Shown here: in pieces, positions 1-64,000 of the stretch
Layout: each line of letters starts with the position of its first letter
Position numbering within the stretch: position 1 is the stretch's first letter
DNA from: Caulobacteraceae bacterium
Lineage (GTDB): Bacteria > Pseudomonadota > Alphaproteobacteria > Caulobacterales > Caulobacteraceae
Direction: 5' to 3'
DNA: 64,000 bases
NCBI GenBank assembly: GCA_019748095.1
Contig: JAIEQA010000032.1
Location: 1 to 64,000, forward strand
Notes under the pieces: generated by a model
What the model was told of the DNA's origin: nothing
What the model saw: only the letters and a program-made list of their open reading frames with translations
The model's database searches: none
Made by a program: the position numbers and the translations under genes

Positions 1-593
1 GTCGCCGGCCCCTGGATCAGGGGTTCGGGCAGGGGGAAGAAGTCCGGCGCATTGAAGTCGGTGTTGAACTTGGCGGCGATGTCGCGGGTCAGTTCCAGAT
101 GCTGTTTCTGGTCCTCGCCGACCGGGACCTCGGTGGCCTTGTACAGCAGGATGTCGGCGGCCTGGAGCACGGGATAGGTATATAGACCGACCGAGGACCG
201 TTCCTTGTGCTTGCCGGACTTCTCCTTGAACTGGGTCATCCGGTCCAGCCAGCCGAGGCGGGCGACACAGTTCAGGATCCAGGCCAGTTCGGAATGGGCG
301 CGCACCGCCGATTGGGGGAAGATGGTCGACTGGGCCGGGTCCAGACCCGAGGCGATATAGGCGGCCGCAATCTCGCGCGTCTGGGCGGCCAGCAGGGCCG
401 GGTCCTGCCAGACGGTGATGGCGTGCAGATCGGCCACGAACAGGAAACAGGGCGCGCCCGAGTCCTGCAGGGCCGTGAACCGCTTCAGCGCCCCCAGATA
501 GTTGCCCAGATGCAGGGCGCCGGAGGCCTGGATGCCGGACAGGATCCGGCGCGGGCCGGCATAGGTTGAGGCGGTTGGGATGGCGTCGGTCAT
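1..593 (-). CDS. trpS: Tryptophanyl-tRNA synthetase, partial (C-terminus beyond window start)
   Basis: Minus-strand translation from the CAT at 591-593 begins [39 protein letters not shown] (class I aaRS '[14 protein letters not shown]'); overlaps the murJ stop. Confidence 0.93.
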
Positions 594-2188
594 CAGTCCA
601 GTCCGGTGGGGACCGAAGCCCCCGGTTCACGTCGCAGTGTCGCCTTCAGCTCGGACACACTCACGGCGCGGAAAAGCACGATGCAGACCGCGTACACAAG
701 GGCACCCGTGCCGCAGACTGCGATCACGGCAACCTCCTTGGCCAGAAACAGGGCGCTCAGCTGAGGGTAGAACAGGCTGGCAGGGACCAGAACAGCGGCC
801 ATGACCCCCGAGGCGGCGAGGACCCGCAACAGGCGCGAGACAAACCGCGCCGAAGGGCTCCAGACACCCTCGCGCATCAGCGTCCCGGCCAGCAGGGCGA
901 CATTGAACCAGGCCGAGACGCTGGTGGCGATGGCCAGACCCAGCACCCCGTCCAGACCGATGCGCCCGAACCAGAGGAACAGCCCGGCCCCCAGTGCCAC
1001 GGTCACCGCGACCGAGATCACGGCAAAGATCATCGGCCGGCGTGTGTCCTGGCGGGCGAAGAAGGGGGGGGTCAGGACCTTGGCCAGAACAAAAGCCGGC
1101 ACGCCCCAGGCGAACTGGCGCAGCACATCGGCGGTCCGGGCCGCGTCGGCGCTGGTGAAGGCCCCCCGCGTCACCGTCGCATCGATGACGAAGAAGGGAA
1201 TGACGAACAGGGCGACAGCTGCGGGCAGGGTGAAGGCCATGGACAGGGTGATGCCGTCATCCAGCGTCTTCTTTCCTCCGTCGTGATCCCCTGCAACAAA
1301 GGCCCGGGTCAGCCGGGGGACCAGTGCCAGTCCGATCGCCACACCCACGATCCCAAGGGGCAGCTGATACAGGCGCTCGGCGTTGTAGAGGACCGATTTC
1401 GCCCCCTCGTTGGAGCCTGCGAGAAACTGGCTGATCACCGAATTCAGCTGCAGGGCCCCACCGGCGAGGACCCCGGGAATGGCCAGTTTCAGGGTTTTCG
1501 AGACCCCGGGCGTCAGGCGCGGCAGTCCGAGGCGAAGGCCGACGCCCAGCCGGCGCACCCCCCACCACAAGAGACCGGCCTGGATCACCCCAGACACAGT
1601 CACCGCCGCCGAGGTCGCCAGCAGCACGGTTGTCGGGTCCAGATCGAGTACCAGGGGGGCCAGCAGGGGGACCAGGGTGCAGAGGTTCAGAAACACCGGC
1701 ACGGCGGCCGACAGGGCGAACCGGCCCGAGGTGTTGAGCACGCCCGACAACAGCGAGGCGATGGTCATACAGGCCAGATAGGGCATGGTCAGCTGGGCGG
1801 CGGTCACAGCGACCTGCATCACCCCGACATCGTCCGCATAGGCCGACAACAGCCAGGGCATGAGCCACGGCATGGCGATCTGAAATACCAGGCAGAAGCC
1901 CGCGACCACGGCGAACATGAAGGACAGGGCCTCGGACGCCGTGACGGCCGCCGCCACCTCGCCCTCGCGTTCGCGCACCCCGCCATAGATCGGCACAAAG
2001 GCCTGGGCGAAAGCCCCTTCGGCAAACAGGCGACGGAACAGGTTGGGCAGCATCAGCGCCGTGGTGAACACATCCATCATCGCGCCCTGGCCGAACTGGG
2101 CCGACAGGGCGAGATCGCGTCCGAAGCCGAGGATACGGCTGCCCAGCGTCAGGGTCGCCTGCACAACGGTATTGCGGGCCAGGCTCAA
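593..2188 (-). CDS. murJ: Lipid II flippase MurJ (MviN family)
   Basis: 531 aa polytopic protein, N-term [34 protein letters not shown]; alphaproteobacterial mutS-glnD-murJ-trpS order. Confidence 0.93.
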
Positions 2189-2227
2189 GGTCGCTCGCTA
2201 TGGATAAGGTCCGGGGAGACTGAGCGC

Positions 2228-4903
2228 TTAACCCGCTTCCGGCGCGGGCGAAACAGCCTTGCGGGGGCGCAGGTCCGAGACGTCCCGGGCGCTGGCCCGG
2301 GCGGGGGTGATCCGACGGCCGTCCGGCGCGGCCGGGGTGCGGTCCAGAACCGCTTCCAGCGCCTGATGCACCTGATCCAGCAGGGCGTCGGACTTCAGCT
2401 TCCGGCCCTTGCGGTCGGTGACATAGAAGCTGTCCACGGCCCGCTCGCCGAAGCTGGCGACATGGGCCGAGCGGATCGACAGGTCATGATCCGACAGGGT
2501 GCGGGACAGCTCGGCCAGCAGGCCGGGCCGGTCGGCCCCCGAAACCTCGATCACCGTGGCGTCGGCCGAGGCCGCATTGTCGATCATCACCACCGGCCGT
2601 ACATCGAACACCGCCCGGCGGGGTGAAGGGGCCGGCATGGCCGGCGGCTGGACCGGGGCCTCGCCCCGGGCTGCCGCCTCCAGCGCCGCGATCAGGGAGG
2701 TCAGACGGCGCGGCTCGGCCTGGCCATAGGGCTGGTCGGCCCCGTCCTGGACCTGAAACACATCCAGCACCGTGCCGTCCGGGGCCGTGGCCACCCGGGC
2801 CCCGGTCACATCGGCCCCGGCGGCCGCGAGCACGGCGGCGAGGTCGGCGAACAGGCCCGGCCGGTCGCGGGCGGCCAGCGCGATCTCCGTGGTCTGTTCG
2901 ATCCGGCCCGCCGCCCCGGTCCGGGCCTCGGCCGCCGCGCCTTCGACCAGGGCCCGCGCCACCAGACCGGCGTGCTCGGCCAGCGGGTCGGCGGTCTTGA
3001 CGTCCTCGCCGCGGAACAGGGCCTCGACCCGGCCGTACAGACTGCGCATCAACTGGCCCTTCCAGCTGTTCCAGACGCCCGGCCCCACCGCCCGGATGTC
3101 GGCCACGGTCAGGACCAGCAGCATCCGCAGGCGTTCCGGGTCGCCGACGATCTCGGCAAACGCCTGGACGGTAGCCGGATCGGACACATCACGCTTCTGG
3201 GCATAATCGGACAGGTCCAGGTGATGGCGCACCAGCCAGACCACGATCTCGATCCGTCGCGGCTCGATCCCCAGCCGCTCGCAGGCCCGGCGCGCCGCGA
3301 TGGCACCGTCCTCCAGCTGGCCCCGCTCGCCACCCTTGCCGACGTCGTGCAGCAGCATGGCCAGCATCAGGGCCTCCGGATCGGCGATCAGGTGGATCAC
3401 CTCGGTCGCCAGCGGATGATCGTCCTTCAGCTTGCCGCGCTGGATGTCGTTGAGGATTCCGATGGCCTGGAGCGTGTGCTCGTCGACCGTATAGGCATGG
3501 TACATGTTGAACTGGGTCTGGCCGACGATCCGGCCCCATTCCGGCAGGAACCGCCCCAGCAGACCCGCCTCATTCATGATGGTCAGAACCCGGTACGGCC
3601 GCTGGCCGTGGGCCAGAACATGCAGCAGCGCCGCCGTGGCGCGCGGATCGCGCCGCAGCCGGGGCGTGACCAGCGACAGGGACCGGGTGATGGCCGAAAA
3701 GGCATGGGGATGGACGTCCAGGTCATGCTGATCGGCGGTGACGAACAGGGTCAGAAGCTTGACGGGGTCCTCGGTGAAGACCTCGGGACCGGTCACCGAC
3801 AGCCGCCGGCCGTCCTCGACAAAGCCCTCCACGCCCAGATTGCGTTTGCGGCCGGGCATCAGCCGCGACAGGCTCATCGTCTTCTTCTGCTGGCGCGCCT
3901 CAAGGGTCGCGCTCATGGCCCGGGTCAGGGCCCCGACGTCGCGGGCGACGAGGAAATAGCGGCGCATGAAGCGCTCGACCGCCGGCTCATCGCCGCGCCC
4001 GCGCCAGCCCATCCGCCGGGCGACCTCGGGCTGCAGGTCGAAGGTCAACTTCTCCTCGGCCCGACCCGCCGCCAGATGCAGATGGCAGCGCACACGCCAC
4101 AGGAAATCGAACGCCTCCTCGAAAGTGCGCCGTTCCCGGGCGGTCAACAGTTCATCCAGCACCCGCGCGCCCAGCGGGCTTTCCGGTGCCAAGGACCGGG
4201 CGATCCAGAACAGGGTGTTCAGGTCGCGCAGACCGCCCTTGCCGTCCTTGATATTGGGCTCGACCCGATAGCGGACGGCCCCGGTGCGGGCATGGCGTCC
4301 ATCCCGCTCCTCCATCTTGGCGGCGATGAAAGGCCGGGGATCGGCATTGGTCACCATGCCCCGGAAGCGCCACAGGAAATTCTCCGTCAGGGCCGCGTCC
4401 CCCGCCAGCGGCCGGGCCTCGAGCAAGGCGGTGCGGATGGTCATGTCGGAGCGGGCCAGGGACAGGGCCTCTTCCACCGACCGGGCCGAGGACCCAACCT
4501 TCAGCCCCAGGTCCCACAGGACGTAGAGCATGAACTCGGCCACCGTCTCGGTCCGCGCGGTGGTCTTCCACGGCCGCAGGAAGACCAGATCAAGGTCCGA
4601 AAAGGGCGCCAACACACCCCGGCCATAGCCCCCCACCGCAATCAGGCTCAGCTTTTCGGCCTCGGTCGGATTGTGCGAGGGATACAGGGTCTCGGTGGTG
4701 AACCGCCACAGTGCGATCAACAGTTCATCGGCCGCTGCCGCGTAGAGGCGAGCCACCTCCACCCCCGGCAGGCCGTTGGCCAGTTTCGCTGCGATCTTAT
4801 CGCGCGCGGCGTCGTGATGGGCCTTCAGCACCGCCGCCACGGCAGGGCGGACACCCGGGCCCGAGACGATGGCGTCGAGGCGGGCGTCCAGCGCCAAGGT
4901 CAC
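2228..4903 (-). CDS. glnD: [Protein-PII] uridylyltransferase / UMP-removing enzyme
   Basis: 891 aa; nucleotidyltransferase motif GGYGRGVLAPFSDLDLVF, HD motif MLLHDVGKG, two C-terminal ACT-like repeats. Confidence 0.95.
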   Translation of the reverse strand: MTLALDARLDAIVSGPGVRPAVAAVLKAHHDAARDKIAAKLANGLPGVEVARLYAAAADELLIALWRFTTETLYPSHNPTEAEKLSLIAVGGYGRGVLAPFSDLDLVFLRPWKTTARTETVAEFMLYVLWDLGLKVGSSARSVEEALSLARSDMTIRTALLEARPLAGDAALTENFLWRFRGMVTNADPRPFIAAKMEERDGRHARTGAVRYRVEPNIKDGKGGLRDLNTLFWIARSLAPESPLGARVLDELLTARERRTFEEAFDFLWRVRCHLHLAAGRAEEKLTFDLQPEVARRMGWRGRGDEPAVERFMRRYFLVARDVGALTRAMSATLEARQQKKTMSLSRLMPGRKRNLGVEGFVEDGRRLSVTGPEVFTEDPVKLLTLFVTADQHDLDVHPHAFSAITRSLSLVTPRLRRDPRATAALLHVLAHGQRPYRVLTIMNEAGLLGRFLPEWGRIVGQTQFNMYHAYTVDEHTLQAIGILNDIQRGKLKDDHPLATEVIHLIADPEALMLAMLLHDVGKGGERGQLEDGAIAARRACERLGIEPRRIEIVVWLVRHHLDLSDYAQKRDVSDPATVQAFAEIVGDPERLRMLLVLTVADIRAVGPGVWNSWKGQLMRSLYGRVEALFRGEDVKTADPLAEHAGLVARALVEGAAAEARTGAAGRIEQTTEIALAARDRPGLFADLAAVLAAAGADVTGARVATAPDGTVLDVFQVQDGADQPYGQAEPRRLTSLIAALEAAARGEAPVQPPAMPAPSPRRAVFDVRPVVMIDNAASADATVIEVSGADRPGLLAELSRTLSDHDLSIRSAHVASFGERAVDSFYVTDRKGRKLKSDALLDQVHQALEAVLDRTPAAPDGRRITPARASARDVSDLRPRKAVSPAPEAG

Positions 4904-7584
4904 GGCCGGATCAGCCCCTTCAGCCGGTACAGGGCCTCCAGTGCCTCACGCGGAGTCAGGGCGTCCGGATCCAGCGCGGCCACAGCCTCGTCAACGGCCG
5001 ACTTCAGCGGCGGGGCCGGCGGCTCCATCACCGCAAACAGCGGCAGGTCGTCCAGCCGCGCATGCGCCGCCTTTTCGCTCTCCAGCCGGTCCAGCACCGC
5101 ACGGGCGCGGGCCACCACCGCCGGCGGCACCCCCGCCAGCTTCGCCACCTGAACGCCATAGGACCGGTCCGCCGCGCCGGGGGCCGCTTCGTGCAGGAAG
5201 ACCAGTTCACCGTTCCACTCGCGCGCCCGCATCGACAGGTTGCAGACGTGATCCAGCCGTTCCTCCAGCCGGGCCAGCTCGTGATAGTGGGTGGCGAACA
5301 GGGTCCTCGACCGGTTCACGTCGTGCAGGGCCTCGGCGCAGGCCCAGGCGATGGCCAGACCGTCATAGGTTGCCGTGCCGCGCCCGATCTCGTCCAGCAC
5401 GATGAAGCTGGACGGCGTGGCCTGGGTCAGGATGGCGGCGGTCTCGACCATCTCCATCATGAAGGTGGATCGCCCCCGCGCCAGATCGTCCCCGGCCCCG
5501 ACCCGGCTGAACAGCCGGTCGACCACCCCCAGCCGCATAGATTTCGCGGGCACGAAACAACCGCCCTGGGCCAGAACCACCAGAAGCGCGTTCTGGCGCA
5601 GGAAAGTCGACTTGCCGGCCATGTTCGGCCCGGTGACGATCGACAGCCGGGCGCACCCGACCCCGTCCCCGTCGAGACGGCAGTCATTGGGCGTAAAGGG
5701 ATCGCCGGCGCGCTTTACCGCCGCCTCGACCACCGGGTGACGCCCGGCCTCGACCACAAAGACCCGGCTGTCGTCGACCACGGGGCGAACCGCACCCACC
5801 TCCTCGGCCCATTCGGCCAGGGCGGCTGTGGCATCCAGCCCGGCGAGGGCATCGGCGACGGCCTGCAGCGGCCGGGCCAGCGCCTGTACGGTCTGACGCC
5901 AGCCCTCGAACGTCTCGCCCTCAAGGGCGAGGGCACGATGCCCGGCCTGACTGATCTTCGCGTCCAGCTCCGACAGCTCGACCGTGGTGAACCGCACCTG
6001 TGCGGCGAGGGTCTGGCGATGGATGAAGGGGCTCTCGGGCCCGGCCCGGAACAGGGGTTCGGCGTGTTTGGCCGTCGTCTCCAGGAAATAGCCCAGCACC
6101 GCATTGTGCCGCACCTTGAAGGGCACACCGCTCTCGGCCACCGCCCGGGCCTCCAGATCGGCCACGACCCGGCGGCTGTCGTCCCTCAGGGTCCGGGCGG
6201 CATCCAGCTCGGCCCGGAACCCCGGCTGGACGAAGCCGCCGTCGCGCGCGAGGTGCGGCGGCTCGGCCGCCAGTCCCTCCATCAACGCCTGCTTCAACCC
6301 GGCGAGGTCCGCCGACAGGGTCAGAGGGTCCAGACAATCAATGATCCGCGCGGGCGGGCCCCCGAGGGGGTCAGGCGCTCCGGCGAACAGGGCCGCAATC
6401 GTCTCGGCCGTGGTGAGACCCGCCCGGATCGCGGCCAGATCCCGGGGCCCACCCCGCCCCAGGGCCAGCCGCGCCACCGCCCGCGCCACATCAGCGGAGA
6501 TCTTCAATGCCTCGCGCAGGTCCCGGCGCAGGCCCCGCCGCTCCAGCAGCCAGTCGATGGCGTCCAGTCGATGATTGATCTCGGCCGGATCGCGCAGCGG
6601 CCGGGCGATCCGCTCGGCCAAGGCCCGCGCCCCGCCGGAGGTCACCGTCCGGTCCAGACAGGCCAGCAGCGACCCCTCGCGCTCGCCGCGCTGGGTCCGG
6701 TCAATCTCGAGACTCAGCCGGGTGGCCGGGTCGATGGCCAGAAACCCGGCGTCACCGGATCGCCGGGGCGGAGACAGGACCGGGATCCTGCCGGCCTGGG
6801 TGGTCTCCAGATAGGCGGCGATCAGGCCCAGAGCCGAGACCTCGGCCTCCTCGAAGGCTCCGAACCCGTCCAGCGAGGCCACGCCGTACAGCCGCGCCAC
6901 CCGGCCGCCCGCAGCCCCGGGCTCGGCCACCGCCGAGGCGAGGGCCTGAACCACCCCGCCCGAGCCGTCCAGCGCCCCCTTCAGCGCCGGGTCTGAAAAG
7001 GCCTTGTCGGTGACCAGCACCTCGCTGGGGCGAAAGGCCGCCAGTGTCGCGCCGAGATCGGCCGGGTCACAGGCGACGCAATCGACCGCCCCGGCCGACA
7101 GTTCGACCACCGCCACCGCCGCCCGGCCGCGCCGGATCGCCACGGCCGCCAGCCGGTTGGCCCCGCGCGCATCCAGCAGCGAATCCTCCGTCAGGGTGCC
7201 GGGCGTCACCACCCGCACGATGTCGCGCCGGACCACCGCCTTGGAGCCACGCTTGCGGGCCTCGGCCGGGTCTTCCATCTGTTCACAGATGGCGACCTTG
7301 AAGCCCTGGCGGATCAGACGCGCGATATAGCCCTCGGCCGCATGCACCGGCATGCCGCACATCGGGATGTCCTCGCCCAGATGTTTGCCGCGCCGGGTCA
7401 GGGTCAGGCCGATGGCGGCGGCGACCACCTCCGCGTCCCTGAAGAACAGTTCGTAGAAATCGCCCATGCGGAAGAACAGGATGGCGTCGGGCTGCGAGGC
7501 CTTGGCCGTCAGGAACTGGGCCATGACGGGCGTGACGCCTTCCTGGGCTTCGATCTTCGGGGGATGGGAGAGGGGAGCGTTCAT
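4900..7584 (-). CDS. mutS: DNA mismatch repair protein MutS
   Basis: 894 aa; Walker A GPNMAGKSTFLRQ, DEIGRGTATYDGLAIAWA, N-terminal FFRMGDFYELF. Confidence 0.97.
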   Translation of the reverse strand: MNAPLSHPPKIEAQEGVTPVMAQFLTAKASQPDAILFFRMGDFYELFFRDAEVVAAAIGLTLTRRGKHLGEDIPMCGMPVHAAEGYIARLIRQGFKVAICEQMEDPAEARKRGSKAVVRRDIVRVVTPGTLTEDSLLDARGANRLAAVAIRRGRAAVAVVELSAGAVDCVACDPADLGATLAAFRPSEVLVTDKAFSDPALKGALDGSGGVVQALASAVAEPGAAGGRVARLYGVASLDGFGAFEEAEVSALGLIAAYLETTQAGRIPVLSPPRRSGDAGFLAIDPATRLSLEIDRTQRGEREGSLLACLDRTVTSGGARALAERIARPLRDPAEINHRLDAIDWLLERRGLRRDLREALKISADVARAVARLALGRGGPRDLAAIRAGLTTAETIAALFAGAPDPLGGPPARIIDCLDPLTLSADLAGLKQALMEGLAAEPPHLARDGGFVQPGFRAELDAARTLRDDSRRVVADLEARAVAESGVPFKVRHNAVLGYFLETTAKHAEPLFRAGPESPFIHRQTLAAQVRFTTVELSELDAKISQAGHRALALEGETFEGWRQTVQALARPLQAVADALAGLDATAALAEWAEEVGAVRPVVDDSRVFVVEAGRHPVVEAAVKRAGDPFTPNDCRLDGDGVGCARLSIVTGPNMAGKSTFLRQNALLVVLAQGGCFVPAKSMRLGVVDRLFSRVGAGDDLARGRSTFMMEMVETAAILTQATPSSFIVLDEIGRGTATYDGLAIAWACAEALHDVNRSRTLFATHYHELARLEERLDHVCNLSMRAREWNGELVFLHEAAPGAADRSYGVQVAKLAGVPPAVVARARAVLDRLESEKAAHARLDDLPLFAVMEPPAPPLKSAVDEAVAALDPDALTPREALEALYRLKGLIRP

Positions 7585-7644
7585 GACGTCGTGTCAGGGT
7601 GACGGATCGCGCGGCCGGGCTCAAGCGATCTTGCAGAACCTTCA

Positions 7645-7850
7645 CCGCGCTGCGACAAGCCCGTCAGGCGGTTAAGGGAACGCGGTCGAACACCGCGGCT
7701 GTGCCCGCAACTGTAGGCGGCGAGGCCGTCGTCCGGTCCGGGGGGTTCCGCTCCCCGGCGTCACTGGGTCCGCTTCTGCGGGTCCGGGAAGGCGAGGACG
7801 GCGGTTCATGACCCGCAAGCCAGGAGACCTGGCCGCCGACGTCGCTCGCC
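7645..7850 (+). ncRNA. Cobalamin (AdoCbl) riboswitch
   Basis: GGGAACGCGGTCGAACACCGCGGCTGTGCCCGCAACTGTA followed by the B12 box GCAAGCCAGGAGACCTGGCCGCCGA; lies upstream of btuB. Boundaries approximate. Confidence 0.93.
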
Positions 7851-8024
7851 CGCTGTCCGGGACCAGACAGAGGCGTGGGACCAGCCCCTCTTCCCATGCG
7901 GAGAGGACGTTCCGTCGAAGCGACCCGATCTCGGAGCCGTGTCGAACCCACCGGGTTCGGGGCGGATTGGTCGCTGTTCACACGCCCGGCGCGCGCCGAA
8001 GCCGGGGGTTCGGAGCCCCATGTC

Positions 8025-9851
8025 ATGAGACACCTGCTTCTCGCCACCAGCGCGCTGGTGGCCTTCGCCTCGACCCCTGCCTTCGCGGAGGATGCCGATC
8101 CCCTGCCGGAGGTGGTCGTCACCGCCACCCGCCTGCCCGCCATCGCCGCCCGGACACCCGGAGCCCGCGTTATCGACAGCCGCGCCATCGAACAGCGCGG
8201 CGCGGTCTTCGCCGCCGACATCCTGGCCGACATCCCCGGCCTGTCGGTGGTGCGCTCGGGGGCCTTCGGCGGGGTCGCCTCGGTCCGTATCCGTGGAGCC
8301 ACCCCGGGCAAGACCCTGGTCCTCGTGGACGGGGCACCGGTCAATGACGCGGCCGAGATCGGGGGCGCGTTCGACTTCTCCGGCTTCGAACTGGGCGACG
8401 TCGACCGGATCGAGGTCCTGTCGGGCCCGCAGTCGTCCCTGTGGGGATCCGACGCCATCGGCGGGGTGATCGCCTTCACCACGCGCGAGACCGACGGCGT
8501 GCGCGCCGAGGCCGAGGGCGGGTCCTACGGCACCCTGCGCGGGCGTCTGGCGGCCGGCGTCGCCAACGACCGCTATGCGATCGGGGCCTGGGTTTCGCGC
8601 TTCGACACCGACGGCATCTCGGCGGCCGATAAAGCCAATGGCAATCCCGAGGCCGACGGGTTCGAGAACACCACCGTCGGAGCCCGCGCCCGCTATGCCC
8701 TGAGCCCCACGGCGACGATCGACGGCACCCTGCGCTGGTCGGACAGCGCCGCCGACATCGACGGCTTTCCGGCCCCCACCTTCCGTCTGGCCGATACCTT
8801 CGACACGACCGCCAGCGAACAGTGGTCCGGAACCGCGCGCCTGCGGATCACGGCCCTGGGCGTCGATCACCAGTTCAGCGTCTCCGCCTCCGACATTACC
8901 CGGGACACGGTCTCCAGCTTCCCCTCGACCTTCGAGGCCGACCGGCAGGTCTATCGCTGGCAGGCGGACAGGGCTGCCCTCTACGGCAGCCTGACATGGG
9001 CGGTCGGGGCCGAGCGTGAGGAAACCTCGGGCAGCCTGTCCAGCGGCCTGTCTGATGGGCTGGGCACCACCTCCCTGTTCGGTGTGGCCAGTCTGCAGGC
9101 GAACGACCGGTTGACGCTGACCGGGGCTCTGCGGTGGGACGACACCGACGATTTCGGGGCCGAAACCACCGGCCGGGTCTCGGCGGCCCTCGACCTGGAC
9201 GGCGGGTTCATCCTGTCCGGGGCCTGGGGGACGGGCTTCAAGGCCCCGTCGATCAGCCAGTCGGTCTGCGACTTCTGCTTCGCCCCCCGCCCCTTCCCGG
9301 TGCTGACGCCCGAAACGGCCGACAGCGTCGAGATCGCCCTCGGCTGGGCCTCGGCGGACGGCCGTCTGGACGGCCGGGCGACCGTTTACCGGCTGAATGT
9401 CGAGGACCAGATCAGCTATGTGGCCGGTCGCTACATCAACATCGCCGAGACCCGCTCGGATGGGGTGGAGCTGGAGGGCCGGGCTGCGCTCGGGACGGTG
9501 GCCGGAGGCGCGCTGGATCTGACGCTGGCGTATGCGTGGACCGACGCCAGGGACGGGACGACCGATGCCCGGCTGCTAAGGGTGCCCGAACAGGCGGCGT
9601 CGGCCACCCTGGGCTGGACCGGTACGCGCCTGTCCGGGGCCCTGACCGTGCGCTCGGAATCGGACCAGGACGATTCGGGCGGGGTGCGTGAGGGCTTTGT
9701 CACGGCCAATCTGAACGCGGCCTGGGCCCTGACCGGTCAGGTCTCCCTGACCGCACGGATCGAGAACCTCGCCGACGAGACGTATCAGCAGGTGCTGGGC
9801 TACGGAGAGCCGGGTCGGTCCGCCTACGTCGGGATCAGGCTGCGGTACTGA
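8025..9851 (+). CDS. btuB: TonB-dependent vitamin B12 receptor BtuB
   Basis: ORF with internal ATG and signal peptide MRHLLLATSALVAFASTPAFAE, TonB-box-like LPEVVVTATRLP, plug domain, C-term YVGIRLRY; preceded by cobalamin riboswitch. Confidence 0.9.
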   Translation: MRHLLLATSALVAFASTPAFAEDADPLPEVVVTATRLPAIAARTPGARVIDSRAIEQRGAVFAADILADIPGLSVVRSGAFGGVASVRIRGATPGKTLVLVDGAPVNDAAEIGGAFDFSGFELGDVDRIEVLSGPQSSLWGSDAIGGVIAFTTRETDGVRAEAEGGSYGTLRGRLAAGVANDRYAIGAWVSRFDTDGISAADKANGNPEADGFENTTVGARARYALSPTATIDGTLRWSDSAADIDGFPAPTFRLADTFDTTASEQWSGTARLRITALGVDHQFSVSASDITRDTVSSFPSTFEADRQVYRWQADRAALYGSLTWAVGAEREETSGSLSSGLSDGLGTTSLFGVASLQANDRLTLTGALRWDDTDDFGAETTGRVSAALDLDGGFILSGAWGTGFKAPSISQSVCDFCFAPRPFPVLTPETADSVEIALGWASADGRLDGRATVYRLNVEDQISYVAGRYINIAETRSDGVELEGRAALGTVAGGALDLTLAYAWTDARDGTTDARLLRVPEQAASATLGWTGTRLSGALTVRSESDQDDSGGVREGFVTANLNAAWALTGQVSLTARIENLADETYQQVLGYGEPGRSAYVGIRLRY

Positions 9852-10731
9852 CGAGAACGCGGGGGTCGGCGGTCAAGGCCGCCGGCTCCCGCAGCGCCAG
9901 CGCGTCCCAGTCCAGATCGGGCCGGGGCGCGTGGGCGGCAGCCAGAACCGCCCGCAGCTCAGCCGCAGATGCAAGACTGGCCACCACCGCGGTGACAGAC
10001 GGCAGGCCGAGGCAATAGGCCAGGGCCGCCTGCATCGGGTCGATCCGCGCTTCAGCCAGAAGACGGCGGGTGCGCGACAGGGCGACCCCGTGACCTGCCA
10101 GATGGGGGGGCAGATTCTCGCGATTGGTGAACAACAGGCCACGGGCGAAGACCGACGAAACCTGCACTTCCACGCCGAGGCCCGCCAATTCGTCGAGCAC
10201 ACCGCCGCTGGCGGGGCGCTGGTCCAGAAGATTGCAGGGCATTTGCACCACATCCGGCTGGAACCGGCGCGCCAGGGCCACCGGCCCGTCCTCGAGGGTT
10301 GAGACAAAGCCGATGCGACGGTACAGGCCGCGATCCTTCAGCGCCCGCATCCGATCCCACAGGGCCCGACCTTCGGCCCCCGCCAGATCACTGGCGCAGG
10401 ACGCCAGCAACACATCGCCCCTTGGCAGCCCCAGACGTTCAAGGGATCGCCGTGCACGCGCCTCGACCCGGTCCAGCCCATCCGCAAGGGACAGTGTGCG
10501 GACCGACACCGAAAAGGGCGACGGAAACGGCCAGGCCTGCCCCAACAGACGCTCACCGTCACCGTTCGGCCGGGTGGCGATCCGCGTCACTCCGGCATCA
10601 GCCCCGGTCTGGAGCAGGGCGCGCATGGCCTCCTCACGCGCCCCGGCCGGCGCGGGCACGGCCCGTTCCGGCTCCGTCACAACGGCCAGGGCCAGCCGGT
10701 CGGCAGGCGAGGAGGAAAATCCAGATTTCAC
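9835..10731 (-). CDS. Aldo/keto reductase family protein
   Basis: 298 aa; AKR-like architecture (DVLLASCASD, FQPDVVQMPCNLLDQRP, GLPSVTAVVASLASAAEL). Confidence 0.75.
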   Translation of the reverse strand: MKSGFSSSPADRLALAVVTEPERAVPAPAGAREEAMRALLQTGADAGVTRIATRPNGDGERLLGQAWPFPSPFSVSVRTLSLADGLDRVEARARRSLERLGLPRGDVLLASCASDLAGAEGRALWDRMRALKDRGLYRRIGFVSTLEDGPVALARRFQPDVVQMPCNLLDQRPASGGVLDELAGLGVEVQVSSVFARGLLFTNRENLPPHLAGHGVALSRTRRLLAEARIDPMQAALAYCLGLPSVTAVVASLASAAELRAVLAAAHAPRPDLDWDALALREPAALTADPRVLVSTAA

Positions 10732-10919
10732 GCCCTCATGGTGAAGCCGAAAGTTTAAGGGAGGCTGACGGAGACCCTACCGTTTCGTTACCGGGCGAAC
10801 CGCGGTTGTCGGACGGACCAGCCGGTTTGCGAGCGCCACAAGCCTTGCCTTACCGCGATTTCACTTGAGCCCCAGGGCGTTCGGACCGACGTTCCGGCCG
10901 AACCTTGGGAGCCGCCGTC

Positions 10920-11447
10920 ATGATCCGCATGCTCAGCCTCGCCGCCGCCCTTGCGATCCTGCCGCTCTCGAGCGCGCTGGCTGCTGACCCCCGGACGGCT
11001 TCGGAAGCCGCCATCGAGACGGCCGCGAAAGCCTTTGAGGCCCGCATGGAGGCGTTTGGCGAACAGGCCGAGCGCATCCAGGGCGACCGCAGCCTGACCG
11101 AAGCCCAACGCGAGGCGCGAATTGCGGCGCTGTGGCAGGACTACGCCCCGGAGGTCTCCGCCTTCACCGCCGAAATCAGCAGCCACGCCAGCCAGATCGC
11201 CCAGCAGGCCCTCGCCAATATTGATGTCGAAGCGCTGGTGGCGGATGCGATGAACAACCCCGAGGTCCAGTCGGCCTTGCGCGCCGCCCCGATCCTCGCC
11301 GGGGGGGTGGCAGCCAACGGGGCCTGGGCCGCGCAGGACCCGGAACAGATGATCACCTATGGGCTGATCGCCCAGTACGCCCTCGATCAGGCGGCAGATG
11401 CCGTCGACGAGGCGGTCACGGGCACGGCCCCCGACAAGGACGAATAG
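10920..11447 (+). CDS. Hypothetical exported protein
   Basis: Signal peptide MIRMLSLAAALAILPLSSALA, then a helical Ala/Glu-rich body; start taken as internal ATG at 10920. Confidence 0.65.
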   Translation: MIRMLSLAAALAILPLSSALAADPRTASEAAIETAAKAFEARMEAFGEQAERIQGDRSLTEAQREARIAALWQDYAPEVSAFTAEISSHASQIAQQALANIDVEALVADAMNNPEVQSALRAAPILAGGVAANGAWAAQDPEQMITYGLIAQYALDQAADAVDEAVTGTAPDKDE

Positions 11448-11459
11448 GTCAGACCGGCG

Positions 11460-12713
11460 TCAGACCGCCTCACCCCGCAGCAGCCGGGGCAGTTCGCCGG
11501 TCGCCCCTCCGGCCTCGCGCATGAAGGCCCGGCGCAGGGGACCCAGACGATTAACCGCGGCCATTCCCAGATCCCGCGCCAGCCTGACCGGGGCGAAATC
11601 GTTGGAAAACAGCCGGACAAAGCCGTCAAATCCGGCCGCCAGAGCCAGAATGTCGAACCGGCGCCACCGGGCATAGCGCGCCAGTACCAGATCCGAGCCG
11701 ATGTCCTCGCCCAGCCGCATCGCCTCGATCAGCACCTCGGCCAGCGCAGCGGCGTCCTTCAAACCCATATTAAGCCCCTGACCGGCGACCGGATGGACGC
11801 CATGGGCGGCGTCCCCGATCAGGGCCGTGCGGGGCCCTGTCAGGCGCGTCGCCAGTTCGAGGCTGAGCGGATAGACAAAACGCGGACCCTCCGGCGTCGC
11901 CCCGTCCAGAAACTCGCCGAACCGGCGCGACAGATGGGCCTGAAACGCCTCGTCTGACGCCACACCGAGGGCCTGGGCCGCGCGGGTACTCTCGGTCCAG
12001 ACCAGGCTGGCGCGCCGGTCGGTCAGGGGCAGGATGGCGAACGGGCCGCCGGGCAGGAAATACTCGTGGGCGACATTGCCGTGGTCGCGACCCAGCCGCA
12101 CCGTCGCCACCACCCCGGACTGGCCATAGGCCCAGCCCACGGTCTCGATCCCGGCCGCCTTACGCACTGCTGACCCCCGGCCCTCGGCCCCGATCACCAC
12201 GGGCGCGGCCAGAACCGTACCATCCGCCAGGGTCACGCGCGCCGCCGCCCCTGTCGTCTCGACCGCGACCACCGACCCGGGAGTCCGCAGATCGATCCCC
12301 GACACGGTCAGGGCGTCAGCGAGGGCGACGCGGATCTGGCGGTTCTCGACCAGATAGCCCAGCGGCTCGCCCCCGTTCGCGTCGCCGATCTCGTTCGCGT
12401 CAAAGCGCAGAAAGGCCGACGAGGCGGGTTTGGACGCCGCACCCGGCCGCCGACCGTCGGTCACGAGGATATGATCCATCCGGCAGGCATGGGGGCGCAG
12501 CGCCTCGCCCAGCCCCAGCGCATCCAGCATGCGGAAGGTCGACCAGGCGATCGCCGTCGATCGCCCGTCAAAGGTCGCGGCCAACTGTGCCTCGAAAGGC
12601 TGGGGGTCGATCAGGGCCACCCGCAACCCTCCCTGCGCCGCCGCAAGGGCAAAGGTCGCCCCGGCAAGGCCGGCACCGGCGATGATCACGTCATGGGTAT
12701 GGGGACCGCTCAT
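11460..12713 (-). CDS. UbiH/UbiF/COQ6 family FAD-dependent hydroxylase (ubiquinone biosynthesis)
   Basis: FAD GxGxx[21 protein letters not shown] and [30 protein letters not shown]. Confidence 0.88.
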
Positions 12714-12853
12714 GGCAGGCTTGTCGCGCCGTCTCGCAGACACGTCCAGTGCGGAGGGGTCGCAGCCTGTTTTCGTTCGGCCCTGTCGGGGCTGGTAAAC
12801 AGCCCCTTAACCCTGAACGGGCAGACTGGGCAGCCGTTCGTCCGGAGCCGTCC

Positions 12854-15271
12854 ATGTCCGCAGCCCTCGCCATTGGCCAGCGTGCCCTTCTGGGGGCCCG
12901 CCTGCTGTGGGATGCGCCCTTCCTCGTGCGCTTCCGGGGGGTGCTGCAGGCGCTTCTGGCCACCCTGCTGACCGTCGCCCTGGTGTCGTGGAACCCGACC
13001 GATCCCAGCCTGAACGCCGCCTCCTCCAGCGCCGCTACCAACTGGCTGGGCACCAACGGGGCCCTGTTCGCCGATCTGTTCATGCAGTCGCTGGGTCTCG
13101 CCGCATGGCCGGCCGCAGCCCTGACCGCCGCTTTCGGACTGGCCGCCGCGATCGGCGACGCCCTGCAACAACGGCTGAAACCCACGCCCCTGAAGGCCCT
13201 GGCCGCCAGCGGTGGTGTGCTCAGCCTGTCCGCCGCCCTGTCCGCCCTCGCCGCCCCCACGGCCTGGCCCCTCGCAGCCGGGCTTGGCGGCCTGTGGGGA
13301 GATGCCGTCATCGGTATGGTCGAGGCCGCCTTCCGCGCCCTGCAGATTCCCGGAGGCGGGATCATCGGCGGCCTCGCCTTCCTCGCGCTGGGCCTGTGGG
13401 CCTGTGGCTTCGCCGTCGGCCTGCGGACCGCCGACCTCGGCGAGGCCGTCGCCTGGGCCTCGAGCCTGCGTCGCATACCCGTCGACACGGCCTCGTCCCC
13501 GGTCCGCCGTCGCCCGGCCCGCCCCGAACCCGAAATCGCCGCACGCCCGGCCGGCCGAAAGCCCCCCCGTCTCGAACTGCCCGAGGATGACGCCGGGGGC
13601 GACGCTGCGGCCGATGCGACGCCGCCCTGGGACACCGCGGTGCCCGAAGTCCCCGTGTCCCGCCCTGCCGCAGCCCCGGAACCGCGCGTCGCCGCCGTCA
13701 AGCCGCCCAGGACTTCGAAGAAGGCGGTGGCCGACGATCAGGCCGTGTTCGACTTCGTCCGGCCCGAGGGCGATTTCTCCCTGCCGCCCCTGGCCATGTT
13801 GGCCAAGCCCCAGGCCCGGGTCGGCATGGTCGACGAGACCGCCCTGAAACAGAACGCCAAGATGCTGGAGGGCGTGCTGGCCGAGTTCGGGGTCAAGGGC
13901 GTGATCGACCAGATCCGCCCCGGCCCGGTGGTAACCCTTTACGAACTGGTGCCCGCCCCCGGCGTCAAACACGGCCGGGTCGTGGCCCTGTCCGACGACA
14001 TCGCCCGGTCCATGTCGGCCCGCGCCTGCCGGATCTCGGTGGTGCCCAACCGCAACGCCATCGGCATAGAACTGCCCAATCTGAAGCGCGAGACCGTCTA
14101 TCTGCGCGACCTGCTGGCCTCGGCCGAATACGGCAAGCCGGCCCACCTGCTGCCGCTGGCGCTGGGCGAGACCATCGGCGGCGAGCCCTATGTCGCCGAC
14201 CTCGCACGCATGCCTCACCTGCTGATCGCCGGCACCACCGGCTCGGGCAAGTCGGTCGGGGTCAACGCCATGATCCTGTCAATCCTTTATCGCCTGTCTC
14301 CGGCCGAGTGCCGTTTCATCATGATCGACCCCAAGATGCTGGAACTGTCGGTCTATGACGGTATCCCGCACCTGCTGGCCCCGGTCGTCACCGATCCGAA
14401 GAAGGCCGTCGTGGCTCTGAAATGGACTGTGCGCGAGATGGAGGACCGCTATCGCCGCATGTCCAAGCTCGGGGTGCGCAACGTCGCCAGCTACAACGAG
14501 CGCGCCATCGAGGCCCAGAAAAAGGGCGAGCATTTCGAACGCACGGTCCAGACCGGCTTCGACGACCAGGGCCGCCCGGTCTACGAGAGCGAGAAGATCC
14601 GCCCCGAGCCCATGCCCTATCTTGTCGTGGTCATGGACGAGATGGCCGACCTGATGCTGGTCGCCGGCAAGGACGTGGAAGGCGCGGTCCAGCGTCTGGC
14701 CCAGATGGCCCGGGCCGCCGGCATCCATCTGATCATGGCCACCCAGCGCCCCTCGGTCGATGTCATCACCGGCACCATCAAGGCCAATTTCCCGACCCGG
14801 ATCAGCTTCCAGGTCACGTCCAAGATCGACAGCCGCACCATCCTCGGCGAACAGGGCGGCGAGCAGCTGCTGGGCCAGGGCGACATGCTCTACATGGCCG
14901 GCGGCGGGCGGATCACCCGCCTGCACGGCCCCTTCGTGACCGATCAGGAGGTCGAGGAGGTATGCAAACATCTGCGCGCCCAGGCCGAACCCGACTATCT
15001 GGATCTGATCACCGATGACCCGGACGGTGACGGCGACAATGCCATGGACGAAGGTGGGGGCGGCACCTCGGGTGACGACCTCTATGACCGGGCCGTGGCG
15101 GTGGTCACCCGCGACCGCAAGGCCTCGACCAGCTACGTCCAGCGCCGCCTCCAGATCGGCTACAACCGCGCCGCCTCCCTGATCGAGCGGATGGAACAGG
15201 AAGGCGTGGTCAGCCCCGCCAACCATGCGGGCAAGCGTGACGTTCTCGCGGGACCACCACCGGTGGGGTGA
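12854..15271 (+). CDS. ftsK: DNA translocase FtsK
   Basis: N-terminal TM segments, Walker [42 protein letters not shown]-terminal gamma domain ([23 protein letters not shown]). Confidence 0.96.
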
Positions 15272-15434
15272 TCATCGCTCGCTGACCGGAACCCCCGGAG
15301 CTGAACGAGGCTTCATCCTGCCGCCGGAATATGGTCAGGGTCGCGTCATCGGCGCGCCGTGCTGACGCTTCAGACTGGCAGTCTCCAAACCGTCCCGCCC
15401 TCCAGCCTGTTCGGAGGCTGACGAAGGAAGAAGA

Positions 15435-16076
15435 ATGATCATGACCCTGTCCCGCAGAACGCTCGGCTTCGGCCTTCTGGCAGTTGCCGGCCTCGCTGCC
15501 TTGCCGGCCACCGCCCAGACGGCCCTTTCCGCAGAGGACCGCGCCACCCTGGCCCAGGCCCAGACCTATCTGCAGGCCCTGACCTCGGCCCAGGGCACCT
15601 TCATCGAAACCGGCGCGGGCGGCCAGCGCCGTCAGGGTCGCTTCTGGCTGCAGCGGCCCGGCAAGATGCGGTTCGAATACACCGACCCGGCGGGTCTGCT
15701 GGTGGTTTCCGACGGCAACAACGTCAAACGCTATGATCCGCGCCTGAACGTCTTCCGTCAGGTGCCCCTGGGAGCCACGCCCCTGTCGACCTTTCTGGCC
15801 CGCAATGTCCGCCTCGATCAGGGTGTCCGGATTGACCGGGTCACGCGGATGGCATCAGGGGCCTTCGCCCTGACGGTGCGGGACGGCGGCCGCCCCAATG
15901 ACGGCTCGGTCGTCCTGGCCTTCTCCGGCTCCCCCCTCAGGCTTCAGGAATGGACGATCACGGATGCCCAGGGGGCCCGGACGCGGACACAGCTGACGGC
16001 CCTGACCCCGGCGTCCGGCCTGGCCCCCAGCCTCTTCCAGCTGAGCGACCCCACGCGACGCCCCGGGAGAAACTGA
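15435..16076 (+). CDS. lolA: LolA family outer-membrane lipoprotein carrier protein
   Basis: Signal peptide; FIETGAGGQRRQGRFWLQRPGKMRFEYTDPAGLLVVSDGNNVKRYDP; downstream of ftsK. Confidence 0.88.
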   Translation: MIMTLSRRTLGFGLLAVAGLAALPATAQTALSAEDRATLAQAQTYLQALTSAQGTFIETGAGGQRRQGRFWLQRPGKMRFEYTDPAGLLVVSDGNNVKRYDPRLNVFRQVPLGATPLSTFLARNVRLDQGVRIDRVTRMASGAFALTVRDGGRPNDGSVVLAFSGSPLRLQEWTITDAQGARTRTQLTALTPASGLAPSLFQLSDPTRRPGRN

Positions 16077-16242
16077 CGTCTTCATGAAGAGTCAACCGTG
16101 TTCGGAAAATCACACGCAAACTCTCAATTTCTGAATTTGACCTTTTCTGTGAAGCGTGTCACCTAGGCCACAGAGTGACGCTGTCGCTCCTTGCGCCGGC
16201 GGACGTCATCCCCCCCGACGACGTCGCAAGACAAGGCCCCTT

Positions 16243-16270
16243 CCCCCGGCGTTTACGCCGGGGGTTTTTT
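16243..16270 (+). terminator. Intrinsic terminator
   Basis: CCCCCGGCG-TTTA-CGCCGGGGG followed by TTTTTT. Confidence 0.88.
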
Positions 16271-16352
16271 CTGGCCGGTTGTGCGCTATCGCTCGCCGCC
16301 CCGGGCCATTTCCGGGCCTTCAGGCCTGCCCCTTCCCCGCTTGCGAGAGACC

Positions 16353-17147
16353 ATGCTCCGTGTCGCCACCTGGAACATCAACTCCGTTCGCCTGCGCATC
16401 GACCAGGTCGCGCGGTTCGTGGCCGAGGGGGGAATCGATGTCCTGTGCCTGCAGGAGATCAAATGTCTCGAGGATCAATTCCCCCGCAACGCCTTCGCCG
16501 ACATGGGCCTGCCGCATCTGAAAATCGCCGGCCAGAAGGGCTGGCACGGCGTCGCCATTGCCTCGCGTCTGCCGCTTGAACCCTCGGAGACCTTCCAGTC
16601 GTGCAAACTGGGTCACGCCCGCTGCGTGTCCGCCCGGATCGCCGGGGTCGACATACAGAATTTCTATATCCCCGCAGGCGGCGATGTGCCGGATCGCGTC
16701 CTGAACCCCAAGTTCGATCACAAGATGGACTTCTACGAACAGCTGACCACGACCGTGGCCGCCCAGGACCGGTCCCGGCCGCTGCTGATGTGCGGCGATT
16801 TCAACATCGCGCCGTCCGAGTTCGACGTGTGGAACCACCGCTACATGTCGAAAATCGTCAGCCACACCCCGATTGAGGTCGAGACCCTGAACCGGCTCCA
16901 GGCCGCCGGAGCCTTCGCCGACGTCGTCCGCGATGCCTATCCCGAGCCACAGAAACTGGCGTCGTGGTGGAGCTACCGTGCCGAGGACTTCCGCAAGTCC
17001 GCCCGCGGCCTGCGCCTCGACCACATCTGGACCTCTCCGGGCCTGAGCCCGGCCGTCATCCCCGGGTCCGCCACCATCCACGAGCCGGTCCGGGCTTGGG
17101 AACAACCCAGCGACCACTGCCCGATCACGGTCGATCTGAACGTCTGA
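16353..17147 (+). CDS. xth: Exodeoxyribonuclease III
   Basis: MLRVATWNINSVRLRIDQV, LCLQEIKC, CGDFNIAPSEFDV, RLDHIWTS, SDHCPITVDL; internal ATG chosen over ORF start. Confidence 0.94.
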   Translation: MLRVATWNINSVRLRIDQVARFVAEGGIDVLCLQEIKCLEDQFPRNAFADMGLPHLKIAGQKGWHGVAIASRLPLEPSETFQSCKLGHARCVSARIAGVDIQNFYIPAGGDVPDRVLNPKFDHKMDFYEQLTTTVAAQDRSRPLLMCGDFNIAPSEFDVWNHRYMSKIVSHTPIEVETLNRLQAAGAFADVVRDAYPEPQKLASWWSYRAEDFRKSARGLRLDHIWTSPGLSPAVIPGSATIHEPVRAWEQPSDHCPITVDLNV

Positions 17148-17156
17148 GCAGGCGGT

Positions 17157-18455
17157 CTAGAAGGGGAAGAAGACCGGGATGGCGATCATGGCCGCCACCC
17201 AGGTCACGAGATTCAGCGGGACGCCGATGCGCACGAAATCCATGTAGCTGTAGCCTCCCAGCTGGAAGACGATGACATTGGTCTGATAGCCGAACGGCGT
17301 GGCGAAGGCGGCAGAGGCGGCCATCATCACCCCGACAAGAAAGGGCCGGGGATCCACGCCCAAACTCTCGGCCAGGGCCACCGCCACCGGCGTGATGAGA
17401 ACCGCCACCGCCGCATTGGACAACAGTTCCGTGGCGAACAGGGTCACGCCATACAGGATGATCAGCGCGGCCAGCGGGCCCCATGGCCGGATCACGTCGA
17501 TCAGCAATCCGGTTCCGGCTGTGGCCAGCCCCGTTACCTGGATCGACAGCCCCACCACCACCATACCGGCGATCAGCAGCAGCACCTCGGGGCGCAGTCC
17601 TGCATAGGCTTCGTCGGCCGTGATGACGCCGAGGAGGATCAGGGCGACGGCCCCGGCAAAGGCTGCCGCAGCGATCGGCGCCAGACCCAGCCCGGCGGAC
17701 ACCACCACTGCGACGAAAACCAGCAGGGCAAGGGTCGCCTTGCGCGGATCAAAGGGCCGATCAGCGGCCGCAAACAGGGCGGCGTCCCCCAACAGCCCGT
17801 CCCCGGTCTGTCCATGAGTCGGCGGCCCCGGAGCGGCGTCAGCCTGTTCGCCCAGCAACCGCCCGCCCACGAGATACAGATACAGGCCGCCAAACCCTGC
17901 GATCACCAGCGCGACGGGGGTGATCTCGAACAGTCCGAACACAGGCTGGCCCGCATTGCGCGCCATGTCGTTGACCAGCAGATTGGTCGCCGTTCCAATC
18001 AGCGTACAGGCCCCGCCCATGATGGTGATGTAGCTGAGCGGGATCAGATAGCGTTTCGGCGAGACATTCAGCGACGTGGCTACGTCCTTGATGACCGGCG
18101 CAGCGAGCACAACGATCGGGGTGTTGTTGAGAAAGGCCGAGGCCCCGCCGCATCCGATCATCACCAGCCACAGTCCTGCCGCGCCGATCCGCGCGCACAG
18201 GCGGGTCGCCTGACGGATCAGCAGACCCAGCAGGCCCGAGATTTCGATCGCATAGGCAATCACGAACAGCCCGGCCAGGGCAATGACCGCCGGGCTGGCA
18301 AAGGCACCCTGCACCTCGACCGGCCGAATAACGCCGAGGACCAGCAGCAGGGCGGCTGCGGCAAGGGCGGCCACATCCGGGCGGACACGGCCGTGGACAA
18401 GGACGCCGACCACGCCGACCAGAATGACCAGGGCCGCGATCTGTTCGAAGCTCAT
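17157..18455 (-). CDS. SLC13/ArsB-type (ion transporter superfamily) permease
   Basis: 432 aa polytopic; FLNNTPIVVLAAPVIKD, GGACTLIGTATNLLVN, ELLSNAAVAVLITPVAVALAESLGVDPRPFLVGVMMAASAAFATPFGYQTNVIV. Confidence 0.85.
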   Translation of the reverse strand: MSFEQIAALVILVGVVGVLVHGRVRPDVAALAAAALLLVLGVIRPVEVQGAFASPAVIALAGLFVIAYAIEISGLLGLLIRQATRLCARIGAAGLWLVMIGCGGASAFLNNTPIVVLAAPVIKDVATSLNVSPKRYLIPLSYITIMGGACTLIGTATNLLVNDMARNAGQPVFGLFEITPVALVIAGFGGLYLYLVGGRLLGEQADAAPGPPTHGQTGDGLLGDAALFAAADRPFDPRKATLALLVFVAVVVSAGLGLAPIAAAAFAGAVALILLGVITADEAYAGLRPEVLLLIAGMVVVGLSIQVTGLATAGTGLLIDVIRPWGPLAALIILYGVTLFATELLSNAAVAVLITPVAVALAESLGVDPRPFLVGVMMAASAAFATPFGYQTNVIVFQLGGYSYMDFVRIGVPLNLVTWVAAMIAIPVFFPF

Positions 18456-18543
18456 GCGCCCTGCAGACGCTGCTGTGGCCTCAAGGTCAACCTTTTCCGC
18501 CAGTCACCCTGCATCCGGGTCTCCCGCGTGCTAGCGTTCGGCC

Positions 18544-19380
18544 ATGAACGGATCGGTCGAGAGTTTCAGCCGCCCGCTCGTCGTGCTGGCGGCGTCCGGG
18601 CTCCTCCTGACAGCCTGCGGCCGGGCAGAACCGGACCGACCGCGGGTCGAGGTGCCGCCACCCGTCGTGGCACCGGCCGCGCCCCTGCCCGTCCCGGTCA
18701 TCACTACCCTTGATCGCAGGGCACTGCTGGACGCCTTGCGGCTGGCGGCGTCGAACCATGCGGCCGGGGCGCGGTCCGAAGGACCGGACGCCCTTGTCGG
18801 CAAACGGTTCTCTGTTTCGCTGGCCTTCGGCTGCGAGGGGCCCCAACCCGTGGTCGAAGGCCAGGCCGAAGGGCTTGCGCGATGGTCATGGGCACCGGAA
18901 CGCCGCGCGATCCGGTTGTCGATGACCCCCGGCGACTGGACCCGGTCGGCCTTGGTCGACGGAACCGGGTGGGAGGCGGTCGAGGGCTTCTGGATCGCCC
19001 GGCCCTGGCTGGAGGGACCGGGGTGTCCGGCCCCGATCACCGACCCGCTCACCAGCGAGCAGGACCCGGCCTCACCCCAGACTGCCGGGCTTGCCGCCGT
19101 GTTCGAAACCGGCGGCTCACGCCTGGAACGACGGGATGGACGCGCCTACGCCGTTTCAGTCCGGCCGGACGGGGCGGCAGAAGCCGTGACACCTCCTCCG
19201 GACGGATATCGGCTGCGGCTTCAGGGCCGGATCGGGGCCTTTCCCGATGGCCGCGCCATCCGCTGCCGTTCAGCGGGCCCAGACCAGCGGCCTGTCTGTA
19301 TCGCGGCCGTCCGGCTGGACCGCGTTGCTTTTGAAGAGGCCGAGGGCTCAAGCCTCGCCGAATGGCGGGTGGGCGGATAA
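18544..19380 (+). CDS. Hypothetical lipoprotein
   Basis: Signal peptide with lipobox LLTAC at residues 21-25, Pro-rich linker. Confidence 0.7.
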   Translation: MNGSVESFSRPLVVLAASGLLLTACGRAEPDRPRVEVPPPVVAPAAPLPVPVITTLDRRALLDALRLAASNHAAGARSEGPDALVGKRFSVSLAFGCEGPQPVVEGQAEGLARWSWAPERRAIRLSMTPGDWTRSALVDGTGWEAVEGFWIARPWLEGPGCPAPITDPLTSEQDPASPQTAGLAAVFETGGSRLERRDGRAYAVSVRPDGAAEAVTPPPDGYRLRLQGRIGAFPDGRAIRCRSAGPDQRPVCIAAVRLDRVAFEEAEGSSLAEWRVGG

Positions 19381-19387
19381 ACCGACC

Positions 19388-20074
19388 TTACGGTTGCAGC
19401 CGATAGCCGCCCGCATCGGTCAGGAGCAGACGCGTCTGACCCGGCTCGGGCTCGATCTTTTGACGCAGCCGATAGATGTGGGTCTCCAGCGTGTGGGTGG
19501 TGACCCCGGCATTGTAGCCCCAGACCTCGGTCAGCAGTTCCTCGCGCGACACGGGCTTGGCTCCGGCGCGATAGAGATACTTCAGGATGTTGGTTTCCTT
19601 CTCGGTCAACCGGATCTTGCGGCCCTTCGGATCGACCAGAATTTTGCCTGCTGGTCTGAACGAATAGGGGCCGATCTGGAAGACCGCGTCCTCGGACTGT
19701 TCATGACTGCGCAGATGCGCCCGGATCCGGGCCAGCAGGACGGCGAACCGGAACGGCTTGGTGACATAATCATTCGCCCCACTGTCGAGTCCCAGCACCG
19801 TGTCGGCGTCCGAGTCCTGGGCCGTCAGCATGATGACCGGCGTCGAAACCCCGTCCTTGCGCAACAGGCGGCAGGCCTCGCGCCCATCCATATCGGGCAG
19901 GTCGACGTCCAGCAGGATCAGGTCGGCGCGGATCTCCCGCCCCAGCCGCACGCCCTCTGTGGCCGTGGCGGCCTGAACGGTTCTGAACTCCTCGTGCAGC
20001 GCCAGTTGCTCGGCCAGGGCCTCGCGCAGGTCGTCGTCGTCGTCGATGATAAGCAGGGTCTTGGCTGTGGGCAT
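19388..20074 (-). CDS. cenR: OmpR-family response regulator, CenR-like
   Basis: Receiver LLIIDDDDDLREALAEQL...DLILLDVDLPDMDGREACRLL, winged helix TLETHIYRLRQKIEPEPG; resembles Caulobacter CenR from memory and lies in a ntrZ-like neighbourhood. Confidence 0.75.
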   Translation of the reverse strand: MPTAKTLLIIDDDDDLREALAEQLALHEEFRTVQAATATEGVRLGREIRADLILLDVDLPDMDGREACRLLRKDGVSTPVIMLTAQDSDADTVLGLDSGANDYVTKPFRFAVLLARIRAHLRSHEQSEDAVFQIGPYSFRPAGKILVDPKGRKIRLTEKETNILKYLYRAGAKPVSREELLTEVWGYNAGVTTHTLETHIYRLRQKIEPEPGQTRLLLTDAGGYRLQP

Positions 20075-20134
20075 CTGTCTAGAATGGCGAGGCTTGGCCC
20101 GATCGCCAAGGCGGCGATGGAAATTCCGCTGGAA

Positions 20135-20860
20135 TCAGCCCCTAGAGGGCATGAGATCGAGGTTTCGTTCCCCGAACAGCGCCGATCCGACGCGCACATG
20201 GGTCGCGCCCAGCCGGATCGCCGCCTCGAAATCCCCGCTCATCCCCATGGACAGGACATCCAGACCGTTACGGGTGGCGATCTTTGCCAGAAGGGCGAAA
20301 TGCAGGATCGGCTCCTCGTCGGCCGGCGGAATGGCCATGAGCCCCTCCACCGTCAGCCCGGCGGCGCGGGCCTCCGCGATCAGGGCGTCGACGTCGCGCG
20401 GTGCGACCCCGGCCTTTTGGGGCTCCTCGCCGGAGTTGACCTGCACCAGCAGCCGGGGCGAACGGCCCGATTTACTGGACGCCGCAGCCAAGGCCCCGAT
20501 CAGTTTCGGCCGATCGAGGGTCTCGATCACATCGAACAGGGCCACCGCATCGCCGGCCTTGTTGGACTGCAGCGGGCCGATCAGGCGCAGTTCCAGATCC
20601 GGCAGGCCCGCGCGCCGGTCGCTCCAGCGGGTCTGGGCTTCCTGCACCCGGTTCTCGCCGAACACCCGCAGGCCGCAGGCAAGGGCCTCATCGATCGCGC
20701 CGGGCGGCTGGGTCTTGGACACGGCGGTCAGGGTCACCGACGCCGGATCGCGGCCCGCAGCCTTCGCCGCGGCCTCCATGCCGGCGCGGATCACGGCCAG
20801 CCGATCGGCGAGGGCTTGCGGCATGGACGCCGGGCGCGAAGCGGGGGATGAGGCAGGCAT
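20135..20860 (-). CDS. YggS/PROSC family PLP homeostasis protein
   Basis: VTLTAVSKTQPPGAIDEALACGLRVFGENRVQEAQ, LLVQVNSGEEPQKAG, LSMGMSGDFEAAIRLGATHVRVGSALFGER. Confidence 0.9.
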   Translation of the reverse strand: MPASSPASRPASMPQALADRLAVIRAGMEAAAKAAGRDPASVTLTAVSKTQPPGAIDEALACGLRVFGENRVQEAQTRWSDRRAGLPDLELRLIGPLQSNKAGDAVALFDVIETLDRPKLIGALAAASSKSGRSPRLLVQVNSGEEPQKAGVAPRDVDALIAEARAAGLTVEGLMAIPPADEEPILHFALLAKIATRNGLDVLSMGMSGDFEAAIRLGATHVRVGSALFGERNLDLMPSRG

Positions 20861-21509
20861 GGACGAACCGGAAATGACGAAAGGGGTGGCCCGGCTCTGG
20901 GCCGTGGCGCAGGCCTTAGCCCGCACCGCCCACGCTGTCAGGGGGGACGTGGTGCCGCGCCTGCCGCCGCTGCTGTTCTTCACCGATCCCGACCGAACCC
21001 CCCGTCCGTGGGAAATCGCGGCCACCCTGCCCCCTGGGTCCGGCGTGGTCTATCGCCACTTCGGAGCCCCGGACGCCCTGACACAGGCCTTGCGGCTGCG
21101 CGCCGTGACCAGGGACCGGGGGGTCAGGCTTCTGGTCGGGCTGGACGCCGATCTGGCGGACCGGATCGGGGCGGACGGCCTGCATCTGCCCGAACGGGCC
21201 CTGTCCGCCGGCTATGCCCTGTCCGGACGTCGCCCGGACTGGATCCTGACGGGCGCAGTGCATTCGGTGGAGGCGGCGCTCGGGGCCCGCGATCTGGACG
21301 GGGTGGTGCTGTCGCCCATCTTTCCCGCTGGCGGACGCTCGGCGGAGCGGCGACCTCTGGGCATCGCTGCCCTGACCCGGGCCAGCGCGGGACGCACGCC
21401 GGTCATCGCCCTTGGCGGGATTGATGCGGAAACCGCCGACGGTCTGGTGGGGACAGGGGCCAGCGGCCTTGCGGCCGTTAACGGCCTGGCTCGACCGGGG
21501 TCTGCCTAG
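20859..21509 (+). CDS. Thiamine phosphate synthase/TenI family protein
   Basis: LLFFTDPDRTPRPW, GADGLHLPER, LTGAVHSVEAA, GVVLSPIFPAGG, VIALGGIDAETA; divergent from yggS-like gene with overlapping starts. Confidence 0.85.
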   Translation: MDEPEMTKGVARLWAVAQALARTAHAVRGDVVPRLPPLLFFTDPDRTPRPWEIAATLPPGSGVVYRHFGAPDALTQALRLRAVTRDRGVRLLVGLDADLADRIGADGLHLPERALSAGYALSGRRPDWILTGAVHSVEAALGARDLDGVVLSPIFPAGGRSAERRPLGIAALTRASAGRTPVIALGGIDAETADGLVGTGASGLAAVNGLARPGSA

Positions 21510-21898
21510 AAGCGGAACAGGGTTTCCAGACGCACCCGGGGCTGGGCCCGGCGGTCGGTCTCGGGGGCTCGGGCCGGATCCTGTTCCGGCGTGGCAAGCC
21601 CTGCGGCGGCCCCGACGCGCAGGCGCGGCGACAGTCTGTAATAGGCCCCGGCCTCGACATCACCCCACGCGGTCTCGCGACCCACGGGCTGGTTCAGGTT
21701 GAAATCCAGACCCCAACGGCCGTTGTCGTTCCAGCGCAGGCCCCGACGCGGGGTGGCCGGAGCCGAACGCTGGGCCGAACTGGCCTCGGACAGGGTCACG
21801 GCAGGCGCGCGCGACCGGGCCTGGGCCGACGCTTCGCCCGCCACGCCGACGAAGGCGAGCAGACCCAGAGTTCCAGCGAGCACCGCGCGCAAACGCAT
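21506..21898 (-). CDS. Small periplasmic protein, NtrZ-like
   Basis: Signal peptide MRLRAVLAGTLGLLAFVGVAGEASA; RWNDNGRWGLDFNLNQPVGRETAWGDVEAGAYYRLSPRLRVGAAAGLA. Assignment to NtrZ is by recollection. Confidence 0.6.
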   Translation of the reverse strand: MRLRAVLAGTLGLLAFVGVAGEASAQARSRAPAVTLSEASSAQRSAPATPRRGLRWNDNGRWGLDFNLNQPVGRETAWGDVEAGAYYRLSPRLRVGAAAGLATPEQDPARAPETDRRAQPRVRLETLFRF

Positions 21899-22278
21899 TT
21901 CCGACCCTTTGACCCGGTCCTTGCGACCAGATTCACATTGTATCGCGCGACGTCTTAATCGCGTGTGGACGAATAGACACCGGTTATCCCCGGGGTCAAC
22001 GCAACGGGACTGCACGGCTCGGGTTCCGGCCAATCCGGTTCCGGCCTGTGGCGCATGCGTCACGCGAACCCGGTCGGCCCGCCTTCGCGCAGCCGGGGAA
22101 CCCCCGCGAATGACCCGCTGGACGGGCCGGGGCGGACAACCGCCGTCGGTCGGCCTTGTCATCGCCCCTTTTCAGCGTGTTATAGAGCCGCGCGTGGTGA
22201 ACGGTCACGGATCGTTGCGCCATCGCCCGCCCCCCGCAACGGGAAGAAGGCGGTCCGCCCTGAGGGAGACGACGTTCT

Positions 22279-22731
22279 ATGGGTTCTGTTCGCGGCAAGA
22301 CGGTCCTGGTGACCACACTTCTGGTCTCCGGCGGTCTGCTCCTCTCCGCCTGTGGCAGCCTGCCGTTCACCGGCGACCGCTCGGCTCCGCGCGCCGACGT
22401 CCAGCAGGGCATCGGCGTCAACGGCTATCTGTGGCGAGCGACGCTCGACACCCTCAGCTTCATGCCCCTGCTGACCGCCGATCCGTGGGGTGGCGTCGTG
22501 AACTACGACTGGTACGTCAATCCCCAGACGCCGAACGAGCGCTTCAAGGCTACGGTCTTCATCCTTGACACCCGCCTGCGCGCCGACGCCCTGAACGTCA
22601 CCGTGACCAAGGAAGTCCGCGATGCGTCCGGCCAGTGGACCGCCGCCCCGGTCACGGCCCAGACCGAGGCCGATCTGGAGAACGCCATCCTGACCCGCGC
22701 GCGCCAGCTGAACCTGTCCAACGCGGGCTGA
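22279..22731 (+). CDS. DUF3576-type lipoprotein
   Basis: Lipobox LLSAC; IGVNGYLWRATLDTLSFMPLLTADPWGGVVNYDWY; upstream of leuS-lptE-holA. Confidence 0.8.
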   Translation: MGSVRGKTVLVTTLLVSGGLLLSACGSLPFTGDRSAPRADVQQGIGVNGYLWRATLDTLSFMPLLTADPWGGVVNYDWYVNPQTPNERFKATVFILDTRLRADALNVTVTKEVRDASGQWTAAPVTAQTEADLENAILTRARQLNLSNAG

Positions 22732-22738
22732 CACCACG

Positions 22739-22840
22739 TCGTCACCCTCGGCCTTGTGCCGAGGGCCCATGGACAGCGGGCCACGACCGAAAGCATAGAG
22801 GTCTCCAGATGGGTCCTCGGCACAAGGCCGAGGATGACGA
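22739..22840. repeat. Palindromic REP doublet (REPIN-like)
   Basis: Arm 22739-22770 TCGTCACCCTCGGCCTTGTGCCGAGGGCCCAT; arm 22809-22840 reverse complement TCGTCATCCTCGGCCTTGTGCCGAGGACCCAT (30/32 identical); each arm is itself palindromic. Confidence 0.9.
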
Positions 22841-22858
22841 ATCATATTCAGGAATCCC

Positions 22859-25444
22859 GTGTCCGCCTCCCCGACCCGCTACGACCCCAAGATCGCCGAA
22901 CCCCGCCAGCAGGCCCGCTGGGCGGACGCGAACGCCTTCGTCACCCGGGATACGGGCCGGCCCAAGTACTATGTCCTTGAAATGTTTCCCTATCCTTCGG
23001 GGAACATCCATATGGGTCACGCCCGCAACTATGTGATGGGCGACGTGGTGGCACGCCACAAGCGGGCCCAGGGGTTCGACGTCCTGCATCCCATGGGCTG
23101 GGACGCCTTCGGCATGCCGGCCGAAAATGCCGCCATGGAACGTGGCATCCATCCCAAGGGCTGGACCTACGACAACATTGCCGCCATGCGCGCCCAGCTG
23201 AAACTGCTGGGCCTGTCGCTGGACTGGTCGCGCGAGTTCGCCACCTGTGACCCGGAATACTATGGCCAGCAGCAGGCCTGGTTCCTGGAGCTGTATCGGC
23301 GCGGCCTGGTCTATCGCAAGGACGGGGTCGTCAACTGGGACCCGGTCGACAACACGGTTCTGGCCAATGAACAGGTCATCGACGGCAAGGGGTGGCGTTC
23401 CGGAGCCCCGGTCGAGAAGCGCAAGCTGAACCAGTGGTTCCTGCGCATCACCGACTATGCCGACGACCTGATCGACGGCCTGAAGACGCTGGATCGCTGG
23501 CCCGAGAAGGTCCGGCTGATGCAGGAAAACTGGATCGGACGGTCGAAGGGCGCAACCCTGTGGTGGGACATCGCAGAAGTCCCTGATTTCCTGCCCGCCG
23601 CGCCCGAGGGCCAGCCCAGCCACGACCGTGACCCGATCGAGGTCTATACCACGCGGCCTGACACCCTGTTCGGGGCCAGTTTCCTCGCCCTGGCCCCCGA
23701 TCATCCCCTGACAAAGACGATCGCCGAGCACCGGCCGGACGTCGCGGACTTCGTTCAGGCCTGCGCCCGGACCGGCACCAGCGAGGCCGACATCGAGAAG
23801 GCCGAAAAGCTGGGCGTCGATCTGGGCATCCGCGTCCGCCACCCGTTCGATCCTGACCGGACCCTGCCCGTCTGGTCGGCCAATTTCGTGCTGTCGACCT
23901 ATGGATCCGGTGCCATCTTCGGTTGCCCCGGCCACGACCAGCGCGACCTCGATTTCGCCCGCAAATACGATCTGCCGGTCACACCCGTCGTCCGGCCCGA
24001 CGGGGCGGAGACGGTTGAGATCGAGACCGAGGCCTATGTGGGACCGGGCCGGATTTTCAACTCGGGCTTCCTCGACGGTCTGTCGATCGAGGACGCCAAG
24101 GCCGCCGCCATCGCGCGTCTCGAGGCCGCCGATCAGGGCAAGGGCGCAACCATCTACCGCCTGCGCGACTGGGGCGTGTCGCGGCAGCGCTACTGGGGCT
24201 GCCCCATCCCGGTCGTCCACTGCGGGACCTGTGGCGTCGTCCCTGTGCCGGCGAACCAGTTGCCGGTCGTCCTACCCGACGACGTGACTTTCGATGTGCC
24301 CGGCAATCCGCTGGATCGCCATCCGACGTGGAAACACGTCAAATGCCCGTCCTGCGGGGCCGACGCCGCACGCGAGACGGACACGCTCGACACCTTCGTG
24401 GACTCCAGCTGGTATTTCGCCCGCTTCACCGACCCCACGGCGGCAGAACCGATCAACAAGGCGGCCGCCGATCGCTGGCTGGCCGTCGACCAGTATATCG
24501 GCGGGGTCGAACATGCCGTCCTGCACCTGCTGTACGCCCGGTTCGTCACCCGGGCCCTGTCCGACGCCGGCATGCTGTCGGTCAAGGAACCGTTCGCGGG
24601 CCTGTTCACCCAGGGGATGGTCGTCCATGAGACCTACAAATCCCGGAACGGCAACTGGCTGACCCCCGAGGAGGTGGAGAAGCGCGACGGCATCTGGGTT
24701 GATCGCGAACTGGGACAGCCCGTGGTTGTCGGTGACATCGAAAAGATGTCGAAGTCGAAGAAGAACGTGGTCGCCCCGCAGGAAATCCTCGACAGCCACG
24801 GTGTGGATGCCGGCCGCCTGTTCGTCCTGTCCGACAGCCCGCCCGAGCGTGACGTGCAATGGACCCCCGGCGGGGTCGAGGGGGCCAGCCGCTTCGTCCA
24901 GCGGGTCTGGACCCTGTTCGACGGCTTCAACCCCGCTGCCGCCGGCGACCCGGCCGTGGACGCGGCTCTGCGCAAGGAAACCCACAAGGCCATCAAGGCC
25001 GTGTCGGATGGCGTCGAAGGCTTCCGCTTCAACTCGGCCATCGCCAAACTGTATGCTTTCGTGGCCACCCTGCGCGATCACGACAGCGCCTCCGGGGCGG
25101 CGCGGCGCGAGGCCCTGTCGGCACTCGCCCGCCTGATCGCCCCCTTCACCCCCCACCTGGCCGAAGAAGGCTGGACCCGGCTGGGCGAGGCCGGGATGGT
25201 TCTGGACGCGCCCTGGCCCGTCTTCGATCCGGCCCTCGCGGCCGATGACGATGTGGTCCTGCCGATCCAGATCAACGGCAAACGCCGGGGCGAGATCACC
25301 ATGCCCCGCGGCGCGGATCCGAAGGCCGTGGAGGCCGAGGCGCTCGCCAACCCCGTCGTTCAGGCCTATCTGGAAGCCAACAGCCAATCGATCCGCAAGG
25401 TGATCGTCGTGCCCGATCGTATCGTCAATCTGGTGGCCGGATGA
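22859..25444 (+). CDS. leuS: Leucyl-tRNA synthetase
   Basis: [21 protein letters not shown] (HIGH) and [10 protein letters not shown] (KMSKS); GTG start. Confidence 0.97.
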
Positions 25445-25947
25445 GCCCGGCCGGCGCGCGCACCGGTGCGTGGCCTGCTTCAGTCGCCGTCGTGTCCGTG
25501 TGTCTGCTGCTCGCCGGCTGCGGGTTCACCCCCCTGTACGGGGACGCGGGCGGATCTCCGGCCCTGGGTCGCATCGCCGTCTCGGCCCAGGACGACCGGC
25601 TGGGCTACCGGCTACGCGAACAGCTGGAGGACGCCCTGGGGTGGGATCGCGGAGCAAGCCCACTCTACCGGCTCGAGACCGTGGCCGAACAGAGCCGTCG
25701 ACCGCTGGGCCGGCGGATCGACGACACCGCGACCCGTTATGAGCTGACGGTCCGCGCCGTCTGGACCCTGACGCCGGCCGCCGGCGGTCCGCCCTTAACC
25801 GGCACCGAGACCGTCACCACCACCTATGCCGCCGCCGACCAGCCCTACGCCGCCATCGCGGCCCAGCAGGACGGCGAGGACCGCGCGGCCGCCGAACTGG
25901 CCCGGCTGATCCGGCTGGATGTCATGCGGGCCCTGTCCGCCTCATGA
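25441..25947 (+). CDS. lptE: LPS assembly lipoprotein LptE
   Basis: Lipobox [12 protein letters not shown]; sits between leuS and holA with 4-bp overlaps. Confidence 0.88.
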
Positions 25948-26996
25948 TTCTGGCCAAGCGGCCCGAGGTGGACCGCTTTCTGGCCCGGCCCGACGCCGGG
26001 ATCCGGGCCGCCGTGATCCATGGCAAGGACCGCTCGGGCGTAGCCGAACGGGCGGAAATCCTCTGCAGGGCCATCACGCCCGACCTCAACGACCCGTTCA
26101 ATGTCACCCTGCTGACCGATTCCGACATCGACGGCGACGAGGCCCGGCTGGAAGAGGCCCTGACCGCCCTGTCCATGATCGGCGGCCGGCGGCTGGTCCG
26201 GGTCCGTCTGGGCGGGGACAAGGCCTCGGTCGACAAGATGCTGGCCGCCGCGCTCAAGACCCACGGCGACGGCGGTTACAATCCCGACGCCATGCTGGTG
26301 ATCGAGGCCGGGGCTCTGGGTCGCGACTCCGCCCTGCGCAAGGCGGCTGAGGCCGGCAAGGCCTCGGTCGGGATCGCCTGCTATGAGGACGAGGCGGGGG
26401 ACATCGCCCGCATGACGCGCGAGGCCCTGGCCGTTGACAAGGTCGGCCTGACCAGCGACGCCCTCGCCACCTTCGTCGCCCGCCTGCCGAAGGAACGCGG
26501 CCTGATGCGGCAGGAGATCGAACGACTGGCCCTGTATGTCGGCCCGGGATCGGGCCGCACCATCGATGTCGAGGAGCTGGAGGCCCATCTGGGGGTCGAG
26601 GCCGACGCCTCCCTGTCTGACGCCGCGCTTCAGGCCTTCGGCGGTCGGCCTGCCCCGGCCCAGGGCGGTCTCCGGCGGGCTCTGGCCGAGGGCGAAAGCG
26701 CCGTCATGGCCGTGCGCTCGGCCTCGATCCATCTGGGCAAATTGCGCCGGATCAACGTCCTTCAGGCCTCCGGGGCCGGAGCCAAGGAGGCCGCCAAGGC
26801 CGCCGGGGTGTTCTGGAAACAGGAGGCGGAGATGCTGCGTCAGGCGCGCGCCTGGCGTCTGGAGGACCTCGACATCGTTCAGGACAGTGTCAACACCGCC
26901 GACGTCGCCACCAAGACGACGGGCATGCCCGAACATCTGATCGCAGAACGCCTGTTGCTGGAGATTGCCGCCCGGGCCCGGCGGCTGGGGCTGTAG
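25944..26996 (+). CDS. holA: DNA polymerase III subunit delta
   Basis: 350 aa; VIHGKDRSGVAERAEIL and clamp-loader delta architecture; leuS-lptE-holA synteny. Confidence 0.9.
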   Translation: MILAKRPEVDRFLARPDAGIRAAVIHGKDRSGVAERAEILCRAITPDLNDPFNVTLLTDSDIDGDEARLEEALTALSMIGGRRLVRVRLGGDKASVDKMLAAALKTHGDGGYNPDAMLVIEAGALGRDSALRKAAEAGKASVGIACYEDEAGDIARMTREALAVDKVGLTSDALATFVARLPKERGLMRQEIERLALYVGPGSGRTIDVEELEAHLGVEADASLSDAALQAFGGRPAPAQGGLRRALAEGESAVMAVRSASIHLGKLRRINVLQASGAGAKEAAKAAGVFWKQEAEMLRQARAWRLEDLDIVQDSVNTADVATKTTGMPEHLIAERLLLEIAARARRLGL

Positions 26997-27026
26997 AGCA
27001 GAAACGCCCGGGGTCTGTTAGCGCCC

Positions 27027-27230
27027 CTTGTCATCCCGGCCGCAGCGAAGCGGAGAGCCGGGACGGTGGACGTTGATCCCCACACTCCCGGAAATCGCGC
27101 TTGCGATTGTCCGGGAGACCGTCGAGGCGCTCTGGCTGTCTCCCGGACAGCCGCTTCGCGTCTTCCGGGAGGCTTCGGAACCCGTCCTTTCGTCCCGGAC
27201 AATCGCTGGCGCGATTTCCGGGATGACAAG
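27027..27230. repeat. Compound array of four palindromic units with 13-bp terminal inverted repeats
   Basis: Outer ends CTTGTCATCCCGG (27027-27039) and CCGGGATGACAAG (27218-27230); units at 27031-27064, 27085-27117, 27140-27171, 27192-27227. Confidence 0.88.
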
Positions 27231-27251
27231 GCAGCGGTCTGTCGTTCTGCC

Positions 27252-27428
27252 CTACCCCCGCTTGGACGCCTTGCGGAAGGCGGGCTTGGCCAGGGCCGCG
27301 CTCTTGGCGGCAACGGCCCGCTCATCGGCCTTGCCGCCCCCCATACCGGCATGGGCGGGCGCATTGGCCTTCTTGGCGGCGAGGACGCGTTTCAGGGCTT
27401 CGGAGGCAGTTTCGGGCGTATCGGTCAT
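27252..27428 (-). CDS. Small conserved-looking hypothetical protein
   Basis: MTDTPETASEALKRVLAAKKANAPAHAGMGGGKADERAVAAKSAALAKPAFRKASKRG; next to parB; basic, Ala/Lys-rich. Confidence 0.6.
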   Translation of the reverse strand: MTDTPETASEALKRVLAAKKANAPAHAGMGGGKADERAVAAKSAALAKPAFRKASKRG

Positions 27429-27453
27429 GATCCACCCATAGCACACAGCCGGC

Positions 27454-28344
27454 TCAGGACCGCATCAGGCGCCGGCACAGATCATCCAGCTGTTCCAGAC
27501 TGCCCCAGGACAGGGTCAGTTCGCCCTTCCCGCCGCGGTCAACCATGGCGACCTTCAGGCCCAGTGCATCGGCGAGATCCTGTTCCAGGGCCGCCAGATC
27601 CGGCGAGGCTGATCCGCCCGACGTGGCCTTGCCCGGCTTTCCGGGACCCGATCCCTGTTCGGCCTTGCGGGCCAGGGCCTCGGTCTGGCGTACGTTCAGG
27701 CCCTGGGCCACGACCAGATCGGCAAGGGCGTCGGGATTGGTGGCCGTCAGCAGGGCCCGGGCGTGGCCGGCCGACAGCCGGCCCTCCAGCACGTGATCCC
27801 GCGCACCCGGCGTCAGCTGGGTCAGGCGCAGCGTATTGGCGACATGGCTGCGCGACTTGCCGACGATGCCGGCGACCGCGTCCTGTGTCCGTCCGAACCG
27901 CTCCATCAGCAGGGCATAGGCGCTGGCCTCTTCCAGCGGATTGAGATCGGCGCGCTGGACGTTCTCGATGATCGCGACTTCCAGAACCTCCAGATCGTCC
28001 ATCTCGCGGACGATGATCGGCACCTGGGTCAGGCGCGCCGCCTGGGCCGCGCGCCACCGGCGCTCGCCGGCGATGATCTGCCAGCGGCCGTCCTCGCCGG
28101 GCTGGGCCCGGACCAGAATCGGCTGAAGCACGCCCTTGTCGCGGATCGACTGGGTCAGCTCCTCATGGTCGGCCTTGGTGAACAGCTTGCGCGGCTGATC
28201 CGGATTGGGCTTCAGGGCCTCGACCGGCACCGACAGGACACCGGCCGGCAGGGCGGCACCCTCCGCCACCGACACAGCTTCATTGACGGGTTCGCCCAGC
28301 AGGGCCGACAGACCCCGACCCAGACCGCGTTGACGTTCAGACAA
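27454..28344 (-). CDS. parB: Chromosome-partitioning protein ParB
   Basis: RGLGRGLSALLGE, QPRKLF, GERRWRAAQAARL, ENVQRADLNPLEEA, GKSRSHVANTLRL. Confidence 0.97.
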   Translation of the reverse strand: MSERQRGLGRGLSALLGEPVNEAVSVAEGAALPAGVLSVPVEALKPNPDQPRKLFTKADHEELTQSIRDKGVLQPILVRAQPGEDGRWQIIAGERRWRAAQAARLTQVPIIVREMDDLEVLEVAIIENVQRADLNPLEEASAYALLMERFGRTQDAVAGIVGKSRSHVANTLRLTQLTPGARDHVLEGRLSAGHARALLTATNPDALADLVVAQGLNVRQTEALARKAEQGSGPGKPGKATSGGSASPDLAALEQDLADALGLKVAMVDRGGKGELTLSWGSLEQLDDLCRRLMRS

Positions 28345-28365
28345 AATCCTGGTTCCGTTTCTTTA

Positions 28366-29196
28366 TCACGCTGCGAGGCGACGCCGTTCGCGCCCCACGA
28401 CTTCCTTGGCCAGCCGCAGATAGGCCTGGCTGCCGGTGCATTTCAGATCATAGATCAGGACAGGCTTGCCGAATGACGGAGCCTCCGACACCCGCACATT
28501 CCGGGGAATGACGGCCTCATAGACCTTGTCGCCGAAATGGGCCCGGACGTCCGCCGCCACCTGTCCCGACAGGGCGTTGCGGCGATCGAACATGGTCAGG
28601 ACCAGACCCTGGATCTCCAGCGTCGGATTCAACGATTGACGCACCATCTCGATGGTCTTCATCAACTGTGTAAGCCCCTCGAGGGCGAAGAACTCGCACT
28701 GCAGCGGGACAAGCACCCCGTCGGCCGCCGCCATCGCGTTCAGCGTCAGCAGGTTCAGCGACGGCGGACAGTCGATCAGCACATAGTCATACGCGGTATG
28801 GCCGTCCTGCCCCTGCGCGGCCAGCGCGTCGCGAAGCCGGAACGACCGGCGATCGGCCTGGCTCAGTTCGATCTCGACCCCCGACATGTCGTGATCGGCC
28901 GGGATGATATCCAGCCCCGGCACCGCCGTCTTCACCGCCGCATCGTGAACCGACCGCCCATCAACAATGACGTCATAAATGGTTATCCGACGTGTTTCAC
29001 GTGGAACACCCAGACCGGTCGAGGCATTGCCCTGCGGATCCATGTCCACGATCAGCACCTTCTCCCCGATCGCGGCCAGGGCCGTGCCCAGATTGATCGC
29101 GGTCGTCGTCTTGCCGACCCCGCCCTTCTGGTTCGACACCGCCAGCACGCGGGGCGGCCGTCGACCGTCAGGCCGGACCGGGGATGTCTGGGTCAT
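28366..29196 (-). CDS. parA: Chromosome-partitioning ATPase ParA
   Basis: VLAVSNQKGGVGKTTTAINLGTALA, VDMDPQGNASTGLG, DCPPSLNLLTLNA. Confidence 0.97.
   Translation of the reverse strand: MTQTSPVRPDGRRPPRVLAVSNQKGGVGKTTTAINLGTALAAIGEKVLIVDMDPQGNASTGLGVPRETRRITIYDVIVDGRSVHDAAVKTAVPGLDIIPADHDMSGVEIELSQADRRSFRLRDALAAQGQDGHTAYDYVLIDCPPSLNLLTLNAMAAADGVLVPLQCEFFALEGLTQLMKTIEMVRQSLNPTLEIQGLVLTMFDRRNALSGQVAADVRAHFGDKVYEAVIPRNVRVSEAPSFGKPVLIYDLKCTGSQAYLRLAKEVVGRERRRLAA
28993..29008. promoter_or_regulatory. parS-like ParB binding site (1 mismatch), inside parA
   Basis: TGTTTCACGTGGAACA versus consensus TGTTTCACGTGAAACA. Confidence 0.85.
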
Positions 29197-29197
29197 G

Positions 29198-29827
29198 CTA
29201 ACCACGGTGTTGATTCCCACGGGGACGGAGGCTCCGGACGGTGACGATACGGCCGCGCGGATCGCTCCGCGATACCGTCAAGCCTGCATCCACTTGCCAG
29301 ACCCGAGCCGCCTCCCGCAACTCAGCCTCGGCCTTCTCTCCCTTGAGAAACAGACCTTGTGCACCGCGCTTGAGATACGGCTGTGCATAACCCAGCAGTT
29401 TGTCGAGCGGGGCCACGGCCCGGGCGGTCACCACGTCGACCGTGATCGCCTGGGCCTCGGCCCGGCCCCAGACCACCTTCGCCGGCAGGGCCAGGTCATC
29501 GACGACCGTCTGCAGAAACCGGCAACGCTTCTGGAGGGAATCGATCAACCAGACCGTCGCGCCTAGCCGGTCCTTCAGCAGGATCGCCAGCACCACCCCG
29601 GGGAAACCGGCCCCGGCCCCGATGTCCGCCCAGGTCCGCGCTTCGCCGGCCAGGTCCAGCAACTGGGCCGAATCCCACGCATGGCGGTTCCAGAAATCCG
29701 GCAGGCTGTCAGGCCCGACCAGGTTCATCACCGCATTGGCCTCGGTCAGCAAAATGCGAAACCGCTCCAGCTCGGCCATCCGCTCCGGCGTCGCGCCCGT
29801 CAGGGCCTGAAACTCATCCGCGGTCAT
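29198..29827 (-). CDS. rsmG: 16S rRNA (guanine-N7)-methyltransferase RsmG
   Basis: WADIGAGAGFPGVVLAILL, SLQKRCRFLQ; parAB-gidBA synteny. Confidence 0.95.
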   Translation of the reverse strand: MTADEFQALTGATPERMAELERFRILLTEANAVMNLVGPDSLPDFWNRHAWDSAQLLDLAGEARTWADIGAGAGFPGVVLAILLKDRLGATVWLIDSLQKRCRFLQTVVDDLALPAKVVWGRAEAQAITVDVVTARAVAPLDKLLGYAQPYLKRGAQGLFLKGEKAEAELREAARVWQVDAGLTVSRSDPRGRIVTVRSLRPRGNQHRG

Positions 29828-31704
29828 CAGGCGGCGACCGCGGCCTTCTTCACATGCGACAGCAGGGCCGTCAGGGCCCCCGGGGTCACCCCCTCGATCC
29901 GGCCGGCCTGGCCCAGGGTGCGGGGCTGGACCCGGGCCAGCTTCTCACGCACCTCGTTCGACAGCCCGCCGATCGCCGCATAGTCGATCCCGGCCGGAAG
30001 CGTCAGCGCCTCTTCGCGACGCAAGGCCTCCGCGTCCGCGGTCTGCCGGTCCAGATATCCGGCATAGCCGGCGTCGATCTCGACCTGCTCCCGCACCGCC
30101 GGGGTCCAGCCGGCAATCTCCGGATAGGCCACCTCGAACCTGGACAGATCGACGCCCGGATAGGCGAGGAGGTCCCGCATGGATCGGCGCTGCCCATCGG
30201 CATTGACCGGCACGCCCAGGGCCTGGGCCTGATTGGGCGTGAACCGCGTGTCCCGGACCAGGGCCGTCGCGGCCTCAAGCGCTGCCGCCTTGGCCCCGAA
30301 CACCGCTGCCCGCGCCCCGGACACGATCCCGGCCTCGATTCCGAGAGGGGTCAACCGTTGATCCGCATTGTCGGCCCGAAGGGTCAACCGGTACTCGGCC
30401 CGGCTGGTGAACATCCGGTAGGGCTCGGTCACACCGCGTGTGACCAGATCGTCGATCATCACCCCGATATAGGCCTGGTCCCGCCCCAGCACGATTTCCG
30501 CCGATCCGGCCGCCGCCCGCGCGGCGTTCAGACCCGCAATCAACCCTTGAGCGCCCGCCTCCTCATACCCGGTCGTACCGTTGATCTGACCGGCCAGATA
30601 CAGGCCTGGCCGCGACTTGACCTCGAGCGCCTGGGTCAGGGCCCGGGGATCGACAAAATCGTACTCGATCGCATAACCGAACCGGAACACCTCGACCGCT
30701 TCCAGCCCCGGCATGGTCCGCAGGAAGGCCGACTGGGTCTCGGGCGACACCGAGGTCGAGATCCCGTTCGGATAGACGGTCGGATCGTCCAGACCCTCCG
30801 GCTCCAGAAACACCTGGTGCGAGGTCTTGTCGGCGAACCGCACCACCTTGTCCTCGATCGAGGGACAATAGCGCGGCCCCCGTCCGGTCAGCCGGCCGCC
30901 GTAGACCGCGCTCTCTCCCAGATTGGCCGCGATGATGGCATGGGTCTCTTCGGTCGTGTGGGTGATGCCGCAGGCGATCTGGGGCACATCGATCCGGTCG
31001 CTCAGGAAGCTGAACGGCACGGGGTCGGCATCCGCCGCCTGCATCTCCAGCCGGTCCCAGGCGATGGTGCGACCGTCCAGCCGCGCGGGCGTCCCGGTCT
31101 TCAGCCGTCCCATCGGCAGGCCTGCGCCATAGAGATCCGCCGCCAGCCCTGTCGAAGGGGCCTCCCCATGCCGTCCGGCGGGGATCCGTTCGTCGCCGCG
31201 ATGGATGACCCCGTTCAGGAAGGTCCCCGTGGTCAGGACGACCGCGCCGGCTTTCAGATCGGCACCGTCGCCGGCGCGGACCCCGACCACCCGGTCGCCG
31301 TCCATAAGCAGGGCCTCGGCCGTCCCGGCTCTGCGGGTCAGATTGGGGGTCTGCGCCAGTTCGGCCTGCATGGCCTCGCGATACAGACGCCGGTCGATCT
31401 GGCTGCGCGGCCCGCGCACGGCCGCGCCCTTGGACCGGTTCAGCATCCGGAACTGGATGCCCGAGACATCGGCCAGCCGCCCCATCAGCCCGTCCAGGGC
31501 GTCGATCTCACGGACCAGATGGCCCTTGCCCAGGCCGCCGATGGCCGGGTTGCAGGACATTTCGCCGATCGTCTCAAGCGACTGGGTCAGCAGCAGGGTG
31601 CGCGCGCCAAAGCGGGCCGAGGCGGCGGCGGCTTCACAGCCGGCGTGGCCACCGCCGATGACGATGACGTCGAAAGAAGAAGTTGCGGACATAGTCGGGG
31701 GCAT
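29827..31704 (-). CDS. mnmG: tRNA uridine-5-carboxymethylaminomethyl modification enzyme MnmG
   Basis: [81 protein letters not shown]. Confidence 0.97.
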
Positions 31705-31737
31705 AGGGGAAAACGCGTTCCGGCGCCACGGCCGGTC

Positions 31738-31753
31738 TGTTTCACGTGAAACA
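31738..31753. promoter_or_regulatory. parS site (perfect palindrome) between mnmG and mnmE
   Basis: TGTTTCACGTGAAACA exact. Confidence 0.97.
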
Positions 31754-31773
31754 GAAGCGACCGCAGGGCTGAC

Positions 31774-33075
31774 CTATTTACCGATGCAGAACGTGGAGAA
31801 GACCTCGCCGAGCACATCCTCGACCCCGATTGCCCCGGTCACCCGCGCCAGCGCATCCGCCGCCTGGCGCAGATCCTCCCCGGCCAGCTCGGGGGCATCG
31901 GCCAGCCTTGCCCGGCCCGCCTTCACAGCCTCCAGCGCCTCAGTCAGTCTGCGCCGATGCCGCTCGCGGGTCACCGCCGGAAAATCCGCTCCCGACAGAT
32001 CCCGGGCCAGCCGCTCGGCGAGCCCGTCCTGAAGCGCCTTCATCCCGTCCCCGGTCACAGCGCTGACCCTATACCCCGGGCGTGCTGGCGTTCCGCCCAG
32101 ATCCGCCTTGGTCCACACGAGGAAGTCGTCGGCCCGGACAAAGTCCGCCGCGTCGCCGTCGGGATCGCTCGGGCCCCGGACCCACAGTCTCAGATCGGCA
32201 GCCTCCGCCCGCGCCCGGGCACGCCGCACGCCCTCGGCCTCCACCACATCCGCGCTCTCGCGCAATCCGGCAGTGTCGGACAGGGTCACGGCATAGCCGC
32301 CGATGTTCAGAACGGCATCAATGACGTCCCGGGTGGTGCCAGGGATCGGCGTCACAATGGCCGCTTCCCGCTCGACCAGCGCATTGAACAGCGCCGACTT
32401 CCCGGCATTGGTCTCCCCAATCAGAACGATGCGATAGCCGTCCCGCACACGCCGTCCCCGCTCCGCGTCCTCAAGCGCCGTCTCCAGATCCGCGATCAGC
32501 CGATCGAGGACGGAACCCGCGGTTGCCGCCAGATGATCGGGCACATCCTCATCGGGAAAATCGATCTCGGCCTCGACCAGCGCCAGCGCCGTCAGCAGGT
32601 CGCTACGGAAGCCGGCGTAGGTGCGTGACAGCGCTCCATCCAGCTGGGCCAGGGCCTGCGCCGTCTGCGCTGTCGTCTCGGCGTCGATCAGATCCGCCAC
32701 CGCCTCCGCCTGGGCCAGATCCATCCGGCCGTGCTGGAAGGCGCGGCGGGTAAACTCCCCGGGCTCGGCGGGCCGCACGTCGAGCGCGATCAGTGCCGAT
32801 GAGACCGCCTCGACCACCGCCCTGCCGCCGTGCAGATGCAGTTCAGCGCAGTCCTCGCCCGTGTAGCTGCGGGGACCGGGAAAGCGAAGCACCAGCGCCT
32901 GATCCAGAACCGACCCGCCGTGCTGCAACGTTCGGAGGCTGGCCATTCGCGGCGACAGACCGGGAACCCCGAGGACGCCAAGCACCCGCTCCGTCTCTCG
33001 CCCGGAGATACGGATCACCGCAATCGCTCCCCGACCCGGGGGCGTCGCGAGCGCGAAGATTGTGTCGTTCATCAT
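31774..33075 (-). CDS. mnmE: tRNA modification GTPase MnmE
   Basis: DTIFALATPPGRGAIAVIRISG, GETNAGKSALFNAL, DTAGLRES, C-terminal FCIGK. Confidence 0.96.
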   Translation of the reverse strand: MMNDTIFALATPPGRGAIAVIRISGRETERVLGVLGVPGLSPRMASLRTLQHGGSVLDQALVLRFPGPRSYTGEDCAELHLHGGRAVVEAVSSALIALDVRPAEPGEFTRRAFQHGRMDLAQAEAVADLIDAETTAQTAQALAQLDGALSRTYAGFRSDLLTALALVEAEIDFPDEDVPDHLAATAGSVLDRLIADLETALEDAERGRRVRDGYRIVLIGETNAGKSALFNALVEREAAIVTPIPGTTRDVIDAVLNIGGYAVTLSDTAGLRESADVVEAEGVRRARARAEAADLRLWVRGPSDPDGDAADFVRADDFLVWTKADLGGTPARPGYRVSAVTGDGMKALQDGLAERLARDLSGADFPAVTRERHRRRLTEALEAVKAGRARLADAPELAGEDLRQAADALARVTGAIGVEDVLGEVFSTFCIGK

Positions 33076-33083
33076 CGACGTCT

Positions 33084-33226
33084 CCTCCCCAGCGGCAAGG
33101 CCGATGGGGAGGTGGCAGCGAGCCCTTTGCGAGCTGACGGAGGGGTTCTGGCCGTCAGCGAGGTCTCCTCCATCACGAAGAGAGGCCGCGTCGTGCCACC
33201 TCCCCATCGCTGCGCGACAGGGAGGA
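33084..33226. repeat. Palindromic intergenic repeat with inverted arms
   Basis: CCTCCCCAGCGGCAAGGCCGATGGGGAGG hairpin; ATGGGGAGGTGGCA (33104-33117) inversely repeated as TGCCACCTCCCCAT (33194-33207). Confidence 0.8.
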
Positions 33227-33238
33227 TACTCCGCAGGT

Positions 33239-33472
33239 TCACTTCGGTGTCGTCACCGCCGCCTGCATCAACTGGCGGAACTGTTCCTGGGCCTGGATTC
33301 CGAAGCTCGCCCAGGACTTCATCAGCTCTTCCGGCTGCATGGCCGCGAGGTTGGAGTCCATCCGTTTCTGCATCTCGGCGACCAGATGATCGTTCAGCGG
33401 CTGAACATCGGGCAGGCCGAGAAAATGCCGGGCCTCCGCCGGGGTGCAGTCGATCTCGACATTGACCTTCAT
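33239..33472 (-). CDS. Small conserved hypothetical protein (DUF6489-like)
   Basis: 77 aa MKVNVEIDCTPAEARHFLGLPDVQPLNDHLVAEMQKRMDSNLAAMQPEELMKSWAS; downstream of rho in the minus-strand run. Confidence 0.75.
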   Translation of the reverse strand: MKVNVEIDCTPAEARHFLGLPDVQPLNDHLVAEMQKRMDSNLAAMQPEELMKSWASFGIQAQEQFRQLMQAAVTTPK

Positions 33473-33483
33473 CGTGGTCTCCC

Positions 33484-33499
33484 TGTTTCACGTGAAACA
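33484..33499. promoter_or_regulatory. parS site (perfect palindrome)
   Basis: TGTTTCACGTGAAACA exact, 11 bp upstream of the 33239-33472 gene start. Confidence 0.97.
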
Positions 33500-33557
33500 T
33501 ATCAGAACGACTGCCCTCAGGCAGCCTCGCACCGCGTACGAGGCGACAGGGCCACCC

Positions 33558-34985
33558 TTATGTATTCATCGACTGGAAGAAGTCGGCGTTGTTCTTGGAC
33601 TGACGCAGCTTGTCGAGCAGGAACTCGATCGCGTCCTGCGGACCCATCGGGTTCAGGATGCGGCGCAGCACATAGGTCTTGGTCAGCTGGTCCTTCGGCG
33701 TGATCAGCTCTTCCTTGCGGGTGCCGGACTTCAGCACATCGATGGCCGGGAAGATGCGCTTGTCGGCGACCTTCCGGTCCAGCACGATCTCGGAGTTGCC
33801 GGTGCCCTTGAACTCTTCGAAGATCACCTCGTCCATCCGGCTGCCGGTGTCGATCAGCGCCGTGGCGATGATGGTCAGGCTGCCGCCCTCCTCCACGTTC
33901 CGCGCGGCACCGAAGAAGCGCTTGGGCCTCTGCAGGGCGTTGGCGTCGACGCCCCCGGTCAGGACCTTGCCCGACGAGGGAACCGTGGCGTTATAGGCCC
34001 GGCCCAGACGCGTGACCGAGTCCAGCAGGATGACGACATCCTTCTTGTGCTCGACCAGGCGTTTGGCCTTTTCGATCACCATCTCGGCCACGGCGACGTG
34101 GCGGGTGGCGGGCTCATCGAAGGTCGAGGCCACGACCTCACCCTTCACCGTGCGCTGCATGTCCGTCACTTCTTCCGGGCGCTCATCGATCAACAGGACG
34201 ATCAGCGAGACCTCGGGATGGTTGGCCTCGATCGACTTGGCGATGTTCTGCAGCATCACCGTCTTGCCGACCCGCGGCGGGGCGACGATCAGGCAACGCT
34301 GGCCCTTGCCCAGAGGCGCGACGATATCGATGACCCGACCGGAGCGGTCCCGCAGGGTGGGATCCTGGATCTCCATGATCAGCCGCTCATTGGGATACAG
34401 CGGCGTCAGGTTGTCGAAATTGACCTTGGTGCGGACCGTTTCCGGGTCCTCGAAATTGATGGTGTCGACCTTCAGCAGGGCGAAGTAACGCTCGCCCTCG
34501 CGCGGGCCGCGCACCGCGCCATGAACCGTGTCGCCCGAACGCAGGCCGAAGCGGCGGATCTGGGACGGCGAGACATAGACATCGTCCGGCCCCGGAAGAT
34601 AATTGGCATCGGGGGAGCGCAGGAAACCGAAGCCGTCGGGCAGCATTTCCAGCGTGCCCGAGGCGATGATCTCGACCTCCTCATCCGCCAGCGTCTTCAG
34701 GATGGCGAACAGCAGATCCTGTTTGCGCAGGTTGGAGGCATTCTCGATATCGAGCTGTTCTGCAAAGGCCACCAGTTCGACCGGCGACTTGTCGTTCAGC
34801 TCCTGCAGGGTGATCCGGCCGGTTGGAACGACGGACTCGCCCTCCTCCTCGGCATCGTCACCGATGTCGGCCGCAACATCGGCGTCATTGGCTCCGTCGG
34901 CCTGGGACGTATCCTGAGCCGTCGGCTCGCCGTCAGCGGGCTCGATCTCGGGCATGTCGTTCGGGGTATCGGTCACATCGGTCAT
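33558..34985 (-). CDS. rho: Transcription termination factor Rho
   Basis: [77 protein letters not shown]. Confidence 0.98.
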
Positions 34986-35214
34986 GTCGGAACTCGGGAT
35001 TCACGCCGTCCCGACCCGGCGTCAGCTGACGTCGGGCGGAGAAGGATGGGGAGGTGTGGCCTTTCGGCCGAGGGGAACGTCGGGTCCAAGAGCGGCACGG
35101 GTCCCGGGGGAACGGCCAGCGATCGGTCGACGCGGAGAGAAGGGCAGCGCCGCAAGAACGACGCCTCGCCTTTAGCCGAACCACGAACCGAGGGCGCCGG
35201 TCAAGCGTCGCGGG

Positions 35215-35682
35215 TCAGAACGTCCACTCTGTCGCCACTGACAGCACCATGACAATGGCCAGGACGAACGGTACCTCATTGGTCATGCGCCAGAATTTCG
35301 ACGTCCGGACCGAGGTTCCGGCCAGAACTCGCTTGCGCTCGGCCAGCAGATATTCGTGCCAGCCGGTCAGCAACAGGACACCGACCAGTTTCGCGATCAT
35401 CCACGGCTCATGCAGGAAGCTGAAATCAGCCCCGCCGCCGCTGCGGACCCAGATCAGGGCGAGACCGAAGACCCAGGCGACGATCATCGCCGGCCGCAGG
35501 ATGATTGCGATCAGTCGGCCCTGCCAAAGTCGCAACAGCGTCCGCATCTCGCTCTTCAGCGGTTCGGGCTTATCGGCCTGTTCCGCGTCATAGGCATACA
35601 GACGGGGCAGGAACAGAAGACCGGCCATCCAGGCGATCACCGCCAGGATGTGCAGGCCCCGATCCAGATCATACCAGTTCAT
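35215..35682 (-). CDS. hemJ: Protoporphyrinogen oxidase HemJ
   Basis: 155 aa membrane protein; LHILAVIAWMAGLLFLPRLYAYDAE; overlaps hemH. Confidence 0.92.
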   Translation of the reverse strand: MNWYDLDRGLHILAVIAWMAGLLFLPRLYAYDAEQADKPEPLKSEMRTLLRLWQGRLIAIILRPAMIVAWVFGLALIWVRSGGGADFSFLHEPWMIAKLVGVLLLTGWHEYLLAERKRVLAGTSVRTSKFWRMTNEVPFVLAIVMVLSVATEWTF

Positions 35683-36791
35683 GCGGCCCGCTGTTCGGCC
35701 TGGAACGGACAGGCCTTCCAGCGTCCCTGACAGCCGGGCCCGGCCGGAGCCGTTCCGGTGCGGTCGAGACTCTGGACCACCGCCTCGCCCAGGGCCCCGA
35801 TGAACAGATCGGCGATCCCGACCGCCGGCACCCGCAGATAGGGGTGAACCCCGGCCTCATGGGCCAGTTCGCCGTATTCGATATCCAGCTCGACCAAGGT
35901 CTCGATATGCTCGGACACAAAGGCGATCGGTGTGACCACCAGACCCACCCCGTCCGCACCGGCCGCAAGAATGGCGTCCGGCGTCGAGGGCCCCAGCCAT
36001 TTCAACGGTCCCACCCGGCTCTGGTAGCACAGCAGCCAGTCGCTCAGACCCGCCAGCTCGGCGACGGCCGCTACCGTCGCCTCAACCTGTTCCTGATAGG
36101 GATCGCCGTCCTTGTGCACCAGTTTCTCGGGAATGCCGTGGGCCGAGAACAGCACCCGGACCGGTCGACCCGGATAGTCACGCTCGGCTACGGCCAGCTG
36201 GTTGCGGATGCCCTCGGCCTGGGCCGCGATCCAGCCCGGTGCCCGGGGATAGCAGCAGATCGCCCGCACCCTGCCGGGGCCGGTGTAGGCGGCCTTCCAC
36301 GCCTTCAGCGACGACTGGGTCGTGGTGGTCGAGAACTGCGGATAGAGAGGCAACAGGACGACCTCGTCCGGCGCATAGGCCGCCACCGCCGCTGCGGCCT
36401 CCTCCGTCATCGGATGCCAATAACGCATCGCCATGAAGCTGCGCACCTCATCATCCGGCAGGAGCGCGGCCAGACGCGCGTCGAGTGCCGCCATCTGGGC
36501 CCGGGTCTCACCCTTCAGCGGCGATCCGCCATTGGCGTCCATCTGGGCATAGTTGGCCTGGGCGCTGGCCTCGCGCCGCGACGAGATCAGTTTCGCCAGC
36601 GGGGTCCGGAACAGACCGGGCAGGCCGATGATGGCGGGGTCATTGAACAGGTTGAACAGGAAGGGTCGGACGGACGCCGCGTCGTCCGGCCCTCCAAGGT
36701 TGAACAGCACGACGGCTACGCGGCGCGGTCCCCGCTCCGCGGCGGGAGTCGAAGGCGCTTGGATCGCGGCCGTGCCGGCGTTGCGGCTCAT
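35679..36791 (-). CDS. hemH: Ferrochelatase
   Basis: VAVVLFNLGGPDDAASVRPFLFNLFNDPAII, LLFSAHGIPEKLV-type motif (VLFSAHGIPEKLV), ITPIAFVSEHIETLVELDIEY; start MSRNAG overlaps hemE stop. Confidence 0.95.
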   Translation of the reverse strand: MSRNAGTAAIQAPSTPAAERGPRRVAVVLFNLGGPDDAASVRPFLFNLFNDPAIIGLPGLFRTPLAKLISSRREASAQANYAQMDANGGSPLKGETRAQMAALDARLAALLPDDEVRSFMAMRYWHPMTEEAAAAVAAYAPDEVVLLPLYPQFSTTTTQSSLKAWKAAYTGPGRVRAICCYPRAPGWIAAQAEGIRNQLAVAERDYPGRPVRVLFSAHGIPEKLVHKDGDPYQEQVEATVAAVAELAGLSDWLLCYQSRVGPLKWLGPSTPDAILAAGADGVGLVVTPIAFVSEHIETLVELDIEYGELAHEAGVHPYLRVPAVGIADLFIGALGEAVVQSLDRTGTAPAGPGCQGRWKACPFQAEQRAA

Positions 36792-37825
36792 TGGGCTCCG
36801 AGGCGTTTCAGGACCTGCTCGACGTGAGCGATCGGCACGTCCGGCAGGATGCCGTGGCCCAGGTTGAAGATCCATGGACCGGCACCCCATGCCTCCACAA
36901 GCTGGTCGACCCTGCGATCCAGCGCCGCACCGCCGACCCGCAGCAGCAGGGGATCCAGCGCCCCCTGGATCGGCTTGATCGCCTGGACCTCCCGGCCCCG
37001 CTGCAGCGAACAGGCCGTGTCCAGCGCAACGCCCTGCACATCGACCTCACGGGCGTACTGTGTCGCATGCAGGGCTGACCCGCGCGGAAAGCCGATCAGC
37101 GGCACCGTCACGCCCAGTTCCCGCACCCGCGCCACCAGCGCCTGATGGGGTTTCAGCACCAGCCGTTCGAACAGATCGTCCGGGAGACCCTCAGCCCAGC
37201 TCTCGAAGATCTTGAGGGCATCGGCCCCCGCGTCGGCCTGCATCTTCAGATACCAGGCGGTCGCCTCGACCAGCACCGCCAGAACCGCATCGACCTTTTC
37301 AGGCTCGGCATAGGCGTAGGACCGGGCCGTGGCCCGCTCGCCCTTGCCAATCGTATTGTGATGCCCGTCCAGCATATAGGTCGCCACCGTCCACGGCGCG
37401 CCCGCAAAGCCGATCAGGGCCCGCTCCGGCTCCAGCTGGCTACGCACCAGGCTCAGGGTCTGGCCCACCTGATGCAGGTGCTGGCCGGCCCCCTGCGCCA
37501 GCTCCCGCATATGCTCCACCGACGGCATCAGTCCCAGCCGGGGCCCCTCACCGGTCTCGAACCAGACGTCCTGGCCCAGGGCCTGGGGGATCAGCAGGAT
37601 GTCGGCAAACACGATGGCTGCGTCGAACCCGAACCGCCGCATCGGCTGCAGCGTCGCCTCGGCCGCCATCTCCGGGTTCAGGCAGAAGGCGATGAAATCC
37701 GGAGCCTGCGCCCGCAAGGCCCGATACTCGGGCAGATACCGTCCTGCCTGCCGCATGAACCAGACGGGCGGCCGGGCCAGGGTCTCGCCCTGAAGGACAC
37801 GGATCAACGACGGCGTTGTGCTCAT
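36788..37825 (-). CDS. hemE: Uroporphyrinogen decarboxylase
   Basis: PVWFMRQAGRYLPEYRALRA, GFAGAPWTVATYML, FNLGHGILPDVPIAHVEQVL. Confidence 0.97.
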   Translation of the reverse strand: MSTTPSLIRVLQGETLARPPVWFMRQAGRYLPEYRALRAQAPDFIAFCLNPEMAAEATLQPMRRFGFDAAIVFADILLIPQALGQDVWFETGEGPRLGLMPSVEHMRELAQGAGQHLHQVGQTLSLVRSQLEPERALIGFAGAPWTVATYMLDGHHNTIGKGERATARSYAYAEPEKVDAVLAVLVEATAWYLKMQADAGADALKIFESWAEGLPDDLFERLVLKPHQALVARVRELGVTVPLIGFPRGSALHATQYAREVDVQGVALDTACSLQRGREVQAIKPIQGALDPLLLRVGGAALDRRVDQLVEAWGAGPWIFNLGHGILPDVPIAHVEQVLKRLGAQ

Positions 37826-38328
37826 GTCTTGGCTTTACGGGGCGAAAGCGCGGTCCTCAAGCCCGCACTCTTCCTCTTGTTCTGATCAAGAATCATAAAA
37901 GGAATGGAAGCAGACAGCAGGGGGCGGGATCGTGGGGACAGGATGCTGTCCGTCCTCCCCGCGATCGCACTTATCCCGGCCCCGGGCGTGAAAGCCGGGA
38001 CACGGCGCAGGGCCCTGTCGAAACCGGGGATAATCCTTAACAAAACCCTAATGGCCGGGCTCCGGGCCTGACCTCGACCCCGGTCAACGCCTGGGGGTCG
38101 TTTACCCTTTGTTAGGATTTCCCCATGGGCAAGCGCGACCCCGTTGCGGCCGGGGAAGAAACGCACCCCGGCGTGCCGATCATCCCCGCCTGTCCCCGCT
38201 CGCCCGGGGCGATGGCCCGCGCTATAGAAATCCATGCCCCGCCGACGCGCTGCGGTGCCCCGTCCGATCCACAGGATAACGCCCATTCCCACCCCCTCTG
38301 ACGCTTCTGTCCCCCCGGGACGTCGGGC
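37826..38328. other. Putative chromosomal replication origin (Cori-type) between hemE and ppsR
   Basis: hemE/ppsR divergent intergenic region; AT-rich tract 37870-37909 with GANTC (GAATC, 37890-37894); CtrA-like TTAA-N7-CTAA at 38037-38051 and TTTA-N7-TTAG at 38101-38115; DnaA-box-like TTATCCCGG (37971), TTATCCCCG (reverse, 38025-38033), CGATCCACA (38265-38273); polarity switch. Confidence 0.85.
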
Positions 38329-39198
38329 ATGAGCCCCGCCCGCCCCGCCGGGGCCTCGCGCCTCGCCACCTATTTTCATGTCCATCTGGTCTCGGATTCG
38401 ACCGGCGAGACGCTCAACGCCATGGCCAAGGCGGTCACGGCCCGCTTCGATGGCGTGATCCCGATCGAGCACATCTATGCGCTCGTCCGTTCCGACAAAC
38501 AGATGGACCGGGTCCTCGGCGAGGTCGCCGCCGCGCCCGGCGTGGTCCTGCACACCATCGTCGACCGGGAGCTGCGGGCCCAGCTGGAAGAGGGCTGCCG
38601 GGCCCTCGACATGCCCCATATCGGCGCGCTTGATCCCCTCGTGGGGGCCCTCTCCCGCTATCTGGGCGCGGCCCTGTCGACACGGGTCGGGGCCCAGCAC
38701 ACCCTCGACCACGACTATTTCAACCGCATCAGCGCTCTGGACTATGCCATGGCCCACGACGACGGTCAGGGCACGGCCGAACAGCTGGAGGGGGCCGACG
38801 TCGTTCTGGTCGGCGTCAGCCGGACCTCCAAGACCCCGACCTGTATCTATCTGGCCCACCGCGGCGTGCGCGCAGCCAATGTCCCCCTCGTCCCGGGTCA
38901 GGAAGACGGCGAACGGCTGGTCGGTCTGAAGAATCCCCTCGTCGTCGGCCTGACCGTGTCGCCGGACCGGCTGGTCCAGATCCGCCGCAACCGCCTCGAG
39001 GGTCTGAACGCCACCCACGCCTCGGCCTATGTCGAGCCCGATGCGGTCCGCGATGAGACGATCAAGGCCAAACGCGCCTTCGAGCGCCGGGGCTGGCCCA
39101 CCATCGACGTCACCCGCCGGTCTGTGGAAGAAACCGCGGCCGCCATCCTGAACCTGCTGACCGAGCGGCGGTCCCACCGTGTCGGAGCCTCATGGTGA
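38329..39198 (+). CDS. ppsR: Pyruvate, phosphate/water dikinase regulatory protein (kinase-pyrophosphorylase, DUF299)
   Basis: FHVHLVSDSTGETLNAMAKAV, DVVLVGVSRTSKTPTCIYLAHRGVRAANVPLVPG. Confidence 0.92.
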   Translation: MSPARPAGASRLATYFHVHLVSDSTGETLNAMAKAVTARFDGVIPIEHIYALVRSDKQMDRVLGEVAAAPGVVLHTIVDRELRAQLEEGCRALDMPHIGALDPLVGALSRYLGAALSTRVGAQHTLDHDYFNRISALDYAMAHDDGQGTAEQLEGADVVLVGVSRTSKTPTCIYLAHRGVRAANVPLVPGQEDGERLVGLKNPLVVGLTVSPDRLVQIRRNRLEGLNATHASAYVEPDAVRDETIKAKRAFERRGWPTIDVTRRSVEETAAAILNLLTERRSHRVGASW

Positions 39199-39800
39199 GC
39201 ACCCTGTCTTCCCCCCGTCTGATCCTCGCCTCCCGCAGCGCCGCCCGCCGCGCCATGCTGACCGCCGCCGGCATCGCCTTCACAACTGAGGATTCGGGTG
39301 TGGATGAGGATGCAATCAAGGTCACGCTCGCCGGTCTCGACCCGGCCGGACTGGCGCTGGAACTGGCCCAGGCCAAGGCCCTCGCCGTCTCCACGCGTGA
39401 TCCGGACGCCTGGGTCCTCGGGTCGGACCAGACCCTCGCGGTCGAGGGCGGCATGGTGTCCAAGGCCCCGGATCTGACCGCCGCCCGCGACCGGTTGCTG
39501 GCGCTGCGCGGCCGCCCCCACGCCCTGCATGCCGCCGCCGCCCTCGCGCACGGCGGTGAGGTGATCTGGTCGTCTGTGGATACAGCCCGGATGATGGTCC
39601 GCACCTTCTCGGACGCCTTCCTCGACACCTATCTGCAGACCGAGGGCGAGGCCCTGCTGGGATCCGTCGGCTGCTACAGGCTGGAGGGGATGGGTTCGCA
39701 ACTGTTTGACCGGGTCGAGGGCGACTATTTCACGGTTCTGGGCATGCCGTTATGGCCGGTCCTGACCGAACTGCGCCGGGCCGGAGTGATCGCCGCATGA
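39192..39800 (+). CDS. maf: Maf-like nucleotide pyrophosphatase
   Basis: LILASRSAARRAMLTAAGI, VLGSDQTLAVEG, GSVGCYRLEGMGSQLFDRVEGDYFTVLGMPL. Confidence 0.92.
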   Translation: MVSTLSSPRLILASRSAARRAMLTAAGIAFTTEDSGVDEDAIKVTLAGLDPAGLALELAQAKALAVSTRDPDAWVLGSDQTLAVEGGMVSKAPDLTAARDRLLALRGRPHALHAAAALAHGGEVIWSSVDTARMMVRTFSDAFLDTYLQTEGEALLGSVGCYRLEGMGSQLFDRVEGDYFTVLGMPLWPVLTELRRAGVIAA

Positions 39801-40642
39801 GCCGTATCCCCATCACCGGGGCCGCCCGGGTCGGCGGCATCGCTGGCAACCCTGTCACCCATTCCCTCAGCCCGGTCATCCACAACGCCTGGATCGCCGC
39901 CGCCGGTCTGGACGCAGCCTATGTGCCCTTCACCCCCCGCGATGCGGACGGGTTCGCCGCCCTGGTCGCGGCCGGTCGGGCGGGTCTTCTGGCCGGGATC
40001 AACGTCACCGCCCCGTTCAAGGAACAGGCCTTTGCCCTCGCCGACGAAAGCTCCCCCACGGCGACCGACAGCGGCTCGGCCAATATTCTGGTGTTTCGGG
40101 ACGGCCGGGTTGTGGCCGACAGCAGCGACGGTCTGGGTCTGTTGATCGCCCTGCGCACCCAGGCCCCGGACCTGACGCTGGCCGGGACTCCCGTCGTCGT
40201 CCTCGGGGCCGGGGGCGCGGCCCGGGCCGCAGCGGCCACTCTCGCCGGGGCCGGGGCCCGGCCCCGGATCCTCAATCGCACCCCTGCCCGGGCCCAGGCG
40301 CTGGCCGACGATCTGGGAGGCGAGGTCAGCGTCGCCGATCCCGCCTCGGCGTTCGAGGGTGCCGGTCTGGTGGTCAATGCCCTCAGCGTCCGTCCCGACA
40401 TCGATCTGGACCGGCTGGATCGCCAGACCGTGGTCATGGACATGACCTATCGCCCCGTCGTGACGGAGTTTCTCGCGGCGGCCCGTCGCGCAGGGCTGGT
40501 GACCGTCGATGGCCTGGCCATGCTGATCGGTCAGGCCGGCCCCTCGTTTGAGGCCATCTTCGGCACTCCGCCCCCCGATCTCGACCCTCGCCCGCTCCTG
40601 CTCGCCCATCTGGGAGAGGCCGTTTCCGGTTCGATGCCGTGA
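39797..40642 (+). CDS. aroE: Shikimate dehydrogenase
   Basis: [63 protein letters not shown]. Confidence 0.95.
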
Positions 40643-41289
40643 TCGTCCTCGGCCTGACCGGCTCCATCGGCATGGGCAAGTCGACCACGACGGCGATGTT
40701 CGCCGATCGCGGGGCCCTGGTCTGGAACGCCGATGCGGCGGTCCACGCCCTCTATGCCCCCGGCGGGGCGGCGGTCGAACCGCTGGCGGCGGCCTTCCCC
40801 GGCGTCGTCGTCGATGGCGCGGTCGACCGGACCCGTCTGGCCGAGGCCCTGGGCCGCGACGACACCGCCTTTCGCCGGCTGGAGACGATCGTCCATCCCC
40901 TCGTCGCCGCCGGGCGGCTCGCCGAACTGGAGGCGGCCCGGGCGGCCGGCGTACGCCTCGCGGTTCTCGATATTCCGCTGCTGTTCGAAACCGGCGGGGA
41001 CCGGGCTGTGGACGCCGTCGTCGTGGTCACCGCCGACCCGGACATCCAGCGCCAGCGGGTGCTGGCCCGGCCGGGCATGACCCCCGAACGGTTCGCGGCC
41101 ATTCTGGAACGCCAGATGCCGGATGCCGAAAAACGCCGCCGCGCCGACTTCCTCATCGACACCGGTGCGGGTCTCGAGGCCGCCCGGGCGCAGGTGGATC
41201 TTATCATGGGGACGGTTCTGGCCCCGGGCTGGAAACCGCCCGGCCGCACCCTTCCAGCCGGCGACGAAACATCCCATGAGGGGGCATGA
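40639..41289 (+). CDS. coaE: Dephospho-CoA kinase
   Basis: [49 protein letters not shown]. Confidence 0.94.
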
Positions 41290-42008
41290 CCCGCGAGATC
41301 GTCCTCGACACCGAAACCACCGGCTTTGATCCGAAGACCGGCGACCGGCTGATCGAGGTCGGCTGTGTCGAACTGGTCGACCTCTTGCCGACGGGCCGGA
41401 CCTTTCACCGTCTGGTGAACCCCGAACGCCTGATCCCGCCCGACGCCATCCGGGTTCACGGCATCACCGATGACAAGGTGCGCGACGCTCCCCGGTTCGC
41501 CGCCATCGTGGACGACCTCATGGCCTTCATCGGCGACGCCCCGGTCATCGCTCATAACGCCCAGTTCGACCGCAACTTCATCGATCATGAGTGCGGCCGC
41601 TGCGGCCAGCCCCTGCTGGCCGAGACGCGCTGGATCGACACCCTCCAGCTGGCTCAGAAACGCTTTCCGGGGATGGCCAACTCCCTCGATGCGCTGTGCA
41701 AACGCTTCAAGATCAGCCTGGTGGACCGCGCCCTGCACGGGGCCCTGATCGACGCCCGGCTTCTGGCCGAGGTCTATCTGGAACTTCGGGGCGGCAAGGA
41801 ACGGGTGCTGGATCTCAGCAGTCGCCGCGAAGGGATTGCGGCCGCCGCGCACGCCGCCGCCGGGGGACATGCGGCTCGTCCCCGTCCCCTCGGCCCGCGC
41901 CTGCGGCCGGAAGAAGTCGAGGCCCACACCCTGTTCCTCCAGGCGACGCTGAAAGACACCTCCCTGTGGGCCGCCTACGGCGTGGAGATTCAGTCCACCC
42001 CGCTTTAG
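41286..42008 (+). CDS. dnaQ: DNA polymerase III epsilon subunit (3'-5' exonuclease)
   Basis: [53 protein letters not shown]. Confidence 0.96.
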
Positions 42009-42499
42009 GCCGTCCCGGCGGCCTGGGCCTGCTGCTGCATCCGGGCGGCATAGATGCCGGCAAAATCAATCGGGTCCAGCATGAAGGGCGGATAGAAGCC
42101 GCCATCCGCCGTCGCCCGGGCCACGATCTCACGGGCATAGGGGAACAGGTAGCGGGGGCATTCGATCAGGAGCAGGGGCTCGATGTCCTTTTCGGCGATC
42201 CCGGTCAGCTGGAACAGGCCGCCGTACAGAAGCTCGACGTGAAACACGGCCATGGCTTCCGTCGAGGCCTTGATCGACAGTTTGATGTCGACCTCGAACA
42301 GGCCGTCAGGACGACCCTGGGCGTTCAGCTCCACGCCCATATCGATCTGCGGCTTGCCTTCCAGCCTCAGGCTGTCAGGGGCCCGCGGGTTCTCGAACGA
42401 CAGGTCGCGGACGAACTGGGCGAGAATGCGAAAACCCGGGAGGGGGGGCTGACCCCCCTGAACGGGGGCGTTGGGCTCGGCGGGGGGGACGTCGGTCAT
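42005..42499 (-). CDS. secB: Protein-export chaperone SecB
   Basis: [56 protein letters not shown]. Confidence 0.95.
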
Positions 42500-42689
42500 G
42501 GAGGCTGGGCCGTTCGGTCTGGCAAGGGGCGAGGGGCGGCGACTAGCATCGGGCCGGACGACCCGCAACACAGGCGACGATGTCGCGTAGGATGCGAGTC
42601 GCCTTGCGTGCGCCTATATCTAACCCTAATCGTCGAAAACGCGCTTGATCCTCAGGGTCTTGCCCCCCGACGCAATCCAGGGATTTCCC

Positions 42690-43331
42690 GTGCCGGTTCA
42701 GTTCTCGATCATCATCTTCGCCGTCATCGCGGCCTTCGTCCTGTTCCAGCTCTACAATGTGCTGGGCAAGAAGGTCGGCCGGCAGCCGCAGGAAGGCGCG
42801 CGTGCGCCCGCCCTCGCCGCCAATGGGGCCGAGCCGGCCCTGCGGACCCCGGGGGTTGACGCCACCCTCCTGGCCGCGGCCGCCTCGCTGCGGGCCCGTG
42901 ACCCGGCTTTTGACCCGACCAAGTTCATCGAAGGGGCCCGTCAGGCCTATGAGACCATCGTCCGCGGCTATGCCTCGGGGGATCGGGCGGCCCTGACGCC
43001 CCTGCTGACCCCGGCCGTCCTGGCCTCGTTCGAGACCGGTATTGCGGCGCGCGAGACCCGCGGCGAGACCGAGCAGGTCGAATTCCTGCATCCGCCCCGT
43101 GCTGATCTCGAACTGGCCTCGGCCGAAGGCGACCGTGCGGTCGCCAAGGTCCGGTTCCTGGCCGAGATCCGTTCGAAGATCCTTCTGCCCGAGGGCGAGG
43201 CCACACCGGGGGCTCCGGCCGAGCCCCGGATCGAGGAGCGTCGCACGGCCGAGCACTGGACGTTCGAACGTTCGCTCGGGGCCACCGATCCCAACTGGGT
43301 CCTGGCCCGGGTCGAACCCGCGAACGCCTGA
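42690..43331 (+). CDS. Tim44/TimA domain protein
   Basis: N-terminal TM SIIIFAVIAAFVLFQLYNVLGKKVGR then Tim44-like YETIVRGYASGDRAALTPLLTPAVLASFETGI; GTG start inferred. Confidence 0.85.
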   Translation: MPVQFSIIIFAVIAAFVLFQLYNVLGKKVGRQPQEGARAPALAANGAEPALRTPGVDATLLAAAASLRARDPAFDPTKFIEGARQAYETIVRGYASGDRAALTPLLTPAVLASFETGIAARETRGETEQVEFLHPPRADLELASAEGDRAVAKVRFLAEIRSKILLPEGEATPGAPAEPRIEERRTAEHWTFERSLGATDPNWVLARVEPANA

Positions 43332-44437
43332 TGCCGCGACCCGGCCGGGCGGCGGTGACCGCGCGGTGGGCGACGGTCGGCGGCCTGGCGATGCTGTCGG
43401 CCTGCGCCTCGGTGCCGGACACGCCCCCCGTCCCGGCACCGGTGATCCGGCCAGACGCGCCGGCCACACCCCTGCCGGCTGCGGTCGGGCCCGAGACCCT
43501 GCCGTCCTGGGCCGATGAGGATCATCTGGCGGCGTTTCACGCCTATAGCGACACCTGCGATCTGGCCCGTGATGCGGCGTCCACCCGGCAATGCGCGCGG
43601 GCTATGGACATCCGCCGGCTGTCACGGCCCGTCACCCCCTCGGCCGCCCGGGTCTTTTTCGAAACGGGCTTCTCCGTGGTCGAGGCAGTGACCGCCGATG
43701 CCCGTCCGGGTCTGCTGACCGCCTATTTCGCGCCCGAATACAGTGCGCGACGGACACCGGAGGGCGAGTTCGATACGCCGGTGCTCCCGCCCCCGCCGGG
43801 CTGGGTCCGGGGACAGGTCCTGCCCGTCCGGGCGGAAATCGAGGCCGGACCGCCCCCCTCTCCCCCGCTCGCCTGGATGCGGGCCGAAGACCTGTTCTTT
43901 CTGCAGATCCAGGGCTCGGGCTATCTGACCTTTGAGGATGGTTCGACCGTCCGGGCCGCCTATGCCGCCGACAACGGCCAGCCCTTTGTCGGAATCGCCC
44001 GCCCCATGGCGGACCAGGGCCTGCTGCCCCGGGACGGGACGTCGGGGGAGGCGATCCGGGCCTGGCTGGCGGCCAACCGGGGCCCCGAGGCCCGGGCCGT
44101 CACGGCCCTCAACCCCCGCTACATCTATTTCGTGCTCCAGCCCGACGACGGCGGGCATCCCGCCGGGGCGGCGGGTGTGGCGCTCAGCCCGCGCCGCGCG
44201 ATCGCCGTCGACCCCGCCGGCTGGACCTATGGCGATCTGGTCTGGATCCGCGCCGACGGTGGCAATCTGATCGGGGCCCGGGGAAGCTATTCCGGCCTCG
44301 TCATGGCGCTCGACACCGGTTCGGCCATCCGTGGCCCGGTGCGGGCCGACCTCTATCTGGGCCGTGGTGCGCTGGCCGGCGCGGAGGCCGGCGCTGTGCG
44401 GCACCCCCTGCGGATGTGGCGACTTGTCCCGCGTTGA
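43331..44437 (+). CDS. mltA: MltA-type lytic murein transglycosylase
   Basis: Lipobox LSACAS; FFETGFSVVEA, LLTAYFAPEYSA, FFLQIQGSGYLTFEDGSTVRAAYAADNGQPFVGIAR, YIYFVL. Confidence 0.92.
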   Translation: MPRPGRAAVTARWATVGGLAMLSACASVPDTPPVPAPVIRPDAPATPLPAAVGPETLPSWADEDHLAAFHAYSDTCDLARDAASTRQCARAMDIRRLSRPVTPSAARVFFETGFSVVEAVTADARPGLLTAYFAPEYSARRTPEGEFDTPVLPPPPGWVRGQVLPVRAEIEAGPPPSPPLAWMRAEDLFFLQIQGSGYLTFEDGSTVRAAYAADNGQPFVGIARPMADQGLLPRDGTSGEAIRAWLAANRGPEARAVTALNPRYIYFVLQPDDGGHPAGAAGVALSPRRAIAVDPAGWTYGDLVWIRADGGNLIGARGSYSGLVMALDTGSAIRGPVRADLYLGRGALAGAEAGAVRHPLRMWRLVPR

Positions 44438-44508
44438 TACGACCGGGCTGGGCTTTGTCGGAGCAAGCGCCTAGATAGACGGCCGATTCGCCGCCCAGGC
44501 CTTCCCTT

Positions 44509-44934
44509 ATGACTTCCGTTTCCGGGCGCGCCCTCGAGCGCCTCGTCTACCGCAGCGATTCCCTCGGTGTGGCCGAGGGCCCGGTGGATCTGTCCGCCAT
44601 TGTCTCGACCTCCGTGCGCAACAACGGCCGTCGCAAGATCACCGGGGCCCTCGCCCATGAGGCCGGAACCTTCGTCCAGGTGCTGGAAGGCGATGCCGAA
44701 GCCCTGACCGCCCTGATGGAAACCATCGAGCTGGACGACCGTCACCGCAATGTGCGGGTCCTCGCCCGCTGGCCGGTCCAGGCCCAGCTCTTCCTCGGCT
44801 GGGCCATGGTGCTGGTCGACACCCGCAGACTGTCGCCCCATCTGTCCAAACTGGTGTCCCAGACCGGTTCGGGGGCCCAGGTGACGGGGGTCCTGGCCGG
44901 TCTGGCCAATGCCCGGCTCGGCTCGGCCGCCTAG
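44509..44934 (+). CDS. Standalone BLUF-domain blue-light photoreceptor
   Basis: LERLVYRS...ILSTSVRNNGRRKITGAL-type block (IVSTSVRNNGRRKITGALAHEAGTFVQVLEGD), RHRNVRVL, LGWAMVLVD: flavin-contacting Tyr, Asn, Gln and Trp/Met positions appear retained. Confidence 0.88.
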   Translation: MTSVSGRALERLVYRSDSLGVAEGPVDLSAIVSTSVRNNGRRKITGALAHEAGTFVQVLEGDAEALTALMETIELDDRHRNVRVLARWPVQAQLFLGWAMVLVDTRRLSPHLSKLVSQTGSGAQVTGVLAGLANARLGSAA

Positions 44935-46406
44935 CGTCGACGCAGACCGCCCAGCACCCCCCGGATCAGTTCGCGCGTCAGGGTCGACCCCGCCGTTCGA
45001 AGGACGGACTTGGTCAGGGCCTCCAGCGGTGTCTGGCGCGTGGACCGCCGCGGCGCCTTCGGTTTTTCGGCCGGCTGGGCGCGGGGTTTCGGCCCCGGCT
45101 CCCGGGCTGCATGGCGTTCGGCCAGCATTTCCTCTGCCGATTCCCGATCGATCCGGGTGTCGTACACGCCCCGGACCGGGCTGGCGGCCATCACAGCGGC
45201 GCGCTCGGCCGCTGTTGCCGGCCCCAGCCGGCTGTCCGGCGGCCGGATCAGGGTGCGGGTCACGACCCGGGGGGCCCCCTTGACGTCCAGGGTCGAGACC
45301 AGCGCCTCGCCCGTCCCCAGCGCCTGGATCGCCTCGCCGGTGTTGAAGTTCGAGTTCGCCCGAAAACTGTCCCCCGCCGACTTCAATCCCCTTTGCTCTG
45401 ACGGCGTATAGGCCCGCAGCGCATGCTGGATCCGGTTTCCCAGCTGGGCCAGGACACTGTCCGGAATATCTGCCGGATTCTGGGTGACGAAGTAGACGCC
45501 GACCCCCTTGGACCGGATCAGCCGCACAACCTGTTCGACCTTTTCCAGCAGTGGCCGCGGAGCATCCCGAAACAGCAGATGGGCCTCGTCGAAGAAAAAG
45601 ACGAGGCGCGGCTTTTCCGGATCCCCCACCTCGGGAAGCTGTTCGAACAGTTCCGACAGCAGCCAGAGCAGAAAGGCCCCGTAAAGGCGGGGTGAGGACA
45701 TCAACCGGGTGGCGTCCAGCACGTTCACCTGGCCTCGTCCGTCGATGCCGACCCGGATCATGTCCTCCAGTCGCAGCGCCGGTTCCCCGAAAAAGGCCTC
45801 CCCGCCCTGTTGCTCCAGCTGGAGCAGACCGCGCTGGATTGCGGCGATCGAGGCCGGTGCCACGTGGCCGACCTCTCGACCGATCCGGGCGCTGTCTTCG
45901 GCAACATAGGTCAGGACGCTGCGCAAATCGTCCAGGTCGAGCATCAGGAGGCCTTCCTTGTCGGCGACGTGGAAGGCCACCGTCAGAACCCCTTCCTGAA
46001 CCTCGTTGAGATCGAGCATCCGGGCCATCAGCAGGGGGCCGATTTCGGATACCGTGGCCCGGACAGGATGGCCTTTCTCCCCGTACAGATCCCAGAACAC
46101 CGTCGGTGCCGCGGCGGGCGTCAGCGTCAGGCCCATGTCGGCGGCCCGGGCCAGCAGCTTTTCGTTGGGTGAGCCTGGCTGGCTTATCCCGGACAGGTCG
46201 CCTTTCACATCGGCACAGAAGACGGGCACACCCATGGCCGAAAATCCTTCGGCCATGATCTGCAGGGTCACAGTCTTTCCGGTTCCCGTCGCGCCCGCGA
46301 TGATCCCGTGACGGTTGGCCCGGTTCCACAACAGGATCTCACGCTCCGGGATGTTTCCCTCTGCGGACTGTCCCAGAAACAATCCGGCGGTGGCGGTGTC
46401 AGTCAT
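44931..46406 (-). CDS. HerA-like helicase/DUF853 family ATPase
   Basis: NRHGIIAGATGTGKTVTLQIMAEGFS, FCADVKGDLSGIS, RLVFFFDEAHLLFRDAP, VGVYFVTQNPADIPDSVLAQLGNRIQHALRAYTPSEQ. Confidence 0.92.
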   Translation of the reverse strand: MTDTATAGLFLGQSAEGNIPEREILLWNRANRHGIIAGATGTGKTVTLQIMAEGFSAMGVPVFCADVKGDLSGISQPGSPNEKLLARAADMGLTLTPAAAPTVFWDLYGEKGHPVRATVSEIGPLLMARMLDLNEVQEGVLTVAFHVADKEGLLMLDLDDLRSVLTYVAEDSARIGREVGHVAPASIAAIQRGLLQLEQQGGEAFFGEPALRLEDMIRVGIDGRGQVNVLDATRLMSSPRLYGAFLLWLLSELFEQLPEVGDPEKPRLVFFFDEAHLLFRDAPRPLLEKVEQVVRLIRSKGVGVYFVTQNPADIPDSVLAQLGNRIQHALRAYTPSEQRGLKSAGDSFRANSNFNTGEAIQALGTGEALVSTLDVKGAPRVVTRTLIRPPDSRLGPATAAERAAVMAASPVRGVYDTRIDRESAEEMLAERHAAREPGPKPRAQPAEKPKAPRRSTRQTPLEALTKSVLRTAGSTLTRELIRGVLGGLRRR

Positions 46407-46517
46407 GGGCGATCTCCGTCAGGGAGGCCTGCTTAGCCGGGCCTGTCCACCTGTTCCAGCGAACCGCTCGCGGCATGGACGATTGACCGCGCCCGCCGCG
46501 CCCCCGACAGTCACATC

Positions 46518-47663
46518 ATGAAATCTCCGATCGCTGTCCAGTCCTCCGCCGTTGGGCGCAATGCCATCGTCGTCATTGCTGTCGTGGCGGCCGGGGCGGC
46601 GCTTTACTGGCTCCGTGACATCCTGACGCCGCTCGCCATGGCTATTTTCCTGATGATCATGATCGATGGGGTGAAGCGCTCCATTGAGCAACGCACCTCG
46701 CTGCCTGATCACTGGGCAGGCGTTGCGGCTGTACTGTTGGTCGTCGTCGGCTTTTTCGCCGCCATCGCTTTCATCGTGAACGGGGCCGCCGGCTTTTTCA
46801 CCGATATGTCGGGGATATCGAGCGGGATTGGCCCGCGCATTGACGCCATCATTGAGGATGGCGCGCATCTTGTGGGCATGGAGGCGGCCCCCACCGCCCA
46901 GGAGTTGCTGGCGGGCATCGACCTGCGGGGCTACCTCACCAGCCTTGCCTTCCAGATGCAGGGCGTGGCTTCCGGCTCCTTTTTTGTCCTTGTCTACCTC
47001 GGCTTCCTGCTGGCTTCCCAGGTCGGGTTCAGGCGCAAGATCGTGGCCATGTTCCCCCAGCGTGAGCAGAGGGCTGAGGCCCTTGGGGTGTTCGAGAGGG
47101 TCCGCGGTGGGGTTGAGGGCTATCTCTGGGTTCAGACCGTGACCGGGGTCATGATCTGCGCTGCGGCCTGGATCCTGATGCGGGTCGTGGGGCTTGAGCA
47201 CGCCGAGTTCTGGACCTTCATCATCTTTGTGGTCGGCTTCATCCCCGTGCTTGGCGGTGCGGTGGCCGGTCTTGCCCCGCCGCTGTTCGCCCTCGTGCAG
47301 TTTCCCACCTACTGGCCCGCCCTGATTCTGCTGGTCGGGCTCCAGACCATCCTTTTTGTCGTGGGGAATATGGTTCAGCCGCGCATGCAGGGGGACAATC
47401 AGAACATCGATCCGGTGGCCGTCCTTCTTGCCCTCGCCCTGTGGGGCAAGATGTGGGGCGTGGTGGGGATGTTCCTGTCAACACCGCTGGCTGTCATGGC
47501 CATGGCAATTCTCGCCGAGTTCAAGGGGACGATGTGGATCGCGGTTCTCTTGTCCGGTGACGGCAAACCCTATGCGGCCGAGCCGGAAGAGGCGTCGCAC
47601 CGTCCGCCGGCCCGGCGCCCTGCCCGCGTCAAACCGCCGCGGCCCGAGGCTGCAGAACCCTGA
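46518..47663 (+). CDS. AI-2E family transporter
   Basis: Polytopic 381 aa; ILTPLAMAIFLMIMIDGVKR, GFIPVLGGAVAGLAPPLFALVQF, VGNMVQPRMQG. Confidence 0.88.
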   Translation: MKSPIAVQSSAVGRNAIVVIAVVAAGAALYWLRDILTPLAMAIFLMIMIDGVKRSIEQRTSLPDHWAGVAAVLLVVVGFFAAIAFIVNGAAGFFTDMSGISSGIGPRIDAIIEDGAHLVGMEAAPTAQELLAGIDLRGYLTSLAFQMQGVASGSFFVLVYLGFLLASQVGFRRKIVAMFPQREQRAEALGVFERVRGGVEGYLWVQTVTGVMICAAAWILMRVVGLEHAEFWTFIIFVVGFIPVLGGAVAGLAPPLFALVQFPTYWPALILLVGLQTILFVVGNMVQPRMQGDNQNIDPVAVLLALALWGKMWGVVGMFLSTPLAVMAMAILAEFKGTMWIAVLLSGDGKPYAAEPEEASHRPPARRPARVKPPRPEAAEP

Positions 47664-47794
47664 CCCTGCGACCTTGAAGGGGCATTCCGGCTTCCCATCT
47701 GGATCCCAGACGCAGCGGCCTACCCTCCCCTCCCCGGGCCGCCGCGGCTTTGGACCTGCGCCCATTCCCCCCTCCAGCGCGGGTCCTCAAGAGA

Positions 47795-47824
47795 GGCCGT
47801 CGGACGCCCGTCCGGCGGCCTTTT
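47795..47824 (+). terminator. Intrinsic terminator
   Basis: GGCCGTCGGAC-GCCC-GTCCGGCGGCC followed by TTTT. Confidence 0.85.
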
Positions 47825-48067
47825 CTCTACCCTCCGGCTCCGCTCAGGAGTCGGGCCGAATGATCCGGGAAAGCTGAATGGTGACGGCGGGAATTTCCGG
47901 CGGGCGAAGGCCGGTTTGTCGCATATCCCCTTCCCGAGCGCGTCTGCCCGGCCTATCCAGCGCCAAGAGGTCGGGCGCACCCGTTCGGTGATCCAAATCG
48001 TAACGGACTGTCGATAGCGTCCGGTCCAGACCCGGCGGCTCCTGCCGCGCTACGCGAGACCCTGCCC

Positions 48068-51000
48068 ATGTCCGGCGATCCCCGCACCCTGTCACGGCCC
48101 ACCGATCCGGAGGCGCTGACGCGGGCTTTTGCGACGGCTCTGGCAGCGGAGGGGACGCTGACGGAGTTGGAGCGATCGTTCATTGGCCAGGCCTGTGAGG
48201 ACTATGCCGAGGACGAGACCCCCGAGCTGGCCCGGGCCGATGTCGCTGTCCTGCTGGCGGACGCATGGCGCTGGGCGGAGCAGCGTGCCGCCGGTGAGCC
48301 ACCGAGGATTGAGGTCAAACCTCTGACCGCCGCTCGCGGGCGCGCCACGCCCTATGACGTGGTGCAGATCCTCCAGGATGACCGGCCCTTTCTGGTTGAC
48401 AGCCTCATGGGCGAACTGGCCGACGCTGGCGTCTCTGTCAGGGCGCTGTTCCATCCCGTTGTCCCTGCAGCCCGCGACGCGAAGGGTTCCCGACATGCCG
48501 ACGACACGGTCCGGGAATCGCTGATTGTCATCGTGATCGATCCGCTTCCGCCGGAACGCCGCCAGGCGCTCAAGACAGGGATCGAACAGACCCTGGCCGA
48601 TGTTCACGCCGCCGTTGCGGACTTTCCGGCGATGCGCGAACTGATGCAGCGGTCTGTGGCGCATCTGGAAGCATCTCCCGCAGGCATCGATCCGGAGATC
48701 GTGGCAGAGAACCTCGCCTTCCTCCGCTCCCTCAACGACGACCATTTCGTCTTCCTCGGCGCACGAAACTACGAGTATCCGCGGACTGCCGATGGCGGCT
48801 ATGCCGCCGAGGCCCCGCTGGACCAGGCGGAGGCTGGCGTAGGCGTGTTGCGTGACCCGACCCGTACGGTGCTGCGCCGGACCTCCGAACCGGCCGTCCT
48901 GACCGCACAGATGAAGCGGCAGATCGACCTGAGCGACCCCGTGACGGTGGCCAAGGCCAACCTGCGCAGCCGGGTCCATCGTCGGGCCTATATGGACTAT
49001 GTCGGGGTCAAGCGGTTCGGCGACGACGGACGACCGTCGGGCGAAACACGCTTTGTGGGCCTGTTCACCGCCGACGCCTATGACCGCGCGGCCTCGCAGG
49101 TGCCGCTGATCCGACGCAAGGTCGCCAATGCCCTCGCGCGTGCGGCCAAGACCCCCGGCAGCCACAACGAGAAGCGGCTCCGTAACATTCTGGAGAACTA
49201 TCCTCGCGATGAGCTCTTCCAGGTCACGGAGGACGAGCTTCTGGCCACCGCCCTGGGGATCCTGCATCTGTACGATCGGCCCAGGATCAAGATTTTCACC
49301 CGCAATGACCCTTTCGACCGGTTCGTCTCGGTTCTCGCGTTTGTGCCGCGTGAACGCTACGAGGCCAGTGTCCGCGAGCGCATCGGACGGATCCTTGCGC
49401 GGGCCTGGGGGGGACGGGTTTCGGCCTGGTACCCGCAGTTGTCCGACGCGCCTCTGGTGCGGATTCACTACATCATCGGGGTCACGCCGGGCGAACATCC
49501 CACGCCCGACCCGACCGCGCTTGAAGCGGAAATCGTCGAGACCGGGCGCAGTTGGGTTGACCGGTTCGAGAGCGCCCTGCGGGCTGACGACGTTGATGAA
49601 AGCCAGATCGGGGCGCTGAGCGCCCGCTGGGCCGAGGCCTTTGGCCCGGGTTATCGTGAGCGCTATGACGCCACCGAGGCCGTCGCCGATCTCCAGCAGA
49701 TCGACCGGTTGAACGACTCGGGCGAGACTGATGATGTCGGGAGTGAGCCCGTCGCGGTTCGGGCTTTCCGCACGCCAGCGGACACGCCGTTGCAGTTCCG
49801 TTTCAAGCTCTATCGTCGCGGTGCCGCTGTTCCCTTGTCGGACGTGCTGCCGATCCTTGCGGACATGGGCCTGAAGACGCTCGAGGAGTTTGGCCACGCC
49901 ATCCGCCCGGTCGCCCAGACCGGACTGGGTGGCCCCATCCATGTCCATGAGTTCCTGCTGGAAGATCCGCGTGGAGCCGCGCTCGACTTCGCTGACGTCA
50001 AGCTTCCGTTCGAGGCCGCATTTTCAGCGGTCTGGAGCGGCAGGACGGAAAGCGACGGTTTCAACCGGCTAGTACTGGAACTGGGTGTCGGCTGGCGCGA
50101 GGCGGCCCTGATCCGGACCCTTGCCCGCTATCGACAGCAGACTGGTCTGGACCCGTCCCAGGCGGTTCAGGAAGAGGCGCTTCGGGACCACCCAGCGATC
50201 GCCCGGGCCCTGCTGGCCCTGTTCGCAAGCCGGTTCGATCCGGCGGTCGGCGCATCGCCGGCGGACCGTGCGGCCACCTGCACGGAATTGACCGAAAAAA
50301 TCACCGCCCTGTTGATGGCGGTCACCTCTCTCGACCACGACCGGTCACTCCGCCGGCTGGCTGCGCTGATCGGGGCAATCAAGCGGACCAACTATTATCA
50401 GACGGCGGCCGACGGGACCCCGAGGCCTCACATCTCGATCAAGATTGCCTCGCGCGAGCTGGTCGATCTGCCCCTGCCAAAACCCTATCGCGAGATCTTT
50501 GTCTGGGCTCCGCACGTCGAGGGTGTCCATCTGCGCTTTGGTCCGGTCGCGCGCGGCGGCCTGCGCTGGTCGGATCGTCGTGATGATTTCCGCACAGAGG
50601 TCCTCGGGCTGGTCAAGGCCCAGCAGGTCAAGAATGCGGTCATCGTGCCGGTCGGCTCCAAGGGTGGCTTCTTCCCCAAACAACTGTCCGCCATCGTGCG
50701 CGCCGGGGGGGATCGCGATGCCCAGCAGACGGAGGCGGTCCGTGCCTATCGGACCTTCCTGTCCGGCCTGCTCGATATCACAGACAATATCGCGTCCGAC
50801 GGTAGGGTGAAGCGTCCGGCCAATGTCATCGCGTTCGAAGGCGATGATCCGTATCTGGTTGTCGCCGCCGACAAGGGTACGGCGACGTTCTCCGATATCG
50901 CCAACGGGGTCTCGGCCGATTACGGCTTCTGGCTGGACGATGCCTTCGCCTCCGGGGGTTCTGTCGGCTACGACCACAAGGCGATGGGCATCACCGCCCG

Positions 51001-52984
51001 GGGCGCTTGGGAGGCGGTCAAGCGCCACTTCCGCGAGCTGGGGAAGGATATCCAGACCGAGCCCTTCACCGTTGTCGGCGTGGGCGACATGTCCGGTGAC
51101 GTCTTCGGCAATGGCCTGTTGCTGTCAAAGGCCTCGAGGCTCGTCGCCGCCTTCGATCACCGCGACATCTTTATCGATCCAAACCCGGATCCCTCAGTTT
51201 CCTGGGAGGAACGAAACCGTCTCTTCCAGCTTCCCCGCTCCTCCTGGCAGGACTATGACGCAACGAAGATCTCGACCGGCGGCGGGGTCTTCTCCCGGAC
51301 AGCCAAATCCATCACCCTGACGCCAGAAATCCGGGCGGCGCTCGATATCGCCGACGAGGCCCTGGACCCGGTCAGCCTTATCCGCGCCATCCTGAAAGCC
51401 CCCGCTGAGCTCCTCTATCTCGGCGGTATCGGCACCTATGTGAAATCCGCGGTCGAGACGGACGCCCAGGTGGGCGACAAGGGTACGGATGCCCTGCGGG
51501 TCAACGCGGATGAACTGCGGGTCAAGGTGGTGGGGGAGGGGGCCAATCTGGGCTTCACCCAGGCCGGACGCATCGCGTTCGCAGCCGGCGGAGGACGGAT
51601 CAATACGGATGCCATCGACAACTCAGCCGGCGTCGACACCTCGGACCACGAGGTCAACATCAAGATCCTGATCGGCTCTGCGGTCACCAACGGCGTGCTG
51701 CCGCTGGAGGAGCGCGTGCCTCTGCTCGCCTCGATGACTGAGGAGGTGGGTCTCAAGGTCCTGGCCCACAACTACGACCAGACCCTGGCCCTGACGCTGC
51801 AGCAGGCGGAGGGGATCGGAGCCCTCGATCAACAGCAGCGCTTCATGCAGACCCTGACCGCGCGGGGCAAGCTGGACCGCAAGGTCGAGGGCCTGCCCGA
51901 TGACCTTCGGATGTCCGAGATGAAGGCCTCGGGTCATGCCCTGACGCGACCGGAACTGGCTGTGCTCACAGCCTATGCGAAACTCGAGCTCGCCGAGGAC
52001 ATCGTCGCGTCCCGCGCGCCCGAGGACCCGTTCTTCGAGCAGACTCTTGTAGGCTACTTCCCCGAGCCGTTGGCGCGCTTCGAGGATCAGATGAGGGGGC
52101 ACCGGCTGCGGCGCGAGATCGTGGCCACGGTGCTGTGCAACGAGATCGTCAATATGGCGGGCCCGACCTTCCCTGATCGCCTGCGCGGGGCCGCGGGGTG
52201 TGACACTACCGGGCTGGTGATCGCCTTCGAGGCGGCCCGGCGCGTGTTCCGCCTTGACGAGGCCTGGGATGCTGTGAGCGCCCTCGACATGAAGGTGCCG
52301 GCCGAAACCCAGACGGCCCTGTACCTGGAAATCGCCACCGTCCTGCGGCGTCAGACCTTCTGGCTGGCCCGTCGCGCGGGGCTGGAGGGGGCCAGTGTGG
52401 ATGGCCTGATTGCAGCCTACCGTCCCGCAGCGGACGCCTTGCGACGCGAAGGTGGAGATGTCCTGTCCCGCTTCGAGCAGCAGCGGATGCAGGCCCGGCT
52501 CAAGCGGTTCGCCGACATGGGGGTGGGCGAGAACCTTGCCCAGGTCATCGCCATGTTGCGGCCCCTGGTCGCCACTGCGGACATCGGCGATCTTGCGCGC
52601 GATGCCGGGTGGTCCGAGCCCCGAATGGCGCGTCTCTACCATCAGGTCGGGGCTGCCTTTGATTTTGATCGCCTCAGAGCTGCGGCCGGAGCGGTGCCGT
52701 CGGGAGACCATTTCGACCGTCTGGCCGTGCGTCGACTGATCGAGGATCTGATGGGCGAACAGGTTGCGCTCACGCGGGCGGTGGCGGCGGTCTCCGATCC
52801 CTCGGTCGGCGACAGTGAGGCGACGGCCGAGGCGGCTGTGGATGCCTGGATCGGAGCCCGTCAGGCCCTCGTCGAGGGTGTCCGCGCTGCGGTAGACGAG
52901 ATCGAGGCTTCGGGGACGGGGTGGACCTTTGCCAAGCTGACCATCGCAAACGGGCAGATCCGTCAGGTCATCGGCTCGGCCTGA
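48068..52984 (+). CDS. gdhZ: NAD-specific glutamate dehydrogenase (large, ~180 kDa type)
   Basis: 1638 aa; [72 protein letters not shown]. Confidence 0.95.
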   Translation: [1638 protein letters not shown]

Positions 52985-53451
52985 TGCCGCGCAAGTTCCT
53001 CATCATTGCCGATGACAGCCCTGAGTTCGAGGCGGCGTTGCGCTATGCCGCCCGGCGGGCCCGGTCGACCAATGGTCGGGTGGTTCTGCTGCGCATCATG
53101 CCGGGAGGATCGGACGAGCACTGGTCCGGGGTGCGCGAGGAAATCCAGCGCCAGCAGCGAGCTGAAGCCGAGGCCCTTCTGACCCGACTGGGCGAGGAGG
53201 CGGCGGAGCGCTCCGGCGCTCCGCCGCTTTTCCTGATCGAGGAAGGGGAGGCTCTTGCCGCGATTCGCAAGGTTGTCGGCGAGGACCCGGAGATCAAGAT
53301 TCTTGTTCTGGCGGCCGGCGGTGGCTCGCGAGGCCCCGGGCCGCTCGTTTCCGCCGTGCTCAAACAGGGCGCGGCCTTCTCCGGGCGCAAACTGCCGGTC
53401 ACGATCGTTCCCGGAGAGCTGACCGATGCCGAGATTGAGGATCTGGCCTGA
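52984..53451 (+). CDS. Universal stress protein (UspA family)
   Basis: RKFLIIADDSPEFEAALRYAARRA...ILVLAAGGGSRGPGPLVSAVLKQGAAFSGRKLPVTIVPG; overlaps gdhZ stop. Confidence 0.88.
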   Translation: MPRKFLIIADDSPEFEAALRYAARRARSTNGRVVLLRIMPGGSDEHWSGVREEIQRQQRAEAEALLTRLGEEAAERSGAPPLFLIEEGEALAAIRKVVGEDPEIKILVLAAGGGSRGPGPLVSAVLKQGAAFSGRKLPVTIVPGELTDAEIEDLA

Positions 53452-53523
53452 ACCGGTTTGCAGGTGCCTCTGGCGAAAGGCCGGGCACTTGAATGCGAGG
53501 GGCAGGGGGCGCATTTCTGGACC

Positions 53524-54084
53524 ATGTTTATCCAGACCGAACCGACTCCGAATCCCAATGCGCTGAAGTTCCTGCCGGGCCGCGATGTGGCTGTCGGCGG
53601 TTCGCGCGAGTTCCTTACGATCGACCAGGCGGTGGCCTCGCCCCTGGCCGAGGCCCTGTTCCAGCTGGAGGACGTGACCGGTGTCTTCTTCGGCGCCGAT
53701 CACATCTCGGTCACGCGCGCCGCCCACGGACGGGACTGGAGCGCGATCAAGCCGGAAATCCTGCCGATCATCATGGACCATTTCGTCTCCGGTGCGCCCC
53801 TTCTGCGCGACGCGCTGGCCACTATCGACGACAGCGCGACAAACGACTCCGAGATCGTCGCCGAGATCAAGGCTTTGCTGGACAGCCGTATCCGCCCGGC
53901 CGTGGCCCAGGATGGCGGGGACATCCTGTTCGATGCCTTCGATGAGGAGACGGGTGTCCTCAGCCTCAGAATGCGCGGGGCCTGCGCCGGCTGTCCGTCC
54001 TCGGCGATGACGTTGAAGGCCGGGGTCGAACAGATGATGCGCCACTATGTGCCCGAGGTGACCCGGGTCGAACAGGTGATCTGA
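53524..54084 (+). CDS. NifU family Fe-S scaffold protein
   Basis: FIQTEPTPNPNALKFLPGRDV, C-terminal MRGACAGCPSSAMTLKAGVEQMM (CxxC). Confidence 0.94.
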   Translation: MFIQTEPTPNPNALKFLPGRDVAVGGSREFLTIDQAVASPLAEALFQLEDVTGVFFGADHISVTRAAHGRDWSAIKPEILPIIMDHFVSGAPLLRDALATIDDSATNDSEIVAEIKALLDSRIRPAVAQDGGDILFDAFDEETGVLSLRMRGACAGCPSSAMTLKAGVEQMMRHYVPEVTRVEQVI

Positions 54085-54088
54085 GCCT

Positions 54089-54754
54089 GTGAGGGTTCTG
54101 GTCATCGACACAGCGCTGGAAGCCTGCACCGCGGCGGTGTTTGACGGCGATACTGCCCTGGCCGTCCGGTCCGAGGTGATGGTGCGGGGTCATTCGGAAC
54201 GGCTGGGCGGTTTCGTCCGCGACGTCGTCGCAGACGCCGGCGGCGGGTTCGGCGCGATCGACCGGATCGGGGTCACGGTCGGGCCCGGCTCCTTTACCGG
54301 CCTCCGCGTCGGCCTCGCGTTCGCCCAGGGTCTGGGGGCCGCGCTGGGTCGTCCGGTGGTCGGCTTGTCGACCCTCGCGGCGCTGGCCTGGTCCGCTGAT
54401 GCAGGCAGGGGTCGGACCGCCACCGTGATCGATGCGCGCCGGGGACAGGTCTATCTTCAGCGCTTCGAGGACGGCAGGGCCGTGTCGCCCCCTGAAGCCC
54501 TGTCGACAGAGGATGCCAGCGTGGCACTGGGCGGGACCGATGGGCCGTGGCGGCTGATCGGGTCCGGGGCCCCGCTCGTCGGTGGTCAGGACGGGGGAGA
54601 GAATGCGCCATCGCCGGCGGCGCTTGCCGTGCTGGCCGGACATCTCGATCCCGTGGCCCATCCCCCATATCCCCTGTATCTGCGCGCGCCCGATGCGACC
54701 CCGCCGACCCGCCTGCCTGGTCAGGCCCGGCCGGCGGTTGCGAGCGCTGGATGA
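54089..54754 (+). CDS. tsaB: tRNA threonylcarbamoyladenosine biosynthesis protein TsaB
   Basis: VLVIDTALEACTAAVFDGD, GHSERLGGFV, VGPGSFTGLRVGLAFAQGL; GTG start. Confidence 0.93.
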   Translation: MRVLVIDTALEACTAAVFDGDTALAVRSEVMVRGHSERLGGFVRDVVADAGGGFGAIDRIGVTVGPGSFTGLRVGLAFAQGLGAALGRPVVGLSTLAALAWSADAGRGRTATVIDARRGQVYLQRFEDGRAVSPPEALSTEDASVALGGTDGPWRLIGSGAPLVGGQDGGENAPSPAALAVLAGHLDPVAHPPYPLYLRAPDATPPTRLPGQARPAVASAG

Positions 54755-55191
54755 GCATCGTGGACCGCCTGTCCCGGGGGCTGGCCGAGCTGCATGCCGC
54801 AGCGTTTGATGCGCCCTGGACGGCCGAGGCGTTCAGCGGTCTGCTCACGCAGCCCGGCTTGGTGCTGGAAGCCGAGCCCGGAGGCTTCATTCTGGCCCGC
54901 GTCGCGGGGGATGAGGCGGAGATCCTGACGCTGGCCGTCCGGCCAGAGGTCCGGCGTGGGGGTATTGCGTCCCGGCTCGTGGCCGCCGCTGCGGCGCGTT
55001 CAACCTCGATGGGCGCGCAGCGGTTGCTTCTGGAGGTCGCCGAGGACAACGGCGCAGCGCGGGCTCTCTATGACCGGCTCGGCTTTGAATCGGCGGGCCG
55101 GAGACGGCGCTACTATGCCCGGCCCGATGGCGCGGCGGTCGACGCACTGCTACTGGTTCTCAACTTGGCGGCCCGGCTTCCCACAGGCTGA
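54751..55191 (+). CDS. rimI: Ribosomal-protein-alanine N-acetyltransferase (GNAT)
   Basis: ILTLAVRPEVRRGGIASRLV, LEVAEDNGAARALYDRLGFESAGRRRRYY; downstream of tsaB. Confidence 0.9.
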   Translation: MSIVDRLSRGLAELHAAAFDAPWTAEAFSGLLTQPGLVLEAEPGGFILARVAGDEAEILTLAVRPEVRRGGIASRLVAAAAARSTSMGAQRLLLEVAEDNGAARALYDRLGFESAGRRRRYYARPDGAAVDALLLVLNLAARLPTG

Positions 55192-55212
55192 TCGCCGCCC
55201 TATCTTGCCGGC

Positions 55213-55692
55213 ATGGACCGGATCGAAAAACTCTGCGCCGAACGTGGCATGCGCATGACGGAACAGCGTCGGGTGATCGCCCGGGTGCTGGGGAGTGCCG
55301 AGGATCATCCGGATGTCGAGGAGCTTTACCGCCGCGCCTCGGCGATCGACCCTCACATCTCGATCGCCACCGTCTACCGCACGGTCCGGCTGTTCGAGGA
55401 AGCCGGGGTGGTCGAGAAGCATGACTTCGGGGATGGACGCAGCCGCTATGAAGAGGCGGGCGACGATCATCATGATCATCTCATCGACACCCGCACCGGC
55501 GAGGTCATCGAGTTCTTCGATGCCGAGATCGAGCGGCTGAAGACCGAGATCGCCGAGCGTCTGGGATTCGAACTGGTCGGTCACAAGCTGGAGCTTTACG
55601 GCAAGGCCATACCCGGAGCCGAACCGTCACGGCGTGAGGGTCTGATCTTCACCCGCAACGCTGCCCGGGTGAATCCGGAGGAGCTCTCCTGA
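55213..55692 (+). CDS. fur: Ferric uptake regulator family protein Fur
   Basis: [60 protein letters not shown]. Confidence 0.93.
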
Positions 55693-55747
55693 CCCTGTCG
55701 GGGGTGGCTGTCTTGCCGCTGTCGGGATCGGTGATCATAAGCGCGCC

Positions 55748-57145
55748 ATGACCGATACCCTCGTCCCTCAGGAGACCAGTGGATCCGCAGCACCCGCAGT
55801 GCCTGCGGCCCGTCGACTGTTCATCAAGACCTACGGCTGTCAGATGAATGTCTATGACAGTGAGCGCATGGCCGATGTCCTGCGCCCTCTTGGATATGCG
55901 CCGACGGACACGCCTGACGGAGCTGATTTCGTCATCCTGAACACCTGCCACATCCGCGAGAAGGCGGCCGAGAAGGTCTATTCAGAGCTCGGCAAGTTGC
56001 GTCAGATGAAAGAGGCCCGGGCTGCGGCCGGGCAGGGGGCCATGACCATCGCCGTGGCCGGCTGCGTGGCCCAGGCCGAGGGCGAGGAGATCATGCGCCG
56101 CCAGCCGGCCGTGGATCTGGTCGTCGGACCCCAGGCCTATCATCAGCTGCCCGAACTTCTGACCCGCACGGCCCGGGCGCGGGGGGAGCGGATCGGGGCC
56201 GATTTCGCGCCGAACGAAAAATTTGACGCCATGCCCGCCGTCCGCGGCGTCGACGGCCCGACCGCCTTCCTGACGGTGCAGGAGGGCTGCGACAAGTTCT
56301 GCAGCTTCTGCGTCGTGCCCTATACGCGGGGCGCGGAATGGTCGCGACCGGTCGTCGATGTCCTGGCCGAGGCCCGGGGACTGGCGGAACAGGGTGTGCG
56401 CGAGGTCACCCTGCTGGGTCAGAACGTCAATGCCTATGACGGCACGGGGCCGGACGGCGTGGTCTGGAGCCTTGCCAGCCTGGCCAGAGCCCTGGCCGAC
56501 ATCCCCGGTATCGCCCGCATCCGCTATACCACCAGCCATCCCAACGACATGTCGGACGACCTGATCGCGGCCCATGGCGAGCTGGAGGCCCTGATGCCCT
56601 ATCTGCACCTGCCGGTGCAGTCCGGCTCGGACCGGATTTTGCGGCTGATGAACCGCAAGCACGGACGCCAGAGCTACATCGACCTGATCGGGCGCATGCG
56701 GCAGGCGCGGCCGGACATCGCCATCTCCGGCGACTTCATCGTCGGCTTTCCGGGTGAGACCGACCGGGATTTCGAGGACACCCTGGGGCTGGTGCGGGAG
56801 GTCGGCTACGCCTCGGCCTTCTCCTTCCTGTACTCACCGCGTCCGGGCACGCCGGCCGCCACCATGGGGACTGCGGTGCCGGCCGATGTGGCCCTGGCCC
56901 GGCTGCACGCCCTGCAGGCCTTGCTGCTGGAGCAGCAGGCGGCCTTCAACCTGTCGCAGGCCGGCCGGACGCTGGACGTGCTGTTTGAAAAGAAGGGCCG
57001 GCACGGGGCCCAGGCCATCGGCCGCTCGCCCTATCTTCAGTCCGTCCATGTCGAGGATGCGGATCATCTGATCGGCCAGATCGTTCCGGTCCGGATCGAA
57101 CAGGGTCAGCAGAACAGTTTGAAAGGTCGCCTGATTGGCGCGTGA
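55748..57145 (+). CDS. miaB: tRNA-2-methylthio-N6-dimethylallyladenosine synthase
   Basis: [70 protein letters not shown]-type motif. Confidence 0.97.
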
Positions 57146-58124
57146 ATCCGAATTTCTGGCCCTTGACGATCGGGCGCTCAGGGCGGTGATAGGCCCGAAC
57201 AGCCGCCACGTCGCCCTCATCGAGGACGCCTTCAAGGTGCTGATCGAGGCCCCCGGCGGCGGGATTTCCATCAACGGCGGGGCCCGCGATCGGGCCAACG
57301 CCAGGGCGGTCATCACCGGTCTGGTGACCCGGGCCGAGAAGGGTGCGGAGGTCAATGAAGCCGATGTCCGGGCCGGGATCGGTCTGGCCCGGGGCGGCGG
57401 CGGCAAGGGCTCGATCAACGACCCGATGGCCCTGCCGGTCGGCAAGCGCGGGGCCATCGTGCCCAAGACCAATGCCCAGGCCCGCTATCTGGAAACCCTC
57501 GCCAGCTGCGAACTGTCGTTCGGCGTCGGCCCGGCGGGCACGGGCAAGACCTTTCTGGCGGCCGCCTATGGGGCGTCACTGCTCAGGCGAGGTCAGGTCG
57601 ACCGGCTGGTCATCACCCGGCCGGCGGTCGAGGCGGGCGAGAAGCTGGGCTTCCTGCCCGGGGACCTGAACGAGAAGGTCGATCCCTATCTGGCCCCGAT
57701 CTGGGAGGCGCTGAACGACATCCTCGGGGCCGAGGACGTGCAGCGGCGGCGTGACAAGGGCGAGATCGAGGCGGCCCCGATCGCCTTCATGCGCGGCCGG
57801 ACCCTGAGCCATGCCTTCGTCATCGTCGACGAAGCCCAGAATACCAGCCGGCTGCAGATGAAGATGGTCCTGACCCGGCTGGGGGAGGGGGCCCGGATGG
57901 TGGTGACCGGCGATCCGTCGCAGATCGACCTGCTGAACCCGCGCGATTCCGGCCTGGCCCACGCCCTGCGCATCCTGCGCGACGTCAAGGGCGTCGGGGT
58001 GCTGGAGTTCGAGGCCCAGGACGTGGTGCGCCACGCCATGGTCGAGCGGATTGTCCGCGCCTATGACGCCGATGCGGCCCGGGGCCGGCCCGTTCCGGAC
58101 CTTGAGGACCCGGCCGCCGCATGA
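57135..58124 (+). CDS. phoH: PhoH family ATPase
   Basis: [75 protein letters not shown] start. Confidence 0.95.
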
Positions 58125-58582
58125 TCGAGGTCGAGATCGAGGCCGGGGACTGGGCTGCCACGGTGATGGACGTCGAGGCCCTGGTTCAGCGAGCCGCTGC
58201 GGCCGCCCTGGACCAGAATGCCGGCGGGGTCGTGATCCTGCTGACCGACGACGAGACCGTTCGTGATCTGAACGCGCGCTTTCGCGACAGGGACCGGCCG
58301 ACCAATGTCCTGTCCTTTCCGGCAGCGGCCATGCCGGATACAGGCGGTCCTGCGCCCCTTGGGGATATCGTTCTGGGATACGGCGTCTGTGCGGCGGAGG
58401 CTGCGGAGCAGGGCAAGTCCCTGGCCGGTCATCTGACCCATCTCGTCGTGCACGGGGTCCTGCATCTACTCGGCCGGGACCATGAGATCGAGGCCGAGGC
58501 CGAGGCCATGGAGGCCGAGGAACGGGCGGTTCTTGCCAGGCTGGGGGTCGCCGACCCATACACGCTGCCGCATGATGGATAA
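58121..58582 (+). CDS. ybeY: rRNA maturation RNase YbeY
   Basis: LNARFRDRDRPTNVLSFP, HLTHLVVHGVLHLLGRDHE (HGxLHLxGxDH). Confidence 0.96.
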   Translation: MIEVEIEAGDWAATVMDVEALVQRAAAAALDQNAGGVVILLTDDETVRDLNARFRDRDRPTNVLSFPAAAMPDTGGPAPLGDIVLGYGVCAAEAAEQGKSLAGHLTHLVVHGVLHLLGRDHEIEAEAEAMEAEERAVLARLGVADPYTLPHDG

Positions 58583-60191
58583 CCTTGCGACTTCACTGCG
58601 GCCGGCCCTGAGCGGTCGCTTCGGCCGCATCGTTCTGGCCCTCGCGGCCGGTATCGCGGCGGCGCTCGCCCATCCGCCGTTTGGCATGCTGCCCGGACTG
58701 CTGGCCTATCCGCTGCTGATGATCCTTGCCGAGCGCTCGGGTTCGGTGCGCGGGGCCTTCTGGATGGGCTGGCTGGCCGGCTTTGGCTATTTCGGGGTGG
58801 GATGCTGGTGGGTAGCCGAGGCCTTTCTCGTCAATCCTGCCCAGGCCTGGATGGGTCCGTTTGCGGCCAGTCTTCTCCCGGCCGGCATCGGTCTGTTCTG
58901 GGGCATGGCCGCGGCAGTTTACCGGCGTATTGCCCCGCCGGGCCTCGGGCGCGTAGTCGTTTTCGCGGCCCTGTTCGCCCTGTTCGAATGGCTCAGAGGC
59001 CATGTCCTGACCGGCTTTCCGTGGAATCCGGCAGGGGCCAGCTGGGCCGCAGGATCGGCCGGGTCACAGTTCGCCGCAGTCTCCGGGGTCTATGGCCTGG
59101 GGTTTGTGACTGTGGCCGCGGTTGCCGCGCTCGGGGCCCTTGGCATGCCGGGCCCGCGCAAGGCCCGGGCGGGAATTGCCCTTGCAGGAGCCACCACCCT
59201 TGCGGCCCTTGTGATCGGGGGGGGGCTGCGTCTTGCCGACGCCGAGGTTCGGCCCACACAGACCCTCGTCCGCATCGTTCAGGCCGATGTCCAGCAGGAG
59301 TCCAAATGGACGCCGGAGGCTTATCGCTCGATCGTCGACCGCTATGTCAACCTGACGGCCCGCCAGGGGGCGGTTCTGCCCGACGTGGTGGTCTGGCCAG
59401 AAGGGGCCCTCCCGGCCAGTTTCAACGATGTCTTTGCCCCCGGCGCGGCGGACGGGGAGGCCATCGCCCGGGCGGTCCGCCCGGGGCAGACGCTTTTGGC
59501 CGGTCTGGCGCGGGCCGGCCCCGGCCCGGACGGCCGCCCCCTCTATTACAACAGCCTGATCGCCCTGTCGGATGAGGGGGGGGCGGGACTTCGGGTCGCC
59601 GCTGTTTATGACAAGCACCGGCTGGTTCCCTTTGGCGAATACCTGCCTCTGGGCAGGCTGATGGGTGCACTCGGGGTGCGAAGTCTGGTCCATATGCCGG
59701 CCGATTTCAGCCCAGGCCCCCGACCTGCGCCGATCATTCCGCCCAATGTGCCTGCGGTGCAGCCTCTGATCTGCTACGAAAGTCTGTATCCGGGCTTTAC
59801 ACCGGGGTCTGCCGGTCGACCGGACTGGATCGTCAATGTCTCGAACGACGCCTGGTTCGGGGCGACCTCCGGTCCGCTGCAACATCTGAATTTGGCCAGT
59901 TACCGGGCGATCGAAACGGGGCTGCCTGTTGTGCGTGCCACCCCCACCGGTGTTTCAGCCATGATTGATCCGTGGGGACGGGTCGTTGGCGACCAGCGAC
60001 TGGATTCCGGCGAGAGTGGGGTGATCGATGCCTATCTCCCCCAACCGGTCGCTATCACCCCCTATGGCCGATTTGGAGATCTGCTGTTCTGGCTGATGGT
60101 GTTGGGCGGACTGCTGCCGTCCCTCCCGCCCTTGCTGCGTCGTCTCTGGAGACTGATCGGCATCGGTGGAATCGCTTCGCGAGTCCGCTGA
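58572..60191 (+). CDS. lnt: Apolipoprotein N-acyltransferase
   Basis: LVRIVQADVQQESKW, VVWPEGALPASF, YDKHRLVPFGEYLPLG, LICYESLYPGF, VNVSNDAWFG. Confidence 0.95.
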   Translation: MMDNLATSLRPALSGRFGRIVLALAAGIAAALAHPPFGMLPGLLAYPLLMILAERSGSVRGAFWMGWLAGFGYFGVGCWWVAEAFLVNPAQAWMGPFAASLLPAGIGLFWGMAAAVYRRIAPPGLGRVVVFAALFALFEWLRGHVLTGFPWNPAGASWAAGSAGSQFAAVSGVYGLGFVTVAAVAALGALGMPGPRKARAGIALAGATTLAALVIGGGLRLADAEVRPTQTLVRIVQADVQQESKWTPEAYRSIVDRYVNLTARQGAVLPDVVVWPEGALPASFNDVFAPGAADGEAIARAVRPGQTLLAGLARAGPGPDGRPLYYNSLIALSDEGGAGLRVAAVYDKHRLVPFGEYLPLGRLMGALGVRSLVHMPADFSPGPRPAPIIPPNVPAVQPLICYESLYPGFTPGSAGRPDWIVNVSNDAWFGATSGPLQHLNLASYRAIETGLPVVRATPTGVSAMIDPWGRVVGDQRLDSGESGVIDAYLPQPVAITPYGRFGDLLFWLMVLGGLLPSLPPLLRRLWRLIGIGGIASRVR

Positions 60192-60439
60192 TGCCGTCAA
60201 TCCGGCTCCAGATGTTGGCGAGAGCCCGGTTCAAGCTTTGACGGACCCCGACGTGGGTACGCCTCAAATTCACTTCAAGCTCCAGGGCTGGCATCTGGGG
60301 GCCGGGGCCAGGCCAGCGCGGTTCCCGGCCCGGCAGGTCCGGCGCGAGCGTAATCGCCATTTCCCAGAATTTGAATGACAGCCTGAACAGACGGGCGCAT
60401 GAAACCGTCACGTTCAATCGAGGCGGTGACAGACGGGTT

Positions 60440-60853
60440 ATGGCTAGAGGTGTCGGCGAGGACGGGCCCCATCCGGTGGACCGTCATGTGGGCAGACGTG
60501 TGTGCGAGAAGCGCATCAGTCTGGGATACAACCAGAGCGATCTGGGTCGGGCGCTTGGTCTGACCTTTCAGCAGATTCAGAAGTATGAGAAAGGGGCGAA
60601 TCGCATCTCTGCCTCGAAGCTCTGGGACATAGCCCGCTTCTTCAAGGTCGACATCGGTTACTTCTTCCAGGGACTCGGCGAGACTGAGCCGGGAATGGCC
60701 GAAGGAGAAGGCTCTGCCTTCGACCACGACTTTCCTTCAACGCGATATACCATCGAGATCTCCCGCCTGGCCCCCCAGTTGTCGACCCGCCAGCAGAAAC
60801 TCGCGCTCGAACTGATCCGGGAAATCTCCGGGAAGACCGGCACGGACACCTGA
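60440..60853 (+). CDS. XRE-family helix-turn-helix regulator
   Basis: VDRHVGRRVCEKRISLGYNQSDLGRALGLTFQQIQKYEKGANRISASKLWDIARFFKVDIGYFFQGL. Confidence 0.9.
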   Translation: MARGVGEDGPHPVDRHVGRRVCEKRISLGYNQSDLGRALGLTFQQIQKYEKGANRISASKLWDIARFFKVDIGYFFQGLGETEPGMAEGEGSAFDHDFPSTRYTIEISRLAPQLSTRQQKLALELIREISGKTGTDT

Positions 60854-60877
60854 GTCCCTCGGTCCCTGCGCGTTTCG

Positions 60878-61381
60878 TCATCGTGGCCGGCCTTGACCAA
60901 ACGTGGGGGCCGCCGCCTTCTGCTCCGCCCAGTAAACGGCCCCGTTCTCCGGCTTGAACATCGTGCGTGGTGTGCCGTCGCGCGTCACGACGGCGAAGGT
61001 GTTGGTGGCGGCGTGATACATCAGGGTGTCTCCATTGGGCCGCTTGACCGTTTCCGTCCCTTCAGGGGGTCGGGTCGTAAAAGCGGTTATGCGGTCGAGG
61101 AACTCTTCGGCCGACCGGGCCCCGAAATCCGCCCCGTTACGGGTGTAGAGACGCAGAATCTTGTCATCGACAGTCTCCCGCCGGTTGGCGGTGAGAATGG
61201 CGGTCTCCGGTGCTGCTCTCGCGACAGCCGATACCCCGTCCGTTGCCGCCGCGGTCAGGGTCGCTCCCGCCAGGGGGCTCGCCGCGCGGTCGCGCGTCTC
61301 CACAGCCGAGCCGCTTTCTCCGCATCCGCCCAGGCCTGCCAGGCCCAGCAGGGCCAAGGCCGAGATCCTCCAGACCGTCAT
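60878..61381 (-). CDS. Hypothetical lipoprotein
   Basis: Signal peptide with lipobox (LAGLGGC); conserved-looking PNGDTLMYHAATNTFAVVTRDGTPRTMFKPENGAVYWAEQK C-terminal block. Confidence 0.75.
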   Translation of the reverse strand: MTVWRISALALLGLAGLGGCGESGSAVETRDRAASPLAGATLTAAATDGVSAVARAAPETAILTANRRETVDDKILRLYTRNGADFGARSAEEFLDRITAFTTRPPEGTETVKRPNGDTLMYHAATNTFAVVTRDGTPRTMFKPENGAVYWAEQKAAAPTFGQGRPR

Positions 61382-61486
61382 CGTACCCTCCCTCAAGTTC
61401 TACAGAACAATGTTAGCCACAGCTGCAGTGTTCTTGCAATGTTCTTTTTCGCCCGGCTCGACGGCAGAGCCGCCGGCCGCTAGACG

Positions 61487-62737
61487 GTGCCCATGTCCCC
61501 CCCGGTTCTGACCACTCGCAAGATCCTGCTGATCGTCGGCGGCGGCATCGCGGCCTACAAGGCGCTGGAGCTGGTCAGGCTGCTGAAAAAGGCGGGTGCC
61601 GAGGTGCGCGCCGTGCTGACGGAGGGCGGAGCCGCCTTTGTCACCCCCCTGTCGCTGGCGGCCCTGACCGGCCACCCTGTGCGGATGGGACTGTTCCTGC
61701 CCGATGATGAAACCACCATGGGGCATATAGAACTGTCACGTTGGGCAGACCTGGTCGTGGTGGCACCGGCTACCGCGGGCCTGATCGGCAAGGCGGCCAA
61801 CGGCCTGGCGGATGATCTGGCCTCGACCACGCTTCTGGCGACCGACAAGCGGGTCCTTCTGGCCCCGGCGATGAATGTACGGATGTGGCAGCATCCGGCG
61901 GTGCAGGCCAATGTTGCGCGACTTCAGGGCTTTGCCGGCCTGCACGGCATGGCTGTGGTGGGTCCGGACGAAGGCGAGATGGCCTGCGGCGAGTTTGGGC
62001 CGGGCCGGATGGCCGAGCCGTCTGCGATCCTGGCCGCCATTGAGGATCTGTTTGAACATCCCGGTGCCCCGGGCGCGGCGGATCGCCCGCTGGCGGGCCG
62101 GCGGGCGGTCGTGACTGCCGGCCCAACCTTCGAGCCAATCGACCCGGTGCGCGGCCTGACCAACCGTTCCAGCGGCAAACAGGGCTATGCCATTGCCGGC
62201 GTGCTCGCGGCGCGCGGGGCCGAGGTAACTTTGGTGTCCGGTCCCACCGGCCTTCCGGTTCCGGCCGGGGTCCGGCGGGTGGAGGTCGAGACGGCGCTGC
62301 AGATGCAGGCGGCAACGCAGGCGGCTCTGCCTGCCGATATCGCCGTGCTCAGCGCCGCTGTAGCGGACTGGCGGGTCGACACCGTCGCCGGCGGCAAGAT
62401 CAAGAAGGCCCCTGGCGGCCCCCCGACCCTCGCCCTGATCGAGAATCCCGACATTCTGGCCGGCGTCGCTGCGCCCGGACCGATGAGGCCCGGACTGGTG
62501 ATCGGCTTTGCGGCCGAGACGACTGATCTGGAGGCCAACGCCCGTGCCAAACGCTCGCGCAAGGGCTGCGACTGGATCGTCGGCAACGACGTCTCGGCCG
62601 ATGTGTTCGGGGCGGACGGCAATACCGTGCTACTGGTGACGGCTGAGGGCGTGGACGCTTGGCCGAGGCTCAGCAAGACCGCCGTGGCAACCCGGCTGGT
62701 CGATCGGATCGTCGACCATTTCACCTCCAGAACCTGA
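61487..62737 (+). CDS. coaBC: Bifunctional phosphopantothenoylcysteine decarboxylase/synthetase
   Basis: [82 protein letters not shown]. Confidence 0.96.
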
Positions 62738-62745
62738 GCCCGCCC

Positions 62746-63195
62746 TTGACCACGCTTCGAATCCTGCGCCTGCTCCACGCCAAAGGTCTGGCTCTGCCGG
62801 CCTATGAGACGACCGGCTCGGCCGGGATGGACCTCCGAGCCGCCCTCCCTGATGACGCCCCCCTGACCCTCGAGCCGGGGGCGAGGGCGCTTGTCCCCAC
62901 AGGGCTGAAGATAGCACTCGAGCCCGGGTGGGAGGCCCAGGTGCGGCCACGCTCGGGGCTGGCCCTGAAACACGGGATCACCTGTCTGAACACACCGGGC
63001 ACCATCGACAGTGACTACCGCGGCGAGGTCGGGGTGATCCTTGTCAATCTCGGGTCCGAGCCCTTCGTCATCCGGCGCGGAGAGCGGATCGCCCAGGTGG
63101 TGATCGCGGCAGTGGCCCAGGCGACCGTCTTTGAGGTCGAAACCCTCGACGAGACAGCGCGGGGTGCGGGCGGGTTCGGCTCGACCGGGCGATAG
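62746..63195 (+). CDS. dut: dUTP diphosphatase
   Basis: [70 protein letters not shown] start inferred. Confidence 0.95.
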
Positions 63196-63273
63196 GACGC
63201 ATCCATTCCCGCGGATCGGCGTTAACCCTGCCGACGGCAAAGCTGGGCCGTGACATATCCGGGGCGTCGCGAG

Positions 63274-63642
63274 ATGGAAAACCTTGTCACCGGGTTGGGC
63301 AACCTGCTGCAGGACCTTCTGGTCCTTGCCAACACTGGCTTTGACGGCGTCAATCAGGTGCTGGGCCTGATCATCGCCGCCGTGTTCGGCTTCTTTGTGA
63401 TGAGAGCGTGGCGCGGTCTTTGGAGCGCAGCCTTTGGAGCCATGGTGGTCCACACCCTCGTCGTGGCGCTCCGACCCATGCTGGACGGAGGGGCCTTCGC
63501 CCTGCCCGATCTGACTGACGGCGGCTTCTGGATCAGCCGGCTGGCGCTGTTTCTGGGCTATTGCATCGTCATCGCCGTCTTCTTCTTCATCCGCGCCCTG
63601 CTGGCCGGTGGCCTTGGCCGTCGCCGTGCCGCGGTGCACTGA
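63274..63642 (+). CDS. Small hypothetical membrane protein
   Basis: MENLVTGLGNLLQDLLVLANTGFDGVNQVLGLIIAAVFGFFVMRAW with three likely TM helices. Confidence 0.7.
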   Translation: MENLVTGLGNLLQDLLVLANTGFDGVNQVLGLIIAAVFGFFVMRAWRGLWSAAFGAMVVHTLVVALRPMLDGGAFALPDLTDGGFWISRLALFLGYCIVIAVFFFIRALLAGGLGRRRAAVH

Positions 63643-63652
63643 AGACGTGAAG

Positions 63653-63682
63653 GGGGCGAGCGCGAGGGCTCGCCCCTTTCCC
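63653..63682 (+). terminator. Intrinsic terminator
   Basis: GGGGCGAGC-GCGAGG-GCTCGCCCC followed by TTTCCCTTT. Confidence 0.85.
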
Positions 63683-63745
63683 TTTCTGACTTCGGGCGCT
63701 ATAGAGCTCCTACATCGTTAGGCCGGCGTCCAACGGCGTCGTTCA

Positions 63746-63781
63746 AAGCGGCGGCCGTGGAGGCCGACCGCTTTTCTTTTT
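63746..63781 (+). terminator. Terminator-like hairpin in rimP leader (possible attenuator)
   Basis: AAGCGGCGGCC-GTGGA-GGCCG(A)CCGCTT followed by TTCTTTTT; located 51 nt before the inferred rimP TTG. Confidence 0.75.
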
Positions 63782-63831
63782 GCCTGCCGTCAACCTTCGG
63801 GTTGCCGGCCCATCCAAAGCAGCCAAAGCCC

Positions 63832-64000
63832 TTGCGCGCCAAGACCGTCGAAGACCGCGAGATCTTGGAGCTGATTGATCCCGTCGCGGAGTCGATCGGC
63901 CTCAGCATCGTGCGCGTACGCCTGATGGGCGGGACGCTGCGTCGCCGGCTGCAGGTCATGGCCGAGCGCCCGTCGGACAATGACATCGACGTGGGCGAGT
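63832..64000 (+). CDS. rimP: Ribosome maturation factor RimP, partial (runs off window end)
   Basis: TTG-initiated frame (M)[55 protein letters not shown]. Confidence 0.88.

Follow-up and report, generated by a model that had tools for sequence, protein, structure and literature searches.

A predicted Cori-type replication origin in the hemE-ppsR intergenic region of a Brevundimonas genome

The experimentally mapped chromosomal origin of Caulobacter, Cori, is bounded by hemE and the gene RP001/COG1806 (PMC1914354), and its regulatory sites have been published as weak DnaA W-boxes (TCCCCA), a G-box (TGATCCACA) and CtrA sites of the form TTAA-N7-TTAA (PMC4285127). Origins of Rickettsia prowazekii and Wolbachia also have hemE as a boundary gene, in Rickettsia together with COG1806, and combine DnaA with CtrA sites as the locus described here does; they differ from it in having canonical DnaA boxes along with IHF sites, in genomes of very high AT content, and they are predictions only (PMC1914354). 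The origin type is already known. In our search, which covered mainly openly available papers, we found no published description of a Brevundimonas origin.

We analyzed a stretch of 64 000 nt (the window) from a Brevundimonas draft genome of 3.60 Mb (contig C162 of 167), the nearest named relatives of which are Brevundimonas, two of them labeled B. subvibrioides. The sequence-only reading had placed a putative Cori-type origin in a divergent gap of 503 bp at 37826–38328, between a mostly minus-strand run of genes from parB to hemE and a mostly plus-strand run starting with ppsR. The coordinates proved exact, and the gene strands fit this description as far as dnaQ: parB, parA, rsmG, mnmG, mnmE, rho, a hemJ-like gene, hemH and hemE lie on the one side, and ppsR, maf, aroE, coaE and dnaQ on the other, with secB among the strand exceptions. 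Both Cori boundary genes are present, namely hemE (uroporphyrinogen decarboxylase; 36788–37825, minus strand), assigned from its reading frame and from hemE orthologs in the relatives' loci, and ppsR (DUF299/COG1806, that is RP001; 38329–39195, plus strand), which was found in 149 of 150 Caulobacteraceae genomes. Farther along, at 44509–44934 on the plus strand, a small reading frame resembles a BLUF-type blue-light sensor as judged by eye.

Because anatomy, conservation, Cori synteny, parS sites, rRNA operon orientation and the strand polarity of complete relatives all agree, we conclude that the hemE-ppsR gap is very probably the oriC of this chromosome and homologous to Cori, as had been proposed. 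For comparison we used the Cori features given in PMC1914354 and PMC4285127. The gap shares with C. crescentus Cori its boundary genes, orientation, size (about 0.4–0.5 kb) and AT-rich tract beside hemE, as well as weak TCCCCA-type W-boxes, ATCCACAGG near ppsR, a central CtrA site and a CTCAAGCCC block on the hemE side. However, Cori has five CtrA sites, whereas here there are two, both central and degenerate, and neither the AT-rich tract nor the flank of the G-box-like site has one; in addition, dnaA is not nearby and no IHF site is recognizable. Neither TAACGCTCTGTT (at most two mismatches) nor WATCANNNNTTR was found in the gap, although the consensus is loose and a diverged site could escape such a search; we treat the IHF site as a trait of Caulobacter Cori and not of the Cori type, which does not require GANTC either. 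The gaps of genus g30, which we assign to Caulobacter from their content, have the anatomy published for Cori. G146 and G102 each have five CtrA sites, G102 and G073 contain the IHF sequence TAACGCTCTGTT, and GATGATCCACAGG follows a CtrA site.

The AT-rich tract at 37866–37916, a likely DNA-unwinding element, was observed beside hemE as noted. The 40-mer starting at 37877 is 65% AT compared with a mean of 32% in the window (68% GC), and just two overlapping 40-mers at 16.1 kb exceed it; the AT maximum falls in the hemE-proximal third of the gap in 98% of the relatives. The tract contains the only GANTC of the gap (37890–37894). This site is real as reported, but the single copy is fewer than shuffled gaps yield, and we do not count it as evidence for an origin; in 70% of the relatives the hemE-proximal tract contains a GANTC. 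A conserved purine-rich GGAGGAAGNAGGNAGG-like block (37895–37930) lies between the AT-rich tract and the first DnaA-like box, and is possibly an unwinding element of the DnaA-trio type.

Motif search and alignment yielded a series of DnaA-box-like sites. W1 (TGTCCCCA; 37933–37940, minus strand) is the box closest to the AT-rich tract, with a majority identity of 0.88, and is followed by the weakly conserved W2 (TTATCCC; 37970–37977, plus strand), W3 (TATCCCCG inside TTATCCCCG; 38025–38032, minus strand) and W4 (TTTCCCCA; 38118–38125, plus strand). W6 (TGTCCCCG; 38191–38198, plus strand) usually has the conserved form TCCCCGCTCGC. Near ppsR, CGATCCACA (38265–38273, plus strand) is a G-box-like site with one mismatch to the Caulobacter form and without an adjacent CtrA site. 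Four TNTCCCCR matches occur in the gap where 0.30 are expected (P = 0.003), and these together with CGATCCACA bear out the DnaA-box-like motifs that had been noted; the Cori-type cluster of a G-box with TCCCCA W-boxes is present and its sites are conserved in the relatives. Between W6 and the G-box-like site, a strongly conserved GCTATAG/GCTAAG block (38219–38230) is perhaps the -10 element of the ppsR promoter. The CtrA-like motifs likewise hold up, as two sites at conserved columns. Site 1 (TTAACAAAACCCTAA; 38037–38051, plus strand) differs from TTAA-N7-TTAA at one position (300 shuffles, P = 0.037) and is perfect in relatives such as G159. Site 2 (TTTACCCTTTGTTAG; 38101–38115, plus strand), which W4 adjoins, has two mismatches, reads TTTACGTTTCGTTAA in G159 and was found through conservation. 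A CtrA site at sciP of B. subvibrioides that has been tested by mutation includes a TTAG half-site like that of site 2 (PMC7987155).

Counterparts of the gap were observed in 84 distinct Brevundimonas sequences of 437–548 bp with the same blocks at the same columns, and also in other Caulobacteraceae. TNTCCCCR occurs 1.95 times per Brevundimonas gap compared with 0.21 times in shuffles, and TNTCCCCR and TTWTCCNC are enriched about ninefold in the 84 gaps. Majority identity is 0.81 in the motif columns and 0.55 elsewhere (P = 2e-16), where the motif columns were chosen after viewing the same alignment and the sequences are related. Some of the candidate motifs are marginal in a single sequence, and it is their conservation that makes them convincing. 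In a scan for combined DnaA/CtrA clusters of 500 bp the gap ranked first in the 64-kb window and also in 0.8-Mb samples of the complete relatives G159 and G010, using TNTCCMCR, a form partly picked after viewing the alignment. The genome encodes DnaA, GcrA, CtrA and a RAMA-domain methyltransferase (a CcrM candidate), and its CtrA shares 90% identity with a CtrA sequence of C. crescentus. It could be argued that the conserved motifs only serve transcription of hemE and ppsR from divergent promoters controlled by CtrA and DnaA, with no initiation in the gap, as both promoters must fit there and the GCTATAG/GCTAAG block near 38221 is promoter-like. However, about six DnaA-like sites, an AT-rich tract and nearby parS sites exceed the needs of two housekeeping promoters, whole-chromosome polarity is centered near the gap, and the homologous Caulobacter region is the mapped origin (PMC1914354), so that we consider an exclusively transcriptional role very improbable. 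Promoter and origin functions of the gap may coexist.

Since the genome is a draft, genome-scale tests were run on complete relatives, and these bear on whether replication might instead start beside dnaA, as in many bacteria, the hemE-ppsR gap being merely a conserved divergent promoter. The dnaA gene does lie elsewhere, outside the window on contig C90, and in complete Brevundimonas relatives it is 190–750 kb from the gap depending on the species. However, its locus in this genome is without a CtrA site and has only scattered DnaA-like sites, while parS is located at the gap. Motif search found, on the plus strand, two perfect copies of parS (TGTTTCACGTGAAACA; 31738–31753 and 33484–33499) and one with a single mismatch (28993–29008), forming a cluster 4–9 kb from the gap; parS also lies near the gap in the four other Brevundimonas tested. 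Ten rRNA operons were detected in six complete relatives. All 10 are oriented away from the gap, whereas 7 of 10 are oriented away from dnaA and 3 would oppose a fork from there, although operons partly shared by descent are not ten independent trials. Searching with the SSU rRNA family overlooked operons of four complete genomes and of control genomes, and its absences are uninformative.

Strand composition gave a coarser picture. In whole-chromosome fits of GGGNAGGG polarity the fitted origin is offset from the gap by 46 kb in G010, 12 kb in G013 and 10 kb in G159, and half-chromosome fits of GC skew give offsets of 66, 142 and 50 kb, respectively. In all three genomes the gap has a better GC-skew score than dnaA; GC, TA and GGGNAGGG scores all favor the gap, except TA skew in G013, which is slightly for dnaA. 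In the same noisy genome the cumulative skew estimate lies at 595 kb, near dnaA (557 kb) and 383 kb off the gap; GC skew of G013 was dropped as an origin locator as too noisy. The cumulative minimum of G010 is +61 kb from the gap. In G010 and G013 the terminus judged by skew falls close to the antipode, and an E. coli-like dif pattern had no match in 11 genomes. The complete relatives combine a strand-bias switch with nearby parS sites, at a skew resolution of tens of kilobases. Apart from the G013 signals, skew and GGGNAGGG scores favor the gap in all three genomes, and an origin beside dnaA appears highly unlikely to us.

Within the window, the cumulative GC-skew minimum is at about 50 kb. 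The sequence-only reading had named a minimum away from about 38 kb as evidence against the gap; the minimum is indeed displaced, as are the fits of the relatives (50–142 kb), but the gap outscores dnaA in every one of them, and the measure is too imprecise here to place the origin. An origin about 10–12 kb to the right, at the local switch of GC skew and GGGNAGGG at 47.7–48.1 kb, would account for this minimum. Five copies of CCCTNCCC, that is GGGNAGGG on the minus strand, are found at 47618–48060, within a 450-bp stretch that directly precedes the NAD-glutamate dehydrogenase gene, and are matched by a cluster in G159 near 339 kb. However, only 23 of the relatives' loci retrieved contained a perM-gdh gap, at lengths of 265 to 1389 bp, and the whole-chromosome GGGNAGGG fits of G013 and G159 come back to 12 kb or less from the hemE-ppsR gap. 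Because no DnaA/CtrA cluster exists there, we do not take 47.7–48.1 kb as another origin and give this position hardly any credence. Local GGGNAGGG switches lie about 10–45 kb to the ppsR side of the gap, and in G159, the closest complete relative, the switch is about 12–17 kb toward that side. Because G159 behaves like the window, we regard the 50-kb minimum as an offset seen in a relative too, for which the CCCTNCCC cluster, by shifting the local polarity switch, partly accounts.

With the hemE-ppsR gap as oriC, the position, homology, conserved motifs and genome-scale polarity that we observed fit a likely course of initiation in which every binding and melting step is our inference. After loading on the weak TCCCCR boxes and the G-box-like site, DnaA would spread to W1 and melt the hemE-proximal AT-rich tract, and the helicase would be loaded there. 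Phosphorylated CtrA on the two central sites, which adjoin W3 and W4, would block DnaA in non-replicating cells, and ParB on the parS cluster 4–9 kb away would segregate the new origins. Several complete Brevundimonas genomes take the distant dnaA as the starting point of their numbering, and the gap provides a concrete and testable origin for the genus.

The CtrA sites of this predicted origin are degenerate in the window and closer to the consensus in most Brevundimonas relatives, 87% of the 84 gaps having a site with at most one mismatch compared with 2% of shuffles. In the 46 gaps bearing a terminal TCCACAGG box, the 40 bp upstream of this box never contain a CtrA site. Brevundimonas keeps only the two central CtrA sites, lacking those of the AT-rich tract and any beside the TCCACAGG box, a new detail of a known origin type. 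Other Brevundimonas such as G159 have the same gap and the same sites, with CtrA sites in homologous columns, whereas in 11 of the 84 gaps no CtrA site with at most one mismatch was found. Ten of these (L038, L040, L042, L049, L055, L056, L069, L075, L080 and L081) form one clade in the HemE+PpsR tree (support 0.998), to which B. diminuta ATCC 11568 and B. bullata belong. In five clade members checked, no such site was found across 20 kb around the gap. G147 and G008 encode CtrA, 90% identical, and their own gap regions (L260 and L086) are also without a CtrA site. DnaA-like sites are about equally frequent in gaps without such a CtrA site and in the others (6.0 and 6.3 per gap). These results come from a consensus search, which divergent CtrA sites could escape, and they suggest that the B. 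diminuta clade lost CtrA control of its origin in a single step. We lean slightly toward the view that CtrA control was rewired within the genus, from five sites to two central ones apart from the G-box-like site, and was lost once in the B. diminuta clade while CtrA itself was kept. If this is true, the B. diminuta clade would tie replication to the cell cycle with no CtrA acting at its origin. In Caulobacter, eliminating the origin CtrA sites gave only mild effects in laboratory culture (PMC4468827). The natural variants described here, including a clade with no recognizable CtrA site, would make the need for CtrA binding at the origin in once-per-cycle replication directly testable.
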